From assembly GCA_022825385.1 (NCBI GenBank), contig JAJDWX010000009.1, positions 62,001 to 126,000 of the forward strand: DNA of 64,000 nucleotides, in the 5' to 3' direction. Positions within the stretch are counted from its first letter, which is position 1; every line of letters begins with the position of its first letter. The notes beneath the pieces are model-generated. The model worked only from the letters and a program-made list of their open reading frames with translations, ran no database searches and had not been told where the DNA came from. Positions 1-64,000 of the stretch are shown here, piece by piece. This DNA is from Rhodothermales bacterium (lineage in GTDB: Bacteria > Bacteroidota > Rhodothermia > Rhodothermales > VXPQ01). The position numbers and the translations under genes are program-made.

Positions 1-1
1 G

Positions 2-1051
2 TTGTTCGATGCGGTCAATGCGGGGATGGCGTCGAAGGAAGGTTTTCCTGAGAAGTCCATGCCGTTCGTGGTTGACGACATGCATTCGCAGCTTTCCGAG
101 AACGGCGTCACCTTGCCTGCAAGCAACGACGACCTTTCCGCCTTCGTATGGGTAGCGTATTTCCCGGGGGATGTCGACATGGGTCTGACTACGAACATAT
201 GGGTGTACGCGGAAGTCACCGACGACGTGGCGGATTACGCTCCGGACAACGTTCCCCTGAACGAAGCCTGGAAATACGATTCCATTGAAATCGGCTGGGG
301 CAGCTACGACGTGCGCGACGCCGGCGGTACGATTCTCAGCGGCTCTCCGCACGAAAACTTCATGCGCGGCAACTTCCCTGATTACCAGCTCCGCGTGTCT
401 CCGCACGGGGCCAAAGCCGACGCGGAAGCAAAGACCTTCGTGTTTAGCGACGTCGACACGCCGAATCCCGGCGGCGCGGCGTACGCTGCTACGGCGAAAG
501 GGTACAATATCCTGGCGGCCTTCGATACTTCGGTTATGCAGAAACCCGAGGATACGCCCAAACCGTTCCCGGGCGAGGGCGAAGTCCGTTTCATGCCGTT
601 TACGATTACCTTGAACGACGCAGACGGGGAAGGGGCCGATCCGCCGCGCGTACACCAGATATCCTGGAGCAACAATCCCACGTTGAACAATACTTGGTGG
701 AATACGCCGAGCCAGTGGCAAGTCGTAGGGATGGTCGGTCCCGGGGGCGTCACTTCGTCGGAAGGGGATTCGGAACTGCCGACGACGCATGCCCTCGAAC
801 AGAACTATCCGAATCCGTTCAATCCGGCTACGACCATTCGTTTCCAGCTGCCGCAGGCCGAGCAGGTGACGCTGCGCGTATTCGATGTGCTGGGCCGCGA
901 AGTGGCCGCGCTGCTTGACGATGCGTCGATGACGGCGGGCGAGCATACCGTGCGGTTCGACGCTTCCGGGCTTACGTCCGGGGTGTACTTGTACCGTCTC
1001 GAAGCGGGAGCCTCCTTCGTGCAGACCCGCCGCATGTTGCTGGTGAAATAG
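2..1051 (+). CDS. Secreted protein with CBM9-like region and T9SS C-terminal sorting domain (5' partial)
   Basis: The reading frame is open from the left edge, so the N-terminus and signal peptide are probably missing. The middle part (roughly residues 60-240) has alternating beta-strand-like segments with WVYAEVTDDV and YDSIEIGWGSYD, reminiscent of CBM9/DOMON-type sugar-binding domains. The last ~85 residues are a typical type IX secretion sorting domain: LEQNYPNPFNPATTIRFQLP, then VFDVLGREV, SGVYLYRLEAG and a basic end (RRMLLVK). Such domains direct export through the outer membrane and surface attachment. The gene is convergent with the GH10 xylanase just downstream, so a role in binding or degrading xylan-like polymers is plausible. 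The sorting domain is near certain; the carbohydrate-binding call is inference. Confidence 0.8.
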   Translation: MFDAVNAGMASKEGFPEKSMPFVVDDMHSQLSENGVTLPASNDDLSAFVWVAYFPGDVDMGLTTNIWVYAEVTDDVADYAPDNVPLNEAWKYDSIEIGWGSYDVRDAGGTILSGSPHENFMRGNFPDYQLRVSPHGAKADAEAKTFVFSDVDTPNPGGAAYAATAKGYNILAAFDTSVMQKPEDTPKPFPGEGEVRFMPFTITLNDADGEGADPPRVHQISWSNNPTLNNTWWNTPSQWQVVGMVGPGGVTSSEGDSELPTTHALEQNYPNPFNPATTIRFQLPQAEQVTLRVFDVLGREVAALLDDASMTAGEHTVRFDASGLTSGVYLYRLEAGASFVQTRRMLLVK

Positions 1052-1084
1052 CTGAAAAGCGTTGGCAAGCAGGGGGCGCGGGTT

Positions 1085-2206
1085 TTACTGCGCCTCCTGC
1101 AACGCTTCTGCGAATCCGTAGTAGGCGGGTTTGGGAAGCAGTCGTGCGTCGAAGAGGAGCGGCCATTCCGGTCGGTCGTAAAAATCGATGAGCCAGGTGT
1201 CCGGGTCGCGCAGTCCCCACAGGGTGATGGCGAAGCGTTGCGCTTCGGGAATCCGGTTGAAGGCGGCTACGACCTCCTTGACGCGCTGTTTCTGAATGGC
1301 GCCCCGCTCCTGGCTCCAGGACCGCAGGTTGCCGTCCGTGTTGATGCGCACGTCCAGTTCGGAAAGGTGCAGCTTGAGGCCACGCTTCGTCACTTCGTTT
1401 ATGGTGGCCGTAATTTCTTCGAGCGGCGGGCCGTCCCAGGCCATGTGCATTTGCAATCCCACGCCGTCTATGGGAATGCCGCGTTCCTGAAAATCGTCCA
1501 GCATGCGCAGTACGGCGCGCCGCTTGGGCAGGCTCCAGGTGAGTCCGTAATCGTTGTAGAAAAGCAGCAGGTCCGGGTCGGCTTCCCGGGCGTACTGGAA
1601 CAGACGGGCAATGTAATCGTCGCCCATTCGCTGTCGGAACACGCTGTTGCGCAAGACGCCCTGCGCATCGTCGAACGCTTCGTTGATCACGTCCCAACTT
1701 ACGACGCGCCCCTTGTATCGCTGTATGACGGTCGTTATGTATTCCTTGACGGCTTGTTCGAAGGCCTCGTCGTCTCCGCGGAAATTTTCCAGCCAGGAGG
1801 GCGTCGTTTGATGCCACACGAGCGTATGCCCGTGCACCTGCATGCCGTTCTCTTCGGCGAAATCCACCAGCGCATCGGCGCCGGTCCAGTTGTATGCGCC
1901 CGGCCCGGTGGATATGGGGTTCATTTTCATTTCCCACTCCGCCGTGATGCTGTTGAAGACCTTTTTGATTACGGCGGTGCGTTCCGTTTCGGACAAATGC
2001 CTTGCCTGGATGGCTACGCCCACCGGGTGTACGGCGAGCGTCTTGAGCGCCGGGTAATCGCGGTTCGGGTCTGGCCCGGTTTCGTCCATGCCGGAATCGG
2101 CGCTGCATCCGCAAATCCAGAGCGTAAGGAGGCACAGGAGCGTGGCGGAGCGGGAGGGTGCGGGGCGCATGGCGTCGGGCGGGGATGCGGGGGCAGGGCG
2201 GGGCAT
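1085..2206 (-). CDS. Endo-1,4-beta-xylanase, glycoside hydrolase family 10, lipoprotein
   Basis: Hydrolyses internal beta-1,4 bonds of xylan by the retaining mechanism of GH10. Hallmarks are visible: WHQTTPSW in strand 3, WDVINEAFDD with the acid/base Glu at about residue 176, LQMHMAWDGP, and HLSELDVRI with the nucleophile Glu at about 283. The catalytic domain fills residues ~50-370, normal for a single-domain GH10. The N-terminus has a hydrophobic stretch ending in ICGC, a lipobox-like site, so the enzyme is probably a membrane-anchored lipoprotein facing the periplasm or surface. The start may instead be the Met at residue 13 (position 2170), which gives a shorter and more typical signal peptide. 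It sits tail to tail with a T9SS-exported protein. Confidence 0.93.
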   Translation of the reverse strand: MPRPAPASPPDAMRPAPSRSATLLCLLTLWICGCSADSGMDETGPDPNRDYPALKTLAVHPVGVAIQARHLSETERTAVIKKVFNSITAEWEMKMNPISTGPGAYNWTGADALVDFAEENGMQVHGHTLVWHQTTPSWLENFRGDDEAFEQAVKEYITTVIQRYKGRVVSWDVINEAFDDAQGVLRNSVFRQRMGDDYIARLFQYAREADPDLLLFYNDYGLTWSLPKRRAVLRMLDDFQERGIPIDGVGLQMHMAWDGPPLEEITATINEVTKRGLKLHLSELDVRINTDGNLRSWSQERGAIQKQRVKEVVAAFNRIPEAQRFAITLWGLRDPDTWLIDFYDRPEWPLLFDARLLPKPAYYGFAEALQEAQ

Positions 2207-2250
2207 GGTTTATCCTATTGCCTGTGCGTCGTTTTCGTTCCGACGGACTT

Positions 2251-2512
2251 AAGGATACTCTGATTAAAACCACTTCGCTCAGCGCGTCACTATTGCCCAT
2301 AAAAGCCGTCATGCTTGTATCGTTGAAATTAGCAGAAATTGCTGTGGATTCCTGTCATCAGGGACGTGCCGCGCCCTTCGGGAGGTTGCGAGGGGCACGC
2401 TGGCTGTGTCATTCCTCATTACGCGGGGCCGCCACACTAGCTGCTTCGTCATTCCTTGCCAGCGCACCCCTCGCAAGCCTCTGAGCTTCGTGGACTTAAT
2501 CAGAGTATCCTT
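2251..2512. repeat. Fold-back intergenic element with perfect 17-bp terminal inverted repeats
   Basis: AAGGATACTCTGATTAA at 2251-2267 is matched by its exact reverse complement at 2496-2512. Inside, 2384-2403 and 2459-2479 form a second, imperfect pair of arms. No convincing coding sequence lies between them. The outer arm recurs at 19255-19276, and the first ~46 bases resemble 29378-29423 (34 of 46 by eye, no gaps), which suggests a dispersed repeat family or a MITE-like element. No target-site duplication was identified. Confidence 0.7.
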
Positions 2513-2617
2513 GCAGGGCCGTATGGCATTGCCATGCTTTTCGCGTATATTCAGCGTATCGTAAGAGAAGTGATTGATCGCTGTTTCGACGAATCTGATA
2601 CAAGGAAGGGTTTTCCC

Positions 2618-3511
2618 ATGACTGTCGCCACCATGGAACGCGATGGCCTGGAGGTTCTTTTGCCGACCACCAAGGTGCCGTCCGGGCTCCTCAGGAAGGT
2701 CGAAGAGGCGGGCAAGCGAGAGATTATCAGTGCTTCGTATCCCTACAAGACCAAGCTTGGACGCGCCGAATACGAGCGCCAGAAGGCGAATTTGCAGGTC
2801 GAATTGTTGCGGATGCAGCGATGGGTGAACGAGACGGGGCAGCGGGTGGTTCTGCTTTTCGAGGGGCGGGACGCTGCAGGGAAGGGCGGCACGATCAAGC
2901 GCTTCATGGAGCATCTGAACCCGCGCAGCGCGCTGGTGGTGGCGCTGCCTGCGCCGTCCGAACGGGAGCGCGGACAATGGTATTTTCAACGCTACGTACG
3001 GTGTTTGCCATCGAGGGGAGAGGTTGTGTTCTTTGATCGCTCCTGGTACAATCGGGCCGTGGTCGAGCCGGTCATGGGGTTCTGCACGCCTGCCGAACGG
3101 CTCCGTTTTTTGCGGGATGCGGCGACGTTCGAAGAGATGCTGGTCAACGACGGATTCCACCTGTTCAAGTTCTGGTTTTCGGTGAGCCGCGAGGAACAGT
3201 TGCGGCGGTTCCTGTCGCGCGCCCGGAATCCGCTCAAGCAGTGGAAAATCAGCGATGTGGACATTCAGTCGCTTGCGCTTTGGGATGCGTACACCGAGGC
3301 GAAGAAAACGATGTTCGCCGCCACCGACACCAAAACGGCTCCCTGGGTGGTGATCAAGTCGGACGACAAGAAGCGGGCGCGCCTGAACTGCATGCGCTAC
3401 GTGCTGAAGCGCCTGCCCTATCAGGAAACCGCTCAGAAGCGGGTGACGAAACCCGACGGGAAACTGATCGGGCGGGCGCAGGATTTGTACGCGCCGGGAG
3501 AAGTATGGTAG
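2618..3511 (+). CDS. ppk2: Polyphosphate kinase 2 family protein
   Basis: PPK2 enzymes transfer phosphate between polyphosphate and nucleotides in the cytoplasm. The ~297-residue protein shows the whole family signature: Walker A LFEGRDAAGKGGTIKRF (residues ~80-96), the lid-like SERERGQWYFQRYVR, Walker B VVFFDRSWYNRAVVEPVMGF (~136-155), RNPLKQWK and the C-terminal SDDKKRARLNCMRYVLKRLPY. The single-domain length fits the short PPK2 forms. The start is the ATG at 2618, preceded by AAGGAAGGG at 2602-2610; the frame is open further upstream, but that would run into the fold-back repeat and lacks similarity. Whether ADP or GDP is the preferred substrate cannot be read from sequence alone. Confidence 0.93.
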   Translation: MTVATMERDGLEVLLPTTKVPSGLLRKVEEAGKREIISASYPYKTKLGRAEYERQKANLQVELLRMQRWVNETGQRVVLLFEGRDAAGKGGTIKRFMEHLNPRSALVVALPAPSERERGQWYFQRYVRCLPSRGEVVFFDRSWYNRAVVEPVMGFCTPAERLRFLRDAATFEEMLVNDGFHLFKFWFSVSREEQLRRFLSRARNPLKQWKISDVDIQSLALWDAYTEAKKTMFAATDTKTAPWVVIKSDDKKRARLNCMRYVLKRLPYQETAQKRVTKPDGKLIGRAQDLYAPGEVW

Positions 3512-3535
3512 GGAACCCGCGGGGCATTTGCGGGC

Positions 3536-3564
3536 TTGACAGGGGTGGCGCGGGGGCGTATTCT
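3536..3564 (+). promoter_or_regulatory. Candidate promoter upstream of the AAA ATPase gene
   Basis: TTGACA at 3536-3541 and TATTCT at 3559-3564 are separated by exactly 17 bases, a good match to a general sigma-70 promoter. It lies ~78 bases before the ATPase start codon. Bacteroidota housekeeping promoters often differ from this consensus, which lowers confidence. Confidence 0.35.
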
Positions 3565-3641
3565 GGTTGCGGGGGTATTCCTGTATAAAATTTCCTTTTT
3601 ATCGCCCTTGCCGCCGTAGCAACGGAAATCCGAAAAAAGCC

Positions 3642-4688
3642 ATGCTGGAACGGATTAAAATCAAAAATTTCCGCCGTTTTCGCGAACTGGACGTCTCGCC
3701 TGCGACCCGTATCAATGTGATTACGGGTAGCAACAATGCGGGCAAAACCAGTTTGCTGGAAGCCATTTTTCTCTTGTCCAGCGGGGGGAATTTTTCGGGT
3801 GTGAATATAGGTCGATATTTACAGGGGCTTATCGAAGATACACGGTCGCCCGCAGCGGTTCAGAGAATTCTGTGGAAGCCGATGTTTTCGGCATTGGATA
3901 CCGGCGCTTCCATTGAAATCGCTGCCGACCATGCCGAGGCCGGCGCGATATCGGTGAAGATGTATATGGAGGAACGTGACGCGGGACAGCGCAAGAAAGG
4001 CGTTTTCGGAAAGCAGTATTTGGTCTGCACTTTTTGGCGAGGTAACGAGCAAGTTGGAAAGAGTTCCCACCTCCCAGACGGTACGGATGTCCAGTTTACA
4101 CCGGGAAGTATGGCAAGGGACACAGAAATTCCGTTCAGCGCAAAGATTCTGCCGCCCTATCTGGATATGGATACCACCAGCAGCGAACCAGCCAGACTCC
4201 TCGGTGTTTTGCGACAACGCAAGCAAGGCGATCTGGTGCTCGGGGCATTGCAAGCGATCGAACCCCGGTTCCAGAGTATCGAAGAGAATTCGTCAAGCGG
4301 TTCTCCCATGATATGGGGAGACCTTGGCCTTCCTGAACTTGTGCCTTTTTCGGTTATGGGAGGGGGCATGGTGCGCATAGTAAGATTTGCGTTGGCTATG
4401 GCTACGGTCGAAGGCGGTGTTTTGCTTGTGGACGAAATTGAAAACGGCATACACCATTCCGTGCTTGCGGATGTTTGGCGCGTGATTGACGATATGTCGA
4501 GAAAACTGGGTACGCAGGTGTTCGCCACCACGCATAGCTACGAATGCTTGCAAGCGGCGGCTTCCGCCATTGAAGGAGACGATCTTGCAATCCATCGGCT
4601 GGAGACAGACGAGGACGCGAGCCGATGCGTGACCCTGGATCGCTCCCAAATCGACAGTGTCGTAGAATATCGCATGGAGGTGCGCTGA
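3642..4688 (+). CDS. AAA family ATPase, OLD/SMC-like (ABC-type ATPase domain)
   Basis: The N-terminus MLERIKIKNFRRFRELDV followed by the Walker A ITGSNNAGKTSLLEAIF (residues ~27-43) is typical of OLD/RecF-like ATPases found in defence and repair modules. Towards the C-terminus there is a Walker B-type segment GGVLLVDEIENGIHHSV (~262-278) and the D-loop/H-switch-like ATTHSYECLQAA. Length is 348 residues. The ATG at 3642 is chosen because it starts the conserved strand; the frame is open 25 codons upstream without similarity. The reading frame ends just before a degraded gene that looks like the C-terminus of a DUF3226/TOPRIM-type partner, so the system has probably lost its effector. The exact function is unknown. 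Confidence 0.85.
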   Translation: MLERIKIKNFRRFRELDVSPATRINVITGSNNAGKTSLLEAIFLLSSGGNFSGVNIGRYLQGLIEDTRSPAAVQRILWKPMFSALDTGASIEIAADHAEAGAISVKMYMEERDAGQRKKGVFGKQYLVCTFWRGNEQVGKSSHLPDGTDVQFTPGSMARDTEIPFSAKILPPYLDMDTTSSEPARLLGVLRQRKQGDLVLGALQAIEPRFQSIEENSSSGSPMIWGDLGLPELVPFSVMGGGMVRIVRFALAMATVEGGVLLVDEIENGIHHSVLADVWRVIDDMSRKLGTQVFATTHSYECLQAAASAIEGDDLAIHRLETDEDASRCVTLDRSQIDSVVEYRMEVR

Positions 4689-4691
4689 GCC

Positions 4692-4876
4692 GTGGAGGAG
4701 AAGTATGTAAAAATACGCGAACCCATCCAGAGAAGGCGCGCGCCCACGCGTATCTTGCGATTATGCCGGAACCCCATGTTTCCGTTGGTGTCGCAGCAAA
4801 GAAAGGGTATTGGAATCTGGATCACGAGGCGTTTCGCCCGATCCGGGATTTCCTGCTGGCCCTTTGCGCGGCGTAA
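4692..4876 (+). pseudogene. Remnant of a DUF3226-like (TOPRIM-type) partner of the upstream ATPase
   Basis: A GTG at 4692, four bases after the ATPase stop codon, opens a short frame (VEEKYVKI...). In a second frame the following DNA codes for RAHAYLAIMPEPHVSVGVAA and KKGYWNLDHEAFRPIRDFLL before a stop at 4876. This resembles the C-terminal end of DUF3226 proteins, which are often encoded directly downstream of such ATPases. Only a few N-terminal codons and about 45 C-terminal codons survive, in different frames, so an internal deletion is the simplest explanation. The family assignment rests on one short segment. Confidence 0.45.
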
Positions 4877-4902
4877 TTCCTTGTTCAAGATCAGCCAATC
4901 CC

Positions 4903-5499
4903 ATGGAACGCAGACCCGAACCCAACGAGTACGGCGAATTCTATCGGTCGTACGTCGCCGCCGTCCCGGATGGCCCCATACTGGATACGCTCCGGGAGCA
5001 GCGGTATGATTTTCTCCGTCTGGCGGCGGATGTGCCCGCCGACATGGAGCAGTATCGTTACGCGCCGGGCAAGTGGTCCGTGCGCGAACTCGTCGGGCAC
5101 CTGGCGGACAGCGAACGCATGTTTGCGATGCGGGCCATGGCTTTTGCCCGCGGCGACGGCGCCCATTATCCGGGATTCGACGAGAACGAATACGTTGCTG
5201 CGTCGGGGGCGGACGACAGAACCCTTGCCGCGCTGGTCGAGGAATGGGACGCGGCGCGCTATGCCACGCTGTTGTTATTCCAGGGCTTGCCGGACGCCGC
5301 CTGGAATTGCCGCGGTCGCGCCAGCGGCTTCGAGTTTACCGTCCGAAGCATGGCCTGGATTACCGCCGGCCACATGCAGCATCATATGCGGATACTGCGG
5401 ACTCGCTATCTGGGACAACCGGAACGCGAAGAGGCCAGCCCGGAACCGTCGACGAATCATGCTGTCTTTCGTTACCCGGAGGCGGGTGGGGCGGCGTAG
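4903..5499 (+). CDS. DinB-superfamily protein (DinB_2-like four-helix-bundle)
   Basis: A 198-residue protein with the DinB/YfiT layout: helix 1 (YDFLRLAADVPADMEQYRYA), GKWSVRELVGHLADSERMF with the first likely metal-binding His at residue 66, and a late helix AWITAGHMQHHMRILRTRYL carrying two further candidate ligands at 157 and 161. Members bind a divalent metal and include thiol-dependent transferases, but many have no known reaction. The ATG at 4903 is chosen over an open upstream extension because MERRPEPNEYGEFYRSYV is where the family similarity begins. Nothing nearby points to a substrate. Confidence 0.85.
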   Translation: MERRPEPNEYGEFYRSYVAAVPDGPILDTLREQRYDFLRLAADVPADMEQYRYAPGKWSVRELVGHLADSERMFAMRAMAFARGDGAHYPGFDENEYVAASGADDRTLAALVEEWDAARYATLLLFQGLPDAAWNCRGRASGFEFTVRSMAWITAGHMQHHMRILRTRYLGQPEREEASPEPSTNHAVFRYPEAGGAA

Positions 5500-5589
5500 T
5501 ATTAACCTGCAAGGGGTGCTTGCGGGTTTGCTGGGGCGAGGGGGAGGTTGCGAGGGTGTGGCTACTGCAATCCCGACTATATCCCCCTT

Positions 5590-6756
5590 TTACGCGTTCG
5601 GAAGATTAACCACCAGATCCCGCCCAAATTCCAGGTTAAGCAGAGAACAGGCTTCCCTGATCCGTTGCATTTTCTGCGCGTTGCTGCAAAGAGTGGATAT
5701 CCACCACCCGCCAGGCAGAGGAAGTGCCTGTCTCAGATTTGGATTTGTTGGGTGAAGCTCTTCCCGGGTTTGGGCCACATACTTTTTCGAGCGGCCAAGG
5801 TGTGTTTCTGAGTATCTTCTGCAGAAATATGGATCCATTTCGGCAAACATAGTGAATAGCGTGCCGAGTAGTTCGTTGCCAGATCTGAACTCCTGCGTCT
5901 GTCCCCTGAATGTGAATGATGCCTGCCTTGAGGTATTCTTCTTGTCGGGCTTAACGATTTGAGGCGGCGGATTCGATTTTCTGGTGGGGTGATGGGGTTG
6001 TTGAGGGTTGTGTGTGCCGCTGTTGCCCAGTCTCTCCTGATTTTTTGGCGGTGTTGGTGGCATTGCCTTCCTGCTCAGGGCTTGTTCGCGGATAAACGCT
6101 GCCGCTTGTTCCGAATTTGGTTGGGTCTTGGCTTCTTTTTCGACTTCTTTCAGGAATAAGTCCAATAGCGATGATTTAGCTGGTTCCGAAAGGAGTTTAT
6201 CCCAAACGGGTACAAATTTAGAAGCCGCCTTTCTCTCAAGTTTTGCTTGCTTGTGGTCCTGTCTTACCCATTCCCATGTTGTCTGTGATCTGATATTCTC
6301 CATATTCAGATATCGAGCGAGCGTACTGGCAGCAACATGATGGTCGTGGCCAAGCAGGTTGATTTGGGCAAATAGCCTCTCTTGGTACTTTCCCCCTCCC
6401 GCCGGAAAAAAGAAGTTCCAGAGGCACCCATCGGTTAGAATTGCAATGTGTACGCCCTCGTGAAAGCAGTATTCGAAAAGTTGTTTTTCGCCTTTTTCAT
6501 CCGCTTTACCTAAGTCCTTGACTTCTATGAGAATAGCTGCTTCCCTTGGTGGGTGGCAGAGTGCATAGTCTACTTTTCTTGCGCTATTACCAATGGGGAA
6601 TTGCGGGGTAACAACTTGCGTGTCGTATACATCCCATCCCAGCTCAGCCAGAATGCGCGTTACGACGCCTTGGCTGATCGCCGCCTCGCTTTGGAATCTT
6701 CCGGCGGCGATGCCTTTGGCAATATTTTGGATCGTTGAAGCGAGTTTTTCGGACAT
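5590..6756 (-). CDS. PD-(D/E)XK nuclease-fold protein with HsdR_N-like domain
   Basis: The first ~160 residues resemble the N-terminal nuclease domain of type I restriction HsdR subunits: SEAAISQGVVTRILAELGWD, then Asp63 in RKVDYALCHPP, Glu78 and Lys80 in ILIEVKDLGKAD, and Gln92 in KQLFEYCFHEGVHIAILTDG. This gives a complete D...E-x-K catalytic set. A charged, proline-rich linker (~residues 215-280) leads to a C-terminal domain with GGWWISTLCSNAQKMQRIRE and LEFGRDLVVNLP. There is no helicase domain, methyltransferase or specificity subunit nearby, so it is a solitary nuclease-like protein. Its target is unknown. It faces away from the repeat-rich accessory stretch to its right. Confidence 0.78.
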   Translation of the reverse strand: MSEKLASTIQNIAKGIAAGRFQSEAAISQGVVTRILAELGWDVYDTQVVTPQFPIGNSARKVDYALCHPPREAAILIEVKDLGKADEKGEKQLFEYCFHEGVHIAILTDGCLWNFFFPAGGGKYQERLFAQINLLGHDHHVAASTLARYLNMENIRSQTTWEWVRQDHKQAKLERKAASKFVPVWDKLLSEPAKSSLLDLFLKEVEKEAKTQPNSEQAAAFIREQALSRKAMPPTPPKNQERLGNSGTHNPQQPHHPTRKSNPPPQIVKPDKKNTSRQASFTFRGQTQEFRSGNELLGTLFTMFAEMDPYFCRRYSETHLGRSKKYVAQTREELHPTNPNLRQALPLPGGWWISTLCSNAQKMQRIREACSLLNLEFGRDLVVNLPNA

Positions 6757-7332
6757 GGGCTATGCTTAATTGCTGGTGACAGGGCCTGATTCAGGGATTC
6801 GTATGTCGTGATTCTGGCGCTAATTCAGCGAGGCGGGTCGATGCGTATGGCAAGATTCTGGCGAAAATCACGGGAATATTACGGTTTTGTGACGATAAAA
6901 TCAATTCGGCGGCAAGCCGTGCCCTGAAGGCGATGGCTCGTGGCTCAAAGCGCCATTTGCTGGCCATATTCGCCTATTTATGACCGTAAAACCCATTTGC
7001 TGGCCGTAGATGACCGCCAAACGACTTTTCCGGCCACTTTAAGGAATATATGTCCGTAAAACCTCGTTGTCGATATGGGGATATCCGATTATCCCCCAAC
7101 CCTCCCGCCCCAAAAAGCGGCGTTACAGCGATGCGTAATTCGTCTTGGGGTAGCCGACAAGCAAGTGCCAGCAGAGCCGGGTACGCTGGCCCCGAGGCCT
7201 TGTGGAAGCGTCGGACCGAACGGGGGGAGGCGCGATCTTCAGCGCCGAAGCCCTTACCTGATTAGAGCCTGCCAAACCAACGATATCGCCCGCCATCCGG
7301 TATTTGCCCTTATTTATGCAGACGGGGCATCT
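6757..7332. other. Non-coding gap holding repeat copy A
   Basis: No gene is visible in these ~575 bases. The central part (about 6949-7115) is the first and longest copy of an intergenic repeat that recurs at 8290, 9627 and 10951. The flanks, 6757-6948 and 7116-7332, contain nothing recognisable. Confidence 0.6.
6949..7115. repeat. Intergenic repeat, copy A
   Basis: Contains TGACCGCCAAACGACTTTTC (7011-7030) followed by GGCCACTTTAAG (7032-7043) and ATATGTCCGTAAAACC. It aligns with copy C (9627-9782) over ~150 bases including the downstream ATATGGGGATATCCGATTAT segment. It is itself made of three related sub-units, each starting with GGCC and carrying ATGACCG or ATGTCCG 4-16 bases later. Confidence 0.7.
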
Positions 7333-7953
7333 TCAAGCATTCCGCTGACCTTTTGCTGAAACTTGAGGCAGAAATTCTACCATTTCGACCTCCACAACGG
7401 GGACGAGAATAGCATTTTCTTCGCTTGTATCGTTTTTCACACTATCGTTTGCTTCCTTTGATAAGGATAACCATTCGCCATCTTCAATGAGAAAATGCCC
7501 TTTATCCGACCGGCTTGGCCATTCTGTAGCCCAACCATAGAGCCGCCGTTCTCCATGCATATGCAATACGACATAACATTCTGAATATCGCGCAAAAGCA
7601 AAATACCATTCTGATGGATATGAACTTTCTCTTGTGATTTTTAATTTGGGCGAACGAAAAATTTGATGTATAATATCATTATTCATTAAATATGAAGATA
7701 TTATTCCTAATAAAATAGCAATAATGGTTGAGAATAATAATTCTAAATTATCATCATTCAAACGATCAATTGCTATAAAATATATTAATGATATAATAGA
7801 TTGAATGATAGTAGTCGAAATTAGGGCATATATAATTTGCTCGAACGCGTTAGGTTTTGGAAATGAAGTAAATGAATAAAAAACAGTAGTTGTTATAAAC
7901 CCTGGTAATAAAAATTTGAGCACTTCTATTATTTCAACAGATATGTTAGGCAT
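7333..7953 (-). CDS. Membrane protein resembling DUF6338, AT-rich acquisition
   Basis: The 206-residue product has three likely N-terminal membrane segments (about residues 10-28, 39-63 and 70-90) and a soluble C-terminal half. The segment YGWATEWPSRSDKGHFLIED and the preceding YVVLHMHGERR resemble the C-terminal domain of DUF6338 proteins, whose function is not established. The DNA, especially 7600-7930, is much richer in A and T than its neighbours, which points to recent transfer. It lies between repeat copies A and B and next to a Fic gene, so membership of a mobile or defence cassette is a reasonable guess. A small open frame with a G-tract ends 38 bases upstream. Confidence 0.7.
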   Translation of the reverse strand: MPNISVEIIEVLKFLLPGFITTTVFYSFTSFPKPNAFEQIIYALISTTIIQSIISLIYFIAIDRLNDDNLELLFSTIIAILLGIISSYLMNNDIIHQIFRSPKLKITRESSYPSEWYFAFARYSECYVVLHMHGERRLYGWATEWPSRSDKGHFLIEDGEWLSLSKEANDSVKNDTSEENAILVPVVEVEMVEFLPQVSAKGQRNA

Positions 7954-7991
7954 GTTCCTTTTTTAGGTTTAGCAGGTGGAATGAAATGACG

Positions 7992-8126
7992 TTATTTCTT
8001 TTTTGGCGGGGGCGGGGGCGGGGGGGGGGGTTTGGTAGCCCCAGAAGATCGTGGCGGCGGCCCGTTTCGACCTTTGTAGGATAGCGTATGCTGCTGCCTC
8101 GCAGTTGCATTGATTTTTCTCGACAT
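7992..8126 (-). CDS. Possible 44-residue protein with polyproline tail, interrupted by a G11 tract
   Basis: From the ATG at 8126 the frame codes for MSRKINATARQQHTLSYKGR, then NGPPPRSSGATK, nine prolines and three lysines before a TAA at 7992. The composition is unlike a random frame, but the family is not recognised. The proline run is coded partly by eleven consecutive G (plus strand, 8020-8030). A one- or two-base slip would change the C-terminus, and one alternative frame runs on to 7946, overlapping the start of the DUF6338-like gene, which could couple translation of the two. Whether it is expressed is unknown. Confidence 0.4.
   Translation of the reverse strand: MSRKINATARQQHTLSYKGRNGPPPRSSGATKPPPPPPPPPKKK
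8020..8030. repeat. Homopolymeric G11 tract
   Basis: Eleven consecutive G within a G-rich run, upstream of the DUF6338-like gene and inside a possible small gene. Tracts of this length are prone to slipped-strand changes. Confidence 0.9.
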
Positions 8127-8289
8127 GGCTTCTTTCCCGGGTTCGTTGATGCTTTCCTTGTTAGAGGAATGCCTTCGGTCGATGTCCGGTTCCCATGCAA
8201 TTCCAAATTTGTTCTGCGATTCGTTCGGGTCTTGCTCCCGTCATGCTGTTTCTGTCGGCCTTTTATGCGCCGCAGCGGTACAATGCCTT

Positions 8290-8400
8290 GTTTGCTGGCC
8301 AAATATACTTGTTTCTGGCCGAAAATTCTTTTTTGTTGGCCACAGATGACCGCCAAACAACTTTTCTGGCCATTTCATGAAACATTTGACCGACAAGCCC
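8290..8400. repeat. Intergenic repeat, copy B
   Basis: Carries TGACCGCCAAACAACTTTTC (8347-8366), GGCCATTTCATG (8368-8379) and ATTTGACCG, in the same order and spacing as copy A but more diverged. It separates the DUF6338-like gene from the Fic gene. Confidence 0.6.
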
Positions 8401-8479
8401 GTCCGCAGGGTAAATCTCGAATCTGTTTCGGAATTCTTTATCGGGACGGACAGGCATTATCCAACATGGAGGAAGACCC

Positions 8480-9595
8480 ATGGCGCCGGTGCATTATTGT
8501 ACAGGTCGGTTCCCACCGGAAGACCGGCTGGACTGGTCGAAACTGATCCCATTGCTTGGGCCGGCTGCCGCTGCCGTCGCGCGTTATGACGAGACGCTTG
8601 CGGCGATCCCGAATCCCGAGGTGTTGTTGTCGCCGCTGACCGCGCAAGAGGCCGCGCTCTCGTCGAAAATAGAAGGGATACGGGCTACCCTTGGCGAAAT
8701 CCTGGGGTTCGAGGCGGGGCAGAAGGTTGGTGCGCCGCAACGCCGCAACGACATCGAAGAAATTCTCAACTGTCGCATGGCTATGCGCGATGCCGTAACG
8801 CTGTTGCAGGACGCGCCGCTCTCGACGAGGGTTGTGCTCGAAGCGCATCGGGCGTTGCTGGACGGGGTTCGCGGTCGCAACAAGATGCCTGGCGAACTAC
8901 GGCGCATTTCTAACTGGATCGGTCGGCCCGGGTCCACGATAGAGAACGCCACCTATGTTCCTATTGGCGCCGACAGACTCTCGAGGGGCATGTCCAAATG
9001 GGAACGCTACATGCGCGAAGATGCGCCTGATCGCCTCGTTCAACTCGCCGTTCTTCATGCCGAGTTTGAGGCGCTGCATCCCTTTCTGGATGGCAACGGG
9101 CGCATAGGGCGCATGTTGATTCCCCTGTTTTTATGGCAACGCGGTTTTATCAGGCAGCCTGTGTTTTGTATCAGCGCGTATCTGGAGGCGCGAAGGGAAT
9201 GCTATTTCGCCGGGCTGCTCTCTGTTTCCCGCGACGATGACTGGACCGGCTGGTGTCGGTTTTTTCTGGAGGCGGTGCAGGCGCAGGCCGAAGAAAACGC
9301 CCGCAAAGTGCGGGAGATGCTTGATCTTTACGAGGACACGAAGCATCGGGTAGCAGCGATGACCCGATCCCCTCATGTCGCTCATGCCCTTGATGCAATT
9401 TTCCGGCAGCCCGTTCTTGGTAGTACGGGTTTCGCCAAAACCGCCGGGATTCCGGGGCGTACGGCGAGGCGTATTCTGGATGTACTGTGCGAGGGGGAAG
9501 TGCTGGAGTTGCTCGATGCGGGTGGCGGGCGGCGGCAACGTTTTTTCCTGTTTCGTCCTCTGCTGCATCTCATTGAAGGCGTTGACTCCTTTTGA
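8480..9595 (+). CDS. Fic family protein (AMP-transferase fold) with N-terminal inhibitory helix
   Basis: Fic proteins usually transfer AMP from ATP to target hydroxyls. The active-site motif HPFLDGNGRIGR is complete at residues 200-211, including the catalytic His and the Arg that holds ATP phosphates. The inhibitory motif SSKIEG at 61-66 fits [S/T]xxxE[G/N], placing the protein in the class that is autoinhibited by its own N-terminal helix. The C-terminal ~90 residues, with FAKTAGIPGRTARRILDVLC, look like a winged helix that could bind DNA or the gene's own promoter. RBS GGAGGAAG at 8468-8475 supports the ATG at 8480. No separate antitoxin is needed or seen. It lies between repeat copies B and C. 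Confidence 0.92.
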   Translation: MAPVHYCTGRFPPEDRLDWSKLIPLLGPAAAAVARYDETLAAIPNPEVLLSPLTAQEAALSSKIEGIRATLGEILGFEAGQKVGAPQRRNDIEEILNCRMAMRDAVTLLQDAPLSTRVVLEAHRALLDGVRGRNKMPGELRRISNWIGRPGSTIENATYVPIGADRLSRGMSKWERYMREDAPDRLVQLAVLHAEFEALHPFLDGNGRIGRMLIPLFLWQRGFIRQPVFCISAYLEARRECYFAGLLSVSRDDDWTGWCRFFLEAVQAQAEENARKVREMLDLYEDTKHRVAAMTRSPHVAHALDAIFRQPVLGSTGFAKTAGIPGRTARRILDVLCEGEVLELLDAGGGRRQRFFLFRPLLHLIEGVDSF

Positions 9596-9626
9596 CGAGC
9601 ACCTCTCAGCGCTATCTGTACAACGC

Positions 9627-9782
9627 GCCATTTATTGGCCATTTTCGTTCATTGCTGGCCATAAGTGACCGCCAAACGACTTTATCGGCCACTTTAAGCA
9701 GTATTTGTCCGCAAAATATCGTCTCCGGCATGGGGAAACCTCCGATTATTTCCCCAAAACCCTGCCGTCCCCAACAAGCACG
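9627..9782. repeat. Intergenic repeat, copy C
   Basis: TGACCGCCAAACGACTTTAT at 9666-9685 and GGCCACTTTAAG at 9688-9699, followed by a ~70-base tail matching copy A (GCATGGGGAAACCTCCGATT). Lies between the Fic gene and the Xre/RES pair; the rest of this gap (9596-9873) shows nothing else. Confidence 0.7.
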
Positions 9783-9873
9783 CCATTGCAATCCGGCATG
9801 CGATCATCGGGCAAATTCCCGGGAACCCACTAAATAAAACGCAGTTTTATGTCAAAAAATACGACTATACGCC

Positions 9874-10224
9874 ATGATGCTTCAGGAATACATCCAGGAC
9901 GAAGTGATTTCGCCCGAATTGGTCGCGAATGCGCTTCGCACCAACCGGCGCGAAATCGCCCATACGCTGGGGTTGGGAGGTGATGCGCTCTCCAGAACGA
10001 CAAGAATCCGGGCGTTCAAGACCCAGACCCGCATCCGGGAAATGCTGGAGATTCTCAATCGCGTGGAGGCGCAAACGGGTTCTCTTTTGGCGGCGTACGC
10101 CTGGTTTCGTTCCGAGCCGCTGGCGGGATTCGGGGGGATGACCCCGGATCAACTCGTGCGCGACGGGAAGGCGAACTATGTCCATGCGTACCTTGACCGT
10201 ATCATGGCGGGCGGTTATGCGTGA
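9874..10224 (+). CDS. Xre/MbcA/ParS-type antitoxin (DUF2384) of a RES toxin pair
   Basis: The 116-residue protein has an N-terminal helix-turn-helix-like part (SPELVANALRTNRREIAHTL) and the C-terminal toxin-binding domain of the MbcA/ParS/Xre family: EILNRVEAQTGSLLAAYAWF, then PLAGFGGMTPDQLVRDGKA and VHAYLDRIMAGGYA. In this family the antitoxin blocks the RES toxin by plugging its active site and usually represses the operon. The stop codon overlaps the next gene's ATG by one base (TGATG), as expected for a toxin-antitoxin operon. The start could also be the second Met at 9877. A shortened copy of this gene lies at 12796-13050. Confidence 0.9.
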   Translation: MMLQEYIQDEVISPELVANALRTNRREIAHTLGLGGDALSRTTRIRAFKTQTRIREMLEILNRVEAQTGSLLAAYAWFRSEPLAGFGGMTPDQLVRDGKANYVHAYLDRIMAGGYA

Positions 10225-10730
10225 TGCGGTTTCAGGGGATTGTTTATCGCGCGCATAACCCGCAATGGGTCTGGGATCCGCGTTCCGGGGAAGGGGCCCG
10301 GCGCCATGGCGGTCGATTTAATCGCCGCAAGCAGCTTGCGCTGTATATGTCCCTCTCCCCGCTAACGGCTATCCGCGAAGCGCAGCCCTTGGGGCGACCC
10401 ATGCAACCGCTCGTACTTTGCGCCTATGAGGCCGACGTCGAACCTGTTTTCGATGCGCTGGACGCCGCTCGTCGAGCGGAGTACGCGGTGTCGGACGCCG
10501 ACCTTGCTTGTCCAACCTGGGAGCGGGATATGCGGGATGGCAAAACGCCGTTGTCTCATGCGCTGGCGGATCGATTGATCGCGGCGGGTTTTGCCGGCAT
10601 GCGGGTGCAAAGTTTTGCGCGAGAAGCCGGGCCGGAGGATATGAATCTGGTGCTATGGCGGTGGGGAACGCAACGGCCAACCCGCCTCGCGTTGATTGAC
10701 GACGAGGAGCGTTTGCTCGGAAAGCCATAA
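10224..10730 (+). CDS. RES-domain toxin (NAD+-degrading type)
   Basis: RES toxins deplete cellular NAD+. The 168-residue protein shows the fold's landmarks: FQGIVYRAHNPQW, RRHGGRFNRRKQLALYMSLS with the conserved Arg at ~31, TAIREAQ with the Glu at ~52, and MRVQSFAREAG with the Ser at ~130. These three residues give the family its name. Translation is coupled to the upstream antitoxin through the TGATG overlap; a GTG three bases earlier is a less likely start. Length and gene order are standard. Repeat copy D lies 220 bases downstream. Confidence 0.9.
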   Translation: MRFQGIVYRAHNPQWVWDPRSGEGARRHGGRFNRRKQLALYMSLSPLTAIREAQPLGRPMQPLVLCAYEADVEPVFDALDAARRAEYAVSDADLACPTWERDMRDGKTPLSHALADRLIAAGFAGMRVQSFAREAGPEDMNLVLWRWGTQRPTRLALIDDEERLLGKP

Positions 10731-10950
10731 GACGCCATGGCAAGGGCCGCCGGCTTTGTCTCTCCATTCGACAAGGAATACTGGCGGTTACGCCCCCAAA
10801 AAATTCCGGCGCGCAAACCCCTTATCCGTATTATAAGGCCCAAACGCCTGCAATCGGATTGCTTCTGCTGAAAACGCGCACCGGACCCCGCCGAATTTGT
10901 CTTTTGCCACGATGCCCTCTACGCCCCGTTCGCTTTTCGCCTGTGTTCTT

Positions 10951-10985
10951 CTGGCCACTTTAAGAAATATATGACCATCAAGCCT
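10951..10985. repeat. Intergenic repeat, copy D (short)
   Basis: Only the right part of the unit is left: GGCCACTTTAAG (10953-10964) then AAATATATGACCATCAAGCC. It runs into the first possible ATG of the nitroreductase gene. The rest of the gap after the RES gene (10731-10950) contains nothing recognisable. Confidence 0.6.
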
Positions 10986-10997
10986 GCTTATGTTACC

Positions 10998-11648
10998 ATG
11001 AAACTCCAGCCCGTTGTCTACTCCCCGGACGAAGCGATCCGGCGCGCGCAGCGTTTTGCGGACGACATGGCGCGCCGTCGCACCGTGCGGGATTTCGATT
11101 CCCGGCCCATCCCGGAAGAAGTGATTGCCGCTGCGTTGCGGGTTGCCGCTTCGGCGCCCAGCGGCGCGAACCGGCAGCCGTGGCGTTTCGTGGTGGTGCG
11201 CGATCCGGAGATCAAGGCCCGCATCCGCGTTGCGGCGGAGGCCGAGGAGCGCGCATTCTACCGTCGCCGGGCTACGCGCGAATGGCTGGACGCATTGGCT
11301 CCGTTGGGCACAGACGAAAACAAGCCGTTCCTTGAAGAAGCCCCGGCGCTTATCGCTATTTTCCTCGAACGCTACGGGCTGGGCCCGGACGGCAAGCGCA
11401 TCAAGAACTACTACGCGTCGGAATCGGTGGGCATTGCCGCAGGCTTTCTGATCGCGGCGCTGCATCACGCCGGCGTCGCCACCCTTACGCACACGCCCAG
11501 CCCGATGCGCTTCCTGAACGAGATTCTGGAAAGGCCGCGCAACGAAACCCCGTTTCTGCTGCTTGTCGCGGGCTATCCGCGCCAGGACGCCGAAGCGCCC
11601 GACATCGAAAAATTGCCCTTCGATACCGTGGTTCGCTACATGGGGTGA
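10998..11648 (+). CDS. Nitroreductase family protein, iodotyrosine deiodinase/BluB-like
   Basis: An FMN-dependent oxidoreductase of the nitroreductase fold. Diagnostic segments are MARRRTVRDFDSRPIPEEVI (FMN phosphate-binding Arg residues), VAASAPSGANRQPWRFVVVR (residues ~47-67) and ESVGIAAGFLIAALHHAGVA. The order and spacing match the iodotyrosine-deiodinase-like subgroup, whose bacterial substrates are mostly undefined. The ATG at 10998 is preferred because the earlier ATG at 10971 falls inside repeat copy D and the family similarity begins at YSPDEAIRRAQRF. It is the last plus-strand gene of the repeat-rich stretch. Confidence 0.85.
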   Translation: MKLQPVVYSPDEAIRRAQRFADDMARRRTVRDFDSRPIPEEVIAAALRVAASAPSGANRQPWRFVVVRDPEIKARIRVAAEAEERAFYRRRATREWLDALAPLGTDENKPFLEEAPALIAIFLERYGLGPDGKRIKNYYASESVGIAAGFLIAALHHAGVATLTHTPSPMRFLNEILERPRNETPFLLLVAGYPRQDAEAPDIEKLPFDTVVRYMG

Positions 11649-11693
11649 CGGGCTGCCCGTACGCTTGTTCTCCGCAACCGCCTTGCCCCCGGC

Positions 11694-12497
11694 TCAGAAC
11701 CGGTACGAGACGCTCACAAGGGGCCGGATATCAAAGTCCTCCTCAAGCCACCTGGTAAATCCCAGTTCGGCTCCTAATGAATTGGTCAGGAACCGCGCGC
11801 CCGCAGTAAGAATCGAAAATCCTGTTTCCACCCAAACGATTCGTCGAAATTCACCGAATATCTTGATTTGGCCCTGGCCGGGCGTGAACGCCAGGACATC
11901 CCCGCCAAAAGCCAGTACTGGTTCCGTTTCATACTTGTCTTCATCGAACCTGTCTACGGAATACCCGGCGAATCCGACAGAAAGGTGTCCACTGACCCCT
12001 TCCCTTATTTTCGAAGAGAGCCCCAAAGAAGCCCCGTACAAAAAACCCGCGGCGTCTGTCGGAAGAATTATAATGCCTCGTATGCTGGTGGTCAATTGCC
12101 CCCGGTTGTATATGCGCAACTTGGGCGCCAGGTACGGATAAGATTCGGCTTCCGATATAATAGTGTCATCATACCCCTCATACTCGTATCTCCAGTGGCC
12201 AGAACCAAGCTCCACGGTCAAATAATCCTGAATGCCGTAGGCGGCGTGCACGATAAACGTCAGGGACGTTAATTCGTCGTCGGAGAATTGCGCCCACCAG
12301 TCGGCGCCGGCGTATCCCGCGGCCAGGAAGCCCCTCCCGGTCGGGAGCGTGTATGCGTTAGAACCTGTGAAACCGGTCGTGGAAAACATCCTCGGCGGAA
12401 CCGGATCCGGAACGGAGGCCGTTTGGGCCCGGCTCGCGGATGCCCCGAAACCCAGGACGATGATCGCGATGGCGGCGACGATGGATCGGGGCTTCAT
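11694..12497 (-). CDS. Outer-membrane beta-barrel-like protein, function unknown
   Basis: A 267-residue exported protein. The N-terminus MKPRSIVAAIAIIVLGFGAS ending in ASRAQ is a clear signal peptide. The rest alternates short amphipathic strands with aromatic residues (GFLAAGYAGADWWAQFSDDE, ELGSGHWRYEYEGYDDT, LGFTRWLEEDFDIRPLVSVS) and ends in Tyr-Arg-Phe, the C-terminal Phe common to outer-membrane barrels. The start at 12497 has a GGAGAG ribosome site and is preferred to the long upstream extension. No family is recognised and the neighbours give no clue. Confidence 0.72.
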   Translation of the reverse strand: MKPRSIVAAIAIIVLGFGASASRAQTASVPDPVPPRMFSTTGFTGSNAYTLPTGRGFLAAGYAGADWWAQFSDDELTSLTFIVHAAYGIQDYLTVELGSGHWRYEYEGYDDTIISEAESYPYLAPKLRIYNRGQLTTSIRGIIILPTDAAGFLYGASLGLSSKIREGVSGHLSVGFAGYSVDRFDEDKYETEPVLAFGGDVLAFTPGQGQIKIFGEFRRIVWVETGFSILTAGARFLTNSLGAELGFTRWLEEDFDIRPLVSVSYRF

Positions 12498-12795
12498 GAG
12501 GTTCTCTCCGGTTAGAAACATTGGCTTGGAGACGCATCGGTTCGGGTACTTTCGCCCGACCCGATACATTAATAAATTGAATAAGAAGGTAAAAGTTGCG
12601 GAAAAATTCGAAGGGCGCGAAATCAGCGAAGATGCGCGCGGCCCTCGTTGGCGTCGGACTGTACAATCGGACGGTGCGGAGCGTCTGCTTGCCTCGTTTC
12701 CGAACGGATGCGCGACCGGGGCGTTGTAAGGAAAATAATTCCCGCGTTTTTCAGCGATAGCCCCTGTTTTTAACGCAAGCGTCTCGAAGCACGAT
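12498..12795. other. Intergenic gap without recognised features
   Basis: This gap of about 300 bases between the barrel protein and the truncated antitoxin copy should contain the barrel gene's promoter, but I see no clear motif or repeat. Confidence 0.4.
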
Positions 12796-13050
12796 ATGCG
12801 ATTATCGGATATTTTTCCAGAAATTGTGAGAATTCGGGTTGCCAGGGAGCAAACCCGCATCCGGGAAACACTGGAGATTCTTAATCGGGTGGAAGCGCAA
12901 GCCGGTTCTCTTTTGGCGGCGTATGTCTGGTTTTGCTCCAAACCGATGGCGGGTTTCGGCGGCATGACCCCGGATCAACTCGTGCGGGAAGGCAAAACGA
13001 GCCATATCCATGCGTACCTTGACCGTATTGAGGCGGGCGGTTATGCGTGA
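12796..13050 (+). pseudogene. Truncated duplicate of the Xre/DUF2384 antitoxin
   Basis: Residues from QTRIRETLEILNRVEAQAGS to the end (HAYLDRIEAGGYA) are a close copy of the C-terminal half of the antitoxin at 9874-10224. The DNA match covers about 12852-13052 against 10026-10226 and stops immediately after the position of the RES start codon. The helix-turn-helix is missing, replaced by an unrelated leader (MRLSDIFPEIVRIRVA), and no RES gene follows. It could still be translated as a toxin-binding domain alone, so it might act as an orphan antitoxin; a decayed duplication is more likely. Confidence 0.65.
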
Positions 13051-14581
13051 TGCAAGCCTCCATCGGTTATTCCAGACGGCCCTTGTGCTCGCAACGGCTG
13101 TCGCCTTTGTCACGCCCGCGAGCGGACAGAATTCATTCGTACTGATTTCTCCGAATGTCGCCTGCCGCGCCGCGCCTTCGTTCACAGCGGATGCATTGGG
13201 AGTTTTTCGGCACATGGGCATGGAAGGAGGGATGGAAATTGGGGTCTCGCGCAGGGAAACGAGCGCTGCCGGGGACGTTTGGGCGTACTTGCGCGAAGCC
13301 TATTCCAAATGGGCAGAACCGCCTGTCGTCAACGGGTGCTGGATACCGGAATCGGTCATTTCCGCAATGGATGGATACTTTGTATCGGAGACGAACCTGC
13401 TGCAAATGGCTGACGGACTGCTTTCCAGAACCGAGGGGGTGTCGGTGAGCGACCTGGTAGCCGTACACAATATTTTTGAATACCCCCCGCACCAAGCGAT
13501 TGTCGAAGGGTCGCCGGACCTTATGCAACGTCGGCGCCAATTGATTGAGCGCGCTTTGATCGAGGCGTCTGTACATGAGTTGGCAGCGGACGCTCCATTG
13601 ATTACGGCCTGGATGGATTCGTTCCCGGACCAGTTTAATGACGCCAGTGAGCGCCTTGAGCCGACGGAATGGGCAATTGTCGCGCCCGATGTGGCCTGCC
13701 GCTCCACGCCGGCCAGGTTCCCGGCAGCGAATGCTTTGCTGCTTCCGCTGGACTATCATTTCAATGCCGAGCGCCCAGACACCGTTGTCGCTGGCGAAAC
13801 ATGGACTTTCGTTTTCGACGGGTGCTGGGTGCGCAAGTCGTTGATCGCCTCCGGCGATACGGACGAGCATGTGCTGGCGATTGCGGAACGGTTCGAGTTG
13901 ACGGGCGACGAATGGTCGAAAGCGAATCTGTTGCGGGCGTATAACGTCTTTTCGAGTCGCAAATACGGTCACAGGGACATGACAGAAACCTCGGCAATGC
14001 TGAGTTTGCGGCGCCTGGAAGTGCTCGACAGCTGGCTAAAGAGGCATTATGGCATGACAGATCCGCTTTCCGTTTCCATAATTCGATCCCTTGACGCAGA
14101 AGTCCAGCATTTCGAACCGGGGGGAAGTTGGACACTGCGCGACGAGACCTTCCTGAACCTGTACGAACAACACAAAGGCAGCCCCGACGCCCACGCGATC
14201 TTGTGGACGTTTGCGAATCTGCGTGCTTACCACGATTGCGAGGGAACGTTCGCCTGCACCTTCCGCGTGCGAATCATGGATCGATGGGCCAAATACTGGA
14301 TCGAATATCCGCACGGCTCCAGCGTAGCATATGCGGTATCCATAGCTGAGGATCTGCTGGGGTATTTTCTGAAAGGATGCAAGGGCGCCCGCAATGCCGC
14401 GCCCGATTCCTGGGAGGCGCAGTGGGGCGAGCACGCAGATTGGGAGTACGGGGGTGCAGAAGTGGCAGCGGATTTGCGTACGTCATTGGCGGAGGTTGAT
14501 GGGGCAATCAAGGCGTCGCTGCTGTACGATTTGTACGAACTTGAAGCATGCGCGACCGAAGCCGCAACCCAGGAACGTTGA
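13043..14581 (+). CDS. Secreted protein with duplicated SH3-like modules, function unknown
   Basis: A 512-residue protein starting with a signal peptide (ATG at 13043, hydrophobic TALVLATAVAFVTPASG). It contains two related modules: SFVLISPNVACRAAPSFTAD...NGCWIPESVI near the N-terminus and EWAIVAPDVACRSTPARFPA...DGCWVRKSLI near residue ~225. Each has a Cys-Arg-x-x-Pro core and a closing GCW, like bacterial SH3-type modules, and is followed by a helical region. The C-terminal third is helical with several Cys. The start codon lies inside the end of the duplicated antitoxin fragment, so the gene's 5' end was shaped by that duplication. The role is unknown. Confidence 0.7.
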   Translation: MRDASLHRLFQTALVLATAVAFVTPASGQNSFVLISPNVACRAAPSFTADALGVFRHMGMEGGMEIGVSRRETSAAGDVWAYLREAYSKWAEPPVVNGCWIPESVISAMDGYFVSETNLLQMADGLLSRTEGVSVSDLVAVHNIFEYPPHQAIVEGSPDLMQRRRQLIERALIEASVHELAADAPLITAWMDSFPDQFNDASERLEPTEWAIVAPDVACRSTPARFPAANALLLPLDYHFNAERPDTVVAGETWTFVFDGCWVRKSLIASGDTDEHVLAIAERFELTGDEWSKANLLRAYNVFSSRKYGHRDMTETSAMLSLRRLEVLDSWLKRHYGMTDPLSVSIIRSLDAEVQHFEPGGSWTLRDETFLNLYEQHKGSPDAHAILWTFANLRAYHDCEGTFACTFRVRIMDRWAKYWIEYPHGSSVAYAVSIAEDLLGYFLKGCKGARNAAPDSWEAQWGEHADWEYGGAEVAADLRTSLAEVDGAIKASLLYDLYELEACATEAATQER

Positions 14582-14636
14582 TCCCGAAATTCCTTACCAT
14601 GGAGAACCGCCTGTCGCGGCGTAACAGGTTGCTCCC

Positions 14637-16055
14637 ATGTCCCGCTCCTTCCAGCCTCATCTTTTCGTTATCCTTGGCGCCAGCGGCGATCTGACGACGC
14701 GCAAACTGGCGCCCGCCCTGTTTCGTCTCATGCAGCGGCATGACGAACTGCGTTGTTGCCATATTCTTGGCGTGGCCCGGTCCGACCTGTCCGACGCAGC
14801 GTTCCGGGACCGTATTCGCGAAGCGCTGCGCGACGAGCCGCATGCCGCGGACGCCGATCTTTCCGCCTGGTGCGACGACCATGTGTTCTACCAGTCGCTG
14901 GGAGGCGGGAGCAATGGCTACGAACGCCTTGCCCGCCGGGTCGTCGCCATCGAAAAGGCGTACGGCCTGCCCGGCAACCGGGTTTTTTATCTTGCCCTGC
15001 CTCCAAAGACCTTTCCCGGCACCATCGAAGCCCTTGGCCAGGCCCATCTCCACAAGTCGGCGGGATGGTCGCGGCTTGTCGTCGAAAAGCCGTTCGGACG
15101 CGATCTGGCGTCTGCCCAGGCCCTGAACGATCTGGTGCATCGCTATTTCGACGAGTCCCGGATATTTCGCATCGATCATTACCTCGGAAAAGAAACCGTC
15201 CAGAACCTGCTGGTCTTTCGGTTCGGCAACGCGCTTTTCGAAAGCGTATGGCATCGGGGGCAAATAGAACGGGTCGATATTCAGGTGCACGAAGCGCTCG
15301 GCGTGGAAACGCGGGCAGGGTATTACGACCAGTCGGGGGCGTTGCGGGACATGGTGCAGAATCATCTTACGCAGTTGCTTTCGCTGGTCGCCATGGAGGC
15401 CCCCGCCCGGTTCGACGCCGACTCCATCCGGCAGGAAAAAATAAAGGTCCTGGAATCGGTCGTCTCGCTCCGGCCCGAGGATGTGCTGCTGGGCCAGTAC
15501 GCCGCCGGCGAATCGGATGGCCGGCCCGCAAGGGCGTACCGCGAGGAAAAAGGGGTGTCGAAGGGGTCTGTCACCGAAACGTTCGTCCGCCTGCGCATGG
15601 AGATCGCCAACTGGCGGTGGCGAGGCGTTCCGTTCATTCTCGAAACCGGCAAGCGCATGCCCGAAAAGCGCACCCGCATCGCGATCCGGTTTCAGCCGGC
15701 GCCCGTCTCGCTTTTTCGCCCTTACGAGGATACCTGCGACGTTCGCCCCAACATCCTCGAAATCACGTTGCAACCGGACGAAGGGTTTAACCTGCATTTT
15801 GAGGTCAAGCAGCCGCGCATGCCGCTCAGGCTCGCGCCCCGAAGGCTCCGTTTCCGCTACGACGAGGTGTTCGGCGATCTCCCGCAAGCCTACGAAACCT
15901 TGCTTGGGGATGTGATCCAGGGAGACCAGACCCTGTTTGTGCATGCCGACGAAGTGATCAACTCGTGGCGGCTCTACACGCCGATTCTGGAAGCCGGGCT
16001 GCCCGTGCATCCGTACGCTCCCGGGTCGCAGGGGCCGCATTCCGCGCCGCAATAG
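14637..16055 (+). CDS. zwf: Glucose-6-phosphate 1-dehydrogenase
   Basis: Oxidises glucose 6-phosphate to 6-phosphogluconolactone with NADP+, the first step of the oxidative pentose phosphate pathway. The dinucleotide-binding motif ILGASGDLTTRKLAPALF is at residues ~12-29 and the substrate motif RIDHYLGKETVQNLL begins at ~178. Further family blocks include VVEKPFGRDLASAQALN, GYYDQSGALRDMVQNHLTQL and a C-terminal DEVINSWRLYTPIL. Length (472) is slightly short of the usual ~490. Downstream is nadE on the opposite strand, with a 12-base gap. No 6-phosphogluconolactonase or gnd is visible nearby. Confidence 0.96.
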   Translation: MSRSFQPHLFVILGASGDLTTRKLAPALFRLMQRHDELRCCHILGVARSDLSDAAFRDRIREALRDEPHAADADLSAWCDDHVFYQSLGGGSNGYERLARRVVAIEKAYGLPGNRVFYLALPPKTFPGTIEALGQAHLHKSAGWSRLVVEKPFGRDLASAQALNDLVHRYFDESRIFRIDHYLGKETVQNLLVFRFGNALFESVWHRGQIERVDIQVHEALGVETRAGYYDQSGALRDMVQNHLTQLLSLVAMEAPARFDADSIRQEKIKVLESVVSLRPEDVLLGQYAAGESDGRPARAYREEKGVSKGSVTETFVRLRMEIANWRWRGVPFILETGKRMPEKRTRIAIRFQPAPVSLFRPYEDTCDVRPNILEITLQPDEGFNLHFEVKQPRMPLRLAPRRLRFRYDEVFGDLPQAYETLLGDVIQGDQTLFVHADEVINSWRLYTPILEAGLPVHPYAPGSQGPHSAPQ

Positions 16056-16067
16056 CGTGGCGGTCGC

Positions 16068-18128
<2,061 letters not shown>

Positions 18129-18202
18129 GGACCTGCGTCGTCGAGTCCTGTTCGCCAGTCAAGATACGCGATATGCGCTTCCCGCAAGGAGCGCCGCTTG
18201 CG

Positions 18203-19243
18203 TCAGGTTGCTTTTCGTAGTGCGGCGTCCCTGAGGCCATTCATGTAGGCGGCCCCCAGCGCGCGATCATACAGGCCGTATCCCGCCAGTCCTTCCTCCC
18301 CCCAGATCATGCGTCCGTGATCCGGCCGGGCCGGGCCGTCGAAACCGGTTTCCAGCAGCGCCTCCATGACCGCCGCCATATCCACGTCTCCGTCGGGGTG
18401 CGTACTCTCCTGAAAAGATCGCTCGCCGAGACGCCGAACGTTGCGCATATGCGCAAAATGGATGCGTCCCGCCAGCGAACGAATCGTTTCGGGCAGCCGC
18501 GCGGCTTCGGCGGGGTCCGCGCCCAGCGAACCGGTGCACAGGGTCACGCCATTCGCTTCGCTGTCCACCAGTTGCGTAACCCGTTTCAGCGCCGCCCCGC
18601 TTGCGATAATGCGCGGAAAGCCCGCCACGGACCAGGGCGGATCGTCGGGATGGATGGCGAGGCGTACGCCCGTCCGCTCGGCCGCAGGCACGATCCGCTC
18701 CAGAAAATACTTCAGGTTCTCCCACAAGTCTTCTTCCGAGCGTTCGGCGTACGCGGCCCGCAAAGCGGCTATTTCTTCCCCCGCGTAGGCGGCGTGCCAC
18801 CCCGGCAAATCCTGCGTTCCTTCGGAAAAATCGATGCCTTCCATTTCCTTCTGGTCGAACTGGAGCGCCGTCGATCCATCCGGTTGCGGCATGGCCAGGT
18901 TGGTGCGCAGCCAGTCGAAAACCGGCATAAAGTTATAGCAGACGACCGGTACGCCTTCTGCCGCCACGGCTTCCATGCTTTGCGCGTATCGGGCAATCAG
19001 GGCGTCCCGGCCCGGCAGGCCCAGTTTGATGCGCTCGTGCACTGCAATGGATTCCACCACGGAAAAGCGCAATCCCGCCGCCTCGATGGTTTGCCGCAGC
19101 GCGCGCACTTTTTCCCTTGGCCACGCCTCGCCCGGCCTGCAATCCTGCAAGGCGCTCACGACGCCCGTCATCCGGGGAATTTGCCGGATGTACGCGAGCG
19201 ACACCGGGTCGTCGGGGCCGTACCACCTGAACGCGAGTTGCAT
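18203..19243 (-). CDS. uxuA: Mannonate dehydratase
   Basis: Dehydrates D-mannonate to 2-keto-3-deoxygluconate in hexuronate breakdown. The 346-residue protein matches the family throughout: QLAFRWYGPDDPVSLAYIRQ at the N-terminus, VVCYNFMPVFDWLRTNLAMP, the metal-binding RLAIHPDDPPW, CTGSLGADP, HFAHMRNV and RPDHGRMIWGEEG. It fits the xylan/uronate theme suggested by the GH10 enzyme at the left end, though that gene is 17 kb away. The upstream gap carries a half-copy of the fold-back repeat arm. No uxuB or kdg genes are visible in the window. Confidence 0.95.
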   Translation of the reverse strand: MQLAFRWYGPDDPVSLAYIRQIPRMTGVVSALQDCRPGEAWPREKVRALRQTIEAAGLRFSVVESIAVHERIKLGLPGRDALIARYAQSMEAVAAEGVPVVCYNFMPVFDWLRTNLAMPQPDGSTALQFDQKEMEGIDFSEGTQDLPGWHAAYAGEEIAALRAAYAERSEEDLWENLKYFLERIVPAAERTGVRLAIHPDDPPWSVAGFPRIIASGAALKRVTQLVDSEANGVTLCTGSLGADPAEAARLPETIRSLAGRIHFAHMRNVRRLGERSFQESTHPDGDVDMAAVMEALLETGFDGPARPDHGRMIWGEEGLAGYGLYDRALGAAYMNGLRDAALRKAT

Positions 19244-19254
19244 GGAATACGTTG

Positions 19255-19276
19255 ATCAGAGTATCCTTAAAGTCCG
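19255..19276. repeat. Single arm of the fold-back repeat
   Basis: ATCAGAGTATCCTT plus AAAGTCCG repeats the outer arm of the 2251-2512 element (one extra A). It lies just upstream of uxuA; a matching second arm was not found nearby. Confidence 0.5.
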
Positions 19277-19308
19277 CAAAATTATAGACGCTGCGAGGGC
19301 GCGTCGGG

Positions 19309-19593
19309 TCACAGCATCATAACCTTGTCCACCTTCGCCGCCGCCTGGTACAAGGCAATGATTTCGTCGCTGGAATGCATTTGCATTTTCGCCGTGACGC
19401 TGAGATACCGCCCTTTGGACGACGCCCGCACCGTAACCGGATCGCGTCCGAATATCTTTTTGAGCGCGGGCAAGCCGTCGGCGGGCACAATGAATTTGAA
19501 CAGATATTCGTCGGGAAAATCGATCTGTTCGTCCAGCAATTGCTGAAAACCCTCCCACCATGCGTCTTCTTCCGACGGCGCGTTCTTCATCAT
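19309..19593 (-). CDS. DUF493 family protein (YbeD-like)
   Basis: A 94-residue protein with the ferredoxin-like DUF493 signature: [20 protein letters not shown], then [20 protein letters not shown] and the C-terminal [19 protein letters not shown]. These small proteins are widespread; E. coli YbeD is the best-known member and its exact role is unsettled. Two Met codons in a row (19593 and 19590) are both possible starts. It is divergent from clpB and lies upstream of uxuA on the same strand. Confidence 0.88.
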
Positions 19594-19824
19594 TGTTCGA
19601 TATCCAGCTATCCTGAGGTTGTACCATCGGTTGAAACGAGGCGAAATGCCCGCTCGTTCCTGTTCGCGTTCTGCCAGACTGTCAGTAGTCGGCTTCCGGT
19701 ACGCTTTTCGCAGAGGCTGATCCCGCAACGATGCGCAAGGCAGCCCGTTCATTCGCAATATATATCGGGCTGCCGGGCGAAATTCGCATCGAGACAGGAA
19801 TGCGCAGCAGCAAAAGGTATCCCG

Positions 19825-22014
19825 ATGAATCCCCAACAAGCAAGCCCGCAACAGGAAGGCGCCGAGCGGCAGGCGCTCGAACGTTTTGCCCGCGATCTTA
19901 TCGAACAGGCAAAGAAAGGCGGCATCGACCCCGTAATAGGCCGGGACGAAGAAATTCGTCGCGTTCTGCAGATTCTTTCCCGCCGAACCAAAAACAACCC
20001 GGTGCTGGTCGGGGAACCCGGCGTAGGGAAAACAGCGATCGCGGAAGGGTTGGCTATTCGCATCGTGCAGGGCGACGTGCCGGAAGGGCTCAAGGACAAA
20101 CGGCTGGCGGCGCTTGACATGGGCGCGCTGATCGCGGGAGCCAAATACCGGGGAGAATTCGAGGATCGCCTCAAGGCGGTTGTCAAGGAAGTGAGCGAAT
20201 CGGATGGCCAGGTCATTCTTTTCATCGACGAAATTCATACGCTTGTGGGCGCAGGCGCCGCCGAGGGCGCCATGGATGCGGCAAACATTCTGAAGCCCGC
20301 CCTTGCCCGCGGGGAACTGCGCGCTATCGGGGCGACCACGCTGGACGAATATCGGAAGCATTTCGAGAAGGACAAGGCGCTGGAACGGCGCTTTCAGATG
20401 GTGCTGGTGGCGGAGCCCTCCGTCGCCGACGCCATTTCCATTCTGCGGGGCATCAAGGACCGCTACGAAGTGCATCATGGCGTACGCATCCAGGACGCCG
20501 CCATCATTGCGGCGGCCGAACTCAGCCATCGGTACATCGCCGACCGGTTTCTGCCCGACAAGGCGATCGATCTGATCGACGAATCGGCGGCTCGCCTGCG
20601 CATCGAAATCGATTCCATGCCGGAAGACCTGGACCAGATGGAACGGCAAATCCGCCAACTGGAAATCGAACGCGAAGCCGTGAAGCGAGACGGCGTGCAA
20701 GGCAAGCCCGAACAGGTCAACGAGAAGATCGCCCGGCTTGAGGAGGAGCGCAACGAACTTCGGGCGCGCTGGGAACGGGAAAAGGACGTTATTCGGACGA
20801 TTCGGGATACCCGGGAGCGTATGGACCAGCTCCGCATCCAGGCGGAAAACCTGGAGCGCGCGGGCGAGTATGGCCGCGTGGCGGAAATTCGCTACGGACA
20901 GATTCCGCAGGCCGACCGGAAAATCCGCGAAGCGCAAGCCCGCCTCGACGAAATCCAGACGCAGGGCGCGCTATTGAAGGAAGAGATCGGGCCGGAAGAC
21001 ATTGCCGAAATCGTATCCCGATGGACGGGCGTTCCCGTGGCGAAAATGCTTGCCGGGGAGCGGGAGAAACTGTTGCGGCTCGAAGAAGCGCTGGAACGCC
21101 GCGTGGTTGGACAGCCCGAAGCGCTCCAGGTTGTTTCCCATGCGGTGCGTCGGGGACGAACCGGACTTCAGGAGGCGTCTCGCCCGATCGGAAGTTTTAT
21201 TTTCCTTGGCTCCACCGGGACGGGCAAGACCGAGCTGGCGAAAGCCCTTGCCGAGTTCCTGTTCAACGACGAGCATGCCATGGTGCGCATCGACATGAGC
21301 GAATACCAGGAGCGTCATGCGGTCAGTCGGCTCGTGGGCGCGCCGCCCGGGTATGTCGGATACGAAGAGGGGGGCCAATTGACCGAAGCGGTGCGCCGCC
21401 GTCCGTATTCCGTGATTCTTCTGGATGAAATAGAAAAGGCGCATCCCGAAGTGTTCAACGTGTTGCTGCAAGTGCTGGACGACGGGCGCCTGACCGACAA
21501 CAAGGGGCGCGCCGCCGACTTCCGGAATACCATCGTCATCATGACGAGCAACATGGGGTCCGAGGTCATCCGGGAAGGCATCGAAGCGGCCCGAACCTTC
21601 GACGACCAGGCCTTCGCGGACATGAAGGAAAAGATGGGCCTTCTGCTCAGGGAGCGGCTGCGACCGGAATTTCTGAACCGGATCGACGAAATGGTCCTGT
21701 TCCGTCCGCTTGGGCCAGAACAGATTCGCCGCATCGTGGATATACAGTATGCGCGGATCGAGGCGCTGGCCCGCCGAAACCAGAATCTTTCGCTTGCGTT
21801 GTCCAGTGCGGCGCGGGACTGGCTGGCCAAGCAGGGCTACGACCCGACGTTCGGGGCGCGCCCCCTCAAGCGCCTGCTGCAACAGGAAATCTCCAACAAA
21901 CTTGCAGAAAAAATTCTGGCTGGTCGCATTGCGGACGGAGACCGCGTACATATCGACCTGGCTCCCGACGCCGCGGGATTGACCTTCGACGCGGCGGCTT
22001 CCGCGGCGGCATAA
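19825..22014 (+). CDS. clpB: ClpB-type AAA+ disaggregase lacking the Clp N-domain
   Basis: ClpB rescues aggregated proteins with DnaK. Two AAA+ modules are complete: Walker A1 GEPGVGKT (63-70) with Walker [12 protein letters not shown], a coiled-coil middle domain of ClpB type (~240-390, starting [20 protein letters not shown]), then Walker A2 GSTGTGKT (462-469), [20 protein letters not shown] and the C-terminal [14 protein letters not shown]. The protein is ~729 residues because it begins at what is residue ~150 of ordinary ClpB; the N-terminal Clp repeats are absent and the DNA upstream does not code for them. AAAGG precedes the ATG at 19825. An acetyltransferase gene follows after 12 bases. 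Confidence 0.92.
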
Positions 22015-22026
22015 AACATAATCCTT

Positions 22027-22545
22027 ATGAAAGCGCCTGCTTCCCGGACCTCGCTTCCGGGTTTTACCATCCGGCTTGCCGTCCGGGACGATGTCCCGCT
22101 CATTCACGCCCTCATTCGGGGCCTGGCCCGGTTCGAACGGCTTGAACACGAATGCGTGGCGACGGAAGAAGCCCTGGAGAGCACCCTGTTCGGCGCCCGC
22201 GCCTACGCGGAAGCGCTGATCGGCGAATTCGAGGGCGCTCCGGTGGGGTTTGCGCTTTTCTTTCATAACTATTCCACCTTCCTGGCTCGGCCCGGCGTCT
22301 ATCTCGAAGATATTTATGTGGAACCCGCCTGGCGCGGACGGGGCTTCGGGACGGCGTTTCTGAAGCGGGTGGCCGAGCTCGCGGCGGCGCGGGGTTGCGG
22401 GCGCCTGGAGTGGTCCGTACTGGACTGGAACGAAAACGCGATCCGGCTTTACGAACGGCTTGGCGCGAAGCCCATGGCCGAATGGACGACCATGCGCGTG
22501 ACGGGGGAGGCGCTTGCCGCGCTGGCCAGCGGTTCGGACGTGTGA
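22027..22545 (+). CDS. GNAT N-acetyltransferase, diamine acetyltransferase-like
   Basis: Transfers an acetyl group from acetyl-CoA. The GNAT core is clear: FTIRLAVRDDVPLIHALIRG, YLEDIYVEPAWRGRGFGTAF with the CoA-binding R-G-x-G-x-G/A loop, and RLEWSVLDWNENAIRLYERL. The YLEDIYV and WSVLDWN segments are those of the spermidine/spermine and thialysine acetyltransferase subgroup, so a polyamine or small amine substrate is likely. The 172-residue length fits. It follows clpB by 12 bases on the same strand and is probably co-transcribed. Confidence 0.9.
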   Translation: MKAPASRTSLPGFTIRLAVRDDVPLIHALIRGLARFERLEHECVATEEALESTLFGARAYAEALIGEFEGAPVGFALFFHNYSTFLARPGVYLEDIYVEPAWRGRGFGTAFLKRVAELAAARGCGRLEWSVLDWNENAIRLYERLGAKPMAEWTTMRVTGEALAALASGSDV

Positions 22546-22694
22546 GGCTACGCTGATTACGTCTGCAAAGACAGGTGCGCGCCGTCTGCTTTTCCCGTCG
22601 CGTTCCTGTCCGTATTTTTTCTGCAAAATAAATTCATAAGCGTTACCTTTCCGGGTAGCGTAGCCCTGTCCTGCCCACAGATCCCCAAAAAGCC

Positions 22695-24044
22695 ATGACG
22701 TCCAGAAACAGACGCGATTTTTTGAAAACCAGCGCGCTCCTTGCCGGAGGGCTTGCCCTGCCAGCCATTGTTCCAGCGTCTGCGCTTGGGCGCGGCGGCC
22801 GCACGGCCCCCAGCGACCGCATTACGCTTGGGTTCATTGGCACGGGCAATATGGGGACGGGCCACCTGCGGCAGTTTCTGGAGAAAGAGCAGGTGCATAT
22901 TGCAGGGGTCTGCGACGTAAACCGGGCGAGTTACGGTTACTGGAACGGCGCCTACGCGGGCAGGGAACCCGCCCGGCACCTGGTGAATTTCCGCCGCGGC
23001 AAGGAGATGCACTCCGGGAAAGCCTCTCCCTGCGAGGGGTACGAAGACTTTCGGGAGTTGCTGGCCCGCGACGATATCGATGCGGTCGTGATTTCTACGC
23101 CGGATCACTGGCACGCCATTCCGGTGATTGCCGCTGCGCGCGCCGGGAAGCATATTTACTGCGAGAAACCGCTTTCGCTTACCGTTCGGGAAGGGCGGGC
23201 CATGAGCGATGCGGTCAAGGAGGCGGGCGTGGTTTTCCAGACCGGGAGCCAGCAGCGCTCCGGCGAAGGGTTTCGCCATGCCTGCGAACTGGTTTTGAAC
23301 GGGCGGATCGGTACGCTGCGCACCGTGCGGTGCGGCCTTCCGTCGGGCCATCCGGATTTTGGCGAAACCGCCGACCGAAAAGAACCCGAACCCGTGCCCG
23401 AAGGCTTCAATTACGATTTCTGGCTGGGTCCCGCGCCCGAAGCGGAATACAGCCCGGCCCGGTGTCACGTCAATTTCCGCTGGATTCTGGATTACTCGGG
23501 CGGGCAGGTGACGGATTGGGGCGGGCACCATCCCGACATTGCGCAGTGGGGCATGGGCGTGGCCCGGACCGGTCCGATAGCCATTCGCAACGCTCGGGGC
23601 GTTTTCCCGGAGAACGATTTATGGAATGCGGCTACGGAGTTTTATTTCGAAGCGGAATACGCCAACGGAGTGACCATGGTCGTCACCAGCGACGAACAGC
23701 GAGGCGTCCGCTTCGAAGGCGACGACGGATGGATATTCGTCTCTCGCGGCGGCCACGAGACATCCGACCCTGCTATCTGGAGCACCATCCTGAGCGATCA
23801 GGATACTCGCCTGTATCGCAGCGACGATCATCGCCAGGACTTTCTCGATAGCGTCGTGGCCGGCACGGAACCGGTTGCGCCGGTCGAGGAGGCGCACCGT
23901 TCTATCACCGTGGCGCACCTTGGCAACATCGCCATGCAGCTGGGCCGCGACCTGAGGTGGGATCCGGATCGGGAAATGGTCCTCGACGACGCTTCGGCCA
24001 ACGAGATGCTCGGACGGCCCATGCGGGAGCCCTGGTCGCTCTGA
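22695..24044 (+). CDS. Tat-exported Gfo/Idh/MocA family oxidoreductase
   Basis: An NAD(P)-dependent oxidoreductase or related enzyme acting on a sugar or sugar-like compound. The N-terminus SRNRRDFLKTSALLAGG is a twin-arginine signal, so the folded protein goes to the periplasm. The Rossmann motif ITLGFIGTGNMGTGHL begins at ~45, and the conserved EKPLSL segment (HIYCEKPLSLTVREGRAM) is at ~155. VVFQTGSQQRS and VTDWGGHHPDIAQW are typical of the large exported subgroup in polysaccharide-degrading Bacteroidota and Planctomycetes. A second, distinct member lies at 34738-36066. Substrate unknown. Confidence 0.92.
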   Translation: MTSRNRRDFLKTSALLAGGLALPAIVPASALGRGGRTAPSDRITLGFIGTGNMGTGHLRQFLEKEQVHIAGVCDVNRASYGYWNGAYAGREPARHLVNFRRGKEMHSGKASPCEGYEDFRELLARDDIDAVVISTPDHWHAIPVIAAARAGKHIYCEKPLSLTVREGRAMSDAVKEAGVVFQTGSQQRSGEGFRHACELVLNGRIGTLRTVRCGLPSGHPDFGETADRKEPEPVPEGFNYDFWLGPAPEAEYSPARCHVNFRWILDYSGGQVTDWGGHHPDIAQWGMGVARTGPIAIRNARGVFPENDLWNAATEFYFEAEYANGVTMVVTSDEQRGVRFEGDDGWIFVSRGGHETSDPAIWSTILSDQDTRLYRSDDHRQDFLDSVVAGTEPVAPVEEAHRSITVAHLGNIAMQLGRDLRWDPDREMVLDDASANEMLGRPMREPWSL

Positions 24045-24067
24045 CGCCCAAAGTAGCCAATAAATAA

Positions 24068-24119
24068 AGAGGAGGGCCAGGCATGTCGGGGCTCCAGTCC
24101 GTATGCAAGGCCCTCCTCT
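24068..24119 (+). terminator. Long perfect-stem hairpin after the oxidoreductase gene
   Basis: AGAGGAGGGCC (24068-24078) pairs exactly with GGCCCTCCTCT (24109-24119). The 30-base loop contains further pairing (GCAT...ATGC). No U-run follows on the plus strand; on the minus strand the stem is followed by TTTATTTA. It may be a terminator for the oxidoreductase gene or a structured RNA element. Confidence 0.45.
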
Positions 24120-24648
24120 GTGGCACACACCGTCGGCGGAGGTAGAACCGAAGGGCGTGTTTTTCGCGCTTCCCGCTGCATTGCGCAGGCGGGGCGCACG
24201 TCGTTTCATTGAGCAAATTTCCTGCCGTTTCCGTACGGGCCTGCGCGCCGCTTGCGTAGTGGCTTACGGGAATTCATTGCGCAGGTTACGCTCGCCGCAT
24301 ATTTTGTTGCACAAAAATTCAACAGGATTCGCTGACGAAGCATGCGCTGATCCAGTCCGCAAGGCGCAGCGGCTGTGCGCTGGCCCCGGTGTGCAATAAC
24401 GGATTATGCGGGCGTACGCCGCGCATTTTCTCCTCCTTGCCAGGGAAGCGCAACATATTTTTCCACAATTCGGCAGAAAGAACAAATAGTGCTTGCATAA
24501 CGGCTTTATATGATTTTTATTATATATTCCTTCCACAGGCTTGCGCAGGCGTCGGACGGGCGAAGCCCTTCGCCGGCAGACGCCCGCCGCGTACGCTCGT
24601 TCTTGCCCGCGTTTTTTCCGATTCGTCCTTGCAGATGGCGTTGCCGCT
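24120..24648. other. Intergenic region upstream of smc
   Basis: About 530 bases without a supportable gene. The part around 24485-24530 is strikingly AT-rich (TTTATATGATTTTTATTATA) and is the best candidate for the smc promoter region, but no clear promoter boxes with proper spacing were found. Confidence 0.4.
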
Positions 24649-27600
24649 ATGTATCTGAGCAAACTCGAATTGCATGGCTTCAAAAGTTTTGCGGATCGCA
24701 CGGCGCTGCGATTCGATGCGGGCATTACGGCTATCGTAGGTCCTAACGGATGCGGCAAGTCGAATATTGTGGACGCCGTGCGCTGGGCGATCGGCGAGCA
24801 ACGCACGCGCGTCCTCCGCTCCGAAAAGATGGAGAACGTCATTTTCAGCGGCGCAGCGAAGCGCAAGCCGCTGGGCATGTCCGAAGTGCTCCTGACCATC
24901 GAGAACAACCGGAATATTCTTCCTTCCCGGTACGACGAAGTGCAATTGGGGCGTCGCCTCTACCGGTCTGGCGATTCCGAGTACGCCATGAATGGCGTAA
25001 CATGCCGCCTGCGCGACATTATGGACCTGTTCATGGATACCGGGATGGGCGCCGGGGCGTATTCGGTCATCGAACTCAAGATGATCGACGAGATTCTGTC
25101 CGAAAACACCGACGACCGGCGGCGGTTGTTCGAGGAAGCGGCGGGCGTTACGAAATACAAGGTGCGTCGGCGGCAAACGTTGGGAAGACTGAAGGCGACC
25201 CGGGCAGACCTGGAACGCATCCGGGACCTTACGGACGAAATCGCCAAGCAGGTTCGCAGCTTGAAGCGGCAAGCCGGGCAAGCCGAACGCTACAAGCAGG
25301 CCCGGAGCCGCCTGCGTACGCTTGAACTGGCCATCGCCGCCGCCGAGTATATTCGCCTCGCAGCAGAGCAGGACCTGCTTGCCAATGAAACATCTGGCCT
25401 GAGCGAGGAAACGACGCAGGCGACGCAGCAGGAAACCGAGCAGGCCGAGGCGTTGACTGCGCTTCGGGAGCAAGCACTTGATTGCGAGAAGCGCCTGGAG
25501 GCCGCCCGCGCCGATCTGTACGCGCATATCGACAAGCGGCGCGAACTGGAAACCGAGCAACGGCTTTCGGAAGGACAACTGGAGTCTGCCCGCGGCGAAC
25601 GGCAACGCATGCAGGAAGAGCGGGAAACCGCTGCGCTGCGCCGCACCGACATGACGCAGGAAATCGCCGAGGTGGAAAAGGCCTTGAAGGAAGCCGAACC
25701 CGCTATGTACGAGGCGGAAAGGCGGCTGGCCGCCGCGGAGCGCGAACGGGACGTCCGGGGCGCCGCCCGCGATGAAAAGCAACAGGTCGTGCTGCATCTG
25801 CGGGAAGAGGAACGCGCATGCGAAGAGGGGCATGTCGCGCAACGCCGTCAACTCGACAAGATCGTTGGCCAGCGCGATCTTATGCAGAAGAATGCGGCAG
25901 ACATGGAAACGGAACGTCGCGAGGCAGCGGCATTGCTTGCCGACCTGCGTACGCTTGCGGCGGATAAAGAAACCCTGAAGGCCGCCGCTGCGACCGCTGT
26001 CGAAGAGGCCCGCCTTGCTTTCGAACAGGCCGCGCAGGAAGAGGCCCGCATCCGGGCGCGTCTTGACGAGGCGCTTGATCGATTGCACCAACTGGAACGG
26101 GAGCAGGAAGCGCTTGTCGCGTCGGTCCGGTTGCTGGAGAGCCTGCTTGCGTCCTGCGAAGATTGCGCCGGGGCGGTGCAGTACCTGGCCGCCTCGGAAT
26201 GGGCCCGCGGGCGCCTGGTCACCGTGGCCGACCTTTTTGCCTGCGAGGATGCGGATCGCGTAGCGCTGGCCGCTGCGCTGGGGGCTTTTGCAGACTGCAT
26301 TGTGGTTCCTTCCGACCGCGAGGCCCGGGCGGCCATCGCACAATTGCGCGAGAGCGGGCAGGGGCGAGCCACCTTCGTCGTACTGGATCGGATACCGGAG
26401 ACGATACCGACTGGCAGCCCCCGCTCCGAAGCGCCTTTGTCGCTTGCGGCCGCCGTGCGCATTGCAGACCAGCATATGGATCCGGACCCATGCGCTCGCC
26501 TGGCCCGGTTGCTCCTAAGCGATGCGTATGTGGTCGATACGCTTGACGAAGCGGAGCGACAGGCAGCGCAAGCGGCCCCGGGCGCGCGATTTTTTGCGCG
26601 CACCGGCGAATGGGTCGATGCGCAAGGGGTTTTGCATGCGGGCAGCGAGGAGGAAGGGGATACGGCGGTTCTCGGACGGCTTGAGCGGCGGAATCAGCTG
26701 GAAACCGCGCGGCGCCGCTTGCAGGCTATCGAAAGCGATATCCAGGCCGCGGAAGCGACCATCGCCGCGCACCGCGACGAAATGGCTGCTGTTTGCGCCG
26801 AATCCTTGCGCGAGCGGTTTGGCGAAGCCGAACGAAATCTGTCCAACGTAGCGCAGGAAGCCGCGCAGGTTGCCTTCAATCTGGAAGCAGCCGAACGCCG
26901 CCTCGAAGCGCTTTCGAAAAAACTCGAAGAGACGCAGGGCTTTCTCGAAAGGGCGGATTCCGAGAGCCGCCTCCTGGACCAGGAGATTTCCGGGTCTGTC
27001 GAAGCGCTGGAGGACCTACGGACCCGCCTCGACGAAGCGGAAACAGCCTTGCAGGCCGCCGAAGCCGAAAGCCGCGTGGCGGCGGGGGTATGCAGCGAGG
27101 CCGGGCTTGAGGCGCTCAAGGCGCGCAATCGCTGCGAGAATTTGCAGCGGGACCTGGATCGCGCGCGCGGGCGGTTGCAGGATCTGGATGCCCGCGCGGA
27201 AGCGCGCGAACGCCGCATCGCCGAACTCGACCGGAAGATGCAGCAAGCCCAGGATCGGTTGGACAACCTGACTGCCGATTGGCCCGCCTTGCAAGCAAGG
27301 CAAGCGGACCTGCAAGAAGCGGCGAACCGTCTGGACGCGGCGTTGCAGTCTCTCCGGAAGGAGGCGTCGGTCCTTGAAAATGCCTTGCAAGGATTGCGGG
27401 ATCGCCGCGAACAACTGGTGCAACAGGAGCATACGCGCGCGCTGCGGCTCACCGAAATCCGAACCCGGATGGAGGCGCTGGTCGAGCAGGTCGCCGAAGA
27501 TTTTTCCGTTTCGCTTCCCGAAGCCGTGGTGGAAGCATCCATTCCGTCGCCAGAAGACTTTGAGGAAGAAGCGGCCCGCGAGGAAGCCAGTGCGCTGCGT

Positions 27601-28251
27601 CAGCGTTTGCGCGTCATGGGGAGCGTCAACGAGTTGGCGCTGGAGCACTGGGAGGAAGAAACGAAGCGGCTCGAATTCCTGATGCAGCAACAGCAAGACC
27701 TCGAAACCGCCGAAAAAACGCTGCTCGAAACGATCGACGAAATCAATGCGACGGCTTCGGCCCGGTTCATGGAAACGTTCGAGGAGATTCGGCGGCATTT
27801 CCGGGAAACGTTTCAGGATTTGTTCGGAGAAGAAGCGGTGGCCGATCTGACGCTGGAAGACCCGTCGCAGCCGCTCGAAACGGCCATCCGCATCAAAGCC
27901 CGCCCTGGCGGCAAGACCTCGTCGAGCACGTCGCTGCTTTCCGGAGGCGAGAAAGCGCTTACGGCCATTGCGCTATTGTTTGGCATCTATCTGGTGAAGC
28001 CAAGCCCCTTCTGTATTCTCGACGAGGTAGACGCTCCGCTCGACGACAAGAACGTGCGCCGCTTTATGCGCATGATCCGCCGGTTTGCAGAACACACGCA
28101 ATTCCTTCTCGTTACACACAACAAGTTGACGATGGAGGCGGCGGACCGGTTGTATGGCGTCACCATGCAAGAACCCGGCGTTTCCCGTATCGTAGGCGTA
28201 CAATTCGACGAAGCGGTTCAGATCGTCGAACGCGCGTCCCGGGCGGCGTAG
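24649..28251 (+). CDS. smc: Chromosome segregation protein SMC
   Basis: The ATPase core of the bacterial condensin, which organises and separates chromosomes with ScpA/ScpB. The head begins MYLSKLELHGFKSFADRTAL with Walker A GPNGCGKS at 31-38. Two long coiled coils flank a hinge at about residues 500-640 (CEDCAGAVQYLAASEWARGR, CIVVPSDREARAAIAQL). The C-terminal head carries the ABC signature LLSGGEKALTAIALLFGIYL (~1096) and Walker B CILDEVDAPLDDKNVRRF (~1122). The 1200-residue length is normal. The ATG at 24649 is chosen because the conserved head starts there; no strong ribosome site is seen. A transporter gene follows after 90 bases. Confidence 0.96.
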   Translation: MYLSKLELHGFKSFADRTALRFDAGITAIVGPNGCGKSNIVDAVRWAIGEQRTRVLRSEKMENVIFSGAAKRKPLGMSEVLLTIENNRNILPSRYDEVQLGRRLYRSGDSEYAMNGVTCRLRDIMDLFMDTGMGAGAYSVIELKMIDEILSENTDDRRRLFEEAAGVTKYKVRRRQTLGRLKATRADLERIRDLTDEIAKQVRSLKRQAGQAERYKQARSRLRTLELAIAAAEYIRLAAEQDLLANETSGLSEETTQATQQETEQAEALTALREQALDCEKRLEAARADLYAHIDKRRELETEQRLSEGQLESARGERQRMQEERETAALRRTDMTQEIAEVEKALKEAEPAMYEAERRLAAAERERDVRGAARDEKQQVVLHLREEERACEEGHVAQRRQLDKIVGQRDLMQKNAADMETERREAAALLADLRTLAADKETLKAAAATAVEEARLAFEQAAQEEARIRARLDEALDRLHQLEREQEALVASVRLLESLLASCEDCAGAVQYLAASEWARGRLVTVADLFACEDADRVALAAALGAFADCIVVPSDREARAAIAQLRESGQGRATFVVLDRIPETIPTGSPRSEAPLSLAAAVRIADQHMDPDPCARLARLLLSDAYVVDTLDEAERQAAQAAPGARFFARTGEWVDAQGVLHAGSEEEGDTAVLGRLERRNQLETARRRLQAIESDIQAAEATIAAHRDEMAAVCAESLRERFGEAERNLSNVAQEAAQVAFNLEAAERRLEALSKKLEETQGFLERADSESRLLDQEISGSVEALEDLRTRLDEAETALQAAEAESRVAAGVCSEAGLEALKARNRCENLQRDLDRARGRLQDLDARAEARERRIAELDRKMQQAQDRLDNLTADWPALQARQADLQEAANRLDAALQSLRKEASVLENALQGLRDRREQLVQQEHTRALRLTEIRTRMEALVEQVAEDFSVSLPEAVVEASIPSPEDFEEEAAREEASALRQRLRVMGSVNELALEHWEEETKRLEFLMQQQQDLETAEKTLLETIDEINATASARFMETFEEIRRHFRETFQDLFGEEAVADLTLEDPSQPLETAIRIKARPGGKTSSSTSLLSGGEKALTAIALLFGIYLVKPSPFCILDEVDAPLDDKNVRRFMRMIRRFAEHTQFLLVTHNKLTMEAADRLYGVTMQEPGVSRIVGVQFDEAVQIVERASRAA

Positions 28252-28341
28252 CGATTCTGCCGACGCGCCGCGCCGGCGGGCCGCTTTCGCCATTCGGGCC
28301 GCTGTCTCATTTGGCGGAGCGATTTGCAAGCGGCATTTCCC

Positions 28342-29376
28342 ATGAATCCGGACGCACACAGGCAACCTGACCTCGACGGAAGCGAGGAGGCCGCATGGCC
28401 GCACCATGTCCTGTTGCTGATTTTCGTTGCGCTGTGGGGCGGGAATTTCGTGCTTGCCGAAGTAGCCTTGCGCGAAATGTCTCCCATCGGATTTTCCGTT
28501 TCCCGGTTTCTGCTTGGGGGCATGGCCATGATCGCCATGTTGTATTGCCAGCTCTTTTTCGGGAGCGGCAGGGCGGCGGGCGCCCGCCTCTTTCCCCGGA
28601 TCGATAAAAAAGACTGGCCGCGCTTGCTCCTCGTGGCCGTGCTGGGCGCCACGCTTGCTCCCTGGTTGGGTATCGAGGGACTGGGGCTTACCCATGGGGC
28701 CCGCGCTTCCTTGTGGCTGGCGCTGGGGCCGGTGCTCAGCTGGGCGCTGGGATATATGCTGGGCACGGAACGCATCGGTCGTTTCGGATACGTTGGCGTC
28801 GTATTGGCGGCGCTGGGCACGTTTATCCTTGCTTTCGACGGTTTTCGTCCCGGCACGGGCTATTGGCTTGGCGACCTGCTGCTGGCGCTGGCGTTGCTTA
28901 TGGCAGTCGCCGAATTGCATTTCATCAAACCCCTTGCGGCCCGATACGGGGCTACGGCCATGGTGGCGGCCCGCACCGCTATCGGAGGCATGTTCTACCT
29001 GCTTATCGCCTTGCCCGCGCTTGTGCGCGAATCCTGGCTGGATTTGGGCGCCTGGACCTGGATAGCCATTATTTTCGGTGGAGCAGTCGGCGTGGGCATC
29101 GGCCAGTGGGCCAAGGTGCGCGCCCTGAGGAAGCTGGGACCGACCCGCGTGGTGCTCTACGGCAACCTTGTTCCGCTTGCCGCCCTCGCGCTTGCCTGGG
29201 CAACCATCCGAACGCAACCGTCCCCGCTGGAGATTCTGTCCGGGTTGTTCATCGTTTTTGGCGCCATCTGTATTCAGGCGCTGGATGTGCGTTCCCGAAA
29301 CGGGAATGACAAGACAGGCGGGGGACGGACCGCTAATTTCCTCAACAGCGTGGCGATGCGGTCCGGCGACGCCTGA
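28342..29376 (+). CDS. EamA/DMT-superfamily transporter
   Basis: A 344-residue inner-membrane protein with ten likely membrane helices arranged as two EamA repeats: LLLIFVALWGGNFVLAEVAL...GLTHGARASLWLALGPVLSW and LGDLLLALALLMAVAELHFI...LGPTRVVLYGNLVPLAALAL. Members export or import amino acids, nucleobases and other metabolites; no substrate can be assigned here. The ATG at 28342 is preferred to an upstream TTG. A copy of the dispersed GGATAC repeat begins two bases after the stop codon. Confidence 0.9.
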   Translation: MNPDAHRQPDLDGSEEAAWPHHVLLLIFVALWGGNFVLAEVALREMSPIGFSVSRFLLGGMAMIAMLYCQLFFGSGRAAGARLFPRIDKKDWPRLLLVAVLGATLAPWLGIEGLGLTHGARASLWLALGPVLSWALGYMLGTERIGRFGYVGVVLAALGTFILAFDGFRPGTGYWLGDLLLALALLMAVAELHFIKPLAARYGATAMVAARTAIGGMFYLLIALPALVRESWLDLGAWTWIAIIFGGAVGVGIGQWAKVRALRKLGPTRVVLYGNLVPLAALALAWATIRTQPSPLEILSGLFIVFGAICIQALDVRSRNGNDKTGGGRTANFLNSVAMRSGDA

Positions 29377-29377
29377 G

Positions 29378-29423
29378 GGATACGCTGGGCGAAACCACTG
29401 CGCCCGCCGCGTCGCTTTCGCCC
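29378..29423. repeat. Dispersed repeat related to the left arm of the 2251 element
   Basis: GGATACGCTGGGCGAAACCA and the next 26 bases align without gaps to 2253-2298 (34 of 46 identical by eye). Located in the short gap between the DMT transporter and a small gene on the other strand. Confidence 0.4.
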
Positions 29424-29439
29424 CTGAGCGCTACGCGAA

Positions 29440-29832
29440 TCAGGAGGCGTCCGGCATCCTCACGACGAGTTCGTCCGGCAAATCGTTGCGTTGCGCTTCC
29501 GGGTTGACGAGCGGGCCGGTCAGCGGCATATGGAACCCTGCGAGGAAGGGCGCCATCGTCGAAAAGAAGAATTCCTGCTGGAACTCGTAAAAATCCGCGT
29601 CGAATCCGGCGTATTCTCCCGTGTGCCCTTCCACGTCCAGGTAAAGTACGCGCGGCCAATCGGGAAAATCTTCCTGCGCTTTTTTCAGGTATTGGAACAC
29701 GGCGGCGGCCGCCTGCTCGAATGCGTCCTCCGCGCGCACCGTATGGCGGATGGCGACCGTATTGTCAAACTGCATCCAGACCCCGTCGTCGTCCGGCTTG
29801 CTGTAGGCGGGGATAAAAGGAGGTTCCGACAT
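29440..29832 (-). CDS. Small conserved-looking protein of unknown function
   Basis: A 130-residue soluble protein, acidic and rich in aromatic residues (VLYLDVEGHTGEYAGFDADF, FYEFQQEFFFSTMAPFLAGF). No signal peptide or membrane segment is seen and no family is recognised. It lies 24 bases downstream of uvrA on the same strand, so it is probably expressed with it. Codon use matches the neighbours and the frame is free of stops, which supports a real gene. Confidence 0.65.
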   Translation of the reverse strand: MSEPPFIPAYSKPDDDGVWMQFDNTVAIRHTVRAEDAFEQAAAAVFQYLKKAQEDFPDWPRVLYLDVEGHTGEYAGFDADFYEFQQEFFFSTMAPFLAGFHMPLTGPLVNPEAQRNDLPDELVVRMPDAS

Positions 29833-29856
29833 GGCCGCGAAAAACGGGTATGGCGC

Positions 29857-32796
29857 TCAGGCAGGCGAAGAAGCGGAGACCGTTGCGCCTTCCTCGTACT
29901 CCGATTCTGAGGCGAGGGCGTCCAGGTCCAGGGCCTGGCTTTCTTCTTCGTCGGAGGCTCCGTCGAAGCGTTCCAGTTCTTTCCGCAGAAAGGCGGCGGT
30001 GCGGGTGTCCGTGCGGACAAGGTCTTCCGGGGCGCCCGAAAACAGAATGCGCCCGCCTTCCGCGCCGCCGGCGGGCCCCATGTCCACGATCCAGTCCGCC
30101 ACCTTCACCACATCCATATTATGTTCGATCACCAGCACGGTGTTGCCTTTTTGCACCAGCGCTTCGAGGACCGCCAGCAAGTGCCGAATATCCTCGAAAT
30201 GAAGTCCCGTGGTAGGCTCGTCGAGAATGTACAGGGTACGCCCGGTTCCCGGCCTTGAAAGCTCCCGCGCCAGTTTGACGCGTTGCGCCTCGCCCCCGGA
30301 TAAGGTGGTGGAGGGTTGCCCCAGCCGGATATAGCCCAGTCCCACCGAATCCAGCGTACGCAGTTTCCGTTCGATGCGCGGAACATGCTCGAAGAACGCC
30401 AGCGCTTCGGATACCGTCAGGTCCAGCGCGTCCGCGATGTTTTTCCCCTTGTAGCGCACTTCCAGCGTTTCCGTGTTGTAGCGACGGCTCTTGCAGGTGT
30501 CGCATACCACATACACGTCCGGCAGGAAATTCATCTCCAGCTTGACGATGCCCGCTCCTTTGCAGGTTTCGCATCGCCCGCCCTTCGTATTGAAGGAAAA
30601 TCGTCCCTTTTTGTATCCCCGGATTTTCGCTTCGGGGAGTTGGGCGTACAAATCCCGGATCAAGGTAAACAGATTGGTGTACGTTGCGGGATTCGATCGG
30701 GGCGTTCTGCCGATCGGACTCTGGTCTATGTCGATGATCTTGTCTATGTGTTCTACGCCTTCAATCGATGCGTATGGCAATGGCAACGCCCGGACGCCGT
30801 GCAACCGTTTCGACAGAATCGGAAACAGCGTCTGGTTGACCAGGGTAGATTTCCCGGACCCCGAGACGCCGGTAACGCATACGAGGGCGCCCAGCGGAAA
30901 GGCAAAGGCGTTGCCTTGCAGGTTGTGGCCCGTAGCGCCGTGGAGCACCATGCGCTTTTCTGTGTTATTCCGGCGGCGTTTCGGTATCTGGATGCGTCGT
31001 TTCCCCTGGAGATAGGCTGCCGTAAGGCTGACGTGGCCATTCGTGGCGACCGGCAGCGCATCGGGGGCGGTGGCGCCCAATACGCGCCCGCCGCGCTCCC
31101 CTGCCCCCGGCCCAAGATCTACCACGAAATCGGCCGCCTCGATCATCTCCCGGTCGTGTTCGACGACCAGCACCGAGTTGCCAAGGTCGCGCAGCTGCTG
31201 CAAGGAATCGATCAGCCTGGAATGGTCGCTGGGGTGCAGGCCAATGGAAGGCTCGTCCAGTACGTACAACACCCCCGTCAGCCGCGTACCAATCTGGGTG
31301 GCCAGCCGAATACGCTGGCTTTCTCCGCCGGACAGCGTACGCGCGGTGCGATTCAGGTTCAGATAGCCCACCCCCACGTCGATCAGAAAGTCCAGCCGTT
31401 CCCCGATTTCCTTGACGATGGGGCGCGCAATGATGCGCTGCCTTTCGGAAAACGACGCCTCGTCGAAAAATGCGCGAAGCCCGATCAGGTCCATGTTCAC
31501 CAGGTCGGCAATGGTGCAGGGACCGATCTTGTACGCCAGGCTCTCCTTCTTCAGTCGCCCGCCCTTGCATTCCGGGCACGACATTTGCCGCATGAACGAC
31601 TCGGCCCATTGGCGTTGCCCGTTCGAGGACGTGTTGTCGTACGTGTGCCGGATGTATCCATAGACGCCGTTGAAACGGTGCTCATAGCATACCTCTCGCT
31701 CTTTCCAGGTATACACGATGTTGAACTTTTCTTCTTCGGCGCCGAAGAGCAGGGTTTCCCGCTGCGCTTCCGTCAGGGCGCCCAGCGGGGTATCGAACCC
31801 GAACCCGCGCGCGGCGGCTACGGCCCGCACCTGATTGAATATCCATATATCGCGCGGCTTGCCCAGCGGGGCCAGTCCGCCTTCGGCAATGCTCAGGGAT
31901 GGATCCGGAATGATCAGCGCCGGATCGATTTCCCGCCGATAGCCAAGGCCGTTGCATTCGGAGCAGGCGCCATAGGGCGTATTGAAGGAGAACATGCTGG
32001 GCGAGGCGTCCTCGTAGTAAAGCCCGTCTTCCGGGCTGAACAGGTGCCGGCTCATCAGGTGGTCGCCTTGCTTTGGCCCGTTCGTCGCATGCGCAATCAG
32101 CGTGCCGCCGCCCAGGCCGAGCGCGCTTTCCGCTGACCGGGCGATGCGGGAACGAATGCCCTCCTTGATCACGATCCGGTCCACCACGACCTCGATGTCG
32201 TGCGTCTTGTACCGATCCACGCGCATGCCTGGCTCGATTTCCTGCGTTTCCCCGTCGATGCGCACCCGCTGAAAACCCTGTTTGCGCATCTGTTCGAACA
32301 ATTCCCGGTAGTGTCCCTTGCGGGCGCGCACGACGGGGGCAAGCAACATCAGCCGAGCGCCTTCGGGAAAGGCCGCGATCTCGTCGATAATCTCGTCGTC
32401 GGACTGCTTGCGCATGGGGGCGCCGGAGATATACGAGTAGGGCGTTCCCGCCCGCGCAAAAAGCAGTCGGATGAAGTCGTAGATTTCCGTGACCGTGCCT
32501 ACCGTAGAGCGGGGGTTGCGGCTAACCGTTTTCTGGTCGATAGCGATCACGGGGGAGAGCCCGTCGATAAAATCCACGTCGGGCCGTTCCATCATGCCCA
32601 GGAATTGCCGGGCGTAGGCGCTCAGGCTTTCCATGTAGCGTCGGCGGCCTTCGGCGTAAATCGTGTCGAAGGCCAGGCTCGATTTGCCCGAACCGGACAG
32701 TCCCGTGATGACCACCAGCTGCTCTCTCGGAATATCTATGTCGATATTCCGGAGGTTGTGGGCGCGCGCCCCCCGAATCGTGATCCGATCGTCCAT
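29857..32796 (-). CDS. uvrA: Excinuclease ABC subunit A
   Basis: The damage-recognition ATPase of nucleotide excision repair. [20 protein letters not shown] leads into Walker [11 protein letters not shown] (31-40), followed by [20 protein letters not shown]-type sequence and [20 protein letters not shown]. Two ABC signatures ([17 protein letters not shown] and [17 protein letters not shown]) and the second Walker [16 protein letters not shown] are present. The insertion zinc site in the first half keeps only one CxxC ([10 protein letters not shown]), a loss that also occurs in relatives, while the second finger (RCETCKGAG...VCDTCKSRR) is complete. The 979-residue length includes an acidic C-terminal tail. 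The start at 32796 is where family similarity begins. Confidence 0.96.
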
Positions 32797-33026
32797 AGAA
32801 GCGACAAAATCGACAGGTCGTTCTTGCACTGCTTTGCGTTGTCTGAACGCTGCAAGCCGCAACGTCCGCAGCAGGTTAATAAAACGAATCCTGAAGACCT
32901 CTGCCGTAAAAAACGCATGCAAAGATCTGCGGCGAACCGAGGCGGCAGCCCGGCGCGAACGGATATCTTTGCCTATATTCCTTATTGTGCCCTGATCGCT
33001 CTCTTTTTCGCAACCCGAACGTTGTC

Positions 33027-34691
33027 ATGAAAATACCGCTTTCCGTCCTGCGCTTTTGCTTCTTGTCTTTGCTCGTTGCGTTCGCCGCCGCGCCCGCCCT
33101 TGCGCAGGAGCGGCCCAATATCGTCTGGATTTCCGCCGAAGACGTCAGTCTGCGTTTCGGCGCCTACGGCGACGCCGCGGCGAACACGCCCAACCTGGAC
33201 CGCTTCGCCGCCGAGGGGACCCGGTATCTGCAAGCGTTTACGACCGCCGGCGTGTGCTCGCCGAGCCGGGCGGCCATCATCACAGGCATGCATCAGAACG
33301 GTTGGGGAGGGCATCATATGCGCACCACGCACGACGCGCCGGGCCTTCCCACGCCGTACCACGCCACGCCGCCTCCGTACGTAAAGGCCTTCACGGAATA
33401 TCTTCGGGCCGCCGGGTATTTCGCGACCAACGACGTCAAGACCGACTACCAGATCGGCAACCCCGTCACCATCTGGGACGAGCACAAGCGGGGAGCGCAC
33501 TGGCGCAGCCCGCTTCGGAAGGAGGGCCAGCCGTTCTTTTCCGTATTCAATTTCGGGGTTACGCACGAGAGTCAAAGCTGGGTCGAGCCGGACGAGGAGA
33601 CGACGACCGATCCGAATACGCTCGAATTGCCTCCCTACTACCCGGATACGCCGGACGTACGCCGCCAACTGGCCAAGCACTACGACAACATTGCCCGCCT
33701 CGACGAACAGGCCGGAGAAATTCTGCGCCAGCTGGAAGAGGATGGCCTGGCCGACAACACCGTCGTCTTTTTCTGGGGCGATCACGGCGACGGCTTGCCC
33801 CGCGCCAAACGCTGGCTCTACGATTCCGGCATACATGTCCCGCTCATCGTGCGGACGCCCGGGCAACAGGGAGCCGGTTCCGCCAGCGAGCGGCTTGTCA
33901 GCCTGGTCGATCTGGGGCCCACCGTCTTGTCCCTTGCCGGCGTACCTGTTCCCGCGCACATGGATGGCATGGCATTTCTCGGAGACGCGGAGGCTCCGCC
34001 GCGCGAATATATCTACGCCGCCCGGGACCGCATCGACATGGCGTACGACATGGTCCGCGCCGCCCGCGACAAGCAATACAAGTACATTCGCAATTTTCAC
34101 CCGGAGAAGCCGTACGTGCAATTCGTTCCGTTCCGCAATCGCTCGTCCATCATTCAGGAGATATTCCGCCTGAACATCGCCGGCGAACTCGACGACGTGC
34201 AGCAATTGTGGCTACGCGACACCCGGCCTCCAGAGGAACTCTACGATATGCAAGCCGACCCGCATGAGGTCAACAATCTCGCGGACGATCCCGCGCTTCG
34301 CGATGTATTGCGCCGGATGCGCAACGAGTTGGACGCCTGGATGCTCGACATCGACGAGAAAGGGCATCTGTCCGAAGATCAGATGGTCCGGCAGATGTGG
34401 ATGGGCGAGGAGCAGCCCGTTACGGCCACGCCGCTTATTCTGAGACGAAACGATACCAACAGGGAGTTAGAGGCGGAACAGGACGGTCCGGTCGAAATTA
34501 TTATCGAGGCCGGTACGGACGGCGCCTCCATTGCCTGGACCACCGACGAGGGCGAGGCGCCGCACTGGAGACTCTATGCCCGTCCGATTCGTCTCGAACC
34601 GGGAACGACCGCCACGATCCGGGCCAAGGCCATTCGCTACGGTTACGCCGAAAGCCCCGAAACCATGGCCACGATTACCGTGAAGCCATAG
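33027..34691 (+). CDS. Secreted sulfatase (formylglycine-dependent)
   Basis: Removes sulfate esters or N-sulfates, most likely from polysaccharides. A signal peptide (LSLLVAFAAAPALAQ) is followed by RPNIVWISAEDVSLRFGAYG with the metal-binding Asp. The motif GVCSPSRAAIITG holds Cys77, the residue converted to formylglycine. VVFFWGDHGDGLPRAKRWLY supplies further active-site residues. The domain resembles heparan N-sulfatase-like enzymes. The last ~75 residues form a separate beta-rich domain (IAWTTDEGEAPHWRLYARPI), similar to chitobiase-type C-terminal domains. The ATG at 33027 gives the proper signal peptide. It is divergent from uvrA and convergent with an exported oxidoreductase gene; no formylglycine-generating enzyme is visible. 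Confidence 0.92.
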   Translation: MKIPLSVLRFCFLSLLVAFAAAPALAQERPNIVWISAEDVSLRFGAYGDAAANTPNLDRFAAEGTRYLQAFTTAGVCSPSRAAIITGMHQNGWGGHHMRTTHDAPGLPTPYHATPPPYVKAFTEYLRAAGYFATNDVKTDYQIGNPVTIWDEHKRGAHWRSPLRKEGQPFFSVFNFGVTHESQSWVEPDEETTTDPNTLELPPYYPDTPDVRRQLAKHYDNIARLDEQAGEILRQLEEDGLADNTVVFFWGDHGDGLPRAKRWLYDSGIHVPLIVRTPGQQGAGSASERLVSLVDLGPTVLSLAGVPVPAHMDGMAFLGDAEAPPREYIYAARDRIDMAYDMVRAARDKQYKYIRNFHPEKPYVQFVPFRNRSSIIQEIFRLNIAGELDDVQQLWLRDTRPPEELYDMQADPHEVNNLADDPALRDVLRRMRNELDAWMLDIDEKGHLSEDQMVRQMWMGEEQPVTATPLILRRNDTNRELEAEQDGPVEIIIEAGTDGASIAWTTDEGEAPHWRLYARPIRLEPGTTATIRAKAIRYGYAESPETMATITVKP

Positions 34692-34737
34692 GACGCGTTC
34701 CGGGCCGGAAGCCGCTGCGCTTTTCCGCGTTTCGCGC

Positions 34738-36066
34738 TTACACCGAGGGTTCCCAGCCGGGTTCGTATTCCCGCGACCAGCGTTGCATGGCTTCGGGATT
34801 GCCGTCGATGCGTCCGTTCTCCGGATTGCAATGCAGCGTTTGACCGATGTCCTGCGCGATGTTCGCAAGGTGGCACAAGAGTACGCTCTTGTGTCCCTCG
34901 TCAATGGGGGAACGCAGCGCGCGTCCGTCCCGAATGGCGTCAAGGAAATTGGCCATGTGCCGGTCCGTCTGGCCTCCGCCGCCGGTCGTGTCCATGGTGG
35001 CCTCCAGATTCTTTTCCTTCACCTCCTTCACGACGGCGTTTTCTTCATCGTAGATCACATACCCGTTCCTGTCAATCAATATCGTGCCTTCGGTGCCATG
35101 CACCAGCGCGCCGCGTCCCCGGTCATGCACAGGAAAGCCGTTGCAACTTCTACCTTCCCAGGTGATCGTTTTGCCCTCCTCGAAATCGTAGGACACGTCT
35201 TGCGTATCGTAAAATTCCCAGTCGTCGTCGTAGTGGTACCGTCCGCCGCTCGAATTGACGCGGGTGGGAAAATCCACACCCAGCGCCCACCGGGCCACAT
35301 CGATTTCGTGCGTACCGTTGTTGCACACCTCGCCAGTGCCCCATCGCCAGAACCAGTGCCAGTTGTAATGCACCACATTGTTGCGGTACGGCGTCCGCGG
35401 CGCCGGGCCTTGCCATAATTCGTAATCCAGCCATCGGGGAATATCCGCTGTCTTGCCCCGCCCGATGGACTTCCGCGTGTTGGCGTACCAGGTGCGCGCA
35501 AAGTACGCCCGCCCTATCGCGCCCTCATGGATCAGCTGGATCGCTTCGATGGTTGCGGGGCCGGAGCGTTGCTGCGTACCCATCTGCACGACGCCGCCGT
35601 ACCGCGCTTGCGCGGCCACAAGCAATTCCCCTTCGCGCGGATTGTGCCCGCAGGGCTTCTCGACATACACATGCTTGCCTGCCTCCAGCGCAAGGATCGT
35701 CGCGGGCGCATGCCAGTGATCCGGGGCGGCGACGATCAGCGCATCGACGTCCGGGTCTTCAAGGGCGCGGCGGAAATCGAGCAGGCCCTCTACCTTTTCG
35801 TCCTGCATTTTGCCTATGTTCCGCGACACTTGCCGGACTGCCCGGGAATCGACGTCGCAAACGTATCGTACGCTTGCGTTATGTTGCCTGACGAACGACT
35901 CGGCCAAACCGCCGCCCCGGCTGTTCACGCCCATTACGGCGGCCCGGATCGTATCGCTGGGCGGACTGGAGGCCAATGCGCGTATCGTCGCCGGGGCGAA
36001 GCCAAGGCTTGCGCTTCCCAGCGCAGTCGCTTTGAGGAATTTCCGTCGGTTCATTGGATCGTTCAT
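34738..36066 (-). CDS. Tat-exported Gfo/Idh/MocA family oxidoreductase
   Basis: A second exported member of the family. MNRRKFLKATALGSASLGFA is a twin-arginine signal, then IRAAVMGVNSRGGGLAESFV is the dinucleotide-binding start, GKHVYVEKPCGHNPREGELL contains the conserved E-K-P, and GTGEVCNNGTHEIDVARWAL ends the core. It is 442 residues and clearly different from the protein at 22695-24044, for example in the glycine-rich start (VNSRGGG). It ends 47 bases from the sulfatase stop codon on the other strand; the pairing suggests work on the same sulfated sugar, but this is inference. The second Met (36054) is an alternative start. Confidence 0.91.
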   Translation of the reverse strand: MNDPMNRRKFLKATALGSASLGFAPATIRALASSPPSDTIRAAVMGVNSRGGGLAESFVRQHNASVRYVCDVDSRAVRQVSRNIGKMQDEKVEGLLDFRRALEDPDVDALIVAAPDHWHAPATILALEAGKHVYVEKPCGHNPREGELLVAAQARYGGVVQMGTQQRSGPATIEAIQLIHEGAIGRAYFARTWYANTRKSIGRGKTADIPRWLDYELWQGPAPRTPYRNNVVHYNWHWFWRWGTGEVCNNGTHEIDVARWALGVDFPTRVNSSGGRYHYDDDWEFYDTQDVSYDFEEGKTITWEGRSCNGFPVHDRGRGALVHGTEGTILIDRNGYVIYDEENAVVKEVKEKNLEATMDTTGGGGQTDRHMANFLDAIRDGRALRSPIDEGHKSVLLCHLANIAQDIGQTLHCNPENGRIDGNPEAMQRWSREYEPGWEPSV

Positions 36067-36282
36067 GCTTCGCGCCGAATATCGATTATATTTCGGGAAA
36101 TGGGAGGGCCAGAATTATATAAGGCAAAACATTACAACCGTTCCCGCCGTAAAGGATTTTTTCGCCGGAATGCGCAACAAGGCGGCAACGTATCTTTTCG
36201 CCGTCCCGTACGTATACGATACGGGCGCTTTTCGCGCATTTTTCGTTCGTCGTCTTTCCATGCTTGCTCTTGCGCCGTCCCC

Positions 36283-37539
36283 GTGGTCAAGAAACTGAAT
36301 TTTCTACTGTACGAATTGCTTGAGGCAATCCGGACCGGGTTGCGCGCGATCGCTTCGCATAAAATGCGGTCGGCCCTGACGATGGTCGGCATCGTGATCG
36401 GCATTACCTCGGTTACCGCCATGGTCACCGTGATCAACGGCATCGAGCAATTTTTCGAGAATACGCTTTCCGAGCTGGGGACGGACGTCGCGTACGTCGA
36501 AAAATGGCCATGGACAGGCGGTCCCAACACCAAATGGTGGGAATATATCAACCGCCCGGAGATCAAGCCGGAGCTTGCGGAGACCATTTCGGATCGCGCC
36601 CGGCTCGTGGCCGCCGCCGCGCCGGTTGTCTCCACGTCCAGGCCGGTCACGCACGGATCGTATTCCATAGCCCCCGTGATGATCGAAGCGTCCACCAGCG
36701 CGTACGAGCGCGTGCATGTGGTGGAACTGGCCTCGGGTCGGTTCTATTCGGAACTGGATAACCGAACGGCCCGCCGCGTCGCCGTGATTGGCGCCAATGT
36801 GGCGGAGGCCCTGTTTCCCGCTGAAAATGCGCTGGGCAAATCCGTTCGCATCGCCGGGCACCGGTTTCAGGTGATCGGCGTGATGGAGAAAAAGGGGCAG
36901 GGCGCCGAAGGGCCAGGCTCCATAGATCAGCGCGCGCGCATTCCGCTGGAAACATTCGCCAATATTTTCGGCTTGCGCTACCGGGGCGTTTCCGTGCAGG
37001 CCAGGATTGCGCCGGGCGTCGATCCGGATGCGGCCAAGGACGAATTGACGGGCATCGTGCGCGTCGCGCGCGCGGTCCCCGCCGGCGAGGACGACAATTT
37101 CGAGATCAACGACCTGGAAGAACTGCGCGCCGAGTTGGCGCCGGTCAAACGCATGATCTACGGCGTCGGCATCTTCCTGACGGCGCTGGCGCTTCTGGTG
37201 GGCGGCATCGGCGTGATGAACATCATGTTCGTTTCGGTGAAGGAACGTACGCGGGAAATTGGAATCCGCAAGGCCGTTGGCGCAAAGCGGCGGACGATTC
37301 TCATCCAGTTTCTTATAGAGGCCGTGGCCATATGCCTTGCAGGCGGCCTGATCGGCGTCGGATTCGCCACCATTTGCGCCCAGCTGCTCAGTATGGCGTT
37401 GTCGCTGCCGACCTTGCTGCCCATCGGAACGATTTTCCTTGCTTTTGCGATTTGCACCTTCGTAGGGCTCGTTTTTGGCCTGGCGCCGGCCTGGGCAGGC
37501 GCCAAATCGGATCCCATCGAGTCGCTTCGCTACGAATAA
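36283..37539 (+). CDS. ABC transporter permease, MacB/FtsX type (first of two)
   Basis: A 418-residue inner-membrane protein of the MacB type: one N-terminal helix (SALTMVGIVIGITSVTAMVT), a large periplasmic domain (residues ~50-290), then three C-terminal helices of the FtsX domain (ALALLVGGIGVMNIMFVSVK with the downstream ERTREIGIRKAVGA). Such permeases drive tripartite efflux or lipoprotein/peptide export. The start is uncertain; GTG at 36283 (VVKKLNFLLYELLEAI) fits best since no in-frame ATG lies nearby. A paralogous permease follows after 21 bases. The matching ATPase, adaptor and outer-membrane genes lie on the opposite strand, convergent, at 39346-42976. Confidence 0.9.
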   Translation: MVKKLNFLLYELLEAIRTGLRAIASHKMRSALTMVGIVIGITSVTAMVTVINGIEQFFENTLSELGTDVAYVEKWPWTGGPNTKWWEYINRPEIKPELAETISDRARLVAAAAPVVSTSRPVTHGSYSIAPVMIEASTSAYERVHVVELASGRFYSELDNRTARRVAVIGANVAEALFPAENALGKSVRIAGHRFQVIGVMEKKGQGAEGPGSIDQRARIPLETFANIFGLRYRGVSVQARIAPGVDPDAAKDELTGIVRVARAVPAGEDDNFEINDLEELRAELAPVKRMIYGVGIFLTALALLVGGIGVMNIMFVSVKERTREIGIRKAVGAKRRTILIQFLIEAVAICLAGGLIGVGFATICAQLLSMALSLPTLLPIGTIFLAFAICTFVGLVFGLAPAWAGAKSDPIESLRYE

Positions 37540-37560
37540 CCCAACGCTGTACGTCCGTTC

Positions 37561-38784
37561 ATGGAACTGCGGGACATTATAGCCTCTGCTTGGAACTCTT
37601 TGCGCGCCAACAGAATGCGCACCATGCTGACCTTGCTCGGCATGGTCATTGGCGTATTCGCCATTATCGTGTCGATTACGGCGGTGAAGGTGATCGACGT
37701 GTATTTCGAGGAAAAGATGTCTTTCCTTGGCACCTCCACCTTCACCATTTCCCGCTACGAAAATTTTCAGGTCGGGGAGCGGGAGTTCAAGTATCGCCAG
37801 CGCATTACGATGGATCAGGTCGATCGCCTGAAGCGCGTGCTGGATGATCGGTACCAGGTCAGCGCCATAGAGGATTTCGACGTGACCTCCATTCGGTACG
37901 CCGGCCGGGAAACAGATCCCAACGTAGCGATTCTGGGCACCGACGAGAATTTTACGGGTAACTTCAGCTACACGATCGAATTCGGACGCTCCTTTACGCC
38001 CGAAGACGTGCAGTACGCGAGAAAAGTGGTGATTCTGGGCTCGGCGGTGTCCGAAGAATTGTTCGCCACCGAAAATCCCATCGGGAAGGTGGCGGAGTTC
38101 GGCGGCGCGCGCTATCAGGTGATCGGCGTGCTGGAGGCCAAGGGCAATTTCCTGGGTTTCAATATGGACAACCGGGTGTTCGTCCCGATGGGCACGCTTT
38201 TTCTCCGGTACGGCGGCGCCCGTCGAAACATTGCCTCGACCAGCGTACGTACGCCGGGTCCGCAGTTCGTCGCCGCCGGGATGGAAGAGGTGATCGGGCG
38301 GTTGCGGGCCATTCGCAAGGTCCCTCCCGGCGAGGAGAACGATTTCGTCGTGGAAACGAACGATTCCATGCGCGCCATTTTCGATCAGTTTACCGCCGTG
38401 CTTACCCAGGCCGGCGCCGCCATCGGGTTTATTTCTCTTCTTGCGGCGGGCATCGGGATCATGAACATTATGCTTGTTTCGGTTACGGAACGCACCCGCG
38501 AGATCGGCATTCGCAAGGCGCTGGGCGCCCGCCGCCGGGATATTATGCGGCAATTCATTCTGGAAGCCATCTTTCTGTGCCAGATCGGAGGCGGCGCAGG
38601 CTTTCTTTTGGGCGCGCTGGCCGGGAACGGCACGGCGCTGTATTTTAACATCTCCGGCACCATCCCCTGGGTCTGGGCTGGCGTCACCATAATCATTGTG
38701 ACGACGGTGGCGCTTGTATTCGGCGGATATCCGGCGCTCAAGGCGGCCCGCCTGAACCCCATCGACTCCCTTCGCTACGAATAA
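37561..38784 (+). CDS. ABC transporter permease, MacB/FtsX type (second of two)
   Basis: Same layout as the gene before it: helix TMLTLLGMVIGVFAIIVSIT, a periplasmic domain with YQVIGVLEAKGNFLGF, and the FtsX core GIGIMNIMLVSVTERTREIG followed by IRKALGARRRDIMRQFIL. 407 residues. The two permeases end in nearly the same sequence (PIESLRYE, PIDSLRYE), showing they arose by duplication. They probably form a heterodimer energised by the ATPase at 39346-40068. The stop codon overlaps the next gene's ATG by one base. Confidence 0.92.
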   Translation: MELRDIIASAWNSLRANRMRTMLTLLGMVIGVFAIIVSITAVKVIDVYFEEKMSFLGTSTFTISRYENFQVGEREFKYRQRITMDQVDRLKRVLDDRYQVSAIEDFDVTSIRYAGRETDPNVAILGTDENFTGNFSYTIEFGRSFTPEDVQYARKVVILGSAVSEELFATENPIGKVAEFGGARYQVIGVLEAKGNFLGFNMDNRVFVPMGTLFLRYGGARRNIASTSVRTPGPQFVAAGMEEVIGRLRAIRKVPPGEENDFVVETNDSMRAIFDQFTAVLTQAGAAIGFISLLAAGIGIMNIMLVSVTERTREIGIRKALGARRRDIMRQFILEAIFLCQIGGGAGFLLGALAGNGTALYFNISGTIPWVWAGVTIIIVTTVALVFGGYPALKAARLNPIDSLRYE

Positions 38785-39311
38785 TGACGCCATCCTGCGC
38801 CGCGCGCCGCGCCCGTATCGCTGCGATTCCGTTGTTGCTGACGGCAAGTCTTTTGTTCGGCGGCTGCAACGCTCCGCCGGAGGCGGTCGAAGAGCCGCTC
38901 CCGGAGCCCGTCCTGTTTTCGGCCATCGGGTACGGGCAGTACGGTACGCTCAGGGACACGCTGGAGATCGTTATTCGGAATCCGGAAACCTGGGCGGCCT
39001 GGCAAGATTCGCTGCGCCCGGTGGCGCCTTTCCTGCCCGTGGATTTTTCCCAGGCTGTCGTCCTGCTTGCCGCGCTGCCGCAAACCACCAGCGGCTACGC
39101 TGTCTCGTTTCTGTCCCTTGATCGGCTGGATACGGTCCTTGTCGCCGAGTACCTTGTGGAAATCCCTTCGGACGATTGCCTGACGGCGGCTGCCGAGACC
39201 GTGCCGTTTCAGGCCGTGCTTACGCCTGCGACGGATTTGCCGATCCGCTTCAAGCGGCTGGAAGAAGAGTATCGTTGTACGTTCGGACCCCGCCGCCGCG
39301 GCAGTTCGTAG
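38784..39311 (+). CDS. Lipoprotein with PrcB C-terminal-like domain
   Basis: A 175-residue lipoprotein: the signal ends in SLLFGGC, with Cys28 as the likely lipidated residue. The C-terminal ~100 residues have the pattern TSGYAVSFLSLDRLDTVLVA, then AEYLVEIPSDDCLT and FQAVLTPATDLPIRFK, resembling the PrcB_C domain of protease-associated lipoproteins, where it is thought to bind or inhibit a partner. The start overlaps the permease stop codon (TAATG), so it belongs to the exporter operon and may be an accessory subunit. The domain call is tentative. Confidence 0.7.
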   Translation: MTPSCAARRARIAAIPLLLTASLLFGGCNAPPEAVEEPLPEPVLFSAIGYGQYGTLRDTLEIVIRNPETWAAWQDSLRPVAPFLPVDFSQAVVLLAALPQTTSGYAVSFLSLDRLDTVLVAEYLVEIPSDDCLTAAAETVPFQAVLTPATDLPIRFKRLEEEYRCTFGPRRRGSS

Positions 39312-39345
39312 CGTATCCCCGCTGAGGAAGTTTCCGACCCGAACG

Positions 39346-40068
39346 TCAGGCGGCGACGGAAGCAAGCACGGGATTTTCCACAGACACGTCGCTATCTATG
39401 TTGCCGTCTACCAGGCGAATGATCCGGCGCGCATGTTGCGCTACCTCGTTTTCGTGCGTAACGACCAGCAAGGTATTCCCCTGTCGATAGAGCTGTTCGA
39501 ACAGGTGCATGATTTCCTTGCCTGTTTTCGTGTCCAGGTTGCCCGTGGGCTCGTCGGCCAGGATAATCGAGGGCTTGTTGACCAGCGCCCGGGCCACGGC
39601 GACGCGCTGCCGCTGCCCCCCGGACAATTCGTTTGGCTTGTGCGATATCCTGTCGGCCAGGCCTACGCGCTCCAGGGCGTCTTCCGCCATCTCGCGCCGC
39701 TCTCTCCGCCGGATTCCGCTGTACACCAGCGGCAATTCCACGTTGTGCAGGCAATCGGCCCGGGCCAGGAGGTTGAATGTCTGGAAGACGAACCCTATTT
39801 CGCGATTGCGTACGTTGGCCAGTTCGTTGTCGGTCATTTCGCTGACGCGCTGGCCATTTAGGTAGTAGGCGCCTCCTGTCGGCGAATCCAGGCAGCCCAC
39901 GATATTCATCAACGTGGATTTTCCGGAACCGGAAGCCCCCATAATCGCTACGTATTCGTTCTCGAATACGTCCAGCGATACCCCGGCGAGGGCATGCACT
40001 TCATGTTCGCCCATGTAGTAAACCCGGGCGATGTCGCGCAACGCTATAAGCGCTTGTCGTTCTTCCAT
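39346..40068 (-). CDS. ABC transporter ATP-binding protein, MacB/LolD type
   Basis: A 240-residue ATPase that should energise the two MacB-type permeases. Walker [10 protein letters not shown] at 44-52, Q-loop [20 protein letters not shown], signature [16 protein letters not shown] and Walker [21 protein letters not shown] are all intact and typical of the MacB/LolD branch. It is the last gene of a minus-strand group TolC-adaptor-ATPase and lies tail to tail with the permease-lipoprotein group, 34 bases apart, so the exporter parts come from two converging transcripts. Confidence 0.94.
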
Positions 40069-40122
40069 GGGAGGGATTGTCGCTGTGCGTGATAGGGCCT
40101 GCGAAGAGCCGAAAGGGCAGGG

Positions 40123-41532
40123 TTACGAACCGGCCTGGGATACGTCGGGCGCATTGTTTTCCTCGATGCGTATCGAGGCGTTATGATTCAGCGAGCGGCT
40201 GACGGCGCTGTACGGTCCTGTAATAACCTGATCGCCGACGGCAAGCCCCGCCTTTACCTCGATGTGCGTGTCGTCGGATATGCCCGTTTCCACCTTAACG
40301 ACGCGGGCCTTGCCGTCCGCCGCAAGGAATACCACCTTGCCCAGCGTCTCCTGCGCCGGGGCGGCCCCGGACGAATCCGAAGCCATTGCATCCGCGGCGT
40401 TCTCCTCCGTTTCCGCAGGGGCTTCGTCCTTTTCGTCCTCGTCGCCTATGCGGGATACGTCGCGCACGGTAACCGCCTGAATCGGAATGGCTACCGCATC
40501 CGTTACGGTTTCCGTATAGACGTCCACGGTTGCGCTCATGCCAGGCCGGAAAAGCGGCGCGTCGTCCAGGGGAGCGGATACTTCGTCCTGGGTGATCGTG
40601 CCCCGCTGCTCCGAATATCCTTCCTGGATGTTGTGGGCGTCCAGAATGCGCACCTTGACGGGAAATTCGGTTACCTGCTCCTGCGTTCCGGCGGCGGTCG
40701 TGCGGGCGGAGTTGGCGATCTCGGTCACCACGCCCCGGAAATTGCGTTCGGGATACGCATCGACTTCGATGGACGCGGTGTCGCCCAGCGCCACATTGAC
40801 GATTTCGTTCTCGTTGACCTCGATTTCCACCTCCATATGGTCGAGGCGGGCCACGCGCATCATTTCCGTACCGGCCATCTGGCTGGTTCCAACCACGCGT
40901 TCGCCCAGTTCCACGTGCAGTACGCTGATGGTGCCCGACATGGGACTGTAGATGGCTGTTTTACGCACCTGCTCTTCGGCTTCGCGCAGGCGCGCCTCGG
41001 CGCTTTCCACCGCATATTCCGCTCCTTCCAGGCCGGCCCTTGCTACTTCGTAGCGCGTTTCCGCCTGTTCCAGTACGCTTCGCGCAATGGCCTCGCGTTC
41101 GAATAAATCCCGTTGGCGCGTCCGTTCCGATTCGGCTTCCAGCAAATCGGCTTCGCGTTGCGCCATGGAGGCCTTTGCTTGCAACACGCCTGCGCGCGCC
41201 TGTTCCACTTGCGTAGCGTAGAAGTCGGGCTTGATCCGGGCTAGGAGCATGCCGCGCTGCACGGTGTCGCCTTCCTTGATGGGCAGCTGGATGATCTCGC
41301 CGGACACGTCCGGGCTGATCGCGACTTCTGTTTCGGGCTGCACTCTCCCCGAAGCCGTGACGATTTGCGTAATGCTGCGGGCTTCGGCTTGGGCCGTTTC
41401 CACCTGCGTGGCGTTATTTCCGTCCCCGAATATCCCCGTGACGCGCCCTGTGACAGCGACGGCCGCAAGAAAGAGGATCAATCCGCCCAATATCCACAGC
41501 AGGCGTTTCGTAGCGCTGGATTTTTTCGACAT
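40123..41532 (-). CDS. Efflux periplasmic adaptor (HlyD/MacA family)
   Basis: Links the inner-membrane permeases to the outer-membrane channel. One N-terminal membrane anchor (LLWILGGLILFLAAVAVTG), a lipoyl-like half motif VTASGRVQPETEVAISPDVS, a long coiled-coil hairpin (~residues 105-205, rich in Glu/Ala/Arg), then the returning lipoyl half KTAIYSPMSGTISVLHVELG and beta-barrel domains. An acidic stretch DEDEKDEAPAETEENAADAM near residue 370 is an unusual insert. The start at 41532 (MSKKSSATKRLLW) is preferred to an upstream extension. It sits between tolC-like and ATPase genes on the same strand. Confidence 0.92.
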   Translation of the reverse strand: MSKKSSATKRLLWILGGLILFLAAVAVTGRVTGIFGDGNNATQVETAQAEARSITQIVTASGRVQPETEVAISPDVSGEIIQLPIKEGDTVQRGMLLARIKPDFYATQVEQARAGVLQAKASMAQREADLLEAESERTRQRDLFEREAIARSVLEQAETRYEVARAGLEGAEYAVESAEARLREAEEQVRKTAIYSPMSGTISVLHVELGERVVGTSQMAGTEMMRVARLDHMEVEIEVNENEIVNVALGDTASIEVDAYPERNFRGVVTEIANSARTTAAGTQEQVTEFPVKVRILDAHNIQEGYSEQRGTITQDEVSAPLDDAPLFRPGMSATVDVYTETVTDAVAIPIQAVTVRDVSRIGDEDEKDEAPAETEENAADAMASDSSGAAPAQETLGKVVFLAADGKARVVKVETGISDDTHIEVKAGLAVGDQVITGPYSAVSRSLNHNASIRIEENNAPDVSQAGS

Positions 41533-41590
41533 GTTCCTGAATAGCGGAAGGTTTTGAAAAAGTTCTTGTTCCCGTCGCCTTGTTGCGAAG

Positions 41591-42976
41591 TCAGTCGAAC
41601 AGCGGCGTCGAAAGGTCCAGACGGCCCACAAAAAAGTCGACCAGTTTGCTCTGGAACAGGAAATTGTACTGGGCCTGCACCCGGTTGCTTACGGCGGCGA
41701 CATACTGGGCCTGCGATTGCGTCAGCTCCACCAGCGTGCCGGCGCCTACGTTGTACCGGTTCTGCGAGGCTTCGAGCGCGCGTTCGGCGGCGAGCACCTG
41801 GGTTTCGGATACTTCAAGGCTTTTGCGGGCCGCTTCGTATTCGAGGTATCCCTGCCGCACCTGCAAGGCTGCGTTCTGCTTCAGGTTTTCCATTTCCAGC
41901 ATGGCGTTACGGTATTGCACCTCGGCTTGCTGCACTTGCGCGGCCCGGGAGAAGCCGTCGAAGATCGGATAACTGATGCTGAAACCCAGCGAATTGCCCC
42001 GGTTGGCGTCGAGTTGATCGCGAAAAGATTCGTCTATGTCCGGCGAATAGTTCGAGCGGTAGCTGCCGCCGAAGTCCACGCGCGGCCAGTACGTCGATTT
42101 CGCCATGCGTATGCCCTGCTGCGCCGCCCGAACGCGCGCTTCCTGCGCCGCCAGGTCGTCGCGGGACGCAAAGGCGATATCGAAGAGTTCCTGAAGGTTG
42201 TAATCCTGCGGGGCGACAGGTACGTCTTCGTAGCGCGGCGCAACGAACTCGTATTCGTCCCGCGGATCGAGTTGCAGCACCTGGATGAGGCGGGCCTTGC
42301 TGAGTTCCGCGTCGCGCTCGGCGGTCAGCACGTCGAGTTCGGCTTGCGCCGTGGCCGCTTGCTGCTGGTACAGATCGGATATGGGCCGCGACCCGACGTT
42401 GACGAATTCCTCGATCTGGCTCAGAAGCTGGCGCTGGGCTTCCAGATTTTCCTTTTGGATGAGCACCAGTTGCTCCCCGTTTACATACAGGAGAAAATTG
42501 TTCGCCACGTTGAACGCCACGGTTTGCCGGGTTTGATCGTACGCCAGTTCGCTGGCTTGCAGGGCGTGTTGCGATTGCCGGAGGGACGCTATATTCGAAA
42601 ATCCGTCGAACAGGTTGATTTGCCCCGACACCGACCCGCTCAGGTTCTGGCTCGTGAACGGGATGGTGTTTCCGGCCTGGTCCTGCGCAAAACCGGAACC
42701 CCGCGATCCGTTGGTGGACATGGAGAACGAGGGGAAGAAATTCATCCGTCGCTGAAATACCTGTCGCGCGCTTAGCTGGACGTCGTTGCCGGATTGTTGC
42801 ACCTCGGTATTCTGGTCAAGGGCAATGCGGAGCGCTTCGTCAAAGGTGATGACGCGCGGTTGTTGCGCCTGCGCGACAGGCGCTCCGCCCACTGCAAACA
42901 GAAACATACCTGCCGCAAGAAGCAGCGCGAAAAGCGGCGTCCGGCGGAAACGACCGGCATGGTTCGCCATATACAT
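41591..42976 (-). CDS. TolC-type outer-membrane efflux protein
   Basis: The outer-membrane channel of a tripartite exporter. A signal peptide (LFALLLAAGMFLFAVGGAPV ending in AQAQQ) is followed by two repeated halves of the OEP domain: ITFDEALRIALDQNTEVQQS...LRQSQHALQASELAYDQTRQ and LQELFDIAFASRDDLAAQEA...NRYNVGAGTLVELTQSQAQY. The 461-residue length and Gln/Ala-rich helices fit. It is the first gene of a minus-strand operon with the adaptor and ATPase. The start may be the second Met at 42970. Confidence 0.94.
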   Translation of the reverse strand: MYMANHAGRFRRTPLFALLLAAGMFLFAVGGAPVAQAQQPRVITFDEALRIALDQNTEVQQSGNDVQLSARQVFQRRMNFFPSFSMSTNGSRGSGFAQDQAGNTIPFTSQNLSGSVSGQINLFDGFSNIASLRQSQHALQASELAYDQTRQTVAFNVANNFLLYVNGEQLVLIQKENLEAQRQLLSQIEEFVNVGSRPISDLYQQQAATAQAELDVLTAERDAELSKARLIQVLQLDPRDEYEFVAPRYEDVPVAPQDYNLQELFDIAFASRDDLAAQEARVRAAQQGIRMAKSTYWPRVDFGGSYRSNYSPDIDESFRDQLDANRGNSLGFSISYPIFDGFSRAAQVQQAEVQYRNAMLEMENLKQNAALQVRQGYLEYEAARKSLEVSETQVLAAERALEASQNRYNVGAGTLVELTQSQAQYVAAVSNRVQAQYNFLFQSKLVDFFVGRLDLSTPLFD

Positions 42977-43151
42977 GATTTCGGTCTGGACTGAATTTCG
43001 GGGTGTTCCGTAAGGAATGTCTCTTGCTCCAGGGCGGATTCGCAGAGCAAAATGTCGGGCCTAACGTGCCGTTACGAAAAAAAAGCCCCGGTGTTGCGCT
43101 TGTCGCCGCAGAAAAATCTGCTTTTCCGAAAATTCGGCGGGGGAGGGAGCG

Positions 43152-43238
43152 CGGAGGGGGAGGGATTCGAACCCCCGGTACCCGCGAGGGTACGCCGGTT
43201 TTCAAGACCGGTGCATTCGTCCGCTCTGCCACCCCTCC
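43152..43238 (-). tRNA. tRNA-Ser (anticodon UGA)
   Basis: On the minus strand the acceptor arm GGAGGGG pairs with CCCCTCC, the anticodon loop reads CTTGAAA (anticodon TGA), a long variable arm (GTACCCTCGCGGGTAC) marks a serine tRNA, and the T-arm has GGTTCGAATC. The discriminator base is G and no CCA is encoded. The remaining gap up to glpF (43239-43336) and towards the TolC gene shows nothing else. Confidence 0.97.
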
Positions 43239-43336
43239 GGGAGCCGTTCTGTAATTTGTTTGGCGCAGGCACTGTACAAGTTGCCGTTCCTCCGGTTCCT
43301 CAAGGGCAACGGACGCGCCGTCGCCGCCGAAGGATT

Positions 43337-44059
43337 TTACGCGCCCGCCGCGCCCAATATACTATAGGCCAGCCCGGCCAGCGCGCCCCCGGCGAACGGA
43401 CCGAGCACGGGAACCCATGCGTATCCCCAGTCGCTGTCTCGCTTGCCTTGCCCGAGGGGAAGGAGGGCGTGCATGATGCGCGGACTCAGGTCGCGGGCCG
43501 GATTGATGGCGTATCCCGTCGTGCCGCCAAGGCACAGGCCGATGGCCAGCACCAGCAGCCCCACCGGCAAGGCGTCCAGGGCGCCCAGGCCGGTATCGGG
43601 GGTCGCCATGTACAATACGCCGAAGACGAGCACGAATGTGCCGATGACCTCTGAAAGAAAATTCGCTCCTCCGCTTCGGATCTCCGGGGCGGTGCAGAAA
43701 ACGCCCAGTTTGCGATCTCCGTTCTCGGTATGCAGGAAATGCGGACGATAATGCGCATAGGTCAGCAAGGCGCCCAGCGCGGCCCCGAGAAATTGTGCAA
43801 TCAGATACCCCGGCACCTGCGCCCAGCCAAACTTGCCCGCGACGGCCAGCCCGAGGGTTACGGCCGGATTGATATGCGCGCCGGAAAAGGAGGCGACGCA
43901 GAATACGGCCGCAAACACGGCCATGCCCCACCCGAACGTAACGACGATCCAGCCCGCGTTCTCGCCTTTGGTGCCTTTGAGCAAGACATTCGCTACGACG
44001 CCGTCGCCCAGCAAAATGAGCAAGGCGGTTCCGATGAATTCAGCTAAAAAGGGAGTCAT
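43337..44059 (-). CDS. glpF: Glycerol uptake facilitator (aquaglyceroporin)
   Basis: A six-helix MIP-family channel for glycerol. Both NPA loops are present: SGAHINPAVTLG (NPA at 64-66) and TGYAINPARDLSPRI (186-188). Asp190 directly after the second NPA-Arg is the mark of glycerol-conducting members as opposed to strict water channels. 240 residues, normal. It follows glpK by 57 bases on the same strand, giving the usual pair in which glycerol entering the cell is trapped by phosphorylation. Confidence 0.95.
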   Translation of the reverse strand: MTPFLAEFIGTALLILLGDGVVANVLLKGTKGENAGWIVVTFGWGMAVFAAVFCVASFSGAHINPAVTLGLAVAGKFGWAQVPGYLIAQFLGAALGALLTYAHYRPHFLHTENGDRKLGVFCTAPEIRSGGANFLSEVIGTFVLVFGVLYMATPDTGLGALDALPVGLLVLAIGLCLGGTTGYAINPARDLSPRIMHALLPLGQGKRDSDWGYAWVPVLGPFAGGALAGLAYSILGAAGA

Positions 44060-44116
44060 GGCGCAGGGAGGAAGCGTGGAGGGACAGTGCGTGGAAGGAG
44101 CGCGGGCGTACGTTGC

Positions 44117-45619
44117 TCAGGAGGGGGGTTCCCAGCCTTTGGCGCGTTCGAGTGCGCGGCGCCATTGCCGGAGCATGTTTTCGGCGATGTCTCGGTCCAT
44201 GGCGGGTTCGAATCGCTGATCTGCCTGCCATTGCGCGGCGATTTCTTCCTGGTCTGCCCAGAAGTTCGCCGCCAGGCCCGCAAGGTAGGCGGCGCCCAGG
44301 GCGGTCGTTTCGGCGATGCGGGGGCGCACTGCGGGGACGCCCAGCAAGTCGGACTGAAACTGCATGAGCAAATTGTTCGCCGTGGCGCCGCCGTCGACGC
44401 GCAGCTCGGCAAGGCGCAACGCGGCGTCTGCCTCCATGGCCCGAATCAGGTCCGCCGTCTGGAACGCGATGCTTTCCAGCGCGGCGCGGGCAATGTGTCC
44501 GGCTGTGGCGCCCCGCGTCAACCCGACAATGGTTCCTCGGGCGTACGGATCCCAGTGCGGCGAGCCCAGGCCGGTGAACGCCGGCACGAAATACACGCCT
44601 CCGTTGTCGGGGACGGAACGCGCCAGGGATTCTACGTCCGCCGAAGCCCGGATGAGGCCAAGCCCGTCTCGCAGCCATTGTACGACGGCGCCTGCGACAA
44701 ACACGCTTCCTTCCAGGGCGTATTCGGTGCGGTCCCCGATGCGCCAGGCAATGGTCGTGAGCAGGCGATGCTTCGATTGCACGGCTTGTTCGCCCGTTTG
44801 CATCAGGAGGAAACACCCGGTGCCGTAGGTATTCTTGACCATGCCCGGCTTTGCGCAGACCTGTCCGAACAGGGCGGCTTGCTGATCTCCGGCGATGCCC
44901 GCGATGGGGACGTTCGGCATAAACGCGCGGTCCGAGGTCCTGGCGTACACCTCGCTGGACGAGCGAACCTGGGGCAACAGGCTGCGGGGCACCCCGAAAA
45001 TACCGAGGAGTTCGTCGTCCCACTTGTTCGCGTGGATGTTGTAGAGCAGGGTGCGGGAGGCGTTCGTGGCGTCGGTTACGTGGACGCCGCCCGCCGTCAT
45101 GTTCCAGATCAGCCAGGAATCCACGGTGCCGAAAGCCAGTTCGCCCCGTTCCGCTTTGTCCCGGGCTCCCTCCACGTGGTCGAGCAGCCAGCGGACTTTG
45201 GTGCCCGAGAAGTAGGCGTCCAGCACAAGGCCTGTCCGGTCGCGAATCAGGTCGGCGTGTCCGGCTTCGCGGAGGCGGTCGCACATGCCTGCGGTGCGGC
45301 GGTCCTGCCATACGATGGCGTTGTGGATGGGTTGGCCGGTGCGGCGGTCCCATACGACGGTTGTTTCCCGCTGGTTCGCGACGCCGATGGCGGCTATGTC
45401 GGAGGCGGCGAGGTTTGCGCCCGCCAGCGCTTCGGCGGCTACGCCCGCCTGGGAAGACCATATTTCCTGCGGATCGTGCTCGACCCAGCCCGGTTGCGGG
45501 AAAATTTGCCGGAATTCGCGTTGCGCTACGCCCCGGATTGCCCCGCTGCGGTCGAACAGCATGGCCCGGGAACTGGTTGTGCCCTGATCGAGGGCGAGAA
45601 TATATCCTGGATCGGGCAT
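44117..45619 (-). CDS. glpK: Glycerol kinase
   Basis: Phosphorylates glycerol to glycerol 3-phosphate. FGGY-family landmarks: [18 protein letters not shown] (ATP phosphate loop, residues 7-24), [63 protein letters not shown] and a C-terminal [20 protein letters not shown]. The 500-residue length is standard. It is the promoter-proximal gene of the glpK-glpF pair and lies 64 bases downstream of the RelE-IF2C fusion gene at the edge of the accessory island. Confidence 0.97.
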
Positions 45620-45683
45620 GGGTCAGGGGCGGTTTGCAGGCGTTTGCGGGGTTGGCGGCGTTGCAATATAGGATACCCGGCGG

Positions 45684-46454
45684 TCAGTAGCTTTCGATGC
45701 GGTCCCCGACCCGGATGTTCGGGTAACTCCGGACGCCGATGCCGCATTCGTAGCCCTTCTTGACTTCCTGTACGTTCTCACGGAAATGCTTGAGCGAATC
45801 GATTTTTCCTTTATGGATCGCCATGCCGCCGCGGATGATGCGTATCTGGTCCTCGCAGGCGATTTTGCCTTCGAGCACATAGCAACCAGCCACTTTGCCG
45901 TTATAGTACAATTCGCGCACTTCCGCCGCGCCTTTCGCAGCGAGCCTGTTTTTGTCCGGGAAGGGTTCGCCTGGTTCGCGCTGTCCGTTGCGGGCGTTTG
46001 CAATGGCGCTGCGAAGGGCGGAGAGGGAGGCCAAACAGGTATCGACCGTCTTTTCTGCGAATGCAAGCAGGCCGAACCGGATCGATTTTTTCTGTTGCGT
46101 CGCGGGAACAGGAGGCGCTGTTTCCGGGGCGGGTTGCGTGGCTTTTGTCTCTTCCGTTGCGTTGTTTCCAGCGCGGGTTTTTGTTTTATGCCGTTTAGCC
46201 CATTGGTAGGCCTCGTCGTGGTGCCCCACATAGCGCAAACGCAGATGATTTTCGCGCTCGTTCCAGTCTGCAATAATGCGCATGTCGTGGTTGACGCGGG
46301 CGGACCAACCCCCGTCGCGCAACTTTTTCAAACGCAGTCCGCGCCCGCGGCGTTTGCTGACCAGATCGAAAACGGATGTCTTTACGGCTTTCTGTTCGTC
46401 GTTGGCAAGTCGGGCGAGGCTATCCAGAAAAGTGTCGTCAATGCGAAAATGCAT
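45684..46454 (-). CDS. RelE/ParE-like toxin domain fused to an IF-2 C-terminal domain
   Basis: One uninterrupted 256-residue frame joins two unrelated domains. Residues 1-90 resemble RelE/ParE-type proteins: FLDSLARLANDEQKAVKTSV, then LRLKKLRDGGWSARVNHDMR and LRYVGHHDEAYQWAKRH, the last being typical of RelE-like domains also found on some UvrD-type helicases. Residues 91-124 are a Pro/Thr-rich linker. Residues ~176-256 match the last domain of translation initiation factor IF-2: AAEVRELYYNGKVAGCYVLE, GKIACEDQIRIIRGG, SLKHFRENVQEVKKGYECGI and NIRVGDRIESY. In IF-2 that domain holds the formyl-Met end of initiator tRNA. No antitoxin gene is adjacent. I know of no described protein with this layout; the function is unknown. 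Confidence 0.8.
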   Translation of the reverse strand: MHFRIDDTFLDSLARLANDEQKAVKTSVFDLVSKRRGRGLRLKKLRDGGWSARVNHDMRIIADWNERENHLRLRYVGHHDEAYQWAKRHKTKTRAGNNATEETKATQPAPETAPPVPATQQKKSIRFGLLAFAEKTVDTCLASLSALRSAIANARNGQREPGEPFPDKNRLAAKGAAEVRELYYNGKVAGCYVLEGKIACEDQIRIIRGGMAIHKGKIDSLKHFRENVQEVKKGYECGIGVRSYPNIRVGDRIESY

Positions 46455-46529
46455 GGGATCTGCTTGCGAAACTGCGTTTTAACCGTAATATAAGGCAGCG
46501 CGGGTTGACGAGGGAGCGGAAGATGGGCG

Positions 46530-46661
46530 CTATCGCGCGTCGCCGGATCGCTTCTCGTCGTACCATTCTTTGCCTTTGCCGACGGCCTTGTTTACCTGAA
46601 CGGAAACGGTTTCTGCGACCTGGTGGGTAAGTTCCGCGGCCTGATCGGTGACGCGCGTTTT
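46530..46661 (-). pseudogene. Open-frame remnant without start codon
   Basis: Directly after the stop codon of the HicB-ATPase gene, another minus-strand frame reads VTDQAAELTHQVAETVSVQV then NKAVGKGKEWYDEKRSGDAR and stops at 46530. It has the regular amphipathic look of a coding sequence (YtxH-like proteins come to mind) but begins right behind a TAA with no ATG, GTG or TTG start. It is best seen as the surviving end of a lost gene. Confidence 0.35.
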
Positions 46662-46666
46662 TTATT

Positions 46667-48226
46667 TCAGGAATCTCCCAGGGCTTCGTGTTCCAAAAGC
46701 GCCGTCTTTCCAATCATTTCCACGATGCGGACGATGCATTCGTATCCGCTGGCGTCCGTAAGGCGCAATGGTTGATTCAGTTTGAAATGAACCGGTTGCT
46801 GTTTGCCTTCGTCGATTGAAATATTGCTTGCATGAAGATACATGCGGTCGTGCGGGTCGAGGATGGGGTTGAGCCGTCCGGTCAGGCGGGGTATATGGCC
46901 GGTTCCTTCCGGGAATAGTATGGATCCGCCTTTGGGCAACGGTTCCAGTTCCATGGAAAGCGGCTCCGGCGGACGCCAATTTCGCTCCACCTGGGCGGCG
47001 TGTCCGGGCGCTGCGCAGAAAACGGTGATGGGGAGTTCCGCGTGAAATCCAAAAGCGACTCGTCCAAACGTATCGGTTTTTTCTTCCATCCACGTCTTGT
47101 TGGGGTATAGTGCAACCACTTGGGCGCCTGCAAGCGGTTGGCCGCCCGCGACGACGTATATTTCCCCTTCGATCCCCGCTACCGGCGGCGAGGAGGCCGG
47201 GATCGTCAGCCGCAGTTCTGCGCCGTCTAGCAATTCATAGTCTGGATCGCGTCCCGTCAAGTCGCGTGTTTCTGTGTAGATGACAGGAACGCCTTCGCCG
47301 CGCTGCTCCATAAAATATTCCCGGCTTCCCGCCCCAGGAATATCTCCGACGGCAAGCCTGCGGAGAATGGAAGCCAGCGTTGCGTTGCGCATCGCTTGTC
47401 GGCTACGGATGGATTCTATGGCGAGCGTGTTGGGCAAGGCGCCCGGCGAGTACAATTCTATGCGGTCCTCAAAGACGAAGAGCCGTATTTTCGCATTTTC
47501 TATTGAATAATCCCGGTGGACCACCGCATTGACGATGGCTTCGAATACCGCGCGCGGACTGAATTGCGGGGTTTCTATCCGACCGGGGTCCTTGCGCGCC
47601 GCTACCCACGTATTGCGCTTGACGAAATCGACGGCCTCGCGAATCTGTTTGTCCAGCGGGCCGGTAATGGTTTTCGCGTCGTGTTGGCTTGCCTGGCCAA
47701 GGACGGCGCCGCGATAGCAAACCGCTTCGATTTTTGCGCTGCGTACGTACTCTTCTGGATGTGTTGTACAAAGCAATGCGCCCGCTACCGTTGCGCGGGG
47801 TACGCCGGTGTCGTCTTCCCGCACCAGGCCCAGTTTTGCGAGCTGGATCGTTCGGGGTTCGGTCGCGCGCGAACTCAGAAAACGATCCGTTAGCGCCTCG
47901 TCGAGCGTATTGGGGCCGGTTCCATCGATGACTATTTCGTCTGGCCCGAGCATTCCGGAACGCCCGCGTTGCTGAAATAGACGGTTTAGCGCCTCCGGGG
48001 ATAGTTCTCGTTTGGAACTGCCTTGCCGGGTCAGATACCCTCCGGGACTTTTGTGGACCAGGGCGCTTTGTTCGATCTGGACGGACAGACAGCCTTCAAT
48101 GGCTTCGCCGAGGTTTGCCAATACATCCTTGAGGGATTCGCCCTGCGTCGCGCATCCGGGGATAGAGGGTGCTTCTGCCCAATATCCGCCTTCTTCTGCT
48201 TTATGGATCACGACGTTCAGTTGCAC
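46667..48226 (-). CDS. HicB-like domain fused to the C-terminal part of an AlbA_2/HATPase_c_4 protein
   Basis: From the GTG at 48226 the first ~55 residues are a HicB antitoxin-type domain (VQLNVVIHKAEEGGYWAEAP, GCATQGESLKDVLANLGEAI). At about residue 60 the frame enters the end of a Schlafen/AlbA_2 domain (GGYLTRQGSSKRELSPEALN, then RLFQQRGR), whose DNA-binding front half is absent. A GHKL-type region follows, with the N-box FEAIVNAVVHRDY at ~228-240. Residues ~360-440 look like a carboxypeptidase-regulatory-type beta domain, and the C-terminus (GHIPRLTGRLNPILDPHDRM) is unassigned. There is no HicA gene. The layout suggests a chimera made by deletion between a hicB gene and an ATPase gene, kept in frame. 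Confidence 0.78.
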   Translation of the reverse strand: MQLNVVIHKAEEGGYWAEAPSIPGCATQGESLKDVLANLGEAIEGCLSVQIEQSALVHKSPGGYLTRQGSSKRELSPEALNRLFQQRGRSGMLGPDEIVIDGTGPNTLDEALTDRFLSSRATEPRTIQLAKLGLVREDDTGVPRATVAGALLCTTHPEEYVRSAKIEAVCYRGAVLGQASQHDAKTITGPLDKQIREAVDFVKRNTWVAARKDPGRIETPQFSPRAVFEAIVNAVVHRDYSIENAKIRLFVFEDRIELYSPGALPNTLAIESIRSRQAMRNATLASILRRLAVGDIPGAGSREYFMEQRGEGVPVIYTETRDLTGRDPDYELLDGAELRLTIPASSPPVAGIEGEIYVVAGGQPLAGAQVVALYPNKTWMEEKTDTFGRVAFGFHAELPITVFCAAPGHAAQVERNWRPPEPLSMELEPLPKGGSILFPEGTGHIPRLTGRLNPILDPHDRMYLHASNISIDEGKQQPVHFKLNQPLRLTDASGYECIVRIVEMIGKTALLEHEALGDS

Positions 48227-48279
48227 TGTACTTGGCTTTGGGTAGCCTCGTCTGTGAAACAGGCCAGATCGCGTGGCGA

Positions 48280-49362
48280 TTAGGACGCATCGTTTTCTTC
48301 CACTTCTTCGGACATTGCACGTCTGTATTCGTCGGCGAAGGCTTTTTCCATGGTCTGGACAAATTCGATCAGGTCCTGCTTGTGTTTTTGCCACGATTCC
48401 TCGTCCAGACGGCAAAACCACTGTTCTCGTACGCGTTCCGTTGCATATACATGTATCGCAGGCTTGGTTTCAAACGGGATCGCGTTTTTCAGCTGTTCGA
48501 AATGCTCGTAGCAAAGGTCGACGGTCCCGGGCGGAAAGATGATCTGCACCTTCCCGTACTCATTGAGCGTAATGAAATGTGATGCACGGACATGCACATT
48601 TTCAGGCAATATGATTGTGCGTTGGCAGTAGGTGATCCCGGATTTCGTGTAGTACGATCTCACGCAGTAGTTCAGTGCTTTTTCTGCATTCTGTAACAGA
48701 TTTGTCACTCCGTATTCAGCGGCCTTGCGAAGTACTTCCTGTTTGCAGTCCTTTTGAGTCGAACCGCGACGACCGTTATTCGATGTCTGATCATCTGATG
48801 TTTGCACCTGACGGGCCAGCAGGATGGCGTCGCCGTGGGCGTAGCCATGGAAGGTTGCTATGCCGATGTCGATGTCTCGCTCCGCCAGATAGTCGATCAT
48901 GCGGCGGGCATGCTCGTCAGCTCCGAGGCCGACCAGCATCATTTGTACGGGTTTAAGCGCATCTTCCCACTGGTTTGCATACCATTCGTCGAAATCCGTG
49001 ATTTTGTCTATCCCGTTCTTGCCGGATTCCTCGGCAATGAGCGTTGCAAGTTTCGATTCGGACAGGCTTTCCAGGTAGCTGCCGTAATCCAGAACCTGCG
49101 CCACGGCGTTTCGCGTCAATTTTTCGCGCTTGAGTTCAAAGACCGTCAGTTTGCCCTCATTGTCAATGCCCAGCAGGTCGATATAGCCCGTTGCAACCGG
49201 AACCTGTCTGCCAACCAGCGTCAGGCCGTGCATGAGCATACCGGGGTTTGCTGTCAGGATGTCCTCCAGCATTTCTTCCGTACCCACCTGCTTGGCGGGG
49301 GCCAGTTTCGTAGACTTGCGGGATTCCCGTTCAATTTGCCAGATTCCGATGTTGGTTTTCAT
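48280..49362 (-). CDS. NucS/DUF91-like PD-(D/E)XK nuclease-fold protein
   Basis: 360 residues. The N-terminal ~130 residues have the nuclease core found in NucS-like proteins: TEEMLEDILTANPGML, Asp62 in VATGYIDLLGIDNEG, Glu76 and Lys78 in KLTVFELKREKLTRNAVAQV, and LDYGSYLESL. The D...E-x-K set is complete. The C-terminal two thirds, with AERDIDIGIATFHGYAHGDA and LCYEHFEQLKNAIPFETKPA, is not recognised and may bind DNA or a partner. The gene lies between a DUF1828/1829 gene and the HicB-ATPase chimera, all on the minus strand, which supports a defence-related role without proving it. Confidence 0.78.
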   Translation of the reverse strand: MKTNIGIWQIERESRKSTKLAPAKQVGTEEMLEDILTANPGMLMHGLTLVGRQVPVATGYIDLLGIDNEGKLTVFELKREKLTRNAVAQVLDYGSYLESLSESKLATLIAEESGKNGIDKITDFDEWYANQWEDALKPVQMMLVGLGADEHARRMIDYLAERDIDIGIATFHGYAHGDAILLARQVQTSDDQTSNNGRRGSTQKDCKQEVLRKAAEYGVTNLLQNAEKALNYCVRSYYTKSGITYCQRTIILPENVHVRASHFITLNEYGKVQIIFPPGTVDLCYEHFEQLKNAIPFETKPAIHVYATERVREQWFCRLDEESWQKHKQDLIEFVQTMEKAFADEYRRAMSEEVEENDAS

Positions 49363-49431
49363 ATGATTTCAGGGGTGGTTCGGGTTGGCTGGACAATTTA
49401 TTGGAGTTTTAAGGTGTAATCCGTATGCAAC

Positions 49432-50220
49432 TCAGGCCGCCGCGCGTTGCGTAATTTTCCGGTGGAAATCTTCGTTGGCGTCGAGCGAAGAAATCATGTC
49501 TCCGCCGACATCCGAGAGTCTGGCGAGGTCCACTCTGGGAATTTCAGGTTGATTCTGAAAAACGAGAATCGATTCGAACCGGATCTTATGCAGGTGAAAG
49601 TGCGACAACATGATCGTTGCTAACCGCGCTTTGTCCTGAGTGGGTATGCCGTACACGAACAACGGGGTATCGTTTTTGCCCTCGATTCGGTAGTCCACCG
49701 GGTACACCTGCGCATTGTCTATTTCCAGATGATAATTCCGCTTTATTTTGGCCTCGTCTACCAGATCAGAGAGCAGGTCGTGCAGGTCGTCGTAGAATGC
49801 GGAGCCGACATTAGATCGGGACAGAAACGTCAGATCGTAGACCTGGGTCAGGGCTTGCCCGAACCGGAAGATGGCTTCCGGCAATCGTTCGGGAGGCGTA
49901 TCGTAACACAACGCGCCGCCACCCTTCTCCCATTGGAGTCCGCTTTCGTTCATAATGCGTTCGAGCAGCATGCCCCGTGTTCCGTCCATGAACCCATCAA
50001 TGTCATGATCATAGCTAATGTGCATGAGCGTATGGCCCTTGTCCGACAGTCGCAACCCGCCCGTATCTGTTTGCGACAGGTGGATCGGGTAATGGTCGCC
50101 GTCGGGAAACCGGAAGTGCGTGTGCAACATCACCGCGCCGTCCGGGCGCCGCTCTATCCTGACGTCTTCGCAAAGACGCTCGCACAGGAGTTTCTGGAGT
50201 TTGTCAAGGGCAAGCGTCAT
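49432..50220 (-). CDS. DUF1828 and DUF1829 domain protein
   Basis: The 262-residue protein starts at the ATG at 50220 (MTLALDKLQKLLCERLCEDV). The first half shows the DUF1828 pattern (THFRFPDGDHYPIHLSQTDT, GGLRLSDKGHTLMHISYDHD) and the second half the DUF1829 pattern (YPVDYRIEGKNDTPLFVYGI). The biochemical function of these domains is not established; they recur near restriction and toxin-antitoxin genes. Its start codon overlaps the stop of the DUF6978-like gene (ATGA), so the two are translationally coupled. Confidence 0.8.
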   Translation of the reverse strand: MTLALDKLQKLLCERLCEDVRIERRPDGAVMLHTHFRFPDGDHYPIHLSQTDTGGLRLSDKGHTLMHISYDHDIDGFMDGTRGMLLERIMNESGLQWEKGGGALCYDTPPERLPEAIFRFGQALTQVYDLTFLSRSNVGSAFYDDLHDLLSDLVDEAKIKRNYHLEIDNAQVYPVDYRIEGKNDTPLFVYGIPTQDKARLATIMLSHFHLHKIRFESILVFQNQPEIPRVDLARLSDVGGDMISSLDANEDFHRKITQRAAA

Positions 50221-50693
50221 AGCGCTAATGTGGGTTCGTCGTGCCGGGCGTGAATCCCGCTCACCTGAAAATCCTTCATCAGACAAGCCAGCGCGCCTTC
50301 AAGCGAAGTGAATCGGTCGGTTTCTTCGGCATTCGATTCGGGTTTCTCGCCGTTCGCGATCGCTTGTGCCGAGGCGCAATGGATGTGCGGGCGGTAAGCA
50401 ATGTCTCCGTGCACATGGCCTGGTCCATTGTAGCGCGCCAGCGTGAGGGGCGAGCCGCCTCGGGGAATATACTTGATTCCGCAGGAAAAATCGTATTTAT
50501 CGGCGAGATTCTGGCGCTGATAGACCGTGAAATACGAATTTGGGTCCTGCTCCGAGGATGCCTGGTAGGTGCGCTGTTTGTGCACCGGGCGCATCGTAGG
50601 TTTGCGCAGCCACCGTGCCTTTGGGTTCGTTACCCGCTTTGGCATGTCACGGAGCGCGTCGAGTTCTTCGTCCGTGTAGTGTTTCGTGCCCAT
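50217..50693 (-). CDS. DUF6978-like protein, partner of the DUF1828/1829 gene
   Basis: 158 residues from the ATG at 50693, which has a GAGGAAG ribosome site. The core SCGIKYIPRGGSPLTLARYN, GPGHVHGDIAYRPHIHCASA and EETDRFTSLEGALACLMKDF resembles DUF6978, a family of unknown function often paired with DUF1828/DUF1829 proteins. A basic N-terminus (PKARWLRKPTMRPVHKQRTY) could bind nucleic acid. It is the first gene of the minus-strand group that runs to glpK. Confidence 0.7.
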   Translation of the reverse strand: MGTKHYTDEELDALRDMPKRVTNPKARWLRKPTMRPVHKQRTYQASSEQDPNSYFTVYQRQNLADKYDFSCGIKYIPRGGSPLTLARYNGPGHVHGDIAYRPHIHCASAQAIANGEKPESNAEETDRFTSLEGALACLMKDFQVSGIHARHDEPTLAL

Positions 50694-51207
50694 GGGTCTT
50701 CCTCGCAAATGGGATTACACGTTTCCATGGGGGCGTAAACGGGGTTGCGGCTCCGGCGTGTTTCAATCGCTTCGGCCAGGGCCGCTCCCGACTATGATTA
50801 TTCACCCTGTACGGCCCGCAGGGTTCCGTTCTGGACTGGAAAAAGCCTTCGCTTAAAATATTTAACCTTGGAATTTTGGTGCCTAATAAAATAAGGTTGG
50901 CTTGTTTTGCGGGGCAAGGAAGGCCCTGCCGGGGGTGTTGTGCAAGCGGCTCATCTTGTCCGTGGCGCTTGCATTTCTTCTTTAGAAAAATTCTTGTACG
51001 ATCAACCCGAACCATCTCTAAGGTCGCAATCCTATACCTTAAAAGCCCAAAATCCTGTTCAGACAACCCGAACCACCTCCCTGGACAGGCACTTCCATGA
51101 ATTTATAATTTTTTGCCCCAGGCGGGGAACCATTCGGAAACTGCGCGTAGAAAATATCAATCATACATGGCTGGAAACGGGTCTCGGCCTGTTTCTGTTA
51201 TGGAGGC
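50694..51207. other. Intergenic region with a pair of direct repeats
   Basis: No gene is supportable here. The segment 50840-51110 is AT-richer than its surroundings. CAACCCGAACCATCTC at 51003-51018 and CAACCCGAACCACCTC at 51064-51079 are near-identical direct repeats 61 bases apart, a possible operator pair or remnant. The promoter of the DUF6978-DUF1829 pair should lie at the left end. Confidence 0.45.
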
Positions 51208-51245
51208 AAAAGCCCCGCCTGCCTTGCGCAGCGCGGGGCTTTTAT
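51208..51245 (-). terminator. Bidirectional rho-independent terminator
   Basis: AAAAGCCCCGC (51208-51218) and GCGGGGCTTTT (51233-51243) form a perfect 11-bp stem with a 14-base loop and T-runs on both strands. It is placed to end the minus-strand restriction-modification operon. Confidence 0.8.
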
Positions 51246-51260
51246 TTGCGGGGCAGGGCG

Positions 51261-51317
51261 TCAGACGTTGATTATCTCCTGCTCCACGTAGGGGGGGAGT
51301 ATCTCGATCGGCAGGTT
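51261..51317 (-). pseudogene. C-terminal remnant of an MntA-like nucleotidyltransferase gene
   Basis: The minus strand codes for NLPIEILPPYVEQEIINV followed by a stop, nearly the same as the end of the intact mntA-like gene at 55028-55318 (NLRVEIRPYVEREVINV). The DNA is also similar across ~55 bases. Nothing upstream of it matches, so only the gene's tail remains, possibly left by recombination between two such modules. Confidence 0.55.
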
Positions 51318-51436
51318 TGGCGCGCCTCCGCCGCTTATGGGGCTTGCATTGCTTGCCTGAACACCTTATATTATGGGTTGCGACTAGAGGGCCGTTCCAA
51401 AAAGCGGCTTACTCTCTGGGCTAGTCGTTCCGGTTT

Positions 51437-51685
51437 TCAAGGCCAGTGCTGAACCTTCAGGTCGGCGCTGGCCTTTATTTTTTCCCAAATCTCGAATACT
51501 CGGGCGTCGTGCCACTTTGCAGGCGTCTCGTTCCGGGCGAGATAGCGTCCCGCCATGTACACCACCACGTCCGCAAGCTGAAGAAAGCGGCTGTGGTGTG
51601 ATCGGGTGAAATAGACGGTATCCACCAATCGGCCCAGTGGTCTTCCGAAATGCATTGGCGTTTTACCTGAAGTTCTGCAAAGCAC
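51437..51685 (-). pseudogene. C-terminal fragment of a DUF3800 protein
   Basis: The last ~65 residues of this frame (VDTVYFTRSHHSRFLQLADV, VVYMAGRYLARNETPAKWHD and an end in VQHWP) match the C-terminal region of DUF3800 proteins, including the HSRxxQLAD motif. The conserved N-terminal half with the D-E-S motif is missing; the sequence starts immediately after the mod gene. DUF3800 genes are common passengers in restriction and defence loci. The fragment is probably non-functional. Confidence 0.6.
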
Positions 51686-51697
51686 GCCCCCCTGGTA

Positions 51698-52771
51698 TTA
51701 CGCCCGAAACACCTTCATCACTTCGTCGCCGAGGTGGTTGATTACCTTGACTGCAATGCGGCCGGAGGAGGGGCGGTCGAAGGGGCGGGAGACGTCGCTG
51801 CGTAGCGTTGACCAGGCTTCCGCGTTGATTTCGGCCTTGAGCGTCGTTTTGAGCGATTTGTAGGGATCGCTGGCGCCGAGGAAGTAGGCGTGGCGGACGA
51901 AAAAACTTTCCCCATTGTAGTCGGTATCGACGAACCAGCAAGCAATGCCGTCCGTATCGTCGCTGCGGATTTCGCCGCTGTTCGGGTGGAATACATCGAC
52001 CCCGTTGATCTTGATCTGGACTTGATCGTTTTCTGCTTCAAGGATGTCGATGTCCGGCTCGCCGAAGATGACAAAAAGATTGCCCTTCCCTGTGTTCTTG
52101 AGGTCGTCGGCCATGTGCAGGTCGGCGTTCATGCGGGCCTTGAGGATGGGGACGCGACCCAGTTTGCTGAATTCCGAGGCGTGGGCGTCGTAGTTGAAGG
52201 CGCAGGCGATGAGCACGTCGAATCCGGCGTCCGCAGCCTCGCGGGCGGCTTCCACAAGGTCGGGCCGGGAAACAGTGCCGAATTCCGGGCCTATGAAGAT
52301 GCCCGCCCGCTTTTCGCCGCTTGCGGCGCCATTATTTTCGGCGTAGCGCCCTTCCGCGCAGACGAGTTGGCCCGGCCACGGCCTGAGTACGGAAAAGGCG
52401 ATGCGATCCTCCTTGTGCGCCTGCTGTACGCCCGTGGTTTTGAGGTGGTCGAGGATCATTTCAGCGAAGCCCTGCTGTGCGCCGTACCCGAGTTTGGCTT
52501 CGGCGACATGGCCTATGAGTTCGTCGTCTTCGTCAACTCCCAGCAGGCGGTGCGGCGACAGGCTTTCTACCGTGAACGGTCCGGCGACGCGGACGGTTTT
52601 TTTGTCTGCGTACGGCTTGTCGTAGAGGTATTCGTATTCGGCCTGGGCGGCGATGGAAGCGTCAATGGCCTGTTGCCGGGCGATGCGGGCTTCCCAAAAA
52701 CGTTCGAGCGCCTGTTTGGCCTCGTCGCTCCAGTGGGCATCCGGTTCACGCGGGACTTCCCATTCGAGCAA
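51698..52771 (-). CDS. C-terminal half of the phase-variable DNA methyltransferase (mod), out of frame
   Basis: 357 residues from a TTG, but the same frame stays open back to the CA repeat at 52880 (EFLVAAGGRAGRRIDFAASP, DETEALPSGETAPRN). It corresponds to the C-terminal half of large type III-like methyltransferases: LLEWEVPREPDAHWSDEAKQ, YEYLYDKPYADKKTVRVAGP, FTVESLSPHRLLG and the ending NHLGDEVMKVFRA. It belongs to the same gene as 52837-54663 but is in another frame. It is probably not made as a separate protein in this state. Confidence 0.8.
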   Translation of the reverse strand: MLEWEVPREPDAHWSDEAKQALERFWEARIARQQAIDASIAAQAEYEYLYDKPYADKKTVRVAGPFTVESLSPHRLLGVDEDDELIGHVAEAKLGYGAQQGFAEMILDHLKTTGVQQAHKEDRIAFSVLRPWPGQLVCAEGRYAENNGAASGEKRAGIFIGPEFGTVSRPDLVEAAREAADAGFDVLIACAFNYDAHASEFSKLGRVPILKARMNADLHMADDLKNTGKGNLFVIFGEPDIDILEAENDQVQIKINGVDVFHPNSGEIRSDDTDGIACWFVDTDYNGESFFVRHAYFLGASDPYKSLKTTLKAEINAEAWSTLRSDVSRPFDRPSSGRIAVKVINHLGDEVMKVFRA

Positions 52772-52836
52772 GGCGTTGCGCGGCGCCGTTTCGCCGGACG
52801 GCAGCGCTTCTGTCTCGTCGGGCGAGGCGGCAAAGT

Positions 52837-54663
52837 CTATGCGGCGACCCGCCCGGCCGCCCGCGGCGACGAGAAATTCTGTGTGTGTGTGTGTGTGTGT
52901 GTGTGACTATCCTCTTGTATGTGATTCTTTCTGTAACTCCTTGCGTCCCTTTGCATTACGGCGTTGAAACCATCCAGCGCCGCTTCCACTTCCGGTTGTT
53001 TTTGCTCCCAGATTACGTCGATTTCGGCGTTGTTGGCGATGGCTTTGAGCGTGATATGCGGGACGCGTTCGTACACGAAACCATGGCGAATATTGTTATA
53101 CGTCGGTTTTTCCGAGGGGGCCTTGCGGGCGAGCGCGGCTTCCTTGATTTGCCCTTCGCGACTGTCGGCGAGCAGATACCAGGGATAGCGGGCGCCCATG
53201 ATGCGGGCGCGGGCCAGCGCGAGCGCAACCCGCGACGTGTCGATGGTGATCCAGCGGCGGCCCCATTGCTCGGCGACGTATGCGGTGGTGCCGGAGCCAC
53301 AGGTGGGGTCGAGTACGAGATCGCCGGGGTCCGTGGCCATGAGGATGCAGCGGGAGACCGTCAGTTCACTAGTTTGGACTACGTAGGTCTTCTGCGTAAA
53401 AGTCCCGATCACGGTATCTTGCCATATGTTTGTTAGCGGCTGGACCGGGAACCAGTTTTTGAAGCGTTTATATGCGAGGACGCGGGGCAGAGCTAGTAGT
53501 TTGTTGGCCCGGGATAGCCTTTCAAGGCCTTGTTGGCTAGTTGACCAACCGCGAGTTGTAGACGGCGAGAATTCGCGACCTTCGAATGAAAGATCGAATC
53601 GGCTCGAGTCTCCCCCTGTCTGTGATGTGATGTCTGCTGCGCGAAACCGCCGTCCGTCGTCGGCTGTAGTTCCTTCACGAAGCTCAACCGTTGACAAACG
53701 TCGGCAGGTTCCGTCCTCGGTTTCGATCCACCGAAATGTACCCAACTCAGTTGTTTCGACCTTCTCGGTCCATAATCCCCGGTACTTCATTCTGTCCCGG
53801 CTCTTAGCGTACCAGATCAGAAAGTCAACGACCGGAGCTAGTGTGCCTGTTGTTTGCGCACTGGTCTTCCGGAACGGGATGATGGACACAAAATTCTCCT
53901 CCCCAAACACCTCATCCATCAGCGCCCGCACCCGGTGTACGTTTTCGTCCCCGATTTGCACGAAAACGGAGCCGCTTTCCGTCAACAAATCCCGGGCTAC
54001 GGTCAGTCGGTCCCGCAGGTACGTCAAATACGAATGAATCCCGTCCCGCCACGTATCCCGGAACGCCTTCACTTGCTCTGGCTCGCGCGTAATGTGCTCG
54101 GCCGCGCCGTCTTTTACGTTCCGGCTGGTCGTGGACCACTGAAAATTCGAGTTGAACTTGATGCCGTAGGGCGGGTCTATGTAGATGCACTGTACCTTGC
54201 CGCGCAGCCCCTCCCGCTCGGCAAGCGACGCCATCGCTTGCAACGAATCGCCAAGAATCATCCGGTTGGACCAGTTGGCGTCGTGCTGGTAGAATTCGGT
54301 CCGGGCATCCTCGCTCGGCAAGCCATTAAAATCCGCAAACAAATCTGCCTGTGCGGTTGCCTCGTCCTCCTCGGTTTCCTTGCTCCGCCGCCGCAAATCG
54401 TCGATCAGCGCCTTCGGATGCACTTTTTCCTGAATGAAAAGCGGAGGCGCCTGCGCGATCAATTCCGCCGAGTCTTGCGCATCTTTGCCGCGCCAGACGA
54501 GTTGCGGGTCAAGGTCGCGATTGCGACGTTCGTACGCCACCTGGACGGGATGGCGGTCGTCGTCTTCCAGTACGCCTTGATATTCCGCCGTGGGAATATT
54601 CTTGCGGGAAGCCTCGTCGTGCTTGAGGGTTTTGATCTTTTGGGTCGATTTCCGTTTTGGCAT
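52837..54663 (-). CDS. N-terminal half of type III-like DNA methyltransferase (mod), ended early by repeat frameshift
   Basis: An adenine methyltransferase of the beta order: DPPYGIKFNSNF (DPPY at 163-166) comes before the AdoMet-binding LDPTCGSGTTAYVAEQWGRR (~450). Together with the res gene it should form a type III-like restriction-modification system, methylating the recognition site. After NHIQEDS the frame runs into (CA)13, read as HTHTHTHT, then QNFSSPRAAGRVAA and a stop at 52837. The C-terminal half continues in a different frame. With 12 or 15 CA units the two halves would join into one protein of 987 or 989 residues. The start abuts the hepT-like stop codon. Confidence 0.9.
   Translation of the reverse strand: MPKRKSTQKIKTLKHDEASRKNIPTAEYQGVLEDDDRHPVQVAYERRNRDLDPQLVWRGKDAQDSAELIAQAPPLFIQEKVHPKALIDDLRRRSKETEEDEATAQADLFADFNGLPSEDARTEFYQHDANWSNRMILGDSLQAMASLAEREGLRGKVQCIYIDPPYGIKFNSNFQWSTTSRNVKDGAAEHITREPEQVKAFRDTWRDGIHSYLTYLRDRLTVARDLLTESGSVFVQIGDENVHRVRALMDEVFGEENFVSIIPFRKTSAQTTGTLAPVVDFLIWYAKSRDRMKYRGLWTEKVETTELGTFRWIETEDGTCRRLSTVELREGTTADDGRRFRAADITSQTGGDSSRFDLSFEGREFSPSTTRGWSTSQQGLERLSRANKLLALPRVLAYKRFKNWFPVQPLTNIWQDTVIGTFTQKTYVVQTSELTVSRCILMATDPGDLVLDPTCGSGTTAYVAEQWGRRWITIDTSRVALALARARIMGARYPWYLLADSREGQIKEAALARKAPSEKPTYNNIRHGFVYERVPHITLKAIANNAEIDVIWEQKQPEVEAALDGFNAVMQRDARSYRKNHIQEDSHTHTHTHTQNFSSPRAAGRVAA
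52880..52905. repeat. (TG)13/(CA)13 dinucleotide repeat inside the mod gene
   Basis: Thirteen perfect TG units on the plus strand, CA on the coding strand. Since the repeat follows a complete codon (AGT), only unit numbers divisible by three restore the frame of the downstream half; 13 leaves it out of frame. Confidence 0.95.
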
Positions 54664-55035
54664 CTATGCAGCGTCCTCGCTGGTGGTGTTCAACAGATTT
54701 TGCAATGCCGGGAGCAGCTGCGGGATTGCATCCTGAATGATAGTCCAAATAATATGATCGTTTAGGCCCAAATATCCATGAGCCAAGCGATTTCTCGTTC
54801 CCACAATCGCGTACCAGGGGATATCGGGATATTCCTCCCGCACCTTGTCCGGGATGTGTGTGGCTGCTTCGCCGATCAATTCTAGATTTCGTAGCGTGGC
54901 GTCATACGTGAGTCCGTCCGCGACGAAGGCGTCCTGATCCATATCATGGGTATAGGATAACACCTTTTCGCAGAATTCGATCATATCCCCTACATAGAAA
55001 CGCCATTCCCGCCCTTCGTGGCTGGTATCAGACAT
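54664..55035 (-). CDS. hepT: HepT-like toxin (DUF86)
   Basis: A 123-residue helical protein of the HepT/HEPN type. The catalytic motif RNRLAHGY (Arg81-x4-His86, then Tyr88) is intact, with the preceding ATLRNLELIGEAATHIPDKV. HepT proteins are RNases that are silenced when the partner MntA adds AMP groups to the Tyr of this motif. Its start overlaps the mntA-like stop codon by 8 bases, and its stop touches the mod start codon, so it is embedded in the restriction-modification operon. Confidence 0.9.
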   Translation of the reverse strand: MSDTSHEGREWRFYVGDMIEFCEKVLSYTHDMDQDAFVADGLTYDATLRNLELIGEAATHIPDKVREEYPDIPWYAIVGTRNRLAHGYLGLNDHIIWTIIQDAIPQLLPALQNLLNTTSEDAA

Positions 55036-55318
55036 TGATTACCTCCCGCTCCACATAGGGGCGTATTTCGACCCGCAGGTTTTGGTTTATCGCCATATCC
55101 ACCGGGCGCCCCAACAAATCTTCGAGATAGCCTTGCGCTCCGAAATAACGCCGCCAATCGGGAGACCTGTCAAACTGCACCAGAATATCGACGTCGCTAT
55201 CGTCGGTCCCCTGATTTCGGGCAAAGGAGCCGAACAGGGCGAGCCGGGTGACGCCGTAGCGTTGCGCCAGGGTCGCCTTGTGCGTTCGGAGCAATTTGAG
55301 CACGTCGTCTCGCGTCAT
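55028..55318 (-). CDS. mntA: MntA-like minimal nucleotidyltransferase antitoxin
   Basis: 96 residues with the nucleotidyltransferase motif LALFGSFARNQGTDDSDVDI, in which Gly30-Ser31 and Asp42-x-Asp44 fit GSx10DxD. In MntA/HepT pairs this enzyme inactivates the HEPN toxin by AMP transfer. The ATG overlaps the res stop codon (ATGA), and the gene's end overlaps hepT, giving strict coupling res-mntA-hepT-mod. A decayed copy of its last codons is at 51261-51317. Confidence 0.9.
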   Translation of the reverse strand: MTRDDVLKLLRTHKATLAQRYGVTRLALFGSFARNQGTDDSDVDILVQFDRSPDWRRYFGAQGYLEDLLGRPVDMAINQNLRVEIRPYVEREVINV

Positions 55319-58300
55319 TGCGTTTCCTCGTTGGCTGTCAGAACAGGCTGGGCGATTCTTTGCTCAACCATGCGGTTGAAATCGGGTCCGATCTTCTCCT
55401 TAAAATCCGAAAGAATATCGTATACGTCCGTGAATTCGGCAAAATCCCAGCGCCCGAAACCGCCATGACTGTTTACCCCGGGAATCCAGCAGGTTTCCAT
55501 CGTCGCTTTCTTTTCCTTGGCGTCTTCCCGCCGATATCCCTTGATTTCGACGATCAGGTGCAGCAAGTCGTCGTTGCCTCGTCCATCGTCGATGAGCACG
55601 ATAAAATCCGGGATGTACGTACGGGTTTCCGAGCCGTACAGGTAAGGCACTTCCAGGCCGAGGTTGTAATTCTTGACGTAAGCCCGAACTTGCGGATGGG
55701 ATTCCGCAACCCGGCAAAATTCCGCTTCCCAGTCGCTGTCCAGAATAGCCCAATTGATATGGCAACGGCTATGATCGGTTTTGTAGCGGCTGGTTTTAGA
55801 TGTGTTGAAATGCACCTGCGCGGTGGAGCTGACGGGATTATACGGGTCCAGCACGGCCTTGACGGGCCGATTGCCCTTTTCCGCCCGTGTAATGCCCGCC
55901 GTGATGCGCTCGCAAGCCATGTCTTTTAGTTCCTGGTACATGAGTTGGGCCGGGTAGGTACCGCCCTTGCAGACCAGGCATTCGTCAAGCCACTGTCTGG
56001 TAATGCGCTTGAGTTGACCAAAGAGGTATGCTTTGGGCGCCTCGTCCGGGTCCCGCCACTTCGTATAAAGCAGATGTTGGGTGAGATTATAAACCAGGGT
56101 GTTGCGCCGGCGCGTTTGCGTATGTTCCAGGTCGAGGTCTACGCCCTCGCCGATAATCCCCTGATTTCGGGTAATGGACGGTCCGATCATGTCTGGCGTG
56201 AGTTCCAGCACGGAGTCGGTGTTGAACTCGGCTCGAAGTCGTTCTTCCGGCAATTCGACGCGATACCCCGCTACGCGAGGGAAGCGAATTTCCAGCGCAT
56301 CCCGGTCGGGTCGTATTGCTTTTACTTGTACGGTTTCGAGCGGCGGACGCGGTTGCACCGCCACAGGCTTTGCCGTAAAGTCGAAAGGAATGCCCAGCAC
56401 GTCCGCGTATTCTACATTGAAAAGACCTTTTTCGTTCAATTCGTAGGACTGCCTCCGCAGCGCGCGCCCGACCACCTGTTCGCATAGCAACTGGGTTCCA
56501 AAGGCGCGAACGCCCAGCACATGGCTGACCGTATTCGCGTCCCATCCTTCCGTAAGCATCGAAACCGATACGACGCAACGAATCGAATCCCCCAGCCGTC
56601 CGGGTTTCCCCACGGTATTCATGACTTCGCGGAGCAGGTCCTGATCGCTGATTCGCTCGGCCTTAAGCCAGTCGCCACGTTCGATACTTTCCCTGCGAAA
56701 CCGCTCGATTTCGTTGGCGGCCATCTTGCGGAAATTCCTGTCCAGCGCATCCCCGGATTCCAGTTGTACGCTGTCGATCAATAAGGTCCGGGGCCGGGGA
56801 ATCGGGTTGCCGTCCTCGTCGAAATTGCGAAACAACGGCAGTCGCCCGTTTTCGAACGCCTTGCCTCCGTCGCCTTGTTCTCGATGGAACCCGGAGATGT
56901 AATCGTAGACCAGCTTGGAAGTCGAGGTGTTGTTGCAGACCACAATGAAGCAGGGCGGCACAGGAATTCCTGCTTCTTCCCAGGCATTGAATTCTTTTTC
57001 GTAATGGCCATACAGGGCCTCCAGCGCGGTCTGGAGTTCCACAGGCAGGCTCAAGGGGTCAAGCGCTTTGCCCGCGCCCCGTTTCTTTTTCGGCATATGG
57101 GGGCTTATGTGCTCCCACAACTTGCGAAATTTGGGCATGTCGCCGCCGGGAATATTGTCCGCCACAGGGACCCGGGGCAACTTCACAATGCCGCATTCGA
57201 TGGCGTCCATCAGGGAAAAATCGCTCATCGTCCAGGGAAACAAGGTGCCCTCCGCATAGCCCGATCCGCGCAGGAAGAAGGGGGTTGCCGAAAGGTCTAT
57301 CACGCGCCGAACATTCAGTTTTCTGCTTGCTTTTTCAATGCCCGAAATCCACAATCGGGCGGCTTCGGCATTCTTTTGGGCTTCTTTGCGGTCGTCGCCC
57401 TTGAGGTCGCCTTCCTCTTTTTCTTCGTCCGGCCTTTCGCGATAGCAATGGTGCGCTTCGTCGTTGAGGACCATAATATTCTTTATCCTCATGAGTTCGG
57501 GCATCACCCTTTGCAGCATTTCCCCTTCGGTTTCGAGGGTGTTCAACTCTGAGCCTCGCCCCTGAAGCAGGGCGCGTCCCCCTTTGGATAGTTCGAGGCG
57601 TTCGCGCTCCTTGAAAGCGTGATAATTGGTGATGACGATTTTGGCCTTCCCCAGGTCGGGGAGCATGTCGTTCGGGACCAGTTCGCGCCGTTGATAGTAG
57701 CTATCCGGATCGTTTGGCTGCAACACGCGCAAACGGTCCTTGATGGTAATGCCCGGCGTAATGACCAGAAAGCCGTGGGTGAATTTGCTACTCTGCGGGC
57801 GGCGCACCGCATTGATGGTCTGCCAGGCGATCAACATGGCCATGACCATCGTTTTTCCTGCGCCAGTCGCAAGTTTGAGCGCAAGGCGAGACAGTTCGGG
57901 ATTGGCGTCGCGGTTCGCGTCCTCAAGATGCTTGAGAAATCCTTTTATTTCCTTTCCCTTGCCTGGCGACGCTACCTCGGTAAGCCAAATGACGGTTTCG
58001 ACTGCCTCGACCTGGCAAAAGAAGGGCCGAATGTCACTGAAGCGATGCGTTCGCCAGTGCCGGAGCAGACGGGCGGTTTCCGGCGTTACGCCCTGTTGAT
58101 CGGGAGGGAGGTCGCGCCACCGATCAACTTGCCTGCGTACGCCATTGATAATGTCCTTCAGGTATTGCTGGTCCCTGGTTTCCAGTTTCTTCGCTGCTTC
58201 GTCGAACACCAGCGAAGATTGTTTTTGAGCGGAGCCCTTTTGTTTTTTGGCCCTGGGGATGGGCGTGATGAAATCGGCGGACCTGCGCTGTTTGACGATA

Positions 58301-58398
58301 CGCTGGGTAGGCTGGCCGTCCGGGTCCAGTTCCCAATGCCGGTCGGGACGTTCGTAGGGCGAATTGAGAACAGGTTGTTCGAAGAATTGGTCGCTCAA
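55315..58398 (-). CDS. Type III-like restriction endonuclease subunit (BPTD_3080-like Res)
   Basis: A 1027-residue helicase-nuclease. The SF2 helicase core shows Walker A ALKLATGAGKTMVMAMLIAW (motif at ~177-183), motif II IMVLNDEAHHCYRERP, motif III DLSATPFFLRGSGY and motif VI LLCEQVVGRALRRQSYEL. Near the C-terminus a PD-(D/E)XK nuclease is complete: YIPDFIVLIDDGRG and LHLIVEIKGYRREDAKEKK. In such systems Res cuts DNA only with Mod present, so the OFF state of mod should also disable restriction. It is the first gene of the operon and lies 145 bases downstream of tRNA-Ser(GCU), which is read in the same direction. Confidence 0.93.
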   Translation of the reverse strand: MSDQFFEQPVLNSPYERPDRHWELDPDGQPTQRIVKQRRSADFITPIPRAKKQKGSAQKQSSLVFDEAAKKLETRDQQYLKDIINGVRRQVDRWRDLPPDQQGVTPETARLLRHWRTHRFSDIRPFFCQVEAVETVIWLTEVASPGKGKEIKGFLKHLEDANRDANPELSRLALKLATGAGKTMVMAMLIAWQTINAVRRPQSSKFTHGFLVITPGITIKDRLRVLQPNDPDSYYQRRELVPNDMLPDLGKAKIVITNYHAFKERERLELSKGGRALLQGRGSELNTLETEGEMLQRVMPELMRIKNIMVLNDEAHHCYRERPDEEKEEGDLKGDDRKEAQKNAEAARLWISGIEKASRKLNVRRVIDLSATPFFLRGSGYAEGTLFPWTMSDFSLMDAIECGIVKLPRVPVADNIPGGDMPKFRKLWEHISPHMPKKKRGAGKALDPLSLPVELQTALEALYGHYEKEFNAWEEAGIPVPPCFIVVCNNTSTSKLVYDYISGFHREQGDGGKAFENGRLPLFRNFDEDGNPIPRPRTLLIDSVQLESGDALDRNFRKMAANEIERFRRESIERGDWLKAERISDQDLLREVMNTVGKPGRLGDSIRCVVSVSMLTEGWDANTVSHVLGVRAFGTQLLCEQVVGRALRRQSYELNEKGLFNVEYADVLGIPFDFTAKPVAVQPRPPLETVQVKAIRPDRDALEIRFPRVAGYRVELPEERLRAEFNTDSVLELTPDMIGPSITRNQGIIGEGVDLDLEHTQTRRRNTLVYNLTQHLLYTKWRDPDEAPKAYLFGQLKRITRQWLDECLVCKGGTYPAQLMYQELKDMACERITAGITRAEKGNRPVKAVLDPYNPVSSTAQVHFNTSKTSRYKTDHSRCHINWAILDSDWEAEFCRVAESHPQVRAYVKNYNLGLEVPYLYGSETRTYIPDFIVLIDDGRGNDDLLHLIVEIKGYRREDAKEKKATMETCWIPGVNSHGGFGRWDFAEFTDVYDILSDFKEKIGPDFNRMVEQRIAQPVLTANEETQ

Positions 58399-58543
58399 AA
58401 CGTGGTGCTCCCGAAACCGGATTTACGCTATGATTTATTGGGCCGCCGCAACCTTGATCGCTGCTATGTCCGCATCGGTTATATCATAACGATATTACGC
58501 CACATAAACCACCCCAAATACCCCCAATGCCACCCCAAATCAG

Positions 58544-58631
58544 CGGAGAGGGAGGGATTCGAACCCTCGATACGGGGTTGCCGTATACTCCCTTAGCAGG
58601 GGAGCGCCTTCAGCCACTCGGCCACCTCTCC
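58544..58631 (-). tRNA. tRNA-Ser (anticodon GCU)
   Basis: On the minus strand GGAGAGG pairs with CCTCTCC in the acceptor arm, the anticodon loop is CTGCTAA (anticodon GCT), a long variable arm (GTATACGGCAACCCCGTATC) identifies a serine tRNA, and the T-arm contains GGTTCGAATC. Discriminator G, no encoded CCA. It stands between the atp operon and the restriction island and could be the island's integration site. The rest of the gap to atpG (58632-58733) shows nothing. Confidence 0.97.
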
Positions 58632-58733
58632 GGGTGCGCGTACGGGAACGCATCCCGGCGCATGGGTCATGGATATTTCAACGACCCCTGCTAACGCCGA
58701 AAAGCCCGCCAGGTTCGACTTCCCGGCGCCGAT

Positions 58734-59657
58734 TTATCCGGCTTCCAGCGCGTTGGCCCCCGAAACGATCTCGATGATCTCCGTGGTGATGGCGGATTGC
58801 CGCGCCCGGTTGTACTTCAGTTTCAGGTTGCGCAGGAAATCCTCCGCGTTGGAGGTGGCGTTATCCATGGCCACCATGCGCGCGCCCTGTTCCGCCGCGT
58901 TCGATTCGAGCAGGACGCGCCACACCTGGTAGCGCAGGTATCTCGGCAACAGTTCGCGCAGGACGGATTCCGCTTCCGGTTCGAAGATGGAGTCGGGAAT
59001 TTCGCGCGGGTCCGCCGCCTCGTCGCCCCCTGCGCCTTTCGCCGCCATGATGGGCGTAAGGAACTGTTTTTTGGGAATGGGGAGGAACGGCTCCACGATC
59101 CGGTTCTGGGCGATGGTGTTCCGGAATTCGTTGTAGACGATCTTGACCTCGTTCCAGGAGCCGTTCAGATAGCCGTCCACGGCCTGTTCGACGATCTTGC
59201 GGGCCGTTTCTACCTCAACGTGGTCGAATACGCCGCGAAAATCGCCGACCATGTTGTACCCTCGGCGCGCGAAATGCTCATGTCCTTTCCGGCCTGCGGC
59301 CAGCACATGCAGATTGCCCGCCGCGCGCGCCGTTTCGTACGCCGCCATCGCGTGTTCCGCCTCCTTCACGATATTGGCGTTGAAGGCCCCCGCCAGGCCC
59401 CGGTCGGCGGTCACGACGATAAACAGAACGCTTTGGCTCCCCTCGCGCGCCTGCAGCAACGGATGTTCCGCGGCGTCCAGTTGCTCCTTGAGCCGACTGA
59501 TTACGGCGCCCAACTGGTACGCATACGGCCGCGTACGGAAGATGCGTTCCTGCGCCCGCCGCAGCTTGGCCGCCGCCACCATCTTCATGGCGCGCGTCAC
59601 CTGCTGCGTGTTGCGGATCGAATCGATCCGGTTTCGTATGTCCCGGAGATTGGCCAT
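58734..59657 (-). CDS. atpG: ATP synthase F1 gamma subunit
   Basis: The rotating central shaft of F1. The N-terminal helix MANLRDIRNRIDSIRNTQQV followed by TRAMKMVAAAKLRRAQERIF is highly conserved, as is the C-terminal ALVAMDNATSNAEDFL-type helix (RMVAMDNATSNAEDFLRNLK, YNRARQSAITTEIIEIVSGA). In between VLFIVVTADRGLAGAFNANI marks the globular domain. 307 residues, a little longer than E. coli because of an insert near residues 200-225 (PKKQFLTPIMAAKGAGGDEA). It is the last gene of the atpB-E-F-H-A-G operon here; no atpD/atpC follow. Confidence 0.96.
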   Translation of the reverse strand: MANLRDIRNRIDSIRNTQQVTRAMKMVAAAKLRRAQERIFRTRPYAYQLGAVISRLKEQLDAAEHPLLQAREGSQSVLFIVVTADRGLAGAFNANIVKEAEHAMAAYETARAAGNLHVLAAGRKGHEHFARRGYNMVGDFRGVFDHVEVETARKIVEQAVDGYLNGSWNEVKIVYNEFRNTIAQNRIVEPFLPIPKKQFLTPIMAAKGAGGDEAADPREIPDSIFEPEAESVLRELLPRYLRYQVWRVLLESNAAEQGARMVAMDNATSNAEDFLRNLKLKYNRARQSAITTEIIEIVSGANALEAG

Positions 59658-59676
59658 GAATCAATCCGCCTGCGCG

Positions 59677-61266
59677 CTACGCCCGGAAAAGGTCCGCCAG
59701 GTCGCTCGCCACGCTGGCAAGCGTCTCTTGATGTTCGTCCGAGAGGACGCCCGTCTCCCGAATCGCGTCAAGCAGGTCCTGATGCTGTATCTGCAGTTTG
59801 CCGATGAATTCTGTTTCCAGTTCGCCGAGGCGCGCCACCGGCACATCGTCCAGCAGTCCCTTCGTCGCCACGAAAATCACGGCGACCTGTTCTTCCACCG
59901 GGACGGGCGCGTATTGGCCCTGCTTCAGAATCTCGACGAGGCGTTCCCCGCGCGTAAGTTGCCGGCGGGTCGCCGGATCCAGGTCGGACCCGAATTTGGC
60001 GAAGGCCTGCAACTCGCGGTACTGCGCAAGGTCGATGCGCAACGTGCCCGCCACTTTTTTCATCCCCTTGATTTGCGCATTGCCGCCGACGCGCGATACG
60101 GAAATCCCCACGTCGATAGCCGGACGCACCCCCGCGTTGAAAAGGTTCGTTTCCAGATATATCTGACCGTCCGTAATGGAGATGACATTCGTGGGAATGT
60201 AGGCGGAGACGTCTCCCGCCTGCGTTTCGATGACGGGCAAGGCGGTCAGGGAGCCGCCGCCTTCCACTTTGCCTTGCAGCGATTCGGGCACGTCGTTCAT
60301 CTGGATGGCCACCGCCTTCGTTTCGTTGATCTTGGCGGCGCGCTCCAGCAGGCGGCTGTGCAAATAAAATACGTCGCCCGGATAGGCTTCGCGCCCCGGC
60401 GGGCGGCGCAGCAGCAAGGACAGTTCGCGGTAGGCCACCGCCTGCTTGGAGAGGTCGTCGTAGACCACGAGGACGTGCCGCCCCGTATCCCGGAAGTATT
60501 CGCCGATGCAGGCCCCGGCGTACGGAGCGATGAATTGCAACGGGGCGGGCGAGGAGGCCGGCGCATTCACAATGACCGTATACTCCATCGCGTCGTGTTC
60601 TTCGAGCGCCCGCATCACCTGGGCCACGGTGGACGCTTTTTGCCCGATGGCTACGTAAACGCAAAAAACCGGCTTGTCGGTGGCGTGGGTGGCCTTCTGA
60701 TTGATGATCGCGTCGATCAGGACGGCGGTTTTGCCGGTTTGCCGGTCTCCGATCACCAGTTCCCGCTGCCCCCGCCCGATGGGAATCATCGAGTCGATGG
60801 CCTTCACGCCCGTCTGGAGCGGTTCGCTGACGGGCTGCCTGTAGATGACGCCGGGGGCCTTGCGCTCCAGCGGCATTTCGAAAGATTCGCCCGCAATGGG
60901 GCCGCGCCCGTCTATCGGATTGCCCAGCGGCTCGATCACCCGCCCCAGCATGCCTTCCGAAACGTCGATGGACGCGATGCGCCGGGTCCGCCGCGCCTCG
61001 TGGCCTTCCTTCACCGCAGCGACGTCGCCGAACAGCACGACGCCAATGTTGTCCTCTTCGAGATTAAGAACCATGCCGGTGGCGCCACTTTCCGGGAATG
61101 CGATCAACTCGCCGGCCTGTACGTTGGAAAGTCCGTATAGTCGCGCGATGCCGTCCCCTGTTTGCAGGACGGTCCCGACTTCGTATACGTCGGTTCCCGT
61201 TTCCAGATCGCCGAAAGCGTTCTTCAGAACCGAGGTAACTTCATCTGGTCGAATAGACGTGGTCAT
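59677..61266 (-). CDS. atpA: ATP synthase F1 alpha subunit
   Basis: Non-catalytic nucleotide-binding subunit of F1. P-loop GDRQTGKT at 173-180, with [13 protein letters not shown] before it, and later family blocks [40 protein letters not shown] and [20 protein letters not shown], the last containing the catalytic-site arginine. 529 residues, typical. The start is the ATG at 61266 ([20 protein letters not shown]). It lies 84 bases after atpH and 19 bases before atpG. Confidence 0.97.
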
Positions 61267-61350
61267 AATTTTGCTGTCGTCGATTGCGCCTGCGCCTGCT
61301 CGCAAGCAATAGATGGCTGTTCGAGGCGTATGCGCCGAAATATTAATGGG

Positions 61351-61896
61351 CTAACGGATAGAAAGGGACTGGCGCGCGACCCGGTCGCGGAGCGCTTCGA
61401 GGCGGCGACGCACGCTACGGTCGTACACCGTATCCCCGATGCGCACGACCATCCCGCCGATCAATTCGGCGTCTCGCCGCACATTCAGGCGAATGCGCTT
61501 GCCGGTCAATCGTTCGAGCGCTTCTGTCAGGCCGCGGCGTTCTTCTTCGCTTAATTCCGAAGCGATGCGGGCTTCCGCCTCCACGACGCCAAGGCGCTCG
61601 TCGCGCAAGCGCCGCCATGCCCGGGCAATGCGGTCAAACAGGTTTTCGCGTTGCCTGCCGACCAGCATATGGAGAAACCGCAGCGTGAGATCGTCCAGCC
61701 GCGATGCGAACAACGCGCGAACAACCTCCTGCTTTTTCTCCCGAGCCGCGACCGGATTCCGAAAAAGTCGCGCCAGCGCTTCCGACTCGTCCAGCGTCGC
61801 CTGCACGAACGCGATATCCGCGTCGACGCGTTCGACGTTCGAGGCGCGTTCGGCTTCCTCGTACAGTGCGCGGGCGTATCTGCGGGCTACTACCAT
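61351..61896 (-). CDS. atpH: ATP synthase F1 delta subunit
   Basis: Connects F1 to the peripheral stalk. 181 residues beginning MVVARRYARALYEEAERASN, a conserved delta/OSCP start, with FLHMLVGRQRENLFDRIARA in the middle and a C-terminal beta part (GGMVVRIGDTVYDRSVRRRL followed by EALRDRVA). The frame is open far upstream, overlapping atpF in another frame, but similarity begins at the ATG at 61896. Confidence 0.93.
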   Translation of the reverse strand: MVVARRYARALYEEAERASNVERVDADIAFVQATLDESEALARLFRNPVAAREKKQEVVRALFASRLDDLTLRFLHMLVGRQRENLFDRIARAWRRLRDERLGVVEAEARIASELSEEERRGLTEALERLTGKRIRLNVRRDAELIGGMVVRIGDTVYDRSVRRRLEALRDRVARQSLSIR

Positions 61897-61961
61897 GTCG
61901 TTCGGGTCAAGCGGGGGAATGCGGTTGTCGGGGCGGGCGGGAAGGGACAGGGCGGCGCCGG

Positions 61962-62471
61962 TCAGTTGCGGGGAAGCTGCTCGATAAAGCGATCCACCAT
62001 TTTGCGATGCCGATCCGCATCCAGCGTCTCTTCGAGAATCTGTTCGGCGGTTCGGATAGCAAGCCCTGCCACTTCGTCTCGCAATTCCTCTAGGGCGCGC
62101 TCTTTTTCTCGCTCGATTTCGGCTTGCGCCTGCTCTTGCATCTGCCGGATTCGGGCCCGCGTCTTCTCCAGTTCCTCGGCGCGCACCCGTTCGGCCGCCG
62201 TACGCGCATCTTGCAGGACGCGCCGGGCGTTTTCTTCCGCCTCGCGACGGGCCTCCTCGTTTTTCGCTCCGGTTTGCCGGGCTTCCTCCAGGGCTTGCTC
62301 GGCTTTGCGAAGCGAGGCGTCGATGGTTTCTTCGCGTTCGCTCAAGGCGTTCACGATGGGTTTCCATGCGTATTTGCCAAGCACGAACAACAAGAGCGCA
62401 AAGACGATGACCTTGTAGAAGATCAGTCCCGCGTTCGGTTCGAGCAGACTCTGGGCTACGATGATATCCAT
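61962..62471 (-). CDS. atpF: ATP synthase Fo b subunit
   Basis: Peripheral stalk subunit: one N-terminal membrane helix (GLIFYKVIVFALLLFVLGKY) and then a long charged coiled coil (AWKPIVNALSEREETIDASL, RKAEQALEEARQTGAKNEEA) to the end. 169 residues from the ATG at 62471; a TTG two codons earlier is a possible alternative. It sits between atpE and atpH in the usual order. Confidence 0.95.
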   Translation of the reverse strand: MDIIVAQSLLEPNAGLIFYKVIVFALLLFVLGKYAWKPIVNALSEREETIDASLRKAEQALEEARQTGAKNEEARREAEENARRVLQDARTAAERVRAEELEKTRARIRQMQEQAQAEIEREKERALEELRDEVAGLAIRTAEQILEETLDADRHRKMVDRFIEQLPRN

Positions 62472-62542
62472 GGCCAAATCGAGGATGCGTTATTCCCTGG
62501 AGTTCGCAGGGAAATGGTATGGATGCGCCGGGGCGGCCCGGT

Positions 62543-62773
62543 TCAGGCCTTCAGGGTGAGCAGCAGGCAGATGATCATGCCGAACAGCGCGACGCCTTCG
62601 AGCAGCGCGGCGGCGATGATCATGGTAAGGCGTATGTGCCCGGCGACTTCCGGCTGTCGCGCCGAGGCTTCCATGGCAGGTCCGGCGAGGTTCCCTATGC
62701 CGATGCCGGCCCCGATGGCGACAAGTCCGGCTCCGATGCCTGCGGCCAGAAAAGCTAATGCGGTAGGTTCCAT
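62543..62773 (-). CDS. atpE: ATP synthase Fo c subunit
   Basis: The 76-residue hairpin that forms the rotor ring. The first helix has the glycine repeat AGIGAGLVAIGAGIGIGNLA, the polar loop is SARQPE, and the second helix MIIAAALLEGVALFGMIICL carries the ion-binding Glu59. The residues that typify sodium-type rings (Gln in helix 1, Ser after the Glu) are absent, so protons are the likely coupling ion. Confidence 0.96.
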   Translation of the reverse strand: MEPTALAFLAAGIGAGLVAIGAGIGIGNLAGPAMEASARQPEVAGHIRLTMIIAAALLEGVALFGMIICLLLTLKA

Positions 62774-62852
62774 GATAATTCTCCGTGTGTTGAATCAGGT
62801 GATGCGAAAAAGAAGGTTCGATGGTGAGGCTGTTCGGCGCTATTCGACGGCG

Positions 62853-63986
62853 TTACCCGGCGAGGGCCGGTTGCTCTTCGGCGGACGTTTCTTCCTCGTG
62901 ATGTTCGTCTTCCTCCAGGGCCATGCCGAAGAAGATCGCCGACAGCAGCGTGAACACAAAGGCGTGTATGAACGCCACGGCGATCTTGATGAACGTAATG
63001 AACAACGTAAAGGCGACGCCCACCGGCGCGACCAGCGCGGCCGCCAGGCTGCCGAACAACACGTTGATCGTGAAAATGATGCCGATCAGACTCAGGATGA
63101 GCAGGGAGCCGGACATCATGTTGGCGAAGAGTCGAAGCGCCAGCGCAAAGTGCTTGGCGATCAGGCTGACCAGTTCGATCGGCGCCAGAATAAACTTGAC
63201 CGGCAAGGGCACGCCCGGAGGCCAGAACAGGTGCGTCCAGTACGCCTTGGTCCCCTTGCGTTGTCCCGCGACGAACGTAAAAGCAGCCAGCGTGAAAGTA
63301 ACGGCGACGTTGGACGTCGCGGCCCCCAGATAGGGCGCCAGGCCCATCAGGTTGGCGCACAGGATAAACATGAACGCCGTAAGCAGGAAGGGCAGGAATT
63401 CCCGGTATCGGGGCCCCACGCACGGCTTGGCGATTTCGTCGCGCACGAAGATCACGAGCGCCTCGAACATGTTCTGGAAGATGCCTCTCGGCGCGGCGAC
63501 GCGGTCTTCGGGGCGCCGGTAGCGTCGCGCCAGTCCGAGAAAGATCGCAACGACGATCAGGGCGGCCAGGACGCCGAACACAAGATGGCGCGTGATCGAC
63601 AAGTCCAGCACAAGGGTCCCCTGGGCCGGTTTCGGTTTGGCGTACAAATGCTCGTGATGGTCGATGGCGTCGCGGAGCGCTTCTCCATGCAGGATTTCCG
63701 CGTGTCCGTCTTCTTTGTGTTCCATCACATACCGTTCCGACAGCAGCGCGGATCGCGTGGACGGGAATACGTCCAGCCCCCAGGGGTCGCTTCGAAGAAA
63801 AATGCGCGGCAGTTCGACGGCGCCGAATGGAGCGAAATCGAGATATACGCCGTCCGCCGTGTGGGCGACCGCATCCAGTTTCCCCTCTTCGTCGGCGGCA
63901 TGCGCCAGACGAGGCCCAAGGAACACGCATCCGGCTGCGAGGAGCAGGACGATCTGGCGGTAGCGTATGTTTGCGTTCAACGCCAT
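62853..63986 (-). CDS. atpB: ATP synthase Fo a subunit
   Basis: The stator channel subunit. The ion-pathway helix contains HFALALRLFANMMSGSLLIL with the essential Arg, and a later helix IKIAVAFIHAFVFTLLSAIF completes the path. The 377-residue protein has a long N-terminal extension with a signal peptide (QIVLLLAAGCVFLGPRLAHA) and a ~90-residue periplasmic part before the first core helix, a feature common in Bacteroidota. The C-terminus is acidic and His-rich. It is the first atp gene in this window; upstream sequence is cut off 14 bases later. Confidence 0.95.
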   Translation of the reverse strand: MALNANIRYRQIVLLLAAGCVFLGPRLAHAADEEGKLDAVAHTADGVYLDFAPFGAVELPRIFLRSDPWGLDVFPSTRSALLSERYVMEHKEDGHAEILHGEALRDAIDHHEHLYAKPKPAQGTLVLDLSITRHLVFGVLAALIVVAIFLGLARRYRRPEDRVAAPRGIFQNMFEALVIFVRDEIAKPCVGPRYREFLPFLLTAFMFILCANLMGLAPYLGAATSNVAVTFTLAAFTFVAGQRKGTKAYWTHLFWPPGVPLPVKFILAPIELVSLIAKHFALALRLFANMMSGSLLILSLIGIIFTINVLFGSLAAALVAPVGVAFTLFITFIKIAVAFIHAFVFTLLSAIFFGMALEEDEHHEEETSAEEQPALAG

Positions 63987-64000
63987 AACGAGTATGCGCG

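Follow-up and report, generated by a model that had tools for sequence, protein, structure and literature searches.

The window, a 64,000-nucleotide stretch of a Rhodothermales draft genome (G000, 49 contigs), carries a gene for a 256-aa protein in which a RelE-fold domain is joined through a linker to the C2 domain of initiation factor IF-2 (Table 1). We take this fusion to be a real, selected chimera, neither produced by misassembly nor recently formed. It is the last gene, at the glpK-side end, of an accessory island with defence genes. Our preferred reading, to which we give a probability of roughly 35%, is that the chimera is cargo of this island and may serve as an effector, or as a regulator, directed at the initiation of translation. 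The original prediction had read a RelE/ParE-like domain and IF-2 domain IV in a single frame. Both domain assignments were right, as judged by profile matches and by AlphaFold2 and Foldseek, and its interpretation as a whole was partly supported.

Table 1. The fusion gene, its parts and the surrounding island (positions in the window)
Feature	Position	Strand	Evidence
glpK (glycerol kinase), core gene, 64 bp downstream of fusion	44117..45619	-	Pfam FGGY; syntenic in G001, G002, G003, G004
Accessory (defence) island, 12.9 kb, between tRNA-Ser(GCU) and glpK	45630..58542	.	blastn against sister loci; junction sequences
RelE-like/IF-2 C2 fusion gene, 256 aa	45684..46454	-	open frame, ATG start; orthologue; amino-acid changes below neutral expectation
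IF-2 C2 (fMet-tRNA-binding) domain, residues ~173-256	45687..45938	-	TIGR00487, 1d1n
Linker (residues 93-172), rich in Pro/Thr/Ala, its later portion predicted helical (low confidence)	45939..46178	-	pLDDT below 50
RelE-fold domain, residues 1-92 (about), RelE-UvrD (GajB/ArmD-like) helicase N-terminal kind	46179..46454	-	44-56% identity to helicase N-domains; AlphaFold2 and Foldseek
3' remnant of 875-aa gene	46495..46663	-	169 bp match the end of G001 contig C44 at 89%
HicB-like + HATPase_c_4 + CarboxypepD_reg frame, cargo upstream of fusion	46667..48421	-	Pfam, PADLOC
NucS_C nuclease-like protein (PADLOC PDC-S11), cargo	48280..49362	-	PADLOC; found too in G001 and G004 islands
DUF1828 protein (PADLOC PDC-M24B), cargo	49432..50286	-	PADLOC; G001 island has one too
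DNA N6/N4 methyltransferase gene (mod), two frames	51698..54663	-	Pfam N6_N4_Mtase; PADLOC MTase_III on second frame; sequence
Type III restriction subunit (ResIII + RE_endonuc), cargo	55315..58398	-	Pfam
tRNA-Ser(GCU), island edge	58543..58631	-	ARAGORN, Rfam

The RelE-fold domain and its helicase relatives

The N-terminal part alone gave no Pfam match above the cut-off. HigB-like_toxin was matched by six of seven members of the N-domain family (best E = 4e-4), and a match to YoeB was weak. With an alignment that took in 38 helicase N-domains, AlphaFold2 modelled residues 1-93 confidently (block pLDDT mostly 85-94; 66 for residues 31-40). The best PDB matches in Foldseek were the toxins RelE1, RelE2, T. 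thermophilus RelE, YoeB and YafQ (probability 1.00, TMt 0.6-0.7). The predicted elements (E2-5, H7-14, H18-33, E42-44, E50-53, E58-65, E70-78 and H79-95) follow the beta-alpha-alpha-beta4-alpha topology of the RelE superfamily (BECR fold). The toxin label of the original prediction was correct as regards the RelE fold but missed the specific kind, which is the N-terminal domain of RelE-UvrD defence helicases.

The fusion retains 38 of the 52 positions conserved at a level of at least 93% in 79 helicase N-domains. R53, D57, R59, HHD at 78-80 and Y83, which form part of a conserved polar core, are among the residues kept. Of the four histidines invariant in the 79 domains, two are replaced in both known copies of the fusion (H43 by K and H65 by N), and for this reason ribosome-dependent mRNA cleavage by the RelE domain cannot be assumed. 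A cognate antitoxin gene, a feature of the RelE superfamily, is not adjacent: glpK lies downstream, and the upstream genes differ between the two species that carry the fusion. The absence of a neighbouring antitoxin, noted from the window alone, thus holds for both species, which keep no such gene beside the fusion. Like the type II toxins RelE, YoeB, YafQ and HigB, the protein is predicted to adopt the RelE (BECR) fold. Unlike them, it lacks an antitoxin, has an added C-terminal translation-factor domain and has some conserved histidines replaced.

A GTDB scan with a profile of the N-domain, keyed on exact short peptide patterns, gave 510 relatives, of which the best 80 were examined. One of these 80 (L060) was the orthologue of the fusion; for each of the remaining 79, the frame was followed from its match onwards. 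Full-length frames of 543-719 aa made up most of the 79, two of them without a simple Walker pattern match. Nine were short: five of them reach a contig end, four (L063, L089, L114 and L123) resemble shifted or truncated helicase genes, and none has an IF-2 C2 motif. All 24 relatives in viral contigs (IMG/VR) were helicase frames. Apart from the orthologue, no IF-2 fusion was present among these approximately 100 nearest relatives (the best 80 of 510 in GTDB, and IMG/VR). No further fusion was found in 114 genomes of the order by full-protein search, in 245 genomes of the class or in a phylum sample of 394, and the fusion is known from two genomes only. A phage or plasmid source was considered and set aside, as no record with both domains was found.

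The helicases in question are exemplified by ArmD of ARMADA type II, a system in which protection requires all four genes (PMC12458937). In the available part of that paper, the mutants reported for ArmD are in Walker A and B and none in the RelE domain is described. The likeness to ArmD is drawn from the description given there, and the sequence identities are to other helicase N-domains. The fusion shares with ArmD/GajB-like helicases the N-terminal RelE-like domain, which is 44-56% identical to the N-domains of helicases from many phyla. It differs from them in having the linker and IF-2 C2 in place of the UvrD helicase body with its Walker A motif, which is absent from the 256 residues. 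Among the island genes annotated with Pfam and PADLOC, none was recognised as an ArmA-C partner. A defence setting and an association with a DNA methyltransferase are common to both. For example, in plasmid NZ_CP123223 (H1) a helicase of this kind lies directly behind a DNA methyltransferase, and in plasmid NZ_CP076367 (H6) one small gene separates the methyltransferase from the helicase behind it. In plasmid NZ_CP101284 the gene listed before the helicase encodes a hypothetical protein.

The linker and the IF-2 C2 domain

A Pro/Thr-rich linker had been noted between the two domains, and this was confirmed, with alanine also abundant. Database alignments of the fusion to infB reach about residue 143, upstream of C2. 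For residues 126-173, homology to infB upstream of C2 was not significant in a shuffle test (P = 0.22-0.28). The relation of the linker to the IF-2 helix that precedes C2 is uncertain.

Residues 173-256 matched TIGR00487 (IF-2) with E = 4e-26, and residues 175-256 matched PDB 1d1n, an NMR structure of IF-2 C2, with E = 1.3e-20. The C-terminal part also matched Pfam GTP_EFTU_D2 above its cut-off. The original prediction had allowed for a poor match of this part to IF-2, and the match proved strong. It covers positions 491-577 of the TIGR00487 profile only, and its score of 91.8 bits falls short of the 424.4 required by the full model; no G2 GTPase domain was found in the fusion. Like IF-2, the fusion has a C2 domain, in which 26 of 36 near-invariant positions are retained. 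The retained positions include the conserved Cys and Glu-Cys-Gly motifs (AGCYV at 189-193 and GYECG at 234-238), which we take to be features of IF-2 C2 as an fMet-tRNA binder. Unlike IF-2, it has no GTPase, C1 or N domains and its tail is cut, so that the protein ends in GDRIESY without the tail of the resident IF-2.

A further difference from IF-2 concerns R847 of the E. coli factor (R700 in G. stearothermophilus), whose equivalent is His223 in both fusions. The substitution R847G greatly lowers the affinity of E. coli IF-2 for fMet-tRNA (PMC8709274). Because the equivalent residue is His in both fusions, binding of fMet-tRNA by the C2 part cannot be assumed, and of the two functions suggested in the original prediction, guiding an RNase to initiation complexes and sensing fMet-tRNA, one is weakened. 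To judge from the residues kept and lost, both folds look preserved while both presumed activities are in doubt.

The C2 part of the AlphaFold2 model was of low confidence, because the alignment there consisted of the two fusions only. In a tree of C2 domains the fusion branch was very long, and its grouping with the infB genes of the genus was not rejected (p-AU 0.17). With so long a branch and only 48% identity to the resident infB, the donor of the C2 part is not resolvable. A recent accidental fusion with the resident infB, which would give near-identity, is ruled out by the 48% figure together with the orthologue in a second species.

The island and the age of the fusion

When the window was compared with sister loci by blastn, homology ended at about 45622-45632 and restarted at 58543. 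In the sister species G002 and G003 the site is empty, with glpK coming almost immediately after the atp genes and tRNA-Ser(GCU). In G004 the site is occupied by different cargo, and the fusion is absent. In G001, a second species of the same uncultured Rhodothermales genus (MAG record JAJECT010000024.1), other defence-type genes (GmrSD, methyltransferase, SIR2 and PIN) occupy the site, and the fusion is again at the glpK end. The location of the fusion at this end in both G000 and G001 indicates one place kept in both species. That the gene is defence-island cargo was absent from the original prediction.

In the window, the mod gene is interrupted near 52880-52905 by a (CA)13 tract, with the rest of the protein in another frame; from its sequence, this type III mod gene looks phase-variable. 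The HicB-like/HATPase_c_4 frame gave partial matches to Argonaute-system models in PADLOC. The 875-aa gene of which the window has a remnant is intact in G001, directly upstream of the fusion. Contigs C44 and C36 of G001 have 114 identical bases in common.

Several small features of the locus were also recorded. The T-stem of tRNA-Ser(GCU) shows a paired change, with GAGGG/CCCTC in G000 and G001 and GTGGG/CCCAC in other species. In G001 the fusion is preceded by a repeat of about 250 bp (L025 1-138 and the tail of L154) that is 85-87% like positions 2251-2519 of the window; its inverted ends are AAGGATACTCTGAT and it resembles a MITE. Within the fusion gene of G000, positions 46018-46030 repeat 13 bp from the 3' end of tRNA-Ser, which raised the possibility that the fusion was made at a tRNA attachment site. 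We rejected this, since G001 differs there and the copy is probably due to chance.

The G001 copy of the fusion, also MAG-derived, is 89% identical to that of the window and lies in the same genomic place; the original prediction had left room for a fusion found in no other genome, and this is not the case. Between the two species, dS was 0.150 for the fusion, 0.150 for glpK and 0.133 for infB. A dS equal to that of core genes indicates that the fusion has been kept since the species split. Amino-acid changes numbered 29 against 40.6 expected when the 60 observed changes were placed at random (P = 0.0005). When the parts were tested separately, the deficit was significant in the IF-2 part (P = 0.003) and not in the RelE part, which had only five of the 60 changes (P = 0.22). 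DNA differences were unevenly distributed, at 5 of 276 bases in the RelE part and 55 of 492 in the remainder (Fisher p = 5e-7). Neither copy has a stop, and the sole gap is in-frame, of three codons. The dN/dS of the fusion was 0.42, whereas core genes had values of 0.05-0.13 and two island genes 0.27-0.29, and the constraint is only moderate.

An assembly chimera is unlikely in view of two MAGs with diverged copies and like gene order. An antisense frame at 45786-46493 (+) was rejected as a gene, as it is broken into shorter frames in G001.

Possible roles of the chimera

In the preferred reading, the N-terminal domain is that of a RelE-UvrD defence helicase of the ArmD/GajB-like kind and the C-terminal domain that of an infB gene. 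The chimera would act on translation, most likely on initiation, and could do without an antitoxin if the protein controls itself internally or has little activity of its own. A review points out that certain RelE toxins might be classed as inhibitors of initiation, and that it is not settled whether they and the initiation factors compete for the A site (PMC7180214). More specifically, the chimera might be a defence-island toxin whose captured IF-2 C2 brings a RelE-type RNase to initiator tRNA or to initiation complexes; we consider this quite unlikely. We know of no RelE toxin for which such C2-guided targeting has been described.

The losses in both domains could be expected of a non-catalytic regulator or decoy, in which RelE has lost its cutting activity and the role of the protein is sensing or buffering, not poisoning. 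The C2 barrel might then bind a partner other than fMet-tRNA, or bait a phage protein that attacks IF-2. We regard such a role as possible but rather unlikely. The equivalent of R847 and both H43 and H65 are lost in the two species while the folds look kept, neither species has an antitoxin, and the gene is in a defence island, all of which would suit it; the part of the RelE polar core that is retained (R53, D57, R59, HHD 78-80 and Y83) counts against it. Doubtful to much the same degree is a relic, in which rearrangement of the island would have joined two scraps of genes into a chimera that drifts under weak constraint without a selected function. The island does hold scraps, such as the remnant of the 875-aa gene just upstream, and the high dN/dS and the occurrence in two genomes only are consistent with drift. 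Against drift stand the absence of stops, the single in-frame gap of three codons, the deficit of amino-acid changes (P = 0.0005) and a dS like that of core genes.

Another possibility is a self-contained toxin, in which the IF-2 part is a built-in brake that frees the RelE RNase upon meeting initiator tRNA or initiation complexes. Single-gene fusions of a RelE-fold toxin with its antitoxin are described in the main text of a survey of multidomain toxins (Gerdes 2025, PMC11980606), and a separate antitoxin gene is not conserved beside the fusion. However, no antitoxin family in the profile libraries searched gave a match to C2, and the predicted structure of the linker and C2 is too uncertain for showing contact between the halves. 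We consider this explanation improbable.

AtaT and VapC are toxins of initiator tRNA. If the preferred reading is right, translation initiation would be a target common to them and the fusion, although folds and chemistry differ and no homology is claimed. The multidomain toxins of the BECR fold covered by the Gerdes survey (2025, PMC11980606) are similar in having a RelE-fold domain inside a larger protein and a defence context; initiation factors and helicases are absent from the main text of that survey of RelE/ParE toxins. At the level of titles and abstracts, no protein joining RelE with IF-2 or another translation factor was found, and the RelE plus IF-2 C2 architecture is new to the literature searched.

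The fusion joins a translation-factor domain to a toxin fold within a defence island. Here the RelE domain of ArmD-like helicases occurs apart from the helicase, and, as no RelE-domain mutant of ArmD is described in the available part of PMC12458937, its activity could be tested alone. If active, the protein would be an example of a RelE-type nuclease aimed at initiation.
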